DNA from: Candidatus Iainarchaeum sp.
GTDB lineage: Archaea > Iainarchaeota > Iainarchaeia > JAADDC01
Assembly (NCBI GenBank): GCA_030445695.1
Contig: JASUTF010000005.1
Span: 1-38,169, forward strand
Length of the DNA stretch: 38,169 nt
Direction of reading: 5' to 3'
In this document: one piece after another, positions 1 through 38,169 of the stretch
How the letters are laid out: each line of letters begins with the position of its first letter
Numbering within the stretch: the first letter of the stretch is position 1
The notes under the pieces: model-generated
Database searches by the model: none
What the model was told of the DNA's origin: nothing
Seen by the model: the letters and a program-made list of their open reading frames with translations, nothing else
Translations under genes and position numbers: made by a program

Positions 1-86
1 GGACGTGCGTGGGGTCGCAGACCCCACCCGCGGACCCGCGGGCCGCGTCGGCCCTGAGCTACGGGCCCAGGTTGGATCAGCAGAAG
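1..86 (-). other. GC-rich hairpin cluster, possible structured RNA (partial)
   Basis: Positions 1-68 are far richer in GC than the neighbouring DNA and hold consecutive inverted repeats: an 8-bp perfect stem with a 3-nt loop at about 10-28, a near-perfect GC palindrome at about 28-42, and a 5-bp stem at about 41-55. On the minus strand the RNA would begin GGGCCCGTAGCTCAG at 68, which resembles a tRNA acceptor arm plus 5' D-stem, but no matching 3' D-stem follows. A TATA-like element on the minus strand near 105-117 could drive leftward transcription from about 85. The left edge cuts the element, so I cannot assign a family. Confidence 0.3.
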
Positions 87-138
87 AATGAAAGCGCAGG
101 AATGTTTTTATTTAATGATCTTTGTAACCTGGAGGTAG

Positions 139-150
139 TTCGTATTTATT
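139..150 (+). promoter_or_regulatory. TATA element of the surface-protein gene at 174
   Basis: The AT-rich run cgtatttatttc is centred about 28 nt upstream of the ATG at 174. That is the archaeal spacing expected for a leaderless transcript. Confidence 0.45.
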
Positions 151-173
151 TCGGAGCAGCAACATAATATAAT

Positions 174-2774
174 ATGAAGGCAATTTTCCGGGCAATCGTG
201 CTCGCGGTATTCGCACTCGTCTCGCTGGGGAGCGTGTACGCGTTCCCCCTGTCCTGTCATCCCACCGAGGTCGACGTAGCCGATACTCATGTTACTGTAG
301 AAGTTAATACAATCCTCCCGACCAGCACGCCAACAGACATCAATGCGATCTACGAACTGAACGTGGAGAACGACGGAACAATTTTGAGTGGAAGCGTGAC
401 GCTGCTCTTTGTCGGTTCCGCCGAACCATATTACATTTTCTCCGGCGAAATAAACATTTCTACGTTCAGTCCTGACAGGGAACACAACCTCTTTGTGGGC
501 ATACCAACAGAGAACAATGTTGAGTGGAACTACTGCACGATCTTTGCCTACAATGCACCACAGATTAACATAACGCCGGAGCCTGTCGAGGGCTGGACGA
601 ACGTGAACGAGTATAACATCTCCTGCACGGATCCGAGCGGTTGCGAGATGAACGTTTACGTGGATGGCGAACTCAGTGCCCAGGACGTGAACTTTGTGTC
701 GTTGGACTTGCCAGACGGCGAACACCTAGTAAGCATCGTTGCAGCTGATCCCTTTGGATACACCTCCGAGCGGAACATCTCTGTAGCGGTGGACACCACA
801 CCCCCAGACGTTAATGATCTGACACCAAGTATATTCGGAGAGAGAGGTAGCGTTTGCCCCGTCTATCGCTTTGATTTGGAGGCTTCTGACGACGGTTCCG
901 GAATAGATTATACGAGATCTACCATTATCCTTGACGGGAACGTCTGCACGGATGTCTGCAGGTTCGAAGAGGGATCCGTTTATGTGAACGGGCTGCCTTA
1001 CGGACAGCACACCATAGAAGCGAACGTTTGTGACGCTGTGGGCAACTGCTCTCTTAGGTCTCCCGCCGTTGTGACAGTAATTTACAGTGAGTCTTGTGCA
1101 TCCGTAGGCGGGCCATACGTGTCTGGCGATTTAGGGCGCAACGGATGGTATACTGATTCAACCAGAGTCTCGTACACCCCACTAACGGACGGTATTGTGG
1201 TATTACTGAATGGGGAACCAATAGAGGGAACATCATTGGGTAGGGAGCGCATTGTCGAAGTTCCAGAAGAGGGCAACAACATTTTGACCTTCCGTTACTA
1301 CATGTCGGAAGAAGCGTTTGCAGAGTACAACTACTACATCCCCGTGGACGGAACGCCCCCAGAGTTCAACTGGTCCTGGCGGCTCTTACCGGGCATTGCT
1401 ATCAATATAAACGCTTGGGATACGGCGAGCGGGCCGGCAGAGGCAAATGTTTGCATTGATGGAAACTGCAGTGCGGTCGGCTGTTCGGGCGGGGAGTGCG
1501 AAGCTGTCTTCCCGCTGGCTCTAGGCGAGCACAACGTTTCGATCACCGTTTTCGACGTCGCGGGGAACCCCACAGACAGAAGCGGTCAGATATCGATAGA
1601 TTTGAACGATCTATTGGGCGAACTAAACGTTCCTGCGTTAGTAACCGAGGCAAACACTACAATCCTTTGGGCGCCGGGCGAGATGTACGACGGGCCATAC
1701 GTGTTCTCCATCGATGGAAACGCATGGGAAGTGAACGGAACGTCTGCAGAGATAACCGTGTCTGCGGGGAGCCACACCATCTGTGTTTCTGTTCCTAAAT
1801 ACCCGGAGGTTAACCGCTGTGCTGAATTAAATGCAGATCTTGCTTTGCCCGGCGTCTCCGTATCTGCACCGGCATCCACGAGGTCGAGAAGGGTTACGGT
1901 GTCCTGGTCCGCCACAGACGACTTTGCCTTGTCTTCCGTTGTACTTTCCATTGACGGCAGCCCGCAGGGTGTTGCCGCCAGCGGTAGCATGACCGTGACA
2001 CTCTCATACGGCGTTCACGAAATCTGCATTTCCGCCACGGACGTTGCAGGAAGGACTGCACAGAAGTGCATCACCGTTATGGTCCGCCGCCCCGGCGGCG
2101 GAGGTGGAGGTGCACCGCCAGCGCCCCAGCTACCGTTGCCGCCACGGTTCCCCAGGGACGACATAGACGATGTCTTTGCCGGCATACTAACGTCTGCTGG
2201 CATCCACTTTGAGAATGTGGAGACGATCGGCGAGGAGAGCGGGAGGGGATCTGCACCCGCGTCTCTGGTCGAGCGGGCCACCAAGGAGTTCGGCCAGGTG
2301 TTTGCGCCGGTCAACACGGTGTGGACGATCCGGAAGTACAGGGTAGATGGCAGGATCTTCGTTCTGGTCATACGGAGAGACGTCAGGGTGCCCGTTGTCT
2401 ATGAGTACTTTGCGGAGGACGTGAACGTGTACTCGCCCCAGCTCAGGGGCGTTGTCCACGGATCCACGCTTGCAACGTTCAGGCCGGAGGACGGCGAATA
2501 CGTTTATGTAGTAGACAGGGACACAGCGGGTACTCCCATAGTGCCTGTTCCCCGTGCCCCCGCTCCTGTGCCGAGAATCCCAAGAACCGTGGAGATAAGC
2601 GCTGCAGCTGCCGGTGGTGCCACGGCGGAGGAGAACGTTGCACCCGCGGGTTCAGCGCTTACGGGTTACTCTCTTGTTACACCTCAAACGAACAGGGCGT
2701 ATTTCGCGGGACTGCTGCTTGTAATCGCGGCCCTTGCGATCCTGGCTGCCCGCTACTTCGAGGGCAGGTGGTGA
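174..2774 (+). CDS. Large secreted, C-terminally anchored surface protein with Ig-like repeats
   Basis: The 866-residue protein starts with a Sec-type signal peptide (MKAIFRAIVLAVFALVSLGS) and ends with one hydrophobic segment followed by a short basic tail (AARYFEGRW), so it should sit outside the cell on a C-terminal anchor. The middle is beta-rich and repeats the pattern D-x-T/S-P-P followed by about 80-100 residues, with phrases such as VDTTPPDV, VDGTPPEF and WSATDDFALSSVVLSIDG. This is typical of archaeal Ig-like or bacterial Big-type domains. Paired cysteines suggest disulfides. A Gly/Pro hinge (GGGGGGAPPAPQLPLPP, about residue 640) separates the Ig-like stalk from a further globular region. 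A short LTGYSL motif precedes the anchor. No enzyme motif was seen, and the role (adhesion or envelope) is inferred. Confidence 0.8.
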   Translation: MKAIFRAIVLAVFALVSLGSVYAFPLSCHPTEVDVADTHVTVEVNTILPTSTPTDINAIYELNVENDGTILSGSVTLLFVGSAEPYYIFSGEINISTFSPDREHNLFVGIPTENNVEWNYCTIFAYNAPQINITPEPVEGWTNVNEYNISCTDPSGCEMNVYVDGELSAQDVNFVSLDLPDGEHLVSIVAADPFGYTSERNISVAVDTTPPDVNDLTPSIFGERGSVCPVYRFDLEASDDGSGIDYTRSTIILDGNVCTDVCRFEEGSVYVNGLPYGQHTIEANVCDAVGNCSLRSPAVVTVIYSESCASVGGPYVSGDLGRNGWYTDSTRVSYTPLTDGIVVLLNGEPIEGTSLGRERIVEVPEEGNNILTFRYYMSEEAFAEYNYYIPVDGTPPEFNWSWRLLPGIAININAWDTASGPAEANVCIDGNCSAVGCSGGECEAVFPLALGEHNVSITVFDVAGNPTDRSGQISIDLNDLLGELNVPALVTEANTTILWAPGEMYDGPYVFSIDGNAWEVNGTSAEITVSAGSHTICVSVPKYPEVNRCAELNADLALPGVSVSAPASTRSRRVTVSWSATDDFALSSVVLSIDGSPQGVAASGSMTVTLSYGVHEICISATDVAGRTAQKCITVMVRRPGGGGGGAPPAPQLPLPPRFPRDDIDDVFAGILTSAGIHFENVETIGEESGRGSAPASLVERATKEFGQVFAPVNTVWTIRKYRVDGRIFVLVIRRDVRVPVVYEYFAEDVNVYSPQLRGVVHGSTLATFRPEDGEYVYVVDRDTAGTPIVPVPRAPAPVPRIPRTVEISAAAAGGATAEENVAPAGSALTGYSLVTPQTNRAYFAGLLLVIAALAILAARYFEGRW

Positions 2775-2795
2775 ATCCGCCTTTTTATTTTTTCA
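2775..2795 (+). terminator. T-rich terminator after the surface-protein gene
   Basis: Directly after the TGA at 2774 comes cctttttattttttc, a run of T residues of the kind that ends archaeal transcripts. It overlaps the 3' end of the convergent uracil-DNA glycosylase gene. Confidence 0.5.
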
Positions 2796-3375
2796 GAAAC
2801 TCTTTCAGCCGCAGGAAGTCCTGTGTCAGCACCGGTAGTAGCTCCCTGTTGTATATTGCTGCTGCGGGGTGATACATGGGCATTACAGTGATTACACCGT
2901 AGAACAGGGTGTTCGTTCTGTATATATTTCCGTGGGCCTTGGATATGCTCTCGTGCGGAACTCCGAAGTGCTCACAGACCCACTTCCACGCGTGCCTTCC
3001 CAGTGTTACAATGATCCTTGGCCCCAGCACCTGGATCTGCCTTTCAAGGAACGGAGAGCACGCCTTTACCTCTTCGGGCGCCGGGTCGCGGTTGTTTGGG
3101 GGACGACATTTAACGATGTTCGTGATGTATACGTCGTCGCGGCTGAGCCCGATGCTGTCCAACAATTCGTTCAATAACTGCCCCGCCTTCCCCACGAACG
3201 GTTTACCTTGGAGGTCCTCGTTCCTCCCCGGTGCCTCGCCAATGAACATTATGCCCTTCGCGAACCCCCCCTCTCCCGGAACCGCGTTTGTTCTCGTGCG
3301 ATGGAGAGGGCAGCGCGTGCACTGTCTTATTTCCTCTGCGATGCGCTCCAGTTCTTCATGCGTGTCCGGATCCAC
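2785..3375 (-). CDS. udg: Family 4 uracil-DNA glycosylase (4Fe-4S)
   Basis: The 196-residue protein removes uracil produced by cytosine deamination, the first step of base excision repair. The N-terminal CTRCPLHRTR pair of cysteines and two later cysteines (KCRPPNN and VKACSPF) match the four-cysteine iron-sulfur site of the family. GEAPGRNEDLQGKPFVGKAG is the uracil-pocket and catalytic motif, and MYHPAAAIYN carries the C-terminal HPS-like motif. Length is normal for archaeal and thermophile enzymes. The gene is downstream of glycyl-tRNA synthetase on the same strand, and its ATG lies 49 nt inside the end of that gene, so the two are probably cotranscribed. The assignment is firm. Confidence 0.93.
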   Translation of the reverse strand: MDPDTHEELERIAEEIRQCTRCPLHRTRTNAVPGEGGFAKGIMFIGEAPGRNEDLQGKPFVGKAGQLLNELLDSIGLSRDDVYITNIVKCRPPNNRDPAPEEVKACSPFLERQIQVLGPRIIVTLGRHAWKWVCEHFGVPHESISKAHGNIYRTNTLFYGVITVMPMYHPAAAIYNRELLPVLTQDFLRLKEFLKK

Positions 3376-4817
3376 TCCACCACCTCGGAAACGGGGATAC
3401 GCTCCTGTTCCATGGTGTCCCTATCTCTTATCGTTACCGTATCGTCTTCCAGCGTCTGATAGTCGACGGTAATGCACCATGGCGTTCCGATCTCGTCCTG
3501 CCTCCTGTACCTCCGCCCAATGCTCCCCTTCTCGTCGTAGACGGCGTTTATCTCCTCGTCCAGCAGGTTCATGTATATCTCCCATGCCTTTTCGGGGAGC
3601 CCGCCCTTGGATACCAGCGGGAAGACGGCTACGGTGTATGGCGCCACTATCGGGGCGAACCTGAACAGTGTCCTCTTTTCTTCCTCGTCGTAGGCGCTGA
3701 ACAGAACCGCCAAAACAACGCGGTCCACACCCCATGACGGTTCAATGACCATCGGGATGAACTTCGTCCCATCGGGCCTTACCGCCTCGAACGACTTGCC
3801 CGAATGCTCCTGATGCCTGCTCAAATCGTATGTCCCTCTGTGTGCGATTCCCTGTATCTCCTTCCAGCCCATACCCTCGAAGTAGAACTCGATGTCCCAC
3901 GTTCCCTGCGAGTAGTGTGCTCTTTCCTCGGGCAGTTGCTCCCTCACGCGGAGAAGTTCCTTCTTCACGCCGATCTTCTCATACCACTTCAGCGAGCGGA
4001 CGATCCAGTAGACGAGCCACTCTCGCCCCGGCACGTCGGGAACGATGTCCGCGATTTTCATCTCCTTCTCCTTTTCCCCGCGTTCCTGCATCTCCGCCGT
4101 TAGAACAAGGGCTTTGTAGTCCTTTACCTCGTTGTAGTATGGGCATTCGTCATTCTCCGGGTCGAAGAAGAACTCTATCTCCATCTGTTCGAACTCTCTT
4201 AACCGGAACAGGAAGTTTCTGGGGCTAATCTCGTTTCTGAATGCCTTTCCTATCTGTGCAATGCCAAGGGGCATTCGCTTTCTGGCCACCTGGTAGAGCC
4301 GTGGGAAGTTCACGAAGATGAGTTGGGCCGTTTCGGGGCGGAGATACGATATGCTCCCCTCATACGGGCCCACCTGCGTTGAGAACATGAGGTTGAAGAG
4401 CTTTACATCGCCCAACTCTCCACCACAGGCAGGGCAGCGTATGTTGTTCTCCCTGATGATTTTCGTCATCTCCTCCGGTGTTTTACCCTCCACATTCGTG
4501 TCCAACGCGTCCTCTATGATGTGGTCTGCTCTAAACCTTTTTCCACAGGACTTGCAGACGACGATGGGGTCGTGGAAGTGCTCCACGTGCCCGGACGCCT
4601 TCCAGACCTCCGGGTTGGTTATTATGGAACCGTCAAGGCCGATGACCTCGTGGGAGCCGTGTACAAACTCCTTCCACCAGGAGCGCTTCACGTTGTTCTT
4701 CAGTTCTGCCCCAACGGGCCCCCAGTCGTAGAATCCAGAGTATCCGCCGTAGACCTCGGCGCTGGGGAACGCGATACCCAGTTTCATGGCCTTGTCTGCC
4801 ATCTCGCGAATGTTCAT
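3327..4817 (-). CDS. glyS: Glycyl-tRNA synthetase (archaeal/eukaryotic dimeric type)
   Basis: This class II synthetase charges tRNA-Gly with glycine. The 496-residue protein opens with MNIREMADKAMKLGIAFPSAEVYGG and YDWGPVGAELKNN, diagnostic for the alpha2-type GlyRS. It carries class II motif 2 (FRNEISPRNFLFRLREFEQMEIEFF), a motif 3 region (VIEPSWGVDRVVLAVL) and a C-terminal anticodon-binding domain. Two CxxC pairs (VCKSCGKRF, CPACGGE) form the zinc site of the archaeal type. I chose the ATG at 4817 rather than an upstream ATG at 4841, because family proteins begin at this point and a TATA element lies about 27 nt upstream. The gene is divergent from the unknown gene at 4870. Confidence 0.95.
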   Translation of the reverse strand: MNIREMADKAMKLGIAFPSAEVYGGYSGFYDWGPVGAELKNNVKRSWWKEFVHGSHEVIGLDGSIITNPEVWKASGHVEHFHDPIVVCKSCGKRFRADHIIEDALDTNVEGKTPEEMTKIIRENNIRCPACGGELGDVKLFNLMFSTQVGPYEGSISYLRPETAQLIFVNFPRLYQVARKRMPLGIAQIGKAFRNEISPRNFLFRLREFEQMEIEFFFDPENDECPYYNEVKDYKALVLTAEMQERGEKEKEMKIADIVPDVPGREWLVYWIVRSLKWYEKIGVKKELLRVREQLPEERAHYSQGTWDIEFYFEGMGWKEIQGIAHRGTYDLSRHQEHSGKSFEAVRPDGTKFIPMVIEPSWGVDRVVLAVLFSAYDEEEKRTLFRFAPIVAPYTVAVFPLVSKGGLPEKAWEIYMNLLDEEINAVYDEKGSIGRRYRRQDEIGTPWCITVDYQTLEDDTVTIRDRDTMEQERIPVSEVVEWIRTRMKNWSASQRK

Positions 4818-4840
4818 GGTAGAATGGAGAACGAGAATCA

Positions 4841-4848
4841 ATAAATAT
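4841..4848. promoter_or_regulatory. Shared TATA element between glyS and the gene at 4870
   Basis: The sequence ataaatat is centred at about 4844.5, about 25 nt before the ATG at 4870 and about 27 nt before the glyS ATG at 4817. It reads as a usable TATA box in both directions, and it is the only such element in the 52-bp gap. Confidence 0.5.
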
Positions 4849-4869
4849 GATAGCCGAGTTTTTGGCTTG

Positions 4870-6408
4870 ATGGCTGTTGAGGAGAAACTCCCGAAACCCG
4901 TCGAGCACCTTTTTAGTGACGTTTACGACTTAGTTCATGACAAGGAGTTCAGTTTCGAAAAGCATACTTCCAAGCAGAGGTATATAGGCCTTGTAAGCGC
5001 TCACCTGTCCACGTGGGGCATCCCACCAGACATGGCAGCGGAGCTGGCCGAGGCCGTTCTTAATATGCATTCAAAAATCGTTGATAAGGTTGGAAATTAC
5101 TTGCGGAGGACGTATGGGCCTCATTACGAGGATTACGCTCACGATTTCATCAAAAACGCACTCGTCAAAATATATGGAGATGCGAACGCCGGGCTGCTTG
5201 AAGATTTTGCCAGACATCCCGAGCGCAGGAACGCCTATTTGAGGGTTGTTAAAGGAGTTGCAAAGGCAGTGCAGTCCAATCCTGCGATTACAGACCACGT
5301 TATCCGCGAAAGTATGATTGTCACGCCCTACGCTGCCATGGTGCACAAATACCCTCTTCTGACGCAGTTAATCCACAGGGCGCTGGAGCGCAGGTACCCG
5401 AGAGTTCTCACGGATGTTCGACATGCGATTGAAGCGGCATTTGGGGCGGAGCACACTTCTCACTACCTTGACGCCATGGAGGACACGCTACGAAAGGTCG
5501 TTTCAGTTAATAATCCAAAAGGCGGTGGCATACCAAGACACCATTTGCATTTGTATGCTTCTGCCATTATTCCCATTGCTGCTCACGCTGCGCTGATTGA
5601 TTCTGCTTTCTCGGGCTCCGATGTTCGGGCGACCCATGAACTGGCAAGGTTTCTGTACGGGACGAAAGGGGCATACTATGCACGAAATCTGCTCTCGCTG
5701 GTCCGTGACTATGAACTAAACCCCCTGTTGCTTGGAATTGCAAAGCACTGGAACGGCGGAATGAACGATCGTTTGTTGGATGCGTTTCACATGTATATGG
5801 AGCAGGGGCCCAGCGCGATGCGCGAACTTGTGGAAACGGACGGAAAGGTGGCGTGGGGTTCTCTTTGGGACCACATATCTCGATCGGTGGTTCTTGAAAA
5901 GAAAAAGGACGGTAGCAGTGTCATTGTTTCAATGGGTAAGAAAGACCCGCTCATGCAGTTGCGCGCCATATGCCAGCAACCCACCTGTTTATATCCCGCT
6001 AACCCGCAGGGGCAGAGATACGGCGTTGACTACGCATTGAATACGAAGAAGGGGGAGGTCATGCCTGTCTATGCCGTCGCACAGCGGGTCAGGACGCACC
6101 GTGGCGCACCCAAAAAGCCAGAAATTGTGGGAAGGATTCTCATGTTTGTGGACCCTACCCGCGGTAACGTTCACATAGCGTCCACTCCTGTTGGGTCGGA
6201 GCCGCTGGACACGTATATCGAGCTCGCAAAGAAGTATGCACAGGAAGTCAACAAATCTGCAGGGAGGAACGTTATCGAACGCGTTGTCGTTGGCGGGCGC
6301 GGGGATGCAAGATTTATCCTCCCCGTGGACGATGCGTACGGCGACATGGTCGTGAAGAAAGGCGACCGTCACTATATCCGGGATGCACAGGTCATCCCAG
6401 TGGATTAA
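4870..6408 (+). CDS. Protein of unknown function, 512 residues
   Basis: I do not recognise this protein. The frame is open further upstream, but that part overlaps glyS, so I start at the ATG at 4870 (MAVEEKLPKP), about 25 nt after a TATA element. Residues 1-330 are mostly helical and rich in His and Tyr. From about residue 360 the character changes: a short stretch with two cysteines (CQQPTCLYPANPQGQRYG) is followed by an alpha/beta-looking region (PEIVGRILMFVDPTRGNVHIASTP) and a Gly-rich VVVGGRGDARFILP. No signal peptide or membrane segment is visible. Base composition is more AT-rich than the flanking housekeeping genes. It could be a lineage-specific or acquired gene. Confidence 0.75.
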   Translation: MAVEEKLPKPVEHLFSDVYDLVHDKEFSFEKHTSKQRYIGLVSAHLSTWGIPPDMAAELAEAVLNMHSKIVDKVGNYLRRTYGPHYEDYAHDFIKNALVKIYGDANAGLLEDFARHPERRNAYLRVVKGVAKAVQSNPAITDHVIRESMIVTPYAAMVHKYPLLTQLIHRALERRYPRVLTDVRHAIEAAFGAEHTSHYLDAMEDTLRKVVSVNNPKGGGIPRHHLHLYASAIIPIAAHAALIDSAFSGSDVRATHELARFLYGTKGAYYARNLLSLVRDYELNPLLLGIAKHWNGGMNDRLLDAFHMYMEQGPSAMRELVETDGKVAWGSLWDHISRSVVLEKKKDGSSVIVSMGKKDPLMQLRAICQQPTCLYPANPQGQRYGVDYALNTKKGEVMPVYAVAQRVRTHRGAPKKPEIVGRILMFVDPTRGNVHIASTPVGSEPLDTYIELAKKYAQEVNKSAGRNVIERVVVGGRGDARFILPVDDAYGDMVVKKGDRHYIRDAQVIPVD

Positions 6409-6479
6409 TCAGCACTCAAGATCTTCATCATCGCGAAGCTCAGCCCTGCGCAGGTTCATCACGGAACGAATGGAGTGTT

Positions 6480-6491
6480 TGTTTTTATATC
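6480..6491 (+). promoter_or_regulatory. TATA element of the gene at 6511
   Basis: The run tgtttttatatcc is centred about 24 nt upstream of the ATG at 6511, consistent with a leaderless transcript. Confidence 0.45.
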
Positions 6492-6510
6492 CTGAACGTG
6501 TTCTTCTTGC

Positions 6511-6969
6511 ATGGTGCTCGAATCCCCCGAGGCGCTCAAGGGCTTTTTGGAGATACTCTACAGGCGCAACAAACCCGGGAAGTCACTGGGGAAAGCGTAC
6601 GATATATATGATGACCTCTTCACTGACTGGCTGGAAACGAATGCGGAGAAGATATATGAGCTGTATAGGAAGTTGCAGGTAGCCCACGAAGTTCCAGAAG
6701 AGTACGCGGCAAGAATGGCATACCTCTTGTGGGTTGTCCACCGGGGTGAGAACCCCATGCATGCTCCTCACGTTAGAGTTCTGGGGAGGGGCCACGCCCG
6801 TTTCTTCTATGATTATCTTGAAAAGGCGGGGTTTGATGTAGCGCGCCTCCGCAGAGAACACAGAAATCACGTGCCTGCGGGCGTACTACTTGAGAACGTT
6901 CCGGACCACGGTCTTGGCCCGCACGTTTTGGAACGAAGATTCACGTATCCCCGCGGCTCCAAACCCTGA
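6511..6969 (+). CDS. Small soluble protein of unknown function, 152 residues
   Basis: I do not recognise a family. The N-terminal two thirds are helical and charged (LGKAYDIYDDLFTDWLETNAEKIYELYRKLQ). The C-terminal third is unusually rich in His and Arg (HRGENPMHAPHVRVLGRGHARFF, LRREHRNHVPAGV), which could bind metal or nucleic acid. No signal or membrane segment is visible. It stands alone, with its own TATA element upstream, and L40e begins 39 nt later from another promoter. The ATG at 6511 has the right distance to the TATA box. Confidence 0.65.
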   Translation: MVLESPEALKGFLEILYRRNKPGKSLGKAYDIYDDLFTDWLETNAEKIYELYRKLQVAHEVPEEYAARMAYLLWVVHRGENPMHAPHVRVLGRGHARFFYDYLEKAGFDVARLRREHRNHVPAGVLLENVPDHGLGPHVLERRFTYPRGSKP

Positions 6970-6978
6970 CGCTGATTC

Positions 6979-6988
6979 TTTTTAAACT
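6979..6988 (+). promoter_or_regulatory. TATA element of the L40e gene
   Basis: tttttaaact is centred at about 6984, 25 nt before the ATG at 7009. No ribosome binding site lies between, so the mRNA is probably leaderless. Confidence 0.55.
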
Positions 6989-7008
6989 CTTTCACGCTCC
7001 ATCTCCAC

Positions 7009-7164
7009 ATGGGATTCCCAGAGGCAGAAGCACGGCTGTTCCACGGCGTGTGGATCTGCATGAGCTGCGGTGCCCGCAACCGTAGTGCAAAGGGTAAGCC
7101 GGAGAAGTGCAGGAGATGCGGAAGCAAAAGGCTCCGTCTAAAGGCAAAGGAGCAGAGAAAGTAA
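7009..7164 (+). CDS. rpl40e: 50S ribosomal protein L40e
   Basis: This 51-residue zinc-ribbon protein of the archaeal large subunit begins [20 protein letters not shown] and carries two CxxC knuckles (CMSC, CRRC), followed by the basic tail [12 protein letters not shown]. The FPEAEARL opening and the Cys spacing are diagnostic. Unlike eukaryotic L40 it is not fused to ubiquitin, which is normal for archaea. The gene overlaps the start of the prenyltransferase gene by about 49 nt, so the downstream genes are probably translated from the same transcript. Confidence 0.93.
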
Positions 7165-7955
7165 GGGCATACCTTGCCCTTACCCGCCCTCTGAACGCTC
7201 TTATGGTGCTTTTTGCGGGCATTCTAGCCGGTATTATAGCCAGAGCGCCGGTTTTCTGCACGTTTCTCGCATCGCTCGGGGCTGCATTCATATCTGCGGG
7301 TGCACAGGCGATCAATGACTACTACGACTATGAGGTTGACCAGAAAAAGGGAAAAAGACATAGAATCAAGCGAAAGAACATTCTTCACTTCTCCATGGCT
7401 TTATACGGTGTGGGCATTGCCCTTGCAGCACTTGCGTCCCCCCGTCTTTTGCCCCTTGCCCTTCTCGCGGCGGTTGGGACGCTCGCATACTCCGCATACC
7501 TTTCGAGAAGGAAGTACTGGGGCAACCTCGTTGTGGCTTTTTTCACCGGCTTTATTTTCGTGTTCGTGGCTATCTGCGGGGACGTTACCCGCGTCTGGTT
7601 TCCGTTTCTGCTCGCGTTCCTTGCCACGTGGGCCCGTGAGGTTATAAAGGATATAGAAGATCTTCCCGCCGACAGGGGCCACAAAACGACGCTCCCCATG
7701 CTCGTGGGCACGGAGATGGCATCATACTTCGCCGCATACCTGCTCCTGCTCGCTGTCTTCTTCTCGCCGTTCCCCGGGCCGTGGGGCTTCGGAATCTTTT
7801 CGGTCTGGTACTACTACCTGCTCGTCCCCGCCGACCTCCTATTTATTCTCTCCGCCCTATATATAATTAGGGGAGACCCCCGGAGGGCGCAGCGATTATG
7901 CAAGGCGGGGATGTTGGTGGCACTCCTGGCGTTCGCCGCGGGCACAATTCTCTAG
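7116..7955 (+). CDS. UbiA-family prenyltransferase, probable digeranylgeranylglyceryl phosphate synthase
   Basis: This is an integral membrane enzyme with about eight hydrophobic segments. In archaea this family adds the second geranylgeranyl chain to the glycerol phosphate core of membrane lipids. The first Asp-rich motif is NDYYDYEVD (about residues 67-75) and the second is [17 protein letters not shown], both placed as in UbiA enzymes. The stretch after the first motif ([13 protein letters not shown]) lacks the usual N-x-x-RP-x-x-SG sequence. The ATG at 7116 lies inside the L40e gene, and a GTG at 7107 is an alternative start. The last 58 nt overlap the HTH gene. UbiA membership is firm. 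The exact prenyl acceptor is inferred. Confidence 0.85.
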
Positions 7956-8797
7956 CCGACACAGTAGTTCTCGCCTTCTTGAACAGGGGGTACCGCATCG
8001 TTGATTACACCGATGTGAAGGGCTGCGTTGACTTTGTGGCGAAATCGGACTCCAACGTGTTCGTCATCCGCGTTCTGTCTAACGTTGACGCACTGAGGGA
8101 GGAGAGCGTTCGCGAGTTCGTCCAGCTGGCCGCAGCCGTTCACGGGACACCCCTGATTGTTGGCGAACGCACCAAGAAGGGATCGCTGGAGGACGGGGTG
8201 GTGTACAGACGTTACGGCGTTTCCGTTGTAACTCCTGCAACCCTTGAGCGCATACTTGACGGTGAGCTCCCTGTTTTCGAGGAGTTCAAGGGGAAGCGAG
8301 TGGTGTATTTTGATTCGGGTATGTTCAGGGCAGCCCGTGAGGCGGCAGGGCTGTCCCAGAGTGAACTGGCAGTAGAGGTCGGCACAACCAAGGACTCCAT
8401 ATACAGGTATGAGCATGGCTTTCCCGCGTCCGAGTCCACTGCCCGGAAAATCATAAAGGTTCTTGGTAGGGACGTCATATCGCCCGTTGATCTTGGTTAC
8501 AAGGGCTATGTAAGGTCGGAAAGCATAATGGAGTTTAGAAGGGCGCCCTGGGACGTTTTTGTTTCTGTCAGAGAGTCGCTTGCACTTTCCCGTGCCCGGG
8601 GGATCCTGCAGCGAAAAATAAACGTCCTCCGCAGGGGGGCTGGTGTCGCCCACGATCTCTACGCCGTTATTGCGAGGGAGGATACACACGTTCCCAAGGA
8701 CGTCCCTGTGGTCACAGAGGAGGAGCTTGCAGAGGTGAAGAAGCCCGATGAGATAGTCAAGAAGGTGAGGGATGAGCTGGATGAGCTCGAAGGATGA
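7898..8797 (+). CDS. Archaeal HTH-type transcriptional regulator (COG1395-like)
   Basis: The 299-residue protein has an N-terminal domain resembling a degenerate nuclease-like fold (GYRIVDYTDVKGCVDFVAKSDSNVFVIRV), a central Xre-type helix-turn-helix at about residues 140-190 (FRAAREAAGLSQSELAVEVG, then DSIYRYEHG), and a C-terminal region ending in a charged helix. This layout matches the archaeal family of putative HTH regulators of about 300-320 residues. Its targets are not known. GGAGGG lies about 10 nt before the ATG at 7898, and this is the only reasonable in-frame start. It overlaps the prenyltransferase gene upstream and pcm downstream, so the group is one operon. Confidence 0.85.
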   Translation: MQGGDVGGTPGVRRGHNSLADTVVLAFLNRGYRIVDYTDVKGCVDFVAKSDSNVFVIRVLSNVDALREESVREFVQLAAAVHGTPLIVGERTKKGSLEDGVVYRRYGVSVVTPATLERILDGELPVFEEFKGKRVVYFDSGMFRAAREAAGLSQSELAVEVGTTKDSIYRYEHGFPASESTARKIIKVLGRDVISPVDLGYKGYVRSESIMEFRRAPWDVFVSVRESLALSRARGILQRKINVLRRGAGVAHDLYAVIAREDTHVPKDVPVVTEEELAEVKKPDEIVKKVRDELDELEG

Positions 8798-9407
8798 CCT
8801 GCTCCGCCTTCTCAGGTCGGAAGGGTATCCTGAGGACGTAGTTGCTGCATTTTCCCGGGTTCCACGCGAACTCTTTGTGCCTCCCGACTACAGGCACCTT
8901 GCCTACGAGGATACGGCACTCCCTACGAAGAACAACCAGACCATATCTCAGCCCAGCGTTATCGCCGAGATGCTGCGTCTTGCCGAGTTGCACCGCGGGC
9001 TCCGTGTTTTGGAGATCGGCACGGGCACTGGATATACCGCCGCGCTCACGTATGAGATCACGAGGGCACCCGTTGTGACTGTAGAATACGACCCCGAACT
9101 CTGCGCAGAGGCACGGGAACGCCTGAGGGCACTGGGCTATACGGAGGTAAAGGTGGTTTGCGGCGACGGAGGTAAAGGATATCCACCCGGTGCGCCCTAC
9201 GACAGGGTCATAATCCATGCAGCCGTTCCGAAAATCCCGGAGCCGCTGGTGGAGCAGACGAGGGAAGGAGGGATCATCGTCGCCCCTGTCGGCTCTCTAC
9301 ACACACAGTTTCTCGAAAAGTATGTGAAGATGGGGGATCATCTGGTTCTTGCGGAGCGGTCCATGCCCGTGGTCTTTGTCCCTCTGCGCGGCGAATACGG
9401 TTTTTAG
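8772..9407 (+). CDS. pcm: Protein-L-isoaspartate O-methyltransferase
   Basis: Pcm methylates L-isoaspartyl residues formed by protein ageing, so that they can revert to aspartate, using S-adenosylmethionine. The 211-residue length is typical. The family substrate motif NNQTISQPSVIAEML is followed by SAM motif I (VLEIGTGTGYTAAL), an acidic residue ending the second strand (TVEYDPEL) and YDRVIIHAAVPKIPEPLVEQ. The ATG at 8772 is preceded by GGTGAG and overlaps the HTH gene by 26 nt. The ATG at 8781 is an alternative. The end overlaps the convergent gene at 9404 by 4 nt. Confidence 0.94.
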   Translation: MSWMSSKDDLLRLLRSEGYPEDVVAAFSRVPRELFVPPDYRHLAYEDTALPTKNNQTISQPSVIAEMLRLAELHRGLRVLEIGTGTGYTAALTYEITRAPVVTVEYDPELCAEARERLRALGYTEVKVVCGDGGKGYPPGAPYDRVIIHAAVPKIPEPLVEQTREGGIIVAPVGSLHTQFLEKYVKMGDHLVLAERSMPVVFVPLRGEYGF

Positions 9408-10189
9408 ATCTTCAGGCCCTTCTCCTCCACCGTGATCTCTCCCCTGATCTCAGCGTGATCTCCCTTCTCCTCCACGGTCTCCTTTGCCTGCCAGTATATG
9501 CCACCCTCCCTTTCGTACACCATCTTCAGCCAGAGGTTAGAGGGCCACCTGTCGTATCCGAAGTCCTGTCCAACGAAGGAGAGGGTCGTCCCCATCTTGA
9601 ATAGCTCGGGGCTCAGCGCGAACCTCCAGATCTTTGCTGCCCAGTGCTCCGAGACGTTTCCCTTGCCCCCTTTATACCAGAAGAAGCCGGGAGGTCCGAG
9701 TATTGCCTTTGCCCGCCTGAAGAAGTACCTTTCGCGCATACCGTCTGCTTCCTCGACGTGTACCTCTTCCCTTGCCTCCCCGCGGTTCCACTCAATCCAC
9801 ATGCTTTTGTACAACGTCCCGTGATCCCAGTCCTCTTTGTACCAGATCTCCTGTGTCGCAGCGGTGCCGTTGATGCTGAACTCGCGCCACACGTGCCCCT
9901 TCTTTGCCCACTGGTTCACCTCTATGTGGATCTCCTCCGGGAACTCGTTGAAGGGACGTGAGATCACCGTGTCCACCACTATCCTTTGCGTTGTTTCCGC
10001 CTCTCCGCTGTGATCCCACGTATAATATTCGGGAACGGGATGCTTGAACGCGAATTCGGGGCAGTTCCGACCCTCGAGCACGATTTTCTGGTTGTATGAG
10101 AATCGGGGCCTCGTGCTAACGGTGCCCTCCGCCAGAATCTCGACGCGGTTCTGGAAGATCTTCGTTACGTAGTGCGTTGTTGCACGCAT
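9404..10189 (-). CDS. Protein of unknown function, 261 residues
   Basis: I do not recognise a family. The sequence alternates in the way of an all-beta protein and is very rich in aromatic residues and Glu (EIHIEVNQWAKKGHVWREFS, WYKEDWDHGTLYKSMWIEW, GGIYWQAKETVEEKGDHAEI), which would suit a soluble beta barrel or lipocalin-like fold. No signal peptide is visible. The ATG at 10189 lies 27 nt from a TATA element that it shares with the divergent JAMM gene. It ends against pcm with a 4-nt overlap. Confidence 0.7.
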   Translation of the reverse strand: MRATTHYVTKIFQNRVEILAEGTVSTRPRFSYNQKIVLEGRNCPEFAFKHPVPEYYTWDHSGEAETTQRIVVDTVISRPFNEFPEEIHIEVNQWAKKGHVWREFSINGTAATQEIWYKEDWDHGTLYKSMWIEWNRGEAREEVHVEEADGMRERYFFRRAKAILGPPGFFWYKGGKGNVSEHWAAKIWRFALSPELFKMGTTLSFVGQDFGYDRWPSNLWLKMVYEREGGIYWQAKETVEEKGDHAEIRGEITVEEKGLKI

Positions 10190-10211
10190 GAAGATGATGT
10201 TGGTGCAGGAT

Positions 10212-10220
10212 GTTTTAAAC
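10212..10220. promoter_or_regulatory. Shared, nearly palindromic TATA element between 10189 and 10243
   Basis: gttttaaac is centred at 10216, exactly 27 nt from each start codon (10189 on the minus strand, 10243 on the plus strand). Its TTTAAA core reads the same on both strands. Confidence 0.55.
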
Positions 10221-10242
10221 GGAGATCCAGGCAGTTACCTAC

Positions 10243-10614
10243 GTGCGAGTGGTAATCCGTTCCGACGTGCTGGAAGGGATCCTCGACGCTGCCAAGCGCC
10301 ACTACCCCCGGGAGTTTTTCTGCCTGCTGGGCGGACACTGGGACGGCGACTCGGCGTTCGTGGACGAGATCGTCTATATTCCCTTCAAGAACGGCGAGCG
10401 TTCCGTCGTTTTCAACCCGTATACGATACCGATAGACGGAAGGATCATCGGCTCTGCCCACTCGCACCCCCGGGCCTCTCCTCCCTCCCGCGCCGACAGA
10501 AAGACGTTCCCTCAAACGGGTTGGGTGCATATTATCGTTTACCCGCCCTTTGATCAGCTCTCCGTTTCTGCATACGACGCCGCCGGCAGAAAAATCCCCT
10601 TGGAGGTAGTGTAA
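10243..10614 (+). CDS. JAMM/MPN metalloprotease-like protein
   Basis: The protein has 123 residues and a GTG start. It carries the JAB1/MPN/Mov34 metal-site residues: Glu24 in YPREFFCLLGG, His73 and His75 in the HxHP motif (SAHSHPRASPPSRADR), then Ser82 and Asp85. Archaeal members remove ubiquitin-like SAMP modifiers or sulfur-carrier proteins. Asp85 suggests that zinc can still be bound. The spacing from His75 to the serine is one residue shorter than in the usual H-x-H-x7-S-x2-D pattern. No ubiquitin-like or E1-like gene lies in the window, so the substrate is unknown. The gene is divergent from 9404-10189. Confidence 0.85.
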   Translation: MRVVIRSDVLEGILDAAKRHYPREFFCLLGGHWDGDSAFVDEIVYIPFKNGERSVVFNPYTIPIDGRIIGSAHSHPRASPPSRADRKTFPQTGWVHIIVYPPFDQLSVSAYDAAGRKIPLEVV

Positions 10615-10694
10615 CGGTCAGCGAGCCAGGTATCTCTTCATCCATCCGTCGATGTCGGCTTCATCATCCCGGAAAAAATGGGAGAGAAACGTTT

Positions 10695-11117
10695 TTACTT
10701 GGAGAGCTTGCAGAGCACCGTGGCCATATACCCGACGTCCCCCATGCCCTGGGGAAGGATCTTTCTTGCTTCAAGACCGTCGATGTCGAACTTCGTGGCG
10801 TCTGGCTCCGTTCCCGCCACCACCACCATGTCTCCATCTCCCACTTCGGCGGGGTCGAACTCCTTCTCTGCCTTTTTCGTTATTATGAAAACGTTCTTTG
10901 GCTTCAGCAGCTCTACAACATCCTTCAGGTCGGGAACGATGAGAATCTTCTTCCCCCTCTTCGCTGCGGCAAGATGGATCTCTGGGACGCCTGTCTGGGC
11001 CGCTGCGCCCTGCGGCCGCGAGATAACGAAGAGGTCCACGTTGTCGTATGCAAACACAATCTTCGCGATCTCCTGCAGTTTTGCCACCGAGTGCACGTCG
11101 TGGTATACAACGATCAT
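10695..11117 (-). CDS. Archaeal SPOUT-like (SpoU/RecB-nuclease annotated) conserved protein
   Basis: The 140-residue protein begins MIVVYHDVHSVAKLQEIAKI and contains ISRPQGAAAQTGVPEIHLAAAK, KKILIVPDLKDVVELLKP and a C-terminal GDVGYMATVLCKL. The pattern matches a conserved archaeal family that databases variously call SpoU-like rRNA methylase or RecB-family nuclease. The alpha/beta pattern with a Gly-rich C-terminal loop suits a SPOUT methyltransferase knot, but the substrate is unknown. The GTG at 11129 is in frame. I prefer the ATG at 11117, because GGAGGTGA lies 8 nt upstream of it. It follows the DNA methyltransferase gene by about 23 nt and is probably cotranscribed. Confidence 0.75.
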   Translation of the reverse strand: MIVVYHDVHSVAKLQEIAKIVFAYDNVDLFVISRPQGAAAQTGVPEIHLAAAKRGKKILIVPDLKDVVELLKPKNVFIITKKAEKEFDPAEVGDGDMVVVAGTEPDATKFDIDGLEARKILPQGMGDVGYMATVLCKLSK

Positions 11118-11140
11118 AGTTTCAATCACCTCCGTTGTTC

Positions 11141-12085
11141 TTATAACTCCCCCACCTTGTTGAGCACGACTTCCGCAATCTTTCTTGCCAGTAGTGGGGG
11201 CACCGCCTCCCCCGCTTGATTGTATTGTTGCTCCAGCGGCCCATAGAACACGTGGTCGTCGGGGAAGCTCATGAGGCGGGCATTCTCTCGAACGGTGAGT
11301 AAACGATCAGAGAATGGGTGGATAAAACGGGAGGAACCCATGACCGTGGGTGCCACTCTGTTCGGGTGCAGGCGAATGTAGTTCTGGTGGACGCGCTTGG
11401 CGCCCTTGAAGTAGACGGGGGCCTGCCCCCACTTCAACTTGTGGACCACCTTCTCTACCCTTCTTGGCAGTGGCTTGTAAACGTGGTTTGGAATATTGTG
11501 CACGTCCCTCGGATCGGGTAAATCGCCTATGGCGTCCCAGACAGTCCTTCTCCTCCCTGCCTTTGGCCTTATGCGTATCGGGGATATGAAGACGCGGGTT
11601 CTCTTCGACGGGACTCCGTATATGCTCGCTTCGAGCACGTTGAACTTTACCTCGTAGCCGACCCGGCCGAACTCGTAGCGTAGCGCCTCCTTTAGGTCTC
11701 CCTCGATGATGCCGAGGACGTTCTCCATGACAAAGACCTCTGGTTGCAGATCCCCGACGAAGCGAATGAAGTGGAGCGTTAGCCGGCCCCTGGGGTCTTT
11801 GTACAAGCGGTCCAGCGGTTCCTTCTCCCTCTTCGCGTTGGCAACCGTGAACGCCTCGCAGGGCGGTCCCCCTATGATCACGTCTGGCTTCCCGATCTCC
11901 TTCTCGACGTCTGCGGCGTCCAGCGTCTTAATGTCCTGTGCCCACATGCGGACGCCCGGGAAATTATTTACGTACGTTTCCGCCGAGTACTTCCACGCCT
12001 CCACTGCACCCACTATCTCAAAACCGGCGTCCATGAATCCTCTTGCAAACCCTCCCGCACCTGCGAAGAGGTCCAGCACTCTCAC
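11141..12085 (-). CDS. C5-cytosine DNA methyltransferase (orphan)
   Basis: This enzyme transfers a methyl group from S-adenosylmethionine to C5 of cytosine in DNA. The 314-residue protein holds motif I (DLFAGAGGFARGF), motif IV with the catalytic Cys76 (IIGGPPCEAF), motif VI (VFVMENVLG), motif VIII-like YGVPSKRTRVFI and a terminal motif X-like region (AGEAVPPLLARKIAEVV). The target-recognition region lies at about residues 185-250. The start is a GTG at 12085, with a TATA element about 27 nt upstream. No restriction endonuclease gene is next to it, so it is either a solitary methylase or the remnant of a restriction-modification pair. The recognition site cannot be read from sequence. Confidence 0.93.
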   Translation of the reverse strand: MRVLDLFAGAGGFARGFMDAGFEIVGAVEAWKYSAETYVNNFPGVRMWAQDIKTLDAADVEKEIGKPDVIIGGPPCEAFTVANAKREKEPLDRLYKDPRGRLTLHFIRFVGDLQPEVFVMENVLGIIEGDLKEALRYEFGRVGYEVKFNVLEASIYGVPSKRTRVFISPIRIRPKAGRRRTVWDAIGDLPDPRDVHNIPNHVYKPLPRRVEKVVHKLKWGQAPVYFKGAKRVHQNYIRLHPNRVAPTVMGSSRFIHPFSDRLLTVRENARLMSFPDDHVFYGPLEQQYNQAGEAVPPLLARKIAEVVLNKVGEL

Positions 12086-12088
12086 GTT

Positions 12089-12116
12089 TTTTATTATCTG
12101 CCATTGAGTTTATTAC
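12089..12116. promoter_or_regulatory. Two opposed TATA elements between the methylase and 12118 genes
   Basis: The start codons are 33 bp apart. ttttattat, centred at about 12093, is 25 nt before the plus-strand ATG at 12118. tttatta, centred at about 12112, is 27 nt before the minus-strand GTG at 12085. Each promoter lies between the two elements, pointing across the other. Confidence 0.45.
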
Positions 12117-12117
12117 G

Positions 12118-12501
12118 ATGCGTGCCCATTTCCTCGCTCTTCTGCTCGTTCTCCCCCTTGCTGCGGGGTGGGTGTATCCTCACCGGTGGCACTTCTCCGC
12201 AAACCCTGGCGAGCATATCACACTATGCGCTACCGCCTTCTCCGATTCCAACTCTACGATCACTCTCCGCTGCGGTGCAGATCTGGTCGACGAGAAGAAC
12301 ATACCTGCCAATGTCCCCACAGTTCTTTGCTTCGAATACGCTCCGCGTGAGACGGTAAGCTGTGTATGGAGCGACGGGGCCAACGAGAAAACGGTCAGGA
12401 TAGACGTGTTCCCCCATGCCATCGTGGACGCGGTTCTCGCGGTTCTGCTGGTGGTTCTCGTTATACGGTTTGCCGTGCGGCTCGTCAAGATTTACCTGTA
12501 A
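12118..12501 (+). CDS. Small secreted protein with C-terminal membrane anchor
   Basis: The 127-residue protein has a clear signal peptide (MRAHFLALLLVLPLAAGW), a short beta-rich outer domain with four cysteines (LCATAFSDS, LRCGADL, VLCFEY, VSCVWSDG) that could form two disulfides, and one C-terminal membrane helix (AVLAVLLVVLVIRFAV) with a basic inside tail. The ATG at 12118 fits the signal peptide and the TATA spacing. The longer open frame from 12043 runs into the methylase gene. I do not recognise a family. An Ig-like extracellular domain is a guess. Confidence 0.7.
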   Translation: MRAHFLALLLVLPLAAGWVYPHRWHFSANPGEHITLCATAFSDSNSTITLRCGADLVDEKNIPANVPTVLCFEYAPRETVSCVWSDGANEKTVRIDVFPHAIVDAVLAVLLVVLVIRFAVRLVKIYL

Positions 12502-12546
12502 CCCGGTTTACGTTATAAAAAGTATAAACCATCAAAAAGGAAAGAA
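12502..12546 (-). terminator. T-rich terminator of the TrmB-family gene
   Basis: Read on the minus strand, the 45 nt after the stop of the regulator gene contain ctttcctttttgatgg and then actttttataacg, which are T-runs typical of archaeal termination. The same stretch also separates it from the convergent gene ending at 12501. Confidence 0.4.
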
Positions 12547-13296
12547 TTAGATGTACTCGATGTGCGGGCTCATCATGTTTCGCAGCGAGCGTGCGAACTC
12601 GGGATGATCAACGAGAACCGCCTTGTTGTCGTTGGGCATGGCAATAACCGCCGTCCTGTTGTCCACGAGGATGCTTGGCGGGAGCTCCGACTCACTTTCC
12701 ACTACTTCAACGTCACCCGCCACTGCGAACGTTCCCTTCATGCTCTTCGGTGCCAGTACGGTTACGCTGACACCCCTTGACGCTGCCTGCTGAATTGCAG
12801 GCAGGATCGTGTTCCCATACTCTCCGAAGAACTCTGGCGTGAGCGTTATGATCACGCTCTCCTGGGCGCTGGAGATGATGTTCTGTATGCTTGTCCGGAG
12901 GACGTTGTCGGTGTTGAGCACCCATATTCCCTTCTCCGTCTCTTTCTTCATCTTCGGCCCGTGCTCGCGCTCGAGCTGCTCCGCTATGCTCAGGATGCGC
13001 TCGTACTCCTTCTTGAATTCCTCTTCCTTGAGCTTGAGATACGCCTGAATCGCCTGCTTCGGCGGAACGGCCCGGTACTTCACGGGGCGCCCGGGCTCAA
13101 CCACGACGAAGCCCTTCTTTTCCAGACGGCCTATTATATCATAAACGCGAGGACGTGGAACCTCCGCCCTGTTGCTCAGCTCGCCTGCCGTCGCCCCCCC
13201 AAAGAGAAGCAGAGAAGCATATGCCTGGGCCTCATACTGGTTCAGCCCTATGCTGCGAAGGAGTGAGACAAGTTTCTGCTTGGCATCCATGCCCAT
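12547..13296 (-). CDS. TrmB-family transcriptional regulator
   Basis: The 249-residue protein has an N-terminal winged helix (LVSLLRSIGLNQYEAQAYAS, then ATAGELSNRAEVPRPRVYDIIGRLEKKGFV), the hallmark of archaeal TrmB regulators. A coiled-coil helix (LKLKEEEFKKEYERILSIAEQLEREHG) and a phospholipase D-like effector domain follow, as in TrmB proteins that sense sugars or other small molecules. I start at the ATG at 13296 because a TATA element is centred 26 nt upstream, giving a leaderless mRNA. A perfect 14-bp palindrome just upstream is a likely operator. The divergent surface-protein gene at 13439 may be its target. The ligand is unknown. Confidence 0.9.
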   Translation of the reverse strand: MGMDAKQKLVSLLRSIGLNQYEAQAYASLLLFGGATAGELSNRAEVPRPRVYDIIGRLEKKGFVVVEPGRPVKYRAVPPKQAIQAYLKLKEEEFKKEYERILSIAEQLEREHGPKMKKETEKGIWVLNTDNVLRTSIQNIISSAQESVIITLTPEFFGEYGNTILPAIQQAASRGVSVTVLAPKSMKGTFAVAGDVEVVESESELPPSILVDNRTAVIAMPNDNKAVLVDHPEFARSLRNMMSPHIEYI

Positions 13297-13315
13297 CGGA
13301 GTAAAAAGGAAAGGG

Positions 13316-13327
13316 GATATTAAATAC
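13316..13327 (-). promoter_or_regulatory. TATA element of the TrmB-family gene
   Basis: atattaaatact is centred at about 13322, 26 nt from the ATG at 13296 on the minus strand. Confidence 0.5.
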
Positions 13328-13337
13328 TTTCGGTGGG

Positions 13338-13351
13338 AAAGTTGCAACTTT
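13338..13351. promoter_or_regulatory. Perfect 14-bp palindrome, candidate TrmB operator
   Basis: AAAGTTGCAACTTT is a perfect inverted repeat. It lies just upstream of the regulator's TATA element and about 25 bp upstream of the TATA element of the surface-protein gene, so a dimer bound here could affect both. Autoregulation is common in the TrmB family. The assignment is an inference from position and symmetry. Confidence 0.5.
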
Positions 13352-13370
13352 TCATAACCAAAGGGTAGTT

Positions 13371-13380
13371 ACATTTAAAC
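13371..13380 (+). promoter_or_regulatory. TATA element of the surface-protein gene at 13439
   Basis: acatttaaac is centred at about 13376, predicting a start of transcription near 13402 and a leader of about 37 nt that carries the strong ribosome binding site. Confidence 0.45.
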
Positions 13381-13424
13381 CTCCGCTATACCCTATATTA
13401 TGAAGAGTTTGTTCCGAAATCATT

Positions 13425-13433
13425 GGAGGTGAG
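13425..13433 (+). promoter_or_regulatory. Strong ribosome binding site (GGAGGTGAG)
   Basis: GGAGGTGAG sits 5 nt before the ATG at 13439 and is a near-complete match to the anti-Shine-Dalgarno sequence. Most first genes in this window look leaderless, so this one stands out and suggests high expression. Confidence 0.7.
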
Positions 13434-13438
13434 AAAAG

Positions 13439-14875
13439 ATGAATGGAAGGATATTGGGGATGCTTGCCCTCGCGCTGCTCCTCTTCACGGCGGCGGGTTG
13501 GGCAAAGATCTCCGTGACGTCGCCCAGTGAGTGCATCAGCGTCTATCCCGGGGACACCATAACCAAGGCCATCCGCATCAGCGTCGAGGACTCCGGCTGG
13601 TATACGGTGAAGGCAACGGGGGACATAGACATCCGCCCGGACAGCTGGACGGGCTACGTGGACGAGGACGAGCCGAAGTACGTGTATTTCACGATCCGCG
13701 CACCCATGGACGTGACGGACGACTACTTCACGGCAACGTTCACGCTCTATGACGTCAACGGCCAGTATGTTGACGACACGTCTATGTGCATTCACGTCTC
13801 CCGCTACGGCGAGGCGGCAGCAGAGGTAACCGACTTTATCTTCGGTGCACAGGAGTACTACGAGGAGGACGGCTACATCGTTGTCCCGCTCTACGTCCAG
13901 AACACGGGCGACGTTGACATGACCGTTGACTTCCTGGCGGACTACTCTGACGTGCGCTTCACAAAGACAGCGGTGTTCGTCCGCGCCGGCGGCGAGGCAA
14001 AGGTCCTCGCGAAGATACCCAGCGACGCGGACCTGCCGAGCAGCATAACGTTCTACGCTTACGGCAACGGCGTCCGCAAGGAGGTAAAGGTGCGCTTCAC
14101 GTCTGACACCGTGGAGCAGGAGATCGAGCTCCAGCTGCCGGACGACATCGTTATAAACAAGGGCATCACGTACGTGCCTGTCCATATAACGAACTACGGC
14201 GAGACAAAGATCACCGTCAAGCCCAAGCTCAAGGACGCTCCCTTCGGCGTGTCGTCCTATGCGGACACGGTAACGCTCTACCCCAAGCAGACAGAGACGG
14301 TGAACATGATCGTGCGCGCCGATAACGTCCTGCAGACAGGAGATCGCGTTGCTCGCGTCTGCCTGCTCGACGACGCTGACGTCGAGCTCAAGTGCAAGTA
14401 CGTTGCCCTGCACATACCCGCACCCGAGGCGGGCGAGGCAACAGAGACCGTCAAGGACGGCGAGAAGCTCGTCACGATAACCATCAACAACGGTGCAAAG
14501 CACTACAGGAACGCCACAGTGGACGTTGACGTGCCAGAGGGCTGGATCGTCCGCGTCGAGCCGTCAGACATACTTGACATACCGGCATACGAGAAGGAGG
14601 ACATAACCGTCTACTTCAAGCCAACCGAGAAGGCAGAGGACGGCCTCGCGACCATCGTTGTCCGTGCACCCGACGGAACAGTGCTCGCCAAGAAGACGGT
14701 ATCCCTTGACAAGTCCAAGCTCACAGGGTATGCAGTGATGGGCGGCAACGCTGCAGCGTGGATCATTGTTGGCCTGATCATCCTTGCCGTGCTCGTGGCG
14801 CTGTTCAGCAAGGGTGGTGAGTCGTCCAGCAACGGCAGCATAGAGGAGCTCAAGGCACAGATCACGAAGAAGTGA
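13439..14875 (+). CDS. Abundant surface/S-layer-like protein with CARDB-type repeats
   Basis: The 478-residue protein has a signal peptide (MNGRILGMLALALLLFTAAG), several tandem beta-sandwich repeats of about 100 residues resembling the archaeal CARDB/NEW3 type (YVQNTGDVDMTVDFLAD, VHITNYGETKITVKPKL, ITINNGAKHYRNATVDVD), one C-terminal membrane helix (AAWIIVGLIILAVLVALF) and a hydrophilic tail. An LTGYAV motif precedes the anchor, as LTGYSL does in the protein at 174. The gene has a strong ribosome binding site, strongly C-ending codons and a hairpin terminator, all signs of high expression. It may form or decorate the cell envelope. It lies divergent from a TrmB regulator, which may control it. 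Confidence 0.85.
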   Translation: MNGRILGMLALALLLFTAAGWAKISVTSPSECISVYPGDTITKAIRISVEDSGWYTVKATGDIDIRPDSWTGYVDEDEPKYVYFTIRAPMDVTDDYFTATFTLYDVNGQYVDDTSMCIHVSRYGEAAAEVTDFIFGAQEYYEEDGYIVVPLYVQNTGDVDMTVDFLADYSDVRFTKTAVFVRAGGEAKVLAKIPSDADLPSSITFYAYGNGVRKEVKVRFTSDTVEQEIELQLPDDIVINKGITYVPVHITNYGETKITVKPKLKDAPFGVSSYADTVTLYPKQTETVNMIVRADNVLQTGDRVARVCLLDDADVELKCKYVALHIPAPEAGEATETVKDGEKLVTITINNGAKHYRNATVDVDVPEGWIVRVEPSDILDIPAYEKEDITVYFKPTEKAEDGLATIVVRAPDGTVLAKKTVSLDKSKLTGYAVMGGNAAAWIIVGLIILAVLVALFSKGGESSSNGSIEELKAQITKK

Positions 14876-14904
14876 GGGGGTTTTCCCCTTTAACTTTTGT
14901 TTTT
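14876..14904 (+). terminator. Hairpin plus T-tract terminator
   Basis: Immediately after the TGA, GGGG-TTTT-CCCC forms a compact stem-loop (about 14877-14888), followed by tttaacttttgttttt. A hairpin with a T-tract is uncommon in archaea and marks a strongly expressed transcript. Confidence 0.6.
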
Positions 14905-15406
14905 ACGGGCTTATTCTTTCTATTTTGTAATAGACGATCTCGTTCTCCGAATCAACCACTGCAAGTACGAGCTTCGTTCGTATTGCCCTTGCCAGGCGCA
15001 CCATTCTGGATATGTCCGTGATTTCGATGCGTTTCTCCTCAGGCATGACCTGTACGGTGAACTCCGTGTGTGCCTCTCCCGGCTTCTTGCCCCTTGGATA
15101 AACGCGGAAGTGCGTGCCGAACTTGAAGCCCGTTTTTATGACGTACCCGCGGTCGCGTATGTCCTTGAAGACGGCATACCTCACGTAGAACTCCGGCTCT
15201 TCCTTCTCCGCCTCCCTGAAGAACTCCGCCACCGTGAGCTCCTTCCCGTCCTTCATGACCTTTATCTTCCCCTTCTCCATGAGGTATGCCGCCTCGTAGA
15301 GGGACAGGACGAGGCCTTCGCTACGCTTCTCGCCGAAGCCCCGCTGCAGGAGCTCGTCGTAACCCTCTGGAACAAGAACACGCTTTCCGAGCATCTCAGC
15401 CCGCAT
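14903..15406 (-). CDS. endA: tRNA-splicing endonuclease (EndA)
   Basis: EndA cuts introns from archaeal pre-tRNA and pre-rRNA at bulge-helix-bulge motifs. At 167 residues it is the short homodimer/homotetramer type. The catalytic triad is visible: Tyr103 in THFRVYPRG, His113 in EAHTEFTVQV and Lys145 in AIRTKLVLAVVD. YAVFKDIRDRGYVIKTGFKF is the family signature. The gene follows, with an 11-nt overlap, a winged-helix protein on the same strand, so the two are cotranscribed. The presence of EndA implies intron-containing tRNAs in this genome. Confidence 0.95.
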   Translation of the reverse strand: MRAEMLGKRVLVPEGYDELLQRGFGEKRSEGLVLSLYEAAYLMEKGKIKVMKDGKELTVAEFFREAEKEEPEFYVRYAVFKDIRDRGYVIKTGFKFGTHFRVYPRGKKPGEAHTEFTVQVMPEEKRIEITDISRMVRLARAIRTKLVLAVVDSENEIVYYKIERISP

Positions 15407-15941
15407 AGTGATACCTCCCCTCCTTGTCCTCGTAGACGATTCCGTCTTCCTTCGCGATTTCCAGCACCGCCTTCACGAGGCCCTCGTCCAGCCCGAGGGC
15501 ACTGGCGAGCTCTTTGGCTGTTTTCGGCTCCTTTCTCAGTTCCGGTTCCATCTTGGAAAGCGTCTCGGTGTATACGGATGCCCTGACGACGTAATACTTC
15601 CCGTCAAAGCCCTTCACGCCGAGAAGTTCCCCGCGCTTGAACTCCCACGCGTGCTCCCGTGAGAACGCCCTTGCCGCCTCGTCCGATGATATTATCGCGA
15701 AGTCCTCGCCCCATGCCTTGGTAACCGTCTTCTCCGTCTTTCCCTCTCCACGGACGAGGCGGTTCTTCACCCTCCTCGTGATCACGTATCGCAGCTGCCT
15801 GTCGATGAGCCGTTTTATCGCCTCCTCGCTGGCAACGACGAATATCTCCGGCTCGAGCTTTATCGCCTTTATCTCCTTGTCCTGTAGGGTCTCGGGAAGC
15901 TCGATGAAGAGCCGCCCGTCCCTCTTTATCAGGCGGACCAT
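15396..15941 (-). CDS. Conserved protein with C-terminal winged helix, function unknown
   Basis: The 181-residue protein starts at MVRLIKRDGRLFIELPETL. An ATG at 15983 is in frame, but the one at 15941 is better placed relative to the AT-rich promoter region. Residues 1-110 look alpha/beta and basic (RQLRYVITRRVKNRLVRGEGK). The C-terminal 60 residues form a winged helix (KEPKTAKELASALGLDEGLVKAVLEIAKEDGIVYEDKEG). Operon linkage to endA suggests a link to RNA processing, but I cannot name a family. Confidence 0.7.
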   Translation of the reverse strand: MVRLIKRDGRLFIELPETLQDKEIKAIKLEPEIFVVASEEAIKRLIDRQLRYVITRRVKNRLVRGEGKTEKTVTKAWGEDFAIISSDEAARAFSREHAWEFKRGELLGVKGFDGKYYVVRASVYTETLSKMEPELRKEPKTAKELASALGLDEGLVKAVLEIAKEDGIVYEDKEGRYHYAG

Positions 15942-15991
15942 TCGTAAAAACCTGCGTGGAACTTCTAAAAAAGATGTTATCATAGTGCTTT

Positions 15992-17830
15992 GTGGAGTTC
16001 CTGTTCCGGCACAGAAAGCCGAGAAAGATCCAGAGAGAGCTCATGCTTGAGATATACAACGCCGTAAAAGAGGGAAAGCACATTATAGCCCACGCACCCA
16101 CTGGGATCGGCAAGACGGATGCCACCATCTCCGCGGCCCTCACATACACGCTGGAGAACGGAAAGGTCCTTGTTTTCCTATCCCCCAAGATCTCTCAGCA
16201 CGAGATGGCCCTCAGGGTCGTTTCGGGCATATCGAGGAAGCATTCCGTGACCGTGAAGGCCGTGGAGTTCATAGGTAAGCAGTACATGTGCATCCACCCC
16301 GTTGCCCGGCGTCTGAAGGGAGAGGAGTTCTACGAGCTCTGCAAACGCCTGCGCGAGAAGGAACTCTGCCCGCACTACGTGAACTATCTAAACGACGAAA
16401 GGGCTTCTTTCTGGCCGCTTTTTGAGGAGAAGGTCCTTTCCCACGTGCAGGTCATGGAACGGGCGGAGGAAATGGACGAGTGTCCGTATGAGGTGGCCTC
16501 CGAGCTCATAGGAGACGCCGACGTGGTCATAGGCGACTACTACCACCTCTTCTCCCCGCGGTCCGGCGAGGTCTTCCGCAAGAAGCTGGGGAGAAAACTA
16601 AACGACGTTGTCCTCATCGTGGACGAGGCGCACAACCTGCCCGACCGTATACGGAAGGTTCTATCCTACTCGCTGTCCACGAGGACACTGGAGTCGGCTG
16701 CAAAGGAGGCGTCGGGCCTGGACCCCGAGGTTCACTCTATCCTCCGCGAGGCAGCCGAGACGCTGACAGAGGCAGCATCTTCCCTGAAGCCCGGGAGCGA
16801 GCGGGCCATCGAGCGGGAGGATCTCATCAACTGGTGGCCCTTTGACTTCGAATCATTCGCCGAGGAGCTCGAGGATCTGGGCAGGGAGTACCTCGAACTC
16901 ACGGGCAAGGGGAAGAGCGCTCTCTTAAAGGTGGCACGCTTCCTGAGCGGCTGGGCGGAGAGCGACGGCCCGTTCTTCCACTACGTCCGGCTCTGGTCTG
17001 ACGGGACGACGGTTTCCGTTGCCCGCAAGGCCCTGGATCCGTCCATCATCTCTGCCGATATATTCGAGGAACTTCACTCGGCGATCCTCGTTTCAGGCAC
17101 GTTGACGCCCGGGGAGATGTATCGGGATCTTCTGGGTATGGAGAAGGGGAGAACGGTTATCCGTGAATACCCGTCGCCCTTCCCCCGCGAGAACCGTCTC
17201 GTACTCATCGTCCCAACCACGACGACCCGGTTTTCCCGCAGGCGGCCCTCCGAGTTCGAGCGCATCGCGAAGGAAGTGAGGAAAATCGTATCAGCCATAC
17301 CCGGAAACGTAGCTGTCTTTTTCCCTTCCTACGACGTTCTCTCATCTGTTCTTCCCTTCCTGGACTTCTCTGGACGTCCGTTTTTCGTGCAGAAGCCAGA
17401 GATGAAGCCCGAAGAGGTTGCATCCATGCTGTCCGCGTTCAGGGCCAACAAGCACCTCGGTGCGGTCCTCGTGGCCGTGGCAGGCGGATCATTGGCCGAG
17501 GGGGTGGACTATCCGGGCAGCGAATTGCTCGGGGTGATCGTCGTCGGGATACCCCTCGCCGAGATGAACCTCGAGACGAAGGCCCTCATTGACTACTACG
17601 AGGAGAAGATGGGGAAGGGCTGGACCTACGGGTACATTTACCCGGCCATCACGCGTGCCGTTCAGGCAGCAGGCAGGGTCATACGGTCGGAGGAGGACCG
17701 TGGTGTCATCGTGCTCCTCGATGAACGCTACTCGTGGAAGAATTACTTCCGTGTGCTTCCCCGCGACTGGGATCCCGTCATCACAGAGGATCCCGTCCCG
17801 TACATCGAACGTTTCTGGCGTCAGTCGTAA
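15992..17830 (+). CDS. xpd: XPD/Rad3-type DNA helicase (4Fe-4S, superfamily 2)
   Basis: This 5'-3' DNA helicase, related to eukaryotic XPD and bacterial DinG, has 612 residues. Motif I is APTGIGKT (residues 35-42) and motif II is DEAH (211-214). Four cysteines between them (YMCIHP, ELCKRL, ELCPHY, DECPYE) are the iron-sulfur site needed for unwinding. Motif VI is AVQAAGRVIRSEEDRG, and SLAEGVDYPG is motif V. The start is a GTG at 15992, about 24 nt after an AT-rich element shared with the divergent gene. Archaeal XPD acts in DNA repair or replication-fork processing. It overlaps the convergent VTT gene by 10 nt. Confidence 0.94.
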   Translation: MEFLFRHRKPRKIQRELMLEIYNAVKEGKHIIAHAPTGIGKTDATISAALTYTLENGKVLVFLSPKISQHEMALRVVSGISRKHSVTVKAVEFIGKQYMCIHPVARRLKGEEFYELCKRLREKELCPHYVNYLNDERASFWPLFEEKVLSHVQVMERAEEMDECPYEVASELIGDADVVIGDYYHLFSPRSGEVFRKKLGRKLNDVVLIVDEAHNLPDRIRKVLSYSLSTRTLESAAKEASGLDPEVHSILREAAETLTEAASSLKPGSERAIEREDLINWWPFDFESFAEELEDLGREYLELTGKGKSALLKVARFLSGWAESDGPFFHYVRLWSDGTTVSVARKALDPSIISADIFEELHSAILVSGTLTPGEMYRDLLGMEKGRTVIREYPSPFPRENRLVLIVPTTTTRFSRRRPSEFERIAKEVRKIVSAIPGNVAVFFPSYDVLSSVLPFLDFSGRPFFVQKPEMKPEEVASMLSAFRANKHLGAVLVAVAGGSLAEGVDYPGSELLGVIVVGIPLAEMNLETKALIDYYEEKMGKGWTYGYIYPAITRAVQAAGRVIRSEEDRGVIVLLDERYSWKNYFRVLPRDWDPVITEDPVPYIERFWRQS

Positions 17831-18393
17831 AACACGGTGTTTATGATCTTTATGCCCGTCACAGTGAGCACGGCGGTGGCCCCGTACTTTATGGTCTTGC
17901 CCAGGAACGTGGCGGCCAGGAACTTCTTGTAGTCGTAGCCAAGAGACCCGGCGATTATGCCTGCCAGGTCGTCTGGGGGGAAGGGGAGCGCCGCGATCAC
18001 AGTTATGGTCAGGAAGGCATGTTTGTGGAAGTTGTATTTCCACTGCTGGAGTATGTGCCCGTATTTCCTCTCTATGGCCTTTCGGCTGCCAACGCCGAGT
18101 AAATACCCGGTGCTCTCCCCCAGGGCGCTCGCAAACGCCGCCACCAGCGTTACTGCTACTGGGTGAAGCCCCATGGCCACGGCGAGGAATATGTATGTGG
18201 GGGTTGGTATCCCGATGAACAGGGACACGTTGGTGACGAATACGGCAAGGAACACGCCGAGATATCCGTATTTCCTGACAAACTCATCGAATATCTCAGG
18301 GTTCTTCGCGTAGACCCATGCCCCTGCCACTATTATGATGATAAGCGCTGCCACCGCTGCATACGCGATGATCTCTCTTGCCCTTTTTCTCAT
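17821..18393 (-). CDS. VTT/DedA-family membrane protein
   Basis: The 190-residue integral membrane protein has about five hydrophobic segments. VTT-domain features include YGYLGVFLAVFVTNVSLFIGIPTPTYIF, a conserved glycine-rich reentrant region (FASALGESTGYLLGVGSRKAI) and ALPFPPDDLAGIIAGSLGY. Members move or scramble lipids or transport small solutes. It is the last gene of a minus-strand operon that includes a CDP-alcohol phosphatidyltransferase, which suits a lipid-related role. Its ATG overlaps the stop codon of the preceding gene (TAATG), so translation is coupled. Confidence 0.85.
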   Translation of the reverse strand: MRKRAREIIAYAAVAALIIIIVAGAWVYAKNPEIFDEFVRKYGYLGVFLAVFVTNVSLFIGIPTPTYIFLAVAMGLHPVAVTLVAAFASALGESTGYLLGVGSRKAIERKYGHILQQWKYNFHKHAFLTITVIAALPFPPDDLAGIIAGSLGYDYKKFLAATFLGKTIKYGATAVLTVTGIKIINTVFYD

Positions 18394-18821
18394 TACACCA
18401 CCCTGATCTTTGCCTCGTAGACGTATGTCTTTCCTGGCATCGCAACGGTGATTCTCACGGCGTGGTCACCCTGATACGCATCCTCGCTGACGTGGACGCC
18501 AAATTTTGCCACGGCCTCCGCTCCGGGTGCAAGCTTCGGTATGTAGAATTCAGATGTGTTCGCATCGCTGGCGGAGTAGACGGTGAGGAACGGGGATACC
18601 GGTGTGACGCGAACGACCACGAGATCCATTGTGCTGTCGGTGGTGTTCCTCACGTTCACCCAGAGCACGGCCATATCGCCCCTTCTGACGTAGTCGGCAT
18701 CCCACTTTACGGAAACGCTCGATGGCTGCAGCACCTTAGCGGCGATAACGGCTACGGCAAGCAGTATCAGGATTCCGGCGGCGATACGCTTCCACTTCAT
18801 CTCCTCCCCGTAGTAGCTCAC
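18393..18821 (-). CDS. Small membrane-anchored beta-sandwich protein
   Basis: The 142-residue protein has one N-terminal membrane helix (IAAGILILLAVAVIAAKVL, uncleaved signal anchor) followed by a single beta-sandwich of the CARDB/NEW3 kind (VRRGDMAVLWVNVRNTTDSTMDLVVVRVTP, then APGAEAVAKFGVHVSEDAYQGDHAVRITV). It should face outside the cell. The GTG start at 18821 overlaps the TGA of the upstream lipid synthase (GTGA), so it is coupled. An in-frame ATG at 18800 is an alternative. Its role is unknown. Confidence 0.75.
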   Translation of the reverse strand: MSYYGEEMKWKRIAAGILILLAVAVIAAKVLQPSSVSVKWDADYVRRGDMAVLWVNVRNTTDSTMDLVVVRVTPVSPFLTVYSASDANTSEFYIPKLAPGAEAVAKFGVHVSEDAYQGDHAVRITVAMPGKTYVYEAKIRVV

Positions 18822-19417
18822 CTTTTCCTCCTCCCCAGCTTCTTCCAGACGCGGTGCATACGCTGCGGCACCCCTATGAAGAGGAAGGCGGCCGCAAGCG
18901 CTGTCAGATACCAGAAGAGGCCGTCCTCGAACCGCGAGGCAATGGGCACGCCTATGACGATGAGGGCCAGTCGCTCAGCCCGCTCAAAGAGATCGGGCCA
19001 GTTTATGTTGTCTACCTTCGTCTCCATGGCCGCTCTCGCCTTTGCGTAGGATATGAGGATCGATGCGAACATGATTATGTATACTTGCGGCCATAGACCG
19101 CTCCCCCAGCCGATTCCGAAGAGCAGAATGCCTTCAACGATGCGGTCAAGCATGGCGTCCAGGTATGCTCCCCACTTCGTCTCTTTCTTCCAGTAGCGGG
19201 CCACAGCCCCGTCCAGGGCGTCCAGAAACGCGGCCAGAAATGCGACGACGCTCCCCAGCAGCCAGTCAGCGTTTGCGTAGTAGTATGCGGCTATCAGGGC
19301 CACGAATATGCTCACTGACGTTATGACGTTCGGGTGGACAGCCACGAACGGCGCAATGCGGTCGAAGATGGGCTTGAACACTTGCCTATACCTCGCGCTT
19401 AGCACCACTTTGATCAC
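18818..19417 (-). CDS. CDP-alcohol phosphatidyltransferase, probable archaetidylinositol phosphate synthase
   Basis: This integral membrane enzyme condenses CDP-archaeol with an alcohol phosphate to form polar lipid headgroups. The family motif is complete: Asp66-x2-Asp69-Gly70-x2-Ala73-Arg74-x8-Gly83-x3-Asp87-x3-Asp91. Several hydrophobic segments follow. Archaeal proteins of this size (199 residues) with HPNVITSVS near the N-terminus are usually archaetidylinositol phosphate synthases, but the acceptor is inferred. The GTG at 19417 lies inside the end of the DUF357 gene. GTG codons at 19408 and 19405 are alternatives. Confidence 0.85.
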   Translation of the reverse strand: MIKVVLSARYRQVFKPIFDRIAPFVAVHPNVITSVSIFVALIAAYYYANADWLLGSVVAFLAAFLDALDGAVARYWKKETKWGAYLDAMLDRIVEGILLFGIGWGSGLWPQVYIIMFASILISYAKARAAMETKVDNINWPDLFERAERLALIVIGVPIASRFEDGLFWYLTALAAAFLFIGVPQRMHRVWKKLGRRKR

Positions 19418-19673
19418 CGAGTATGAATAATTGATCGTCGTCCCCCTTTAATAATCCGATGTAGGTTCCCACATCTATCCACGCGTGCGCATAGGAAATC
19501 GCTGCCAGCGCCGTGGCGTAGTCCCCCCTCTCCGCGAAGTACTTGGAGTCCTCCACGTACCGCCTGCACATATCCAAAAGTTTTTCACCCAGCGGATCCA
19601 CTACCTTTACCCTCTTCAGTGCCTCTTCCGTTATCTTCACGTATCTCTTCCACTTCTCCTCAACGCTCTCCAC
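19386..19673 (-). CDS. DUF357 family protein
   Basis: This is a 95-residue archaeal protein of unknown role. The sequence YVEDSKYFAERGDYATALAAISYAHAWIDVGTYIGLL is the DUF357 signature, a helical hairpin resembling TPR or HEPN-like helices. I start at the GTG at 19673, because GGAGGT lies 7 nt upstream and the family begins with a short charged helix (ESVEEKWKRYVKITEEAL). The longer open frame to 19820 reads through dph5 in another frame and is not protein-like. It overlaps dph5 by 14 nt and the lipid synthase gene by 32 nt. Confidence 0.85.
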   Translation of the reverse strand: MESVEEKWKRYVKITEEALKRVKVVDPLGEKLLDMCRRYVEDSKYFAERGDYATALAAISYAHAWIDVGTYIGLLKGDDDQLFILGDQSGAKREV

Positions 19674-20403
19674 GGGAGAACCTCCGCAACGCATCTTCTT
19701 CCACGGGGTGCAGCTTCCCAGGTATAACGATGGAGTGCGGTGGATCGGGCCACTCCTCCTCCAGCAGTTCCTCCGGGTCCCCGTAGACGATCTTCTCGTC
19801 CTCGTGCGCAGCCCTTGCAATGCCCACTATCTTATCCCAGCCCCTTCCCTCGCGTTCGGCCCAGTGAAGCAACGCCTTTATTCCCTCCTCTATTCGCATG
19901 GGCTCTTCACCGACGTCGAGGAGCACAAGGGTGTGCATTCTCCTTTTGCAGTTCTGACGTATTCGCTCGTAGAACGAAGGCGCGTATTCCCAACCGTGCG
20001 GTATCGTGACGGTCCAGCCGAACTTGTAGTGTTCCAGGCCGAGCCGGGAAGGTATGTAGGTCAGGATCGAGATGCCGGGAACGTATTTCCACGGGACGCC
20101 ACGCTCGTCCGCGATTATCGTTAGTACAACGTGTGTTGTCGCTGCCAGGGGATCCCCCCACGTCACGACGGCCACGTCCTTCTCCCTTGCCTCCTCGACG
20201 AGTTCAGTGGCACCCTCTTCCAGATCGGTCCTGCTTGCTCTCTCCAACTCCTTGCCCACGATCTCTTCGAGCTTTTTTACATTTTCTTCGTCCACGGGCA
20301 CCGTGTAGCTGTCCAGCAGAACTTTTTCAGCCCTCCTTATGGCTTCGATCCCCGCCTCCGTTATGTGCTCCGGGACAAGGCCCACCCCCACAAGGTAGAG
20401 CAT
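19660..20403 (-). CDS. dph5: Diphthine synthase
   Basis: Dph5 repeatedly methylates the modified histidine of elongation factor 2 to form diphthine. The 247-residue protein begins MLYLVGVGLVPEHITEAGIEAI and has WGDPLAATTH, VPGISILTYIPSRLGLEHYKFG and TVTIPHGWEYAPSFYERI, all typical of the tetrapyrrole-methylase fold of the family. I start at the ATG at 20403, the normal family start, which is 25 nt from the TATA element shared with trm5. The ATG at 20418 is in frame. It heads an operon of overlapping genes that runs to 17821. Confidence 0.95.
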   Translation of the reverse strand: MLYLVGVGLVPEHITEAGIEAIRRAEKVLLDSYTVPVDEENVKKLEEIVGKELERASRTDLEEGATELVEEAREKDVAVVTWGDPLAATTHVVLTIIADERGVPWKYVPGISILTYIPSRLGLEHYKFGWTVTIPHGWEYAPSFYERIRQNCKRRMHTLVLLDVGEEPMRIEEGIKALLHWAEREGRGWDKIVGIARAAHEDEKIVYGDPEELLEEEWPDPPHSIVIPGKLHPVEEDALRRFSRGER

Positions 20404-20423
20404 GTTATAAACAGACACCCGGT

Positions 20424-20432
20424 GTTAATAAC
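20424..20432. promoter_or_regulatory. Shared TATA element between dph5 and trm5
   Basis: gttaataac is centred at 20428, exactly 25 nt from both the dph5 ATG (20403, minus) and the trm5 ATG (20453, plus). It is nearly palindromic and so readable on either strand. Confidence 0.55.
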
Positions 20433-20452
20433 GCTTTCTTGCAATTTGTTTT

Positions 20453-21481
20453 ATGCTCGGCGTTCGTGTTCCACGCCGCGAGGCAGAAGCGGTGCGCCGT
20501 AAGCTCCAGTCCATGGGGCTGCTTCTCAGCGACTACCGCCCCGTCCGCGACGGTGATTACATCATCTTTCCCGTCTCTCGCTGCCCCGAGGGCTTTGAGT
20601 GTGTGGATACGGAGTTCCCTGAACGCAAGAGGAAGCCCCGCTCTCTCGAGGATGCCCTCCGCGAGTTCCTGCCCGACGAAGCGATCCAGAAGATATCGAA
20701 GTCCTTCGATATCATAGGCCATGTCGCCGTGATCCGTATTCCCGAGGAGCTCTGGGATCTTAGAGAAAAGATAGGCGAGGCCATACTCCGGGTCCACCCC
20801 AACGTCCGAACCGTTGCCGCGGAGGTGGGCCCCCACCAAGGTGTCTTCCGCGTTCAACCCGTGGAGGTTATTGCCGGCGAGCCGAACCTCGTCACGGAAC
20901 ATAAAGAGTTCGACGTGCGGCTCCGTCTCGAGGTGGGAAAGATGTACTTCTCCCCCCGCCTCTCCTACGAGAGGTACAGGATTGCTCAACAGGTCCGTCC
21001 CGGCGAGTTCATAGCAGCTCTCTTCGCCGGTGTAGGACCGTTCCCCCTCGTAATACACCGTTTCCAGCCGAATATACGTGCATACGCCGTTGAGCTGAAT
21101 CCTGACGCATATAAGTACCTTGTGGAGAACATACGTCTGAACAAAGCAGAAAGTAAGATCATCCCGGTCCTTGGCGACGTTCGCGAAATCGTTCCCTCCC
21201 GCTTCCCCCATCAGGCCGACCGTGTCCTCATGCCCTCCCCCATCCTTGCCGACGACTTTCTGGACGTGGCCCTTGAAGCGGCAAAACCCTCCGGAGCGGT
21301 GATTCATACGTATGCCCTCGGCCCCAACGACGACCCCTTTACTGAGAAGGAGTACGAACTCCTCCGTTTCTTCGACGAGCGCGGCTGGGACGCTAAAGTC
21401 CTCAATAAGCGTGTCGTCCGGTCCTACTCCCCCCGCTACGACCAAGTGGCCTTCGACGTGTTTGTGAAGAAAAAGAAGTAA
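20453..21481 (+). CDS. trm5: tRNA (guanine37-N1)-methyltransferase Trm5
   Basis: Trm5 methylates G37 next to the anticodon, which prevents frameshifts. The 342-residue protein has the N-terminal D1 domain (MLGVRVPRREAEAVRRKL), the linker FDIIGHVAVIRIPEE, the central RLRLEVGKMYFSPRLSYERYRIAQQV and the SAM-binding motif FIAALFAGVGPFPLVIH, followed by AYAVELNPDAYKYLVENIRLN. Motif IV reads DRVLMPSP where most family members have a DRVIMNLP-like sequence. The C-terminal VRSYSPRYDQVAFDV is typical. The family assignment is firm. Confidence 0.93.
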   Translation: MLGVRVPRREAEAVRRKLQSMGLLLSDYRPVRDGDYIIFPVSRCPEGFECVDTEFPERKRKPRSLEDALREFLPDEAIQKISKSFDIIGHVAVIRIPEELWDLREKIGEAILRVHPNVRTVAAEVGPHQGVFRVQPVEVIAGEPNLVTEHKEFDVRLRLEVGKMYFSPRLSYERYRIAQQVRPGEFIAALFAGVGPFPLVIHRFQPNIRAYAVELNPDAYKYLVENIRLNKAESKIIPVLGDVREIVPSRFPHQADRVLMPSPILADDFLDVALEAAKPSGAVIHTYALGPNDDPFTEKEYELLRFFDERGWDAKVLNKRVVRSYSPRYDQVAFDVFVKKKK

Positions 21482-21482
21482 A

Positions 21483-23873
21483 TCAGCACGTCCTAAACAA
21501 CCTGCACATCGCGTTCAGCTCCTCTACGGTCAGTGGCCTCGAAAATATCAGCAAGCTCTTCATTTTACCGTTATACCATTCTGAATACCAGTTTCCTATG
21601 CCAAGTGGAGACCCATCGTCGTACAGGCCTGTTACGGTGCCTCCCGTGTTTGTAGCGAACCCATCTATGAACTTCAGCATGTTTTGCCCAACTTGCACTA
21701 CATTCCCTATGGTGTACCACTCCCCTACCGTAAGCGGGCCGTATGATGAACTATTGGTCTTGAACGAGCAGTTATTGTCCCCTACGTTAAAGTATGTTAT
21801 ATTTGCTGTCCATCCATCTTGCATGAACGAGCATTGCTTTCTTATCATCGTGTACTGCGGTCCGTTCATATCTTTCGTTATCGCCGTGTTCACCACGAGA
21901 GAAAACGCATCCTTTGGCATCTTGAAATCCGTTCCTTCCACCCAGAACTCGTTGTCCCACGCCTCGTTAAACTCTACGTATCTTTTTCCATCTGTATCTT
22001 TTCGAATCGGCGGCGCTCTGCATACCTTATTTGTACGTCCCCTCGTGTCGGGATAGTATGTTGTGCACGGCTCGTCAAACTGGTACATCGCCACGAGGTT
22101 CTCATCGTCTATTAGGCAGTCCCCTGATGCAACCACACAGCGCAGTTCGTCTTCGCTGAGCGCCCTTGAGTAGTACCTCGCCTCTCTTAAGTATCCCTCT
22201 GTATTGTAAAAGGTGTCTTTCGCCCATATTGCCCCCATTGTCAAGTTACTGCTGTCTTGGGCTGGATCAGGAGTGCCGTAGTCGTAACTGCTAACGGAGT
22301 TGCACTCTACGGGGCCATCACACTTCGCACATATTGTTGCAGGTCCGGCGGGCGGTGTATACGTTCCCGCAATCCTGCAGTCTTTCCCGTAGGTGTTAAT
22401 GTCGTATATGAAGAGTTCCAGTGCACTGGCACTGTCGTAGTAGTTGTAGTCCACGTGAAGCACTGGGTAGTTATTTTTAGTACCGAGCCAAATTGTTGAG
22501 CGTGCTGTTGTCCTTGTAATTAAAGCGTTGTTCCGCTTCTTTACGGTTGCCCTCACCACAAAAGTGTACGGTGTTGTTATCGTGCTGGGAAGCCCCGTAT
22601 TTCCCGAAACGCGAACGTAGTTGACGAAACTTCCGTCGTATCTACCATCCAGCCACAGCCCCTCCTCACTCCAATTATGCCAGTCGTACGCCGTTGTCCC
22701 CGTATTCTCATCGAACGGCAGATATAGAACCAACCCTTCTCTCACGTCCTCGCCACGGTAGAGCTTCTGAACCTCTTCGTCGGTGAGTGCCCTGTCGTAG
22801 ATGCGGACCTCATCTATCATTCCGCCCCAATACGATCCCCTTCCAATGAACAGCGGTTGGGGGCAGTCAGATATATCTTCATTAAAGCTTTCTGTGTCCA
22901 CGAGTTTTCCATCTACATACAGTTTTAGCATTCCATCTTGTTTCGAGTATGTTGCAGTGACGTACACCCATTTGTGGTATATGTTGTCGCGGTAACTTGC
23001 AGAGGGCGAGGGCGATGAAGTACCCTGTATCCGCCACATAATGTAATATCCGTTTGAGGGGTCCGACCATAGTGCGAAACAGCTCTGTCCCGGGCTCCAT
23101 CCGTTGAACATGCTTGTAATGTGGTAGTTTGTCCCCGTGTTCTTGTCAGAATATACCCACGCTGCTATAGTTATGGCTTCTTTGTTTAGCACCGTATTAA
23201 AGTCATCTACTCTAACATAGTCATCCACCCCGTCGAACTGCAGCGCCGCTCCCTTTACACCTTTGACCCACTGCGGTCCATTAATTAGCGTCCCGTTGTG
23301 CACCCCATTCAGCGTTCCCTGGAACTTCCCATCATAGTAGTGCACAGGAACATCGTTCCCGCTCCAGTCAAAATCGTAAACGCTCTCGAAGGGCATCCAG
23401 AGCATCAGACCCATTCCTGTAGCTGATACCTTTGTCTTTTGGGATGCTTCTAACCCATAACGGTCGTGCACGTTAACTGTCCATTCTCTTGCATCTCCAG
23501 GGATCTTGCACCTGTTCCATCCATAAAACACGATTTTTTTCACTCCCTTTGCGGGTATCACGTTGCTGTCCGATATGAAACCCTCTGAAGTGGCGCAGAT
23601 AATTCCTCTTTCATCCCTTATGTGTGAAGATACTGTACTGATGTCCGCATCTTCCTCATTTGGGTTTCTGACATACACCTCCCAGGTGTATGGAGTAGTT
23701 ATAGCGGCACTCTCTACGCGTAACGGGAGATTGCCGAAAATCCGTGACGATCTGCCGCTTTCCGCCTGTAGCGATGCCTGCATCGACTGTATCCATGAGT
23801 AACCTGCGACCACTGTTGCGACTACTGCCGCAACAACCAGAATCTCTGCCACAATGGCAGATATTCCACGCAT
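21483..23873 (-). CDS. Pilin-headed adhesin with three LamG domains
   Basis: The 796-residue protein starts MRGISAIVAEILVVAAVVATVVAGY, a class III (type IV pilin) signal, so it should be processed by an archaeal prepilin peptidase and assembled or anchored at the surface. Three tandem LamG/concanavalin-like domains follow, at about 156-378, 380-590 and 597-790. Each opens with a W/Y-x-P/Q-F-D/E-like strand (LMLWMPFES, LVLYLPFDE, LVAMYQFDE), and each ends near a Y-x-R-A-L-x-x-E-E-like helix (IYDRALTDEEV, YYSRALSEDEL, IFSRPLTVEEL). Such domains bind carbohydrate or protein. Base composition is AT-richer than neighbours. A TATA element (aatatata) lies about 27 nt upstream. The gene ends 2 nt from trm5. 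Confidence 0.85.
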   Translation of the reverse strand: MRGISAIVAEILVVAAVVATVVAGYSWIQSMQASLQAESGRSSRIFGNLPLRVESAAITTPYTWEVYVRNPNEEDADISTVSSHIRDERGIICATSEGFISDSNVIPAKGVKKIVFYGWNRCKIPGDAREWTVNVHDRYGLEASQKTKVSATGMGLMLWMPFESVYDFDWSGNDVPVHYYDGKFQGTLNGVHNGTLINGPQWVKGVKGAALQFDGVDDYVRVDDFNTVLNKEAITIAAWVYSDKNTGTNYHITSMFNGWSPGQSCFALWSDPSNGYYIMWRIQGTSSPSPSASYRDNIYHKWVYVTATYSKQDGMLKLYVDGKLVDTESFNEDISDCPQPLFIGRGSYWGGMIDEVRIYDRALTDEEVQKLYRGEDVREGLVLYLPFDENTGTTAYDWHNWSEEGLWLDGRYDGSFVNYVRVSGNTGLPSTITTPYTFVVRATVKKRNNALITRTTARSTIWLGTKNNYPVLHVDYNYYDSASALELFIYDINTYGKDCRIAGTYTPPAGPATICAKCDGPVECNSVSSYDYGTPDPAQDSSNLTMGAIWAKDTFYNTEGYLREARYYSRALSEDELRCVVASGDCLIDDENLVAMYQFDEPCTTYYPDTRGRTNKVCRAPPIRKDTDGKRYVEFNEAWDNEFWVEGTDFKMPKDAFSLVVNTAITKDMNGPQYTMIRKQCSFMQDGWTANITYFNVGDNNCSFKTNSSSYGPLTVGEWYTIGNVVQVGQNMLKFIDGFATNTGGTVTGLYDDGSPLGIGNWYSEWYNGKMKSLLIFSRPLTVEELNAMCRLFRTC

Positions 23874-23907
23874 GTATTATATAGCCCTGTAGCCGCTATA
23901 TATTTGT

Positions 23908-24657
23908 TTACTTCAACGCTTCCCAGAGGATCTCGTCGTTGGCGTGCACTTCTATGCCCTTCTCCGTGATGGTCATGGGGTGCACGCGGTGGGAGTGCTG
24001 TGTCCCGCGCATCTTTCTGACGAATATTGCCCTCCTCGGCGGTATGAAGTATAGACGTATAACGCCGTCCACGATGAACTCTTCCACACCGAAGGTTGAG
24101 AACTCCGTCTTCTTGTCCTCCTTTGTCCCCGCTGTAAACACGCTGGTCACGTCCAGTTCCTTTAGCCGGTCGCTGAAGTCCTTTATCATGGTCCTTATTG
24201 CCAGTGCGTTCCCCATCCAGAGCTCAGCGCCCTCCTTGCTCACTATGGGCTCTGCCAGAAGCATACCCAGCGCCGTTATTGAGTCGAGGGCCACGCGCTG
24301 TGCCCCCATCTCCTTTACCATGGCGATTATGTTGTCCACCTGGCTCTTCCACGTCGCGGCGAACTTTTCAGGCGTGTCGATGGACACGCGGTATATCTTC
24401 ATGAGTCCCTGCTTGTTCAGGGATGCGTAGTCCCATCCGAAGTTCTGCAGGTTCCAGAGTATGTTCTTCGGGCTTTCCTCGAAGGTTATGAACACGCCCG
24501 GCTCGTTGTAAAGTGCAGCGCCGGAATAGACGTACTGCAGGGCAAAAATCGTCTTACCCGTACCTGCACCACCGGAAACGAGTATGGTGCTGCCCTCGGG
24601 AAAGCCGCCCTGAATGATGTTGTCAAGCCCCGGGATGCCTGTGGGTACCCTTCTCAT
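23908..24657 (-). CDS. KaiC/RadA-like ATPase
   Basis: This 249-residue protein has a single RecA-type domain. Walker A is GGAGTGKT (residues 29-36), Walker B is RVALDSITAL, and FITFEESPKNILWNLQNFGWD is the KaiC-type catalytic glutamate region. The opening MRRVPTGIPGLDNIIQGGFPEG is standard for archaeal KaiC-domain proteins. Members include ArlH/FlaH of the archaellum and signalling ATPases. The specific role here is open. It lies 34 nt upstream of the pilin-headed adhesin on the same strand, though a TATA element for the adhesin sits in the gap. Confidence 0.88.
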   Translation of the reverse strand: MRRVPTGIPGLDNIIQGGFPEGSTILVSGGAGTGKTIFALQYVYSGAALYNEPGVFITFEESPKNILWNLQNFGWDYASLNKQGLMKIYRVSIDTPEKFAATWKSQVDNIIAMVKEMGAQRVALDSITALGMLLAEPIVSKEGAELWMGNALAIRTMIKDFSDRLKELDVTSVFTAGTKEDKKTEFSTFGVEEFIVDGVIRLYFIPPRRAIFVRKMRGTQHSHRVHPMTITEKGIEVHANDEILWEALK

Positions 24658-24660
24658 CGC

Positions 24661-24687
24661 AGTATAATGGGCTTCAGGTTTATAAAT
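24661..24687. promoter_or_regulatory. Two opposed TATA elements between the KaiC-like gene and scpA
   Basis: agtataat, centred at about 24665, lies 25 nt before the scpA start at 24690. tttataaata, centred at about 24683, lies 26 nt before the minus-strand start at 24657. The start codons are 33 bp apart, as at the methylase/12118 pair. Confidence 0.5.
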
Positions 24688-24689
24688 AT

Positions 24690-25484
24690 GTGATGCCTTT
24701 ACCTAACGTGGAAGCAGAGCGCGTTTCTGGGGTTCCGGACCTTGTGTCGCTTGTGGAGATGCCCGAGTGGAAGGCAATTCTCCTCGATCTCGTTAAATCG
24801 GAGAAAATGGATCCCTGGGACATCGACCTTGTATTCCTTGCCCAGAAGTACCTTGAACGCATCCGCTCCATGCGAGAGAACAACCTTTATGTACCCGCCA
24901 ATGCCCTTCTCGCCTGCGCGATCCTCCTGAACATGAAGGCGGATGTCCTGCGCCAGTACTTTGTGGAGGAAGAGGAGCAGCAGGAAGATCTCGTAATGGA
25001 CTTCGCGTTTCTGGAAGAGCCGGAGCCGATCCCCGAGCCCGTCGATGCGGTTAGTGATCACGCCCCGGGCGAACTGCCGTCGGTGCTGCCCCCTGCCCGT
25101 ATTACTGCCCGCCGCGTAACGCTGGACGAACTCCTCTCTGCCATGGAGCGGGTAATGAAGGCAAAGAAAAAGGCAGCCCGCCGTCCGGAGGTGGATGTTG
25201 ATCCTCTGGAGGACTTCTTCGAGGACATGGAGCAGGAAGACGTGGACGTCCTCATACAGGAGACCTACGAGCGGGTTCTTCGCACGCTGGACTCCGAGGG
25301 CATAACAACGCTCTCCAGGATCGTGGACGGGAAAGATCCGCTCTCCATTGTGCGGCGTTTCCTTCCGGTCCTCTATCTGGCGAACGAGGGCAAGGTGAAC
25401 GTCTGGCAGGAGAAGCCCTTTGAAGAGATCTTCATATCGGTGGTGGAGAATGAAGAACCGGCCGGAGCCCAGGAGGATCATTGA
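24690..25484 (+). CDS. scpA: Segregation and condensation protein A (kleisin)
   Basis: ScpA is the kleisin bridge of the SMC-ScpAB complex, which compacts and helps segregate the chromosome. The 264-residue protein has the N-terminal kleisin segment (MPEWKAILLDLVKSEKMDPWDIDLVFLAQKYLERI, then NALLACAILLNMKADVL). An acidic linker and a C-terminal winged helix (GITTLSRIVDGKDPLSIVRRFLPVLYLANEGKVNVWQEKPFEEIFI) follow. A GTG at 24690 and an ATG at 24693 are both possible starts. scpB follows with a 35-nt overlap. The SMC gene is not in the window. Confidence 0.9.
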   Translation: MMPLPNVEAERVSGVPDLVSLVEMPEWKAILLDLVKSEKMDPWDIDLVFLAQKYLERIRSMRENNLYVPANALLACAILLNMKADVLRQYFVEEEEQQEDLVMDFAFLEEPEPIPEPVDAVSDHAPGELPSVLPPARITARRVTLDELLSAMERVMKAKKKAARRPEVDVDPLEDFFEDMEQEDVDVLIQETYERVLRTLDSEGITTLSRIVDGKDPLSIVRRFLPVLYLANEGKVNVWQEKPFEEIFISVVENEEPAGAQEDH

Positions 25485-25917
25485 GGCGGCCCTGTTCCTC
25501 TCCCCGCGCCCCCTCAGCATCGCAGAACTCTCTAAATTGGCAGATGTTCCTCCCCATGAAGTTGCTAAAATCCTTGACGATCTGGAGAGCCGTTACAGGA
25601 GCATCGACTCAGCCCTTGTGTTCGAACGGCTCGCCAACGCCGTCCGGCTATACGTTCACCCCGACGTGTTCCCCCACGTCAAGGAGCTCGCCGCGGTTCC
25701 TGAATTTACGAAGAGGGAGCTGGAGGTTGTGGCGTATCTTGCGGTTCACGGCTCTGCCACGCGCCCGCAGCTCAGGAAAATATACTCCAATGCAGACCGT
25801 GTTGTGGACAAACTACGATCCCTCGGCGCCGTTATCGTTCGAAAGAGCGGGAAAACGTATGAAATAAAGAAAACGGAACTGTTCGACCGGTATTTCGGCG
25901 TTACTCAACAGCAATAG
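25450..25917 (+). CDS. scpB: Segregation and condensation protein B
   Basis: ScpB dimerises and binds the ScpA linker in the SMC complex. The 155-residue protein has two winged-helix domains (RRIIEAALFLSPRPLSIAELSKLADVPPHEVAKILDDL, then FTKRELEVVAYLAVHGSATRPQLRKIYSNADRVVDKL). I start at the ATG at 25450 (MKNRPEPRR), since GGTGGAG precedes it and an earlier start adds a tail unlike the family. The end overlaps the convergent Hsp20 gene by 17 nt. Confidence 0.9.
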   Translation: MKNRPEPRRIIEAALFLSPRPLSIAELSKLADVPPHEVAKILDDLESRYRSIDSALVFERLANAVRLYVHPDVFPHVKELAAVPEFTKRELEVVAYLAVHGSATRPQLRKIYSNADRVVDKLRSLGAVIVRKSGKTYEIKKTELFDRYFGVTQQQ

Positions 25918-26506
25918 AGCCCTTTTTGGGGCGTCCCGCCTTTTTAGCTATGATCTCGAGGATACCGTTGTTGAACCGCGCCCTTGATTCCTTCGGGTCC
26001 ACAAACGTCCTGAGCCCCAGTGCCTTGCGGTATTTGAACGGGCCCTCTCCCTCCGCTATGATCTCCAGCACCTTTCCATCAACGTTCACGCGTATGTCGT
26101 CCTTCTCCACGCCCGGAAGCTCCACGGTAATCGTGTAGTCATCCTCACCCTCAAATATGTCCGTCAGCGGTTCCCTGTATTCCACCTTCGGTCTCCCGTC
26201 CGGCGTCTTCCGCACGTTGCCGAACTGCTCCACCCTCGGCACTCCGTCGGGCCCAATGATGATCCGGACGCCACGGAACGCGGTTCCGCTTCTTGGCGGC
26301 ATTCTGGAGAGCTCCTCTATCGTCTCCACCATTTCCGGCATCATGCGCTCCAGTTCCTCGCGGATCTGGCGGAATATCTTGCCCATGCCCGGCATCATTC
26401 TGTCCAGCTCCCTTTCCATCTCCCTGAGTGCGAGATCCTCCTCCGTTGGCTCACGCATCTCGTCGTTCCTGTCTTCTTTCTTCTTCTTCCTTTTCCATGG
26501 CCACAT
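25901..26506 (-). CDS. Small heat shock protein (Hsp20/alpha-crystallin)
   Basis: The 201-residue chaperone binds unfolding proteins without ATP. The alpha-crystallin domain occupies the C-terminal half (EPLTDIFEGEDDYTITVELPGVEKDDIRVNVDGKVLEIIA, then FNNGILEIIAKKAG). The N-terminal region is long, with a basic patch (MWPWKRKKKKEDRND) and Met-rich helices (ELDRMMPGMGKIFRQIREEL). No classic I-x-I tail is seen. It ends RPKKGSIAVE. I start at MWPWKR (26506), as the upstream in-frame residues look untranslated. It follows rnhB by 36 nt on the same strand. Confidence 0.88.
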   Translation of the reverse strand: MWPWKRKKKKEDRNDEMREPTEEDLALREMERELDRMMPGMGKIFRQIREELERMMPEMVETIEELSRMPPRSGTAFRGVRIIIGPDGVPRVEQFGNVRKTPDGRPKVEYREPLTDIFEGEDDYTITVELPGVEKDDIRVNVDGKVLEIIAEGEGPFKYRKALGLRTFVDPKESRARFNNGILEIIAKKAGRPKKGSIAVE

Positions 26507-26542
26507 GATTATAGTTTCGAGCAAAATATGTAAAAGGCCCAC

Positions 26543-27223
26543 CTACCAGTCGAGAATGGATCGCTGGTTCTTCCTCTCAACCAACCGCTTCGCGGTGCTC
26601 CACGACTTCCTCACAAAGTCCGGATACTTCCCGTTCTCCTTCAGAATCCGCTCCAACTGCTTTATCGTCTTCTCATCGTGCGGGTAGCCCGTCCCGAACT
26701 CCCCCCACTCCTCCTCGATCTTCCTTATCTCCCTGTCGCGCTCTACCTTCGCTATGATGCTCGCCGCCGACACGATTGGATATTTAGCGTCCGCCCTGTG
26801 CTCCGCCACGATCTTGGGCGGGTTCTCCAGGTACTTTGCGATTCTCCACACGTATTTTCTCGGGTCGGGATCAGGGGCGTCAATATACACGACGTCCGGC
26901 CGCTTCTTTGCCAGCGTGATCATCTGCGCCGTCTTCATTGCCTCCAGTTCGTTCAAACCCTTTCTCTCCACAAAGACGTCGATCTCCGCCGGGGAGATTT
27001 TCATAACAACGAGGTCGTCCAGCATTTTCTTTATCTCCGGGTAGAGTTCCTCCCTCTTTTCCGGCGTGAGTTCCTTGGAGTCCCGCACGTGCAGTTCCCT
27101 TAGCTCCGGCAGCTTTTCCTCTTCTATAACCGCCAGCACCATGACCATGGGCCCGATGACCGGCCCCCTTCCCGCCTCGTCCACTCCTCCGATCAGCACA
27201 AAAGGAGTTCCCCCGATGTTCAT
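26543..27223 (-). CDS. rnhB: Ribonuclease HII
   Basis: RNase HII removes ribonucleotides and RNA primers from DNA. The 226-residue protein has the catalytic Asp-Glu pair in GGVDEAGRGPVIGPMV (Asp14, Glu15), VRDSKELTPEKRE, a third acidic residue in VVYIDAPDPDPRKY, and the AEHRADAKYPIVSAASIIAKVERDR segment with the fourth. Archaeal proteins have the same length. I start at the ATG at 27223 (MNIGGTPF), which lies inside one of two 16-bp direct repeats that flank the neighbouring toxin-antitoxin genes. The relE stop codon is only 11 nt upstream. Confidence 0.93.
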   Translation of the reverse strand: MNIGGTPFVLIGGVDEAGRGPVIGPMVMVLAVIEEEKLPELRELHVRDSKELTPEKREELYPEIKKMLDDLVVMKISPAEIDVFVERKGLNELEAMKTAQMITLAKKRPDVVYIDAPDPDPRKYVWRIAKYLENPPKIVAEHRADAKYPIVSAASIIAKVERDREIRKIEEEWGEFGTGYPHDEKTIKQLERILKENGKYPDFVRKSWSTAKRLVERKNQRSILDW

Positions 27224-27232
27224 AAATAGGTG
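27217..27232. repeat. Direct repeat, left copy, flanking the toxin-antitoxin cassette
   Basis: tgttcataaataggtg is identical to 27733-27748. The left copy contains the rnhB start codon on the minus strand. The two copies enclose the relE-antitoxin genes. Confidence 0.85.
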
Positions 27233-27233
27233 A

Positions 27234-27509
27234 CTATTCGTATACGTTCTCCCGCTTTGCAATGTTGTAAACGAGTAGCACCCTGTTTTCCCAATCTACT
27301 CTAAAAATCACACGCCACTTTCCTACACGCAGGCGATAGAATCCAGCCCATTTCCCTTTCAACTTCTTAATATCCAAATCCGTGGGTGTGCCTCTCTGAA
27401 TGCTTTCAACCAACACCTTGATGCCGTCGAGGATGCGATGTTTGTCCCTTTCCTGGAGTTTTGTCACCACTGCTTTTGCCTTTCTGTGGAAAAGAACACG
27501 CCAGCTCAC
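27234..27509 (-). CDS. relE: RelE/ParE-family toxin
   Basis: The 91-residue protein has the RelE fold pattern: MSWRVLFHRKAKAVVTKLQERDKHRILDGIKVL, then DIKKLKGKWAGFYRLRVGKWRVIFRVDWENRVLLVYNIAKRENVYE. Family members cut mRNA on the ribosome or poison gyrase. The basic residues in YRLRVGKWRVIF match the usual active-site strand. It overlaps the upstream antitoxin gene by 4 nt, the normal order. The pair is bounded by 16-bp direct repeats. Confidence 0.88.
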   Translation of the reverse strand: MSWRVLFHRKAKAVVTKLQERDKHRILDGIKVLVESIQRGTPTDLDIKKLKGKWAGFYRLRVGKWRVIFRVDWENRVLLVYNIAKRENVYE

Positions 27510-27715
27510 AGCTTTGCCTCCTCGAACTTGTCGTCATAGTCCTCTGGACTTCCAATCTGCTCTTCAATCTCGCGCATCTCTTCGTCCGTCACGTACGGTT
27601 TCAACTCTAACAGAAATCGCGCCAACTCTTCTCTAACTACTGCACGGACTTCCTTTTTGACTTCTTCTACGATTGCAGCGTCAGTTGCCATGTACAAATT
27701 GGGTTGTTTCAGCAT
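27506..27715 (-). CDS. Antitoxin partner of RelE
   Basis: The 69-residue acidic helical protein (AAIVEEVKKEVRAVVREELARFLLELKPYVTDEEMREIEEQIGSPEDY) resembles archaeal RelB-like antitoxins that wrap around RelE. It has no obvious DNA-binding N-terminus beyond a short helix. I start at the ATG at 27715, because the TATA-like cctatttatg, part of the right direct repeat, lies 26 nt upstream. The ATG at 27691 (MATDAAIV) is an alternative. It is directly coupled to relE. Confidence 0.8.
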   Translation of the reverse strand: MLKQPNLYMATDAAIVEEVKKEVRAVVREELARFLLELKPYVTDEEMREIEEQIGSPEDYDDKFEEAKL

Positions 27716-27732
27716 AAAAACGCTTCACCGGT

Positions 27733-27748
27733 TGTTCATAAATAGGTG
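27733..27748. repeat. Direct repeat, right copy, flanking the toxin-antitoxin cassette
   Basis: The same 16 bp as at 27217-27232. On the minus strand it supplies a TATA element for the antitoxin gene. On the plus strand its ggtg lies just before the TTG start of the RumA-type gene. Confidence 0.85.
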
Positions 27749-27753
27749 GTTCC

Positions 27754-28989
27754 TTGCAGCTCCACATCGAACGTTTGGACGACGAGGGTCTCGGCGTTTC
27801 TGGAAGGTATAGAGTACCGTACACACTGCCCGGTGAGGTTGTTGAGCCCGTCCGAACCTTCCGCAAGAAGCGTTTCATCTACGTCCCCGAGTTCCGCCTC
27901 GTCTCACCATCTCCTGACCGCGTCCCTGCAAAGTGCCCGCATTACGGCGTCTGTGGCGGCTGCCGTCTCCAACACATGTCGTATAAAGACCAAGTCCGCT
28001 TCAAGGAGGAAAAACTTGAGCGAATCCTTGGCTTCTCCGTATCCGTCACCCCTTCTCCCGTCATCTTTGGCCATCGCAACCGCATAGACGTTGTCATCAC
28101 TCCTGACGGCATCGGCTTCCGCCAGTTCGGCTCCTGGTGGCGTGTCTTCGATTTGGAGGACTGCCCCGTCTTCGGCCCCCGTGCCGGCGAAGCTGTTTCA
28201 TCCCTCCGCGAATACATGGACGACCACAAACTCCAGCCCTACAACCTGAAGACGCACGAGGGCTTTCTCCGCTACATCGTCCTGCGAGAGGGCAAGAACA
28301 CCGGGGAGTTCATGATTAACCTCGTTACAACTGAAGGAGGGCTGCCGGACCCGACGCCCTACTTCTCTGCCGACTCCATCTACCATTCAGTCAACAACAC
28401 ACTCTCCGACGTCTCCCACGGTGAACCAATCCGCTTCTGGGGCGCTGAATACATAAAAGAGCGGTTAAAGGAGGTTCTTTACCTTATTCACCCCAACTCC
28501 TTCTTCCAGACGAACACATACCAGGCAGAAACCCTTGTAACCCTTGTGGCGGACCACGTTGATGGCGAAACCGTTCTGGACCTCTACTCCGGCGTCGGAA
28601 CCTTCTCCATCTTCCTCGCCAAGCGCGGCTTCACCGTCTCCGGAATAGAAATCAACCCATTCTCCGTGGATCTGGCCCGCAAGAACGCAGAACTGAACGG
28701 CGTCTCTGCGGACTTCACTGTTGGAAAGGATTCAGACGTCTCCGACTTCAAAGAATACGACACCGTCATCGTCGACCCTCCCCGCGCCGGTCTGCACCCC
28801 AAACTGGCAAAACGCCTCGCCGAATCCGGTCCAGAAACACTCATCTACGTCTCCTGCAACCCGAAAACCTACAAACGCGATTTAGAAACCCTTTCGAACT
28901 CCTACCGCCTCGAAACAGTTACCGGCGTGGATATGTTCCCCCACACGCCCCACGTGGAGCTGTTTTCTGTGCTACGTAGACGCAGCTAG
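27754..28989 (+). CDS. RumA/TrmA-type (uracil-5-)-methyltransferase
   Basis: The 411-residue SAM-dependent enzyme makes m5U in RNA. An N-terminal TRAM domain (residues 1-60) precedes a 4Fe-4S site (Cys61, Cys67, Cys70 in CPHYGVCGGC, and Cys near residue 134 in DLEDCPVF). The methyltransferase domain has VLDLYSGVGTFSIFLAKRG, VDPPRAGLHPKL and the nucleophile Cys in YVSCNPKTYKRDL. In Thermococcales, RumA-like enzymes of this type methylate U54 of tRNA or U747-equivalent 23S rRNA, so the substrate here is open. The start is a TTG at 27754 with GGTGG 5 nt upstream. Confidence 0.92.
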   Translation: MQLHIERLDDEGLGVSGRYRVPYTLPGEVVEPVRTFRKKRFIYVPEFRLVSPSPDRVPAKCPHYGVCGGCRLQHMSYKDQVRFKEEKLERILGFSVSVTPSPVIFGHRNRIDVVITPDGIGFRQFGSWWRVFDLEDCPVFGPRAGEAVSSLREYMDDHKLQPYNLKTHEGFLRYIVLREGKNTGEFMINLVTTEGGLPDPTPYFSADSIYHSVNNTLSDVSHGEPIRFWGAEYIKERLKEVLYLIHPNSFFQTNTYQAETLVTLVADHVDGETVLDLYSGVGTFSIFLAKRGFTVSGIEINPFSVDLARKNAELNGVSADFTVGKDSDVSDFKEYDTVIVDPPRAGLHPKLAKRLAESGPETLIYVSCNPKTYKRDLETLSNSYRLETVTGVDMFPHTPHVELFSVLRRRS

Positions 28990-29262
28990 GTCGCCCTTCG
29001 CGATGCTAAGCAGCTTCCAAAAAGTGTTCTGGCTCGCATTCGGCCCAAGCTTGACCGGGCAAAGGAGAATCCACACGATTATTTTGTTCCGCTCGTAAAT
29101 CTGCCGTACTACAAGCTTCGCGTGGGCGATTATAGAGTAATCGCAGTCCTTGACGAGGATAATTCCATTATCCGCGTTCTGATGATCAGCCATCGCAAGA
29201 AAATTTACAAACGCCTCTCATCGATACTATTGAAACAATCACCGGCGCTTCATCGCAGCTGA
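28990..29262 (+). pseudogene. RelE/ParE-type toxin remnant without a start codon
   Basis: The same reading frame as rumA continues after its TAG and stays open to a TGA at 29260. It encodes a clear RelE/ParE domain: LRDAKQLPKSVLARIRPKLD, then PYYKLRVGDYRVIAVLDEDN and VLMISHRKKIYKRL. The only ATG or GTG codons in frame (for example GTG in LRVGDY) fall inside the domain, and no antitoxin lies alongside. The N-terminal strand expected in the family is missing, replaced by the end of rumA. It is most likely a toxin gene that lost its start and antitoxin. Confidence 0.75.
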
Positions 29263-29263
29263 C

Positions 29264-30202
29264 TCAACCTCTGACTTCTGCCTCTATCTTTGCCATTGCC
29301 TCCTGGATCTGTGCGAGCGCCTCCGACAGGCATGCCCCATCCCTGCAGTAGTCGTCCCGTGTTATGTATTCCCTCTCCTCCTTCAGCGGCGATTCCTTGT
29401 ATATCTCCCCGCTCTGCGGCTCGACAAGGTATACGCTGCCCCTTGTGTCCTCTACCTTGATAATGCAATGTGCCACGTCTTCGCCTACCTGGGGCCCGCA
29501 CACCACGTTCACATCCCTTACACTCATAGCCACTGGTGTGACATCCGGTATATACCACCGCCCCCGCAGGTCCAGTTCCCCGTGCCCGCCCTGGTAGAAG
29601 AACACGATTTTTAATCCCCTTTTGGCCGCCTTTCTCACGAGTGCAGCCGCGAACAGCGAGAAGTCCTCGCAGTCCCCGTCCTTTGACTGCAGAAACTCCG
29701 ACACGGACTCTATCCTCTCGTCCCTGTCCGCCACGTATCTGAACACCTCTCTTCCATACCTGTCGTAGAGTATGCAAGGATACGTGAGTTCATCTCCTGT
29801 GATGCACCCCTCCGTGATCTCCGAGAACGTCCCATCATCCAGTTTGCTGTTCTCTCCTATCCACGCTCTCAACACTTCTATTGTGTCCACGTACTTTGCT
29901 AACATATCATATGTGTCCCTGAGAAGCTCCCTGTATCGTTCCGTCTCGCTCAGTGCCTCGTTCAGCTCGCTTCGAAGGATTCCCATCTGGTTCTCCGTGA
30001 TGTTCAGCTCCCACTCCAGATGCCTCACACGCTCCTGCAACTGGGAGTTCTCCAGGATGAGCGAAACGTGTTCGTCCCGTAGCTCCTCATACGTTTTCAC
30101 GAGTTCGTTGTAGCGTGCCTTCTCCACGAAGTAAGCCACTGTCATCACAACGAGCGCGCCTGCCAGCACAACGCTCAGGACGATCCAAACTGCCCTGTCC
30201 AT
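29264..30202 (-). CDS. Membrane-anchored transglutaminase-like protein with coiled coil
   Basis: The 312-residue protein has an N-terminal membrane helix (AVWIVLSVVLAGALVVMTVAYFV), a long coiled coil (about 30-110: YNELVKTYEELRDEHVSLIL and following heptads) and a C-terminal globular domain. The sequence DGDCEDFSLFAAALVRKAAK resembles the catalytic Cys region of transglutaminase-like proteins. YQGGHGELDL could supply the His and a later Asp the third residue. The catalytic part should face outside the cell. Such archaeal proteins may act as proteases or cross-linking enzymes. The substrate is unknown. The gene ends 2 nt from the RelE remnant. Confidence 0.78.
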   Translation of the reverse strand: MDRAVWIVLSVVLAGALVVMTVAYFVEKARYNELVKTYEELRDEHVSLILENSQLQERVRHLEWELNITENQMGILRSELNEALSETERYRELLRDTYDMLAKYVDTIEVLRAWIGENSKLDDGTFSEITEGCITGDELTYPCILYDRYGREVFRYVADRDERIESVSEFLQSKDGDCEDFSLFAAALVRKAAKRGLKIVFFYQGGHGELDLRGRWYIPDVTPVAMSVRDVNVVCGPQVGEDVAHCIIKVEDTRGSVYLVEPQSGEIYKESPLKEEREYITRDDYCRDGACLSEALAQIQEAMAKIEAEVRG

Positions 30203-30265
30203 GGAAGGATCTGGCCGAGGATAAATAAAAATGCTTGTCCCTCACTTTCACTGGGAGGCGTTCCC

Positions 30266-30418
30266 ATGGCCGTAGATACGGGGAGCAGCGAACGGGAAGA
30301 CGAAACGAAAATCTGCCCCAACTGCGGCCACGAGATGGTAAAAATTGGCGACATCTGGGTCTGCCCCGAGTGTGAGTACCATTCCGACGCAGACCCAGAG
30401 CACGGCACGTTCCGCTAA
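30266..30418 (+). CDS. Small zinc-ribbon protein
   Basis: A 50-residue protein (MAVDTGSSEREDETKICPNC, then GHEMVKIGDIWVCPECEYH) with two CxxC knuckles of a zinc ribbon. Similar tiny proteins are common in archaea, and some act in transcription or translation. GGAGG lies 7 nt before the ATG at 30266. It overlaps the convergent gene ending at 30415 by 4 nt. Function unknown. Confidence 0.8.
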   Translation: MAVDTGSSEREDETKICPNCGHEMVKIGDIWVCPECEYHSDADPEHGTFR

Positions 30419-31326
30419 CCCTTCTTCGGCACCACGTTCCATCCCAGAACCTTCTCCGTCGCCCTTGCTAACCGTTTCAGCCCCTCTTCGTCCTCTCTTT
30501 CCTTCGCCTTCTCCGCCTCCACCAGCAGTTTTCTGTATAACGCGTCCAGGGCCATCTGCGACCAGCTCTTGACGTCCTTCGGTTCGAACGCTGCCAGAAG
30601 CACCTTTTCCGCCCGCCTAATCTTCTCCCCAGCGATTATTGCCTCCCTTGCCGTGTTGTAAACGTCCGTCCCGCCGACACCATTTACAATCTGCATGTAC
30701 TTCCGAGGAACGGCTCTCTTGGCAAGCTCTTCCGCCTGGAACCCTTTGGGCATCGTGTTCCTGTCCACCGCCTGTATCGCCTGTCCTATCCCATACATCT
30801 TTGACTCCAACCCCACCGCCACGAGCGGGTAGAACTCCTGCCCGGGCGGTGCTGCCACGTATGACGTCTTCACAACACCGTGCGAACTGTAAACGTTTGG
30901 GCGATACGGTCCGATTAAATCCACGGCCATCCGCAGCTTTGCAACGGATACGGAGGAGAGGTCCGCCGCTCGCAGCGCCGCTATCCCCAGAATCCTTCCT
31001 GCGTATATGGACATCGCTTCCCTCACTGCCTGCAGGGCTACGCTCTCTTCCCCTATAACTTCCTTCAGCGTCCTTTCCAGCGATTTGTAATAGCGTAACC
31101 GTTTCCCGTGCTGTTGAATTGCCAGGTCTGGGTTCATCCTCGCGAACGTCATCAACGCGTTTAAATCCCTCTGTACTGCCCTGCCCACCGCCTCACGCAC
31201 CATGGAATCCAGAACTGCCTTCTTCTCCTCCGGCACCCCTTCCTCCTTCAACCACCGCACATGCTCCGCTATCTCGTCGATGCTTCTCGTCCTCTCCAGC
31301 CGCTCCAGCCGTTCCCCGAAGTCCAC
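30415..31326 (-). CDS. Helical protein of unknown function, 303 residues
   Basis: I do not recognise this family. The sequence is almost entirely helical and charged (FGERLERLERTRSIDEIAEH, DALYRKLLVEAEKAKEREDE). A central segment with Gly, Pro and aromatic residues (LIGPYRPNVYSSHGVVKTSYVAAPPGQEFYPLVAVGLESKMYGIG) may form a pocket. No signal or membrane helix is visible. A TATA element centred near 31352 is 26 nt from the ATG at 31326. It is divergent from the CRISPR operon, with 71 nt between start codons, but a functional link is not shown. Confidence 0.7.
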   Translation of the reverse strand: MDFGERLERLERTRSIDEIAEHVRWLKEEGVPEEKKAVLDSMVREAVGRAVQRDLNALMTFARMNPDLAIQQHGKRLRYYKSLERTLKEVIGEESVALQAVREAMSIYAGRILGIAALRAADLSSVSVAKLRMAVDLIGPYRPNVYSSHGVVKTSYVAAPPGQEFYPLVAVGLESKMYGIGQAIQAVDRNTMPKGFQAEELAKRAVPRKYMQIVNGVGGTDVYNTAREAIIAGEKIRRAEKVLLAAFEPKDVKSWSQMALDALYRKLLVEAEKAKEREDEEGLKRLARATEKVLGWNVVPKKG

Positions 31327-31364
31327 GATGAGTATATTGTTTTGCGGTTTAAAAATGCATCAAT

Positions 31365-31394
31365 GCTTAAATACCACCCAACGTCATATGTTGG
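31365..31394 (+). promoter_or_regulatory. Promoter and inverted repeat of the CRISPR-Cas operon
   Basis: gcttaaatac, centred at about 31370, is a TATA element 28 nt before the ATG at 31398. Between them CCAAC (31378-31382) and GTTGG (31390-31394) form an inverted repeat with a 7-bp gap that lies over the predicted transcription start. A protein bound here could repress the operon. Confidence 0.45.
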
Positions 31395-31397
31395 TGT

Positions 31398-32018
31398 ATG
31401 GGGGATTCCCTGCTTGCGAAGGGTGCAATCATTGTTCTTATGGGTACGACGATTTCTGTGGCGGGCGAAGCGTTTGATTGCTTTGTCAAGAAGACGGAAG
31501 CGCGTCCGAAATACATATACCTCATCCCAACTACTGGTACTAAAGATTACGCCCAATTGGCAAAGCTAGCAATTCTCGATAAATACTACCGGGAGGAACC
31601 GGTAGTTAGGATTCGCCCATTCTCTCACGATGATATCCTGAGCGAATCCGACTTCGTGGACTTCTTCAATCACGTATCATCTGTCGTTCGTGAGATCCTC
31701 GGCATTGTGGGCAATGAACCAATTTTCGGCTCTATAACTGGCGGCAGAAAGACCATGTCTGTGGCTGCTGCGATGGCAATGCTTCATAGGGGTGTTAGGG
31801 TTATCGACACTCGCTCCCGGACTGCGGAAGAAGATCGTGCGTATTTGAGTCAGATTGCTTCTCGGTTCTCTGAGGGTGCATCTCCGGAGGAAGTGTTCAA
31901 CGAACTGCGGGAACACGTGGTTAACCTCGTTTTCAGGCCTGCGGATATTTGTTACGAGCTTCCCAGCATGCGTTTGAATGCAGAACTCACCTATGAGCGC
32001 CTTGATTTGGAGGTGTAG
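31398..32018 (+). CDS. CARF-domain protein of the type III CRISPR operon, possible ring nuclease
   Basis: The 206-residue protein has a Rossmann-like CARF domain: beta-strand 1 at IIVLMGTTIS, YIYLIPTTGTKD and the signature GSITGGRKTMSVAAAM (residues 111-126), which resembles the ligand-binding loop of Csx1, Csm6 and NE0113-type proteins. It ends without an HEPN RNase domain or another recognised effector. Standalone CARF proteins of this size are often ring nucleases that degrade cyclic oligoadenylate made by Cas10 and switch off the response. It could also be a sensor or regulator. It is the first gene of the operon, and the cas10 start codon is 3 nt after its stop. Confidence 0.8.
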   Translation: MGDSLLAKGAIIVLMGTTISVAGEAFDCFVKKTEARPKYIYLIPTTGTKDYAQLAKLAILDKYYREEPVVRIRPFSHDDILSESDFVDFFNHVSSVVREILGIVGNEPIFGSITGGRKTMSVAAAMAMLHRGVRVIDTRSRTAEEDRAYLSQIASRFSEGASPEEVFNELREHVVNLVFRPADICYELPSMRLNAELTYERLDLEV

Positions 32019-32020
32019 CT

Positions 32021-34480
32021 GTGTCCGGACCGGAAGAAGACCATACTGCGTCTTTGGTTGCTCTTGCAGGTGTTTTCCACGATTTTGGCAAGATTTATAG
32101 AAGTCGAGACCGCCAAAAGCACCAAGATCGGTCCAAGAGTGCTTTTTTGCACCTCAAAAGTGCCTTTAATGATAACAAAAATATCATTCAAGATCTTGGT
32201 GTAAACAAGAACACATTAGAAAATGCATTGAATCTTGTCCTTGCGCTCGTTGAGCATCACCACGATCAGATCCCTCCTAAGGGCGTATCCTCGGATATAT
32301 TTTACGCTTTAAAGTTTGCAGACTGGCTTGCTTCTAATTATCGCGAGGAGGAAGAGATAGAGCAAGATGCGAGCGTGGAGATGTCGTATACCATTCTATC
32401 CCCTTTTAACTTAGATCTTTCCGGCGACTGTATGTGGGTGTTGGGCAATGTTTCGGATATCGGGCAAAAAATAATCAATAATCTTTTGCAACGGGCGAAA
32501 AATGCAAGATCCCTCGATGACTTTTTGCTCGGTGCGTTGCACGCTCTTTACAGCGAAGCGTTCAACATAACCGATGACGTTAAGACGCATTACATTCCGC
32601 TGCCTGTACATAGCCATCTTGTCTCTGCCATTGCTGCGGCATTGGTTGCATCCCCATTGTTCAGACAGAAGATTGGTGATTTTGCGGGCAAGGATGCTAA
32701 ATCAGCCGCAAAATATCTTTCAGCAGTCACAACTCCTCTCATAGGTTTTGCCGTTGTCGACATTCATGGCATTCAAAATTACATTTACAACTTTGTTTCA
32801 GAATCCGGCGCAATGCGCACGGCTGCGGGCCGCTCTGCACTTGTGAATATCTTGTCTTCAGTTATCCCGATGATTCTTGCAAAGAAGTACGGAGTACCCC
32901 CCACAAATGTTCTTGTCCGCAGCGGTGGCAAGGCAGTGTTAATAGTGCCCCACATTCATAATGACGAGGGTAGTTTTTTGGCAGAATTTTCTAGAAAAAT
33001 TTCGGAGCAACTTTGGAGTAATAACATCCACCTCGTTGTTGATGTTTCTTACGCTGATATAAACACGAGCCGTTTGTTTGCAGCTTTGTCCAGCTCTTCC
33101 TCCGACCCTGCTCATGCTGTTCTTCAAGAGTCCTTGCAAAGGGCAATGGAAAAGTCCCGGCGTAGTTCTGTATATCCCTGGCTTAAAGCTTACCTTACTG
33201 GCGAGGAGTCAAAGCCAATTCCTGCCTCAGGCGACACCCTTTGTGACTCTTGTGGGTTACCGCGAGATTTGCGAGATGGGATTGGAATTCAAGTGGACGA
33301 AAATCATATTTATGAAGGCTTGTGCAAAGCTTGCAACGCTGCCCATGCGATTAGGGATATCGTTTTACTTGGCCGTGATGGCTCTGTGAGTTTGGATTTT
33401 GATGATATCCGTGTCGGAATTCACGGTACTGGTACGCCTACCGTTGATGTGAGCTTTAAGGGCCGTTTGTGGCTCTCGATGAACGTTGGCCCCGATGGCA
33501 TTATTCCTAGCCCTGCGAGGTATTTGCTGGACAAATCTAAAGGGAGTGTTCTTGAGCTTGAGGCATTCGGCAGCGTCTTTGCGGTGGTGAAGGCGGACGG
33601 AGACTCCATGGGCACGATCTTTTCCGAACTTGCATCTAAAAGCATAGCAAGGTATTTGGCGCTGTCTGTGGCAATTTCTAGGTTTTTCGAAAGAGAAGTG
33701 CCGAGGTCACTTGGTAAAGAATATATGGTGCATCTTGTGTATGCCGGTGGGGATGATTTCCTCCTTGTGGGTTCTGTGCGTGATGCTTTTGAAGCTGCAA
33801 GCTTTATACTTCGTGCCTTCGAGGAATACAAGCGACGGGGCATTGTTTCAGGTAATTATAGAGGTAAATACACTGTCTCTTTGCCCCCGAGTGTATCCTT
33901 GGGTGTTCGTGTGGCTCCTAGAAAGTATAAGATACTTTGGGCAATTGAAGAGGCGGATATGCTTCTTGACTCTGCAAAGGATGCAGCACCGGGCCGAAAG
34001 AGCGGGGTGACAGGATCAAAGTCGGGAGTTGCTGTACAGAAAAAGGAAATTGGTCCGAAAAAGGAAATTGGTCCGTATGCAGTGAAACGGCAACAGTTTG
34101 TCTACGCGGTCGAATATGTTTTGAACAATCTATCTAGCGCAGAGGACATAGCAAGCGATCTATCAGGTACAAGCAGCGGCAGCAAACAATTGTTCTATAA
34201 GTTACTGGACTATTCTCTCGGGCTCATCAATGCATACGTTGATTCTGGATATAGGTTCGACAAAGATGTTGTGAGCCGCTATGCACTGCTCACATACTAC
34301 TTGCGGCGCATTGAAAATCAGCGCAACGCGCCTAGTGCTCTGATTGGAGCAGTCGCGGATCTGAAGGAGAAATTGCTCACGCATGTTACGGACGGGGGGA
34401 GCCAGGATACTGTCCGTGAAATATATCAGATGCTCGCGCCGCTCGTAATTGGGTATTTAATCTCAAAAGGTGGTACTTAG
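32021..34480 (+). CDS. csm1: Type III-A CRISPR protein Csm1 (Cas10)
   Basis: Cas10 is the large subunit of the Csm complex. The 819-residue protein has an N-terminal HD nuclease motif (His20-Asp21 in GVFHDFGKIY), a first palm-like region (VVDIHGIQNYIYNFVSESGA), a zinc ribbon with CxxC pairs at about 406-442 (DTLCDSCGLPRD, GLCKACNAAH) and the second palm with GGDD at residues 576-579 (YAGGDDFLLVG). ssDNA cutting and cyclic oligoadenylate synthesis should both work. The GTG start at 32021 has GGAGGTG 8 nt upstream. An 18-bp tandem duplication at 34039-34074 doubles KKEIGP. Base composition is AT-rich compared with the housekeeping genes. Confidence 0.93.
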   Translation: MSGPEEDHTASLVALAGVFHDFGKIYRSRDRQKHQDRSKSAFLHLKSAFNDNKNIIQDLGVNKNTLENALNLVLALVEHHHDQIPPKGVSSDIFYALKFADWLASNYREEEEIEQDASVEMSYTILSPFNLDLSGDCMWVLGNVSDIGQKIINNLLQRAKNARSLDDFLLGALHALYSEAFNITDDVKTHYIPLPVHSHLVSAIAAALVASPLFRQKIGDFAGKDAKSAAKYLSAVTTPLIGFAVVDIHGIQNYIYNFVSESGAMRTAAGRSALVNILSSVIPMILAKKYGVPPTNVLVRSGGKAVLIVPHIHNDEGSFLAEFSRKISEQLWSNNIHLVVDVSYADINTSRLFAALSSSSSDPAHAVLQESLQRAMEKSRRSSVYPWLKAYLTGEESKPIPASGDTLCDSCGLPRDLRDGIGIQVDENHIYEGLCKACNAAHAIRDIVLLGRDGSVSLDFDDIRVGIHGTGTPTVDVSFKGRLWLSMNVGPDGIIPSPARYLLDKSKGSVLELEAFGSVFAVVKADGDSMGTIFSELASKSIARYLALSVAISRFFEREVPRSLGKEYMVHLVYAGGDDFLLVGSVRDAFEAASFILRAFEEYKRRGIVSGNYRGKYTVSLPPSVSLGVRVAPRKYKILWAIEEADMLLDSAKDAAPGRKSGVTGSKSGVAVQKKEIGPKKEIGPYAVKRQQFVYAVEYVLNNLSSAEDIASDLSGTSSGSKQLFYKLLDYSLGLINAYVDSGYRFDKDVVSRYALLTYYLRRIENQRNAPSALIGAVADLKEKLLTHVTDGGSQDTVREIYQMLAPLVIGYLISKGGT
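34039..34074 (+). repeat. 18-bp tandem duplication inside cas10
   Basis: Two identical copies of gaaaaaggaaattggtcc, head to tail (34039-34056 and 34057-34074), encode KKEIGP twice in a Lys/Gly-rich linker after the palm. The length is a multiple of three, so the frame is kept. Confidence 0.85.
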
Positions 34481-34497
34481 CGTCCGGAGGTGGTTTG

Positions 34498-34947
34498 GTG
34501 CATCAAAGACCGTCTGGAACAGGTTCGCCCCATCCGCGGAGGGGTGGGGGCGGCAGGCCTGACACGGGCGCTGTCGAACAATTGGCAAAGGATCTTGTTG
34601 ATTTTTTGGTAAAGGATTCGCCGGATTACGTTGGCGTGATTAAGAAGTTAAAGAATTCCCGCTCAGTGCGCTTAAGTGGCGATACTGCTTCTAGGACCGC
34701 TATCCGCAAACTCTTTGAAACTGTAAACAAATACTACAAAAATGCTGAAGGGTCCCGGGACTACAACAGAGTGATAGCGAAGATCTACGCGTCTGTCGCA
34801 CACACTGCTGCGAGGCGCAGGGACGACATATCCCGTCTAATACAGAACGTGGCTGATGGGCTCCTGATCGATTCTACGCTTGACGAGAAGGAGAGGATAG
34901 AGAGGTTCGTTCGCTTCTTCGAGGTACTTGTATCTTTGACGGGGTGA
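34498..34947 (+). CDS. csm2: Type III-A CRISPR protein Csm2
   Basis: Csm2 is the small subunit that lines the target RNA along the Csm backbone. The 149-residue protein has a disordered Gly/Arg-rich N-terminus (HQRPSGTGSPHPRRGGGG) and then a five-helix body (VEQLAKDLVDFLVK, TASRTAIRKLFETVNKYYKN, SRDYNRVIAKIYASVAHTAARR). Position between csm1 and csm3 and size fit Csm2. The GTG at 34498 has GGAGG 7 nt upstream. TTG at 34495 is an alternative. Sequence conservation in this subunit is low, so the call leans on context. Confidence 0.85.
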   Translation: MHQRPSGTGSPHPRRGGGGRPDTGAVEQLAKDLVDFLVKDSPDYVGVIKKLKNSRSVRLSGDTASRTAIRKLFETVNKYYKNAEGSRDYNRVIAKIYASVAHTAARRRDDISRLIQNVADGLLIDSTLDEKERIERFVRFFEVLVSLTG

Positions 34948-34952
34948 TCGTG

Positions 34953-35741
34953 ATGGCATATAACCTCAAAGGGAAGATCGTCTGGAAGGTAACTATCCGT
35001 GCAGAAACGGGTTTGCATGTAGGAGGATCTGCCTCTGTCTACGAGATAGGTGCTCCTGACTCACCGGTAGTAAAAGACCCAGTTACGGGTGAACCATACA
35101 TTCCCGGCAGTTCTGTAAAAGGGAAACTCCGCTCTCTTTTGGAGGCAAGGTATCTCGATTTAAGTGCGGTCAAGCAGTACCATGCCAGCGGCAGGTCCGA
35201 TGGTGATATAAAGAAGAAATTGGAATCCATGGGATTCAGGATTTCCAAGAAGGAAATCGTCCAGTTTGAGGACTGTGCCAAATACATGAAAGAAACCGGA
35301 AAGGACGTCAGTTTTATCTGTCGTCTCTTTGGCCAGCCGGGCAACAAGGAGGAATCAGAGCCGACCCGCCTTCAGATAACAGACTTCAAGGTCATTAACT
35401 GGGGGGCTGACAATGACTATGAGATAAAGGGAGAGAACGCACTCGATCGCGTTACCAGCGCGGCGAACCCCCGCTTCATAGAGCGCGTTCCCGCCGGTAC
35501 GAAGTTCGAGGGTTACATTATAATGAACGTCTATGAGAACATCGACCTCGACGATATAAAATATCTTGAGGAAGCACTGGAGCTGCTTGTCAGGGACTAC
35601 ATCGGCGGGCACGGGACTCGTGGATACGGTAGGGTTTCCGTGAAGGTGGATCCCCCAGAGTTTTACCCGCCGGGCTTCGGAACCGATGATGTCAGGAGCA
35701 AAGCGGCGGCTCTTTCAAAAGAATACAATATCGGCGAGTGA
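34953..35741 (+). CDS. csm3: Type III-A CRISPR protein Csm3 (RAMP backbone, target RNase)
   Basis: Csm3 (Cas7-type) forms the backbone filament and cuts target RNA at 6-nt steps. In the 262-residue protein the RAMP opening LKGKIVWKVTIRAETGLHVGG is followed by the catalytic Asp36 in EIGAPDSPVVKDP and by PYIPGSSVKGKLRSLLEARY. CRLFGQPG and GGHGTRGYGRVSVKVD are further RAMP Gly-rich elements. The ATG at 34953 is preferred. A GTG at 34944 overlaps the csm2 stop (GTGA) and is an alternative. Confidence 0.93.
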   Translation: MAYNLKGKIVWKVTIRAETGLHVGGSASVYEIGAPDSPVVKDPVTGEPYIPGSSVKGKLRSLLEARYLDLSAVKQYHASGRSDGDIKKKLESMGFRISKKEIVQFEDCAKYMKETGKDVSFICRLFGQPGNKEESEPTRLQITDFKVINWGADNDYEIKGENALDRVTSAANPRFIERVPAGTKFEGYIIMNVYENIDLDDIKYLEEALELLVRDYIGGHGTRGYGRVSVKVDPPEFYPPGFGTDDVRSKAAALSKEYNIGE

Positions 35742-35746
35742 TCGCC

Positions 35747-36568
35747 ATGCCTGCCTACAAGGTGTGGTTTAAACTGTCTGGGAGGGCGTATGGTTCGTAT
35801 CCTGACGCCCACGCCATTCTTTCCACTTTATACAATTTGGGAGTTCAGGACAAGAATCTTCGTGTTTCCGGACTTCTCCCAGTAGTTAATGAGAGGGTGC
35901 TGTTTCCAGTATCTACGTCTTTGTTGTGGAGGAAAGAACTGTTGAAAGATACCAGGAGCATGGTGAAAGCAGGCAGGTTATTCTCCGAGGATCCCTGTAA
36001 TCTCGGTAGCGTCTCAGCGGAGTTGGAGACGTTTATTGTGCCTCGTAACGCACTTGACCGTATTACAAGAGCTTCAAATCTTTACTTCGAGCGGGGCTGG
36101 TACGTTGTGTCGGGTAACAGTGTTGTCCAGGATTTCGCGTTCATTATATACCATCCCGACGACGATGCAGCCCAGAAGATTTCTGAAGATCTCAAGAACT
36201 TCCTCCACGGTGTTGCCTTCGGAGGAAACAAATCGCACGGTGCTGCTGTTGAACCCGCGTCCGTGAGAGTTGAGCAATATTCCGGGCCGGCACTCTCCAC
36301 GGATTCGGGCATTCTCTTATCACTCGCGCTGCCTGGAGATGTTCCACCTAAACATTATCCCGTTGTTTATGAGAAATGGGTTTTCTGGCAGGATGCAACT
36401 ACAGAGGTAATGATGAGAAAGTCTTTCGGCGTTTACGGCGCGGGTAGTTACTTGTCATACGGGGAATACACGTCTGGCGACATATCTGTTGGAGAGGATG
36501 CACGCGGTTTCGAAGCGAAGCTCTTCGCCCGACCGCTGTTCCTGAAGGTGAGCTGTAATGGAGAATAA
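35747..36568 (+). CDS. csm4: Type III-A CRISPR protein Csm4
   Basis: Csm4 (Cas5-type RAMP) caps the complex and holds the 5' handle of the crRNA with Cas10. The 273-residue protein begins MPAYKVWFKLSGRAYGSYPDAHAILSTLYNLG, has IPVST-like FPVSTSLLWRKELL and RNALDRITRASNLYFERGWYVVSG, and carries a Gly-rich loop GVAFGGNKSHGAA. A GTG at 35738 overlaps the csm3 stop. The ATG at 35747 is the better start. The end overlaps csm5 by 11 nt. Confidence 0.9.
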   Translation: MPAYKVWFKLSGRAYGSYPDAHAILSTLYNLGVQDKNLRVSGLLPVVNERVLFPVSTSLLWRKELLKDTRSMVKAGRLFSEDPCNLGSVSAELETFIVPRNALDRITRASNLYFERGWYVVSGNSVVQDFAFIIYHPDDDAAQKISEDLKNFLHGVAFGGNKSHGAAVEPASVRVEQYSGPALSTDSGILLSLALPGDVPPKHYPVVYEKWVFWQDATTEVMMRKSFGVYGAGSYLSYGEYTSGDISVGEDARGFEAKLFARPLFLKVSCNGE

Positions 36569-37535
36569 GGAAATCTTGTTGAAGGTAGTGCATCCCGTTC
36601 ACGTTTCGGATGCTAACGGGCGTATTCCCGCGGGATTTTGGAGAATAAAGAACGGCAAGGTTACAGTCCTGGACTTGGATAAACTTGCAGAGAAATACAG
36701 CTTGAAGCAGCTACGTGATTTGTTCTCCCAAGCGTTCAGGGGCTATTCTCCCTTCTCTGACAACGATTACACGGTTCCTCCGAACGCTCCTAGCGTTTCC
36801 GGGACTCGCCCCCGTGGTGATATCATATTCTTCATCCGAGATGGTAATGGCAACGTCTACCTCCCTGGCAGCAGCATAAAGGGATGTATTAGAACCGCAA
36901 TAATCGGTGCAGCCATTGAAAATAATGTTGGTGCGCTTCAGAATCTGTTATCCTACGTTTACTCCGGCAGGTATGACAAGAAGCACGGTTTTTCCAAGTG
37001 GTACCAGCGAACCGTGGGCTCTCCACACGCCGATCCGTTCCGTGCGTTGTCTGTTGGCGATGCGGGTACATCCGTGACGACAGAACTTCTTGAGACCCTT
37101 CGCGTGTCTACTGGTCGGACGATACCTTCTGGATACCACGAATACGCAGTGGATGGGGAGTTCCTTGTTAGAATCGGTTTTGATTCAGGGCTTTGGGACG
37201 ACCTTGCTCGGGGCACGTTCCTAGACAACCTTCAAATCTCTTCGATAGACGACATTCTCCGTATTTGGACTGAATGGAATGCGAAGGTTTTGCAGTGGGT
37301 TTCCCAGCATTATGATGGACTGGGCGTCGTGTTCCCAAGGGGGGACAAACTGGTCTTTGTTGGCAGGAACGCGGGCTGGGCCACGAAAACAGTTGGATAT
37401 TTGCTCAGAGACCAGCCGCGTCCTGGACTTTTTGGGCACGGTCGCCGTGCACAGTGCTGGCCACTCCCCTGCACAGTTCCCGCTGCAGTTCGTTCAGGAC
37501 AGAAATTCTTCCCCGGCGCCCTGGAGCTTGTTTGA
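36558..37535 (+). CDS. csm5: Type III-A CRISPR protein Csm5 (unusual C-terminus)
   Basis: Csm5 (Cas7-type RAMP) caps the 3' end of the crRNA and helps its maturation. The 325-residue protein has VVHPVHVSDANG, a RAMP strand VYLPGSSIKGCIRTAI, DPFRALSVGDAG and the C-terminal family element FVGRNAGWATKTVGYLL. After that element the last 30 or so residues (PGLFGHGRRAQCWPLPCTVP and following) are Cys/Pro/Arg-rich and do not resemble the usual FPKTR-plus-terminal-strand ending. This suggests a frameshift or erosion near 37420-37450. The ATG at 36558 overlaps the end of csm4. Confidence 0.88.
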   Translation: MENKEILLKVVHPVHVSDANGRIPAGFWRIKNGKVTVLDLDKLAEKYSLKQLRDLFSQAFRGYSPFSDNDYTVPPNAPSVSGTRPRGDIIFFIRDGNGNVYLPGSSIKGCIRTAIIGAAIENNVGALQNLLSYVYSGRYDKKHGFSKWYQRTVGSPHADPFRALSVGDAGTSVTTELLETLRVSTGRTIPSGYHEYAVDGEFLVRIGFDSGLWDDLARGTFLDNLQISSIDDILRIWTEWNAKVLQWVSQHYDGLGVVFPRGDKLVFVGRNAGWATKTVGYLLRDQPRPGLFGHGRRAQCWPLPCTVPAAVRSGQKFFPGALELV

Positions 37536-37717
37536 CTTCTTTTCTTCACCCTGCTTATCTTACGCTCGAATGCTTGCTTGTCAGTATGACGATTTCTTGG
37601 CATACTAGAACCGTAACAGTGATGGATGCTACTGCGGTGCCTGTATTTACCCCTGCGGCAGTTCTCGACTAAGAACACGGCGTGCGAAGTGGCGCACATA
37701 TGCGAATACCCGCAGAG
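37536..37717. other. Interval between csm5 and the array with relic repeat
   Basis: No gene is credible here. The first 20 nt are pyrimidine-rich and may end the csm transcript. At 37643-37669 a strongly decayed copy of the CRISPR repeat is visible, followed by 48 nt of former spacer length (37670-37717). Confidence 0.5.
37643..37669 (-). repeat. Degenerate CRISPR repeat (relic)
   Basis: cccctgcggcagttctcgac matches the repeat core cccctaacgg...ttctcgac with a 2-nt and a 1-nt deletion. It shares the cggc(a/t)g variant with the first clear repeat at 37718 and ends 48 nt before it, close to the normal spacer length. Confidence 0.55.
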
Positions 37718-38169
37718 GTTTCAACCCCTAACGGCTGTTTCTCGACTCCGAGGCATGGGGCGGGCAGAATGCCGATGAGGAGGGGCTCAACCCCTAACGG
37801 TGATTTCTCGACATAAGCCGAAGAAATCATCTAAACGGAGGGTTAAGACCTTGAAGAAATCTCAACCCCTAACGGTGATTTCTCGACATGACCGTGGACA
37901 TCTGGGAAAGGTTCTGGGAGAAAATAGACATCTCAACCCCTAACGGTGATTTCTCGACCGAAATGCGAGAGTTCGACACAAAACGAGGGGTTTTCGAGGA
38001 ATCTCAACCCCTAACGGTGATTTCTCGACCGTGAAGGACGAGGTGGAAAGGAGTATAGAGGAGAGGTGGTGGATCTCAACCCCTAACGGTGATTTCTCGA
38101 CAAAGGTGAACGAATAGCGGGCAACCTGTATTCCGTGTCTATGATCTCAACCCCTAACGGTGATTTCTC
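37718..38169 (-). CRISPR. CRISPR array (7 repeats seen, continues past the window)
   Basis: The repeat unit is 29 nt; on the plus strand it runs from atctcaacccctaacgg to the end ttctcgac. Copies start at 37718, 37784, 37859, 37930, 38001, 38073 and 38144, the last cut by the window edge. Six spacers are 37, 46, 42, 42, 43 and 42 nt. Copies 3-7 are identical as far as seen; copy 2 differs at its first two bases and copy 1 at several. Decay on the left marks this as the old end. On the minus strand the repeats end GTTGAGAT, and the decayed copy 1 ends GTTGAAAC, like the usual archaeal crRNA 5' handle, so the array is probably transcribed leftwards from a leader beyond the right edge. Confidence 0.95.

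What the first reader, a model, noticed from the sequence alone, without database searches (positions are those of the whole stretch)
27217..27748. Toxin-antitoxin cassette bounded by 16-bp perfect direct repeats
tgttcataaataggtg occurs at 27217-27232 and again at 27733-27748 and brackets the relE-antitoxin pair. The left copy contains the rnhB start codon, and the right copy supplies the antitoxin TATA element. Deleting one repeat plus the cassette would leave rnhB and the RumA-type gene directly divergent. This looks like a recent insertion of a 516-bp unit with duplication at the junction, without any transposase. It may be a small self-contained mobile toxin-antitoxin unit.
Basis: partly seen in the sequence, partly recalled or inferred. 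Interest (0 to 1): 0.6.

Follow-up and report, generated by a model that had tools for sequence, protein, structure and literature searches.

The report
Toxin-antitoxin cassette inside duplicated rnhB promoter
In this vent archaeon (Micrarchaeota) a two-gene toxin-antitoxin unit sits exactly between two copies of the neighbouring gene's promoter, and about a fifth of similar units tested in related archaea sit between their own, unrelated local repeats, which suggests that these tiny 'addiction' genes insert by duplicating the target site without carrying a transposase.

Summary
The repeat is real, and longer than reported. Identical 16-mers lie at 27217-27232 and 27733-27748, inside a 40-bp direct repeat (80% identical; 27193-27232 and 27709-27748). 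They occur nowhere else in the genome. Between them is a 476-bp unit holding only an antitoxin and a RelE/ParE-family toxin. The repeat is the rnhB promoter plus start region, so the antitoxin now uses a copy of it. A congener (G002) has the rumA-rnhB interval empty, with one 16-mer. Another (G003) has a related cassette at the same place.

The pattern is general. Of 91 relE/parE loci in the same archaeal class, 20 are bracketed by direct repeats (17-126 bp, a different sequence at nearly every site). At most 1 of 917 control intervals reaches that score. The repeats hug the two ORFs. Empty sites with one copy were found at three further loci (trm5, fen1, ftsZ). Some sites hold series of unrelated modules separated by copies of one local repeat.

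This matches 'insertion with long target duplication', known for restriction-modification genes, now seen for archaeal toxin-antitoxin genes. 'Recent' is not supported: the unconstrained part of the repeat has diverged, and G002's empty site may be a secondary loss. The insertion enzyme is unknown.

The parts
27193..27232 (-). rnhB-proximal copy of the 40-bp direct repeat (16-mer core 27217-27232): rnhB promoter (BRE/TATA-like CACCTATTTATGAACA) plus start-codon region
   Evidence: 16-mer conserved before rnhB in G002 (16/16) and G003 (15/16)
27709..27748 (-). rumA-proximal copy of the 40-bp direct repeat (16-mer core 27733-27748); now supplies the TATA element of the antitoxin
   Evidence: same 18-nt offset from 16-mer to start codon as in the rnhB copy
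27233..27708 (-). inserted unit between the repeats (476 bp): just the two ORFs of the toxin-antitoxin operon
   Evidence: absent from G002
27506..27715 (-). antitoxin (69 aa; alignment with G003 suggests the original start is the internal ATG at 27691, the first 8 codons being junction-derived)
   Evidence: no curated family match; 70% identical to the G003 antitoxin
27234..27509 (-). RelE/ParE-family toxin (91 aa), overlapping the antitoxin stop codon; its own stop codon ends 1 bp before the rnhB-proximal repeat
   Evidence: PF05016 34.2 bits (cut-off 23), TIGR02385 35.1 bits (cut-off 27.9), PDB 1wmi E 2.7e-5
26543..27199 (-). rnhB (RNase HII), target gene whose promoter was duplicated; start GTG 27199
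   Evidence: PF01351 159 bits; start inferred from congeners
27754..28989 (+). RumA/TrmA-type uracil-C5 RNA methyltransferase, the other flank of the site
   Evidence: PF05958, TIGR00479; adjacent to rnhB in the empty site of G002
28999..29208 (+). orphan remnant of a second, different RelE/ParE toxin downstream of rumA (no antitoxin, no proper N-terminus)
   Evidence: PF05016 31.4 bits; 39% identical to the first toxin over 36 aa; reading frame

Best explanation
A relE/parE-type toxin-antitoxin (TA) operon was inserted as a bare two-gene unit into the rnhB promoter and start region, and about 40 bp of the target were duplicated, one copy on each side. The rnhB-proximal copy keeps rnhB expressed; the other drives the antitoxin-toxin operon, so neither neighbour is damaged. 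Shown by sequence: unit boundaries, the duplication, a single-copy empty site, and the same architecture with unrelated repeats at many other TA loci of the class. Inferred: promoter use; and that DNA entered at a staggered break with long overhangs, or by an equivalent illegitimate end-joining or template-switch event that duplicates the target. It was then kept because loss of an addiction module is selected against. The long direct repeats later allow precise loss and, at some sites, build-up of TA series by repeated use of the same target.
For: Repeat and unit. Empty site in G002, whose left flank matches the rumA side, whose right flank matches the rnhB side, and which has one 16-mer. General pattern: 20 of 91 relE/parE loci have a flanking direct repeat scoring at least 17, against at most 1 of 917 controls (600 random intervals max 17; 292 ORF-anchored max 15; 25 rnhB max 12.5); Fisher p about 3e-21. 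The right repeat starts -5 to +33 bp from the toxin stop codon and the unit is 432-609 bp in all 20. Further single-copy empty sites: kaiC-trm5 in G001 for G002:C51; fen1 in G030, with G029 and G045 filled; ftsZ in G058, with G029 and G030 filled. Multi-module sites: G037:C119 has three TA modules with unrelated antitoxins, each behind one copy of the same ~45-bp sequence; the ftsZ site has HicBA and RelBE units separated by one 25-28-bp repeat; G001:C38.
Against: For this locus polarity is not proved: the RumA tree groups filled G000 with empty G002 (support 0.97), with filled G003 outside, so G002 may have lost the unit or the site may have been used twice. G003 lacks a recognisable left repeat (similarity to the G000 left copy not significant, p 0.11). 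71 of the 91 relE/parE loci show no repeat above threshold, so either old duplications decay or other routes exist. Reuse of exactly the same repeat by unrelated modules is more site-specific than random break repair predicts. The 20 loci include orthologous pairs (about 16 independent), one tRNA-end case and one case with neighbouring related antitoxin promoters.
Confidence: 0.8

Rival explanations
1. The unit is old at this site and the direct repeats serve mainly in its loss: G002 is a secondarily emptied site produced by recombination between the two copies, and the insertion predates the genus.
For: RumA tree ((G000,G002),G003) with G000 and G003 filled; both cassettes end at the same point before the rnhB repeat (TAG+1 and TAG+2); leader part of the repeat diverged to 7/14.
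Against: Toxins of G000 and G003 are only 46% identical, no closer to each other than to G002:C51, and G003 has no clear left repeat, so two separate insertions at the same site remain possible. It does not compete with target duplication as the origin of the repeat.
Confidence: 0.45
2. The local repeat acts like an attachment site: an unknown site-specific or homology-directed system moves TA units as cassettes in and out at the repeat, as in an integron-like array.
For: Unrelated modules (HicBA, RelBE and others) lined up behind copies of one repeat at ftsZ, G037:C119 and G001:C38.
Against: The repeat differs at nearly every site and derives from the local target (promoter, gene end, tRNA end), so there is no common recombination site; no recombinase gene lies in the units.
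Confidence: 0.12
3. Chance or convergent promoter similarity: both genes use a similar BRE/TATA element at the same distance from the start codon.
For: The identical core is promoter-like and sits at the same 18-nt offset from both start codons.
Against: The 16-mer is unique to these two places in the genome; similarity extends over 40 bp and the rumA-proximal copy also matches the empty-site flank; controls almost never reach the threshold.
Confidence: 0.05
4. The repeats are operators bound by the antitoxin, recruited before the neighbouring gene for co-regulation.
For: Type II antitoxins commonly bind their own promoters (established knowledge, not tested here).
Against: The sequence precedes rnhB in G002 without the cassette, and homologous antitoxins elsewhere are bracketed by unrelated repeats.
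Confidence: 0.04

Closest known systems
Insertion with long target duplication of restriction-modification genes (Nobusato et al. 2000, Gene 259:99; Furuta et al. 2010; both known here only as cited in PMC3874152, PMC3031569 and PMC1643837)
   Same: Addiction-type genes inserted without any mobile element, with long and variable target duplications, recognised by comparing related genomes with and without the insert
   Different: Here the cargo is a type II toxin-antitoxin operon of about 0.5 kb in archaea; duplications are 17-126 bp (about 100 bp in PMC3874152); they often carry the neighbour's promoter; and sites can hold several unrelated modules
ParDE-like TA module of Microcystis aeruginosa PCC 7806 flanked by two identical 152-bp direct repeats (PMC7935541)
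   Same: RelE/ParE-superfamily TA pair bracketed by direct repeats
   Different: Single bacterial case; repeats lie 147 and 120 bp from the genes and contain inverted repeats; no empty site or target origin was reported in the passages read
Archaeal RelBE (Pyrococcus horikoshii toxin PHS013, PDB 1wmi; RelE3, PDB 3bpq)
   Same: Toxin family by sequence (E 2.7e-5 and 2.9e-4)
   Different: Antitoxin here has no recognisable family or solved relative
Integron TA gene cassettes
   Same: TA genes carried as small cassettes that can line up in series
   Different: No common attC-like site: the repeat is different at nearly every target and derives from it

Membership tests
Insertion with long target duplication | Insert bracketed by long direct repeats | tested here: met
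   40 bp, 80% identical, 16-bp identical core
Insertion with long target duplication | Repeat present once at the uninserted site in a close relative | tested here: met
   G002 rumA-rnhB, one 16-mer; three other loci likewise
Insertion with long target duplication | Duplication length and sequence vary between insertions | tested here: met
   17-126 bp, differing by site, over 20 loci
Insertion with long target duplication | Direction of change is gain at this locus | tested here: inconclusive
   RumA tree allows loss in G002; at fen1 the outgroups lack the unit
Type II RelBE/ParDE toxin-antitoxin system | Toxin of RelE/ParE superfamily | tested here: met
   PF05016 and TIGR02385 above cut-off
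Type II RelBE/ParDE toxin-antitoxin system | Small antitoxin gene upstream in the same operon | tested here: met
   69-aa ORF overlapping the toxin start; conserved with the toxin in 5 loci; no named antitoxin family matched
Type II RelBE/ParDE toxin-antitoxin system | Toxicity neutralised by the antitoxin | not testable with these tools
   needs expression test
DNA transposon / MITE | Terminal inverted repeats and a short fixed-length target duplication | tested here: not met
   no inverted repeats at 27233/27708; duplication length varies
Integron cassette array | Shared recombination site (attC) on every cassette | tested here: not met
   repeats unrelated between loci
Integron cassette array | Integrase gene in the genome | not tested
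   no integrase search was run

The most novel reading that the evidence does not exclude
Archaeal TA operons constitute transposase-free mobile units that insert by long target duplication, preferentially at promoters and gene ends of housekeeping genes (rnhB, fen1, ftsZ, trm5). They take over a duplicated host promoter, and the local repeat is reused so that unrelated TA modules accumulate as series, giving a general route by which solitary chromosomal TA genes spread and TA islands grow.
Probability: 0.5. Interest if true: 0.8.

Novelty: new variant of a known kind. Interest (0 to 1): 0.66.

Why it matters
How solitary chromosomal toxin-antitoxin genes move without a transposon is an open question. 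A countable signature (direct repeats hugging the two ORFs, single copy at the empty site) makes it testable across genomes. It links TA genes to the insertion mode proposed for restriction-modification genes, shows how an insertion can spare both neighbours and acquire a promoter, and offers a route to TA islands.

Tried and rejected
The 16-mer as a common promoter: rejected. Chance: rejected by controls. RNA-mediated (retro) insertion: not favoured, since some units appear to carry their own TATA-like element inside the repeats (G002:C51, G029:C36), which a transcript would lack. G003 left flank as a decayed repeat copy: alignment score not significant (p 0.11). VapC (PIN) loci as a comparison: 3 of 29 reach the threshold, one being a duplicated vapB and one low-complexity, so the pattern looks weaker there, but the difference from relE is not significant. 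relE2 remnant at 28999: no flanking repeat. Furuta et al. 2010 could not be read. Literature searches found no report of this pattern for archaeal TA genes in the held library.

Full report
Observation. They are cores of a 40-bp direct repeat, 27193-27232 and 27709-27748, 80% identical. Read on the minus strand, each copy is CACCTATTTATGAACA, then a 14-nt leader, then TTT and a start codon: GTG 27199 of rnhB and ATG 27715 of the antitoxin, both 18 nt from the 16-mer. In congeners the rnhB product begins at the same residue (VLIGG). The 16-mer is therefore best read as the rnhB promoter, and the ATG inside it is probably not used as a start. The 476 bp between the copies contain only the antitoxin and toxin ORFs.

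Proteins. The toxin is a RelE/ParE-superfamily protein (PF05016 34.2 bits, TIGR02385 35.1 bits, PDB 1wmi E 2.7e-5). The antitoxin has no family match above cut-off in Pfam or NCBIfam, and its best PDB matches are unrelated proteins with weak E-values, but it is conserved next to homologous toxins in four other loci. The organism is a small-genome archaeon: the congener G003 has the same contig size and match as a public MAG labelled Candidatus Micrarchaeota.

The site in relatives. In G002 rumA and rnhB are about 40 bp apart with a single 16-mer. The sequence on the rumA side matches the flank of the rumA-proximal copy and the sequence on the rnhB side matches the flank of the rnhB-proximal copy, exactly what a target duplication predicts. 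G003 has a cassette at the same place (antitoxin 70%, toxin 46% identical) with 15/16 of the core on the rnhB side only. A RumA tree places G002 with G000 and G003 outside (0.97). So the site was filled once and lost in G002, or filled twice; the data do not decide. Outside the promoter core the two repeat copies match at only 7 of 14 leader positions, while the core is kept across species, so the identical 16-mer reflects promoter constraint and not youth.

Generality. The homologous cassettes elsewhere turned out to be bracketed too, by different sequences: 25 bp identical in G009:C4, about 39 bp in G002:C51, about 45 bp in G000:C25. I scored the best local match between the region upstream of the toxin (covering the antitoxin and its upstream DNA) and the region just after the toxin. 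In a first set of 29 evaluable relE loci of the class, 11 reached 17 or more. A second set of 62 PF05016 loci added 9. Controls: 600 random intervals (99th percentile 16, maximum 17), 292 ORF-anchored intervals (maximum 15) and 25 rnhB genes (maximum 12.5). The 20 against at most 1 gives Fisher p about 3e-21. In every one of the 20 the right repeat begins between 5 bp before and 33 bp after the toxin stop codon, and the unit is 432-609 bp. Orthologous pairs reduce the 20 to about 16 independent sites. One (G034) lies at a tRNA end and one (G001:C38) in a cluster where neighbouring antitoxin promoters are related, so these two are weaker. Eleven further relE hits tested separately gave one match above threshold, next to a related antitoxin start; they are not in the 91, except that two of them recur in the second sample under the Pfam model (G002:C45 and G003:C18, both negative).

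Further empty sites. G002:C51 lies between kaiC and trm5; G001 has the same interval with one copy of the 40-bp segment. In G029 and G045 the unit lies before fen1; G030 has one copy of the fen1 promoter segment and no unit, and G018, G022 and G025 also lack it, so gain is the simpler direction there. Before ftsZ, G029 and G030 have a RelBE unit between two copies of a 25-28-bp segment; G058 has one copy next to ftsZ and no RelBE.

Series of modules. At ftsZ, G045 has a HicBA-like pair (its antitoxin frame broken) between two copies of the same segment, and in G029 the end of the same HicA lies just upstream of the RelBE unit. In G037:C119 three TA modules with unrelated antitoxins each follow a copy of one ~45-bp promoter-like sequence, and G001:C38 shows a similar row of RelE and VapBC modules. 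The HicBA and VapBC names here rest on reading the translations and on the PIN hits; HicBA was not run against a family library. Tandem duplication cannot explain rows of unrelated modules; repeated use of one target can.

Mechanism. Shown: duplicated target, bare two-gene insert, variable repeat length, no inverted repeats, no mobility gene in the unit. Inferred: entry through a staggered break with long overhangs or an equivalent illegitimate event, and retention by addiction. Because the duplicated stretch often holds a promoter or gene end, both neighbours remain intact and the cassette can use the duplicated promoter, as here. An integron-like or homology-directed reuse of the local repeat is a rival for the series.

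Known relatives of the phenomenon. [quoted passage not shown] also PMC3031569, PMC1643837). One bacterial ParDE-like module flanked by 152-bp direct repeats is reported (PMC7935541). I found no report for archaeal TA genes in the held open-access library, which is incomplete. Hence: new variant of a known kind.

Limits. Most sequences are draft assemblies, and assembly errors at repeats are possible, although the same junctions recur in separate genomes (G029/G045, G029/G030). Most tested relE/parE loci (71 of 91) show no repeat. The threshold was chosen from the controls after the first set was seen; the second set was scored with the same threshold and geometry. TA function and mobility are untested, and the pattern was not examined outside this class.

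Noticed in passing
window 28987-29262 (+): Remnant of a second, different RelE/ParE toxin directly downstream of rumA, without antitoxin or proper start; rumA is thus flanked by TA genes on both sides.
   Followed up: partly
window 27754-28989; L077-L087: The RumA-type methyltransferase is close to Thermococcus proteins (about 56-61% identical) and no close homologue was seen beside rnhB in more distant relatives; it may have been exchanged with Thermococcales.
   Followed up: partly
L157 (G002:C51:14532-14990): The G002 toxin gene in the cassette between kaiC and trm5 has a broken reading frame, suggesting decay after insertion; the trm5-side repeat copy also differs by one base insertion.
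   Followed up: no
L169 (G037:C119), reverse strand: Three TA modules with unrelated antitoxins, each preceded by a copy of the same ~45-bp promoter-like sequence.
   Followed up: partly
L286-L289 (ftsZ upstream regions): HicBA-like and RelBE units occupy the same site before ftsZ in different species, separated by copies of one 25-28-bp segment.
   Followed up: partly
L167 (G001:C38:1-2800) and L168 (G000:C25): Row of RelE and VapBC modules separated by a repeated linker containing AGYATAAAAAGGTGAAGGGTTAA; the same motif brackets the G000:C25 cassette, and both loci lie near a similar radical-SAM gene.
   Followed up: partly
L047 (G034:C51): The repeat bracketing this TA unit looks like a tRNA 3' end, so this case could involve an integrase-type site.
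   Followed up: no
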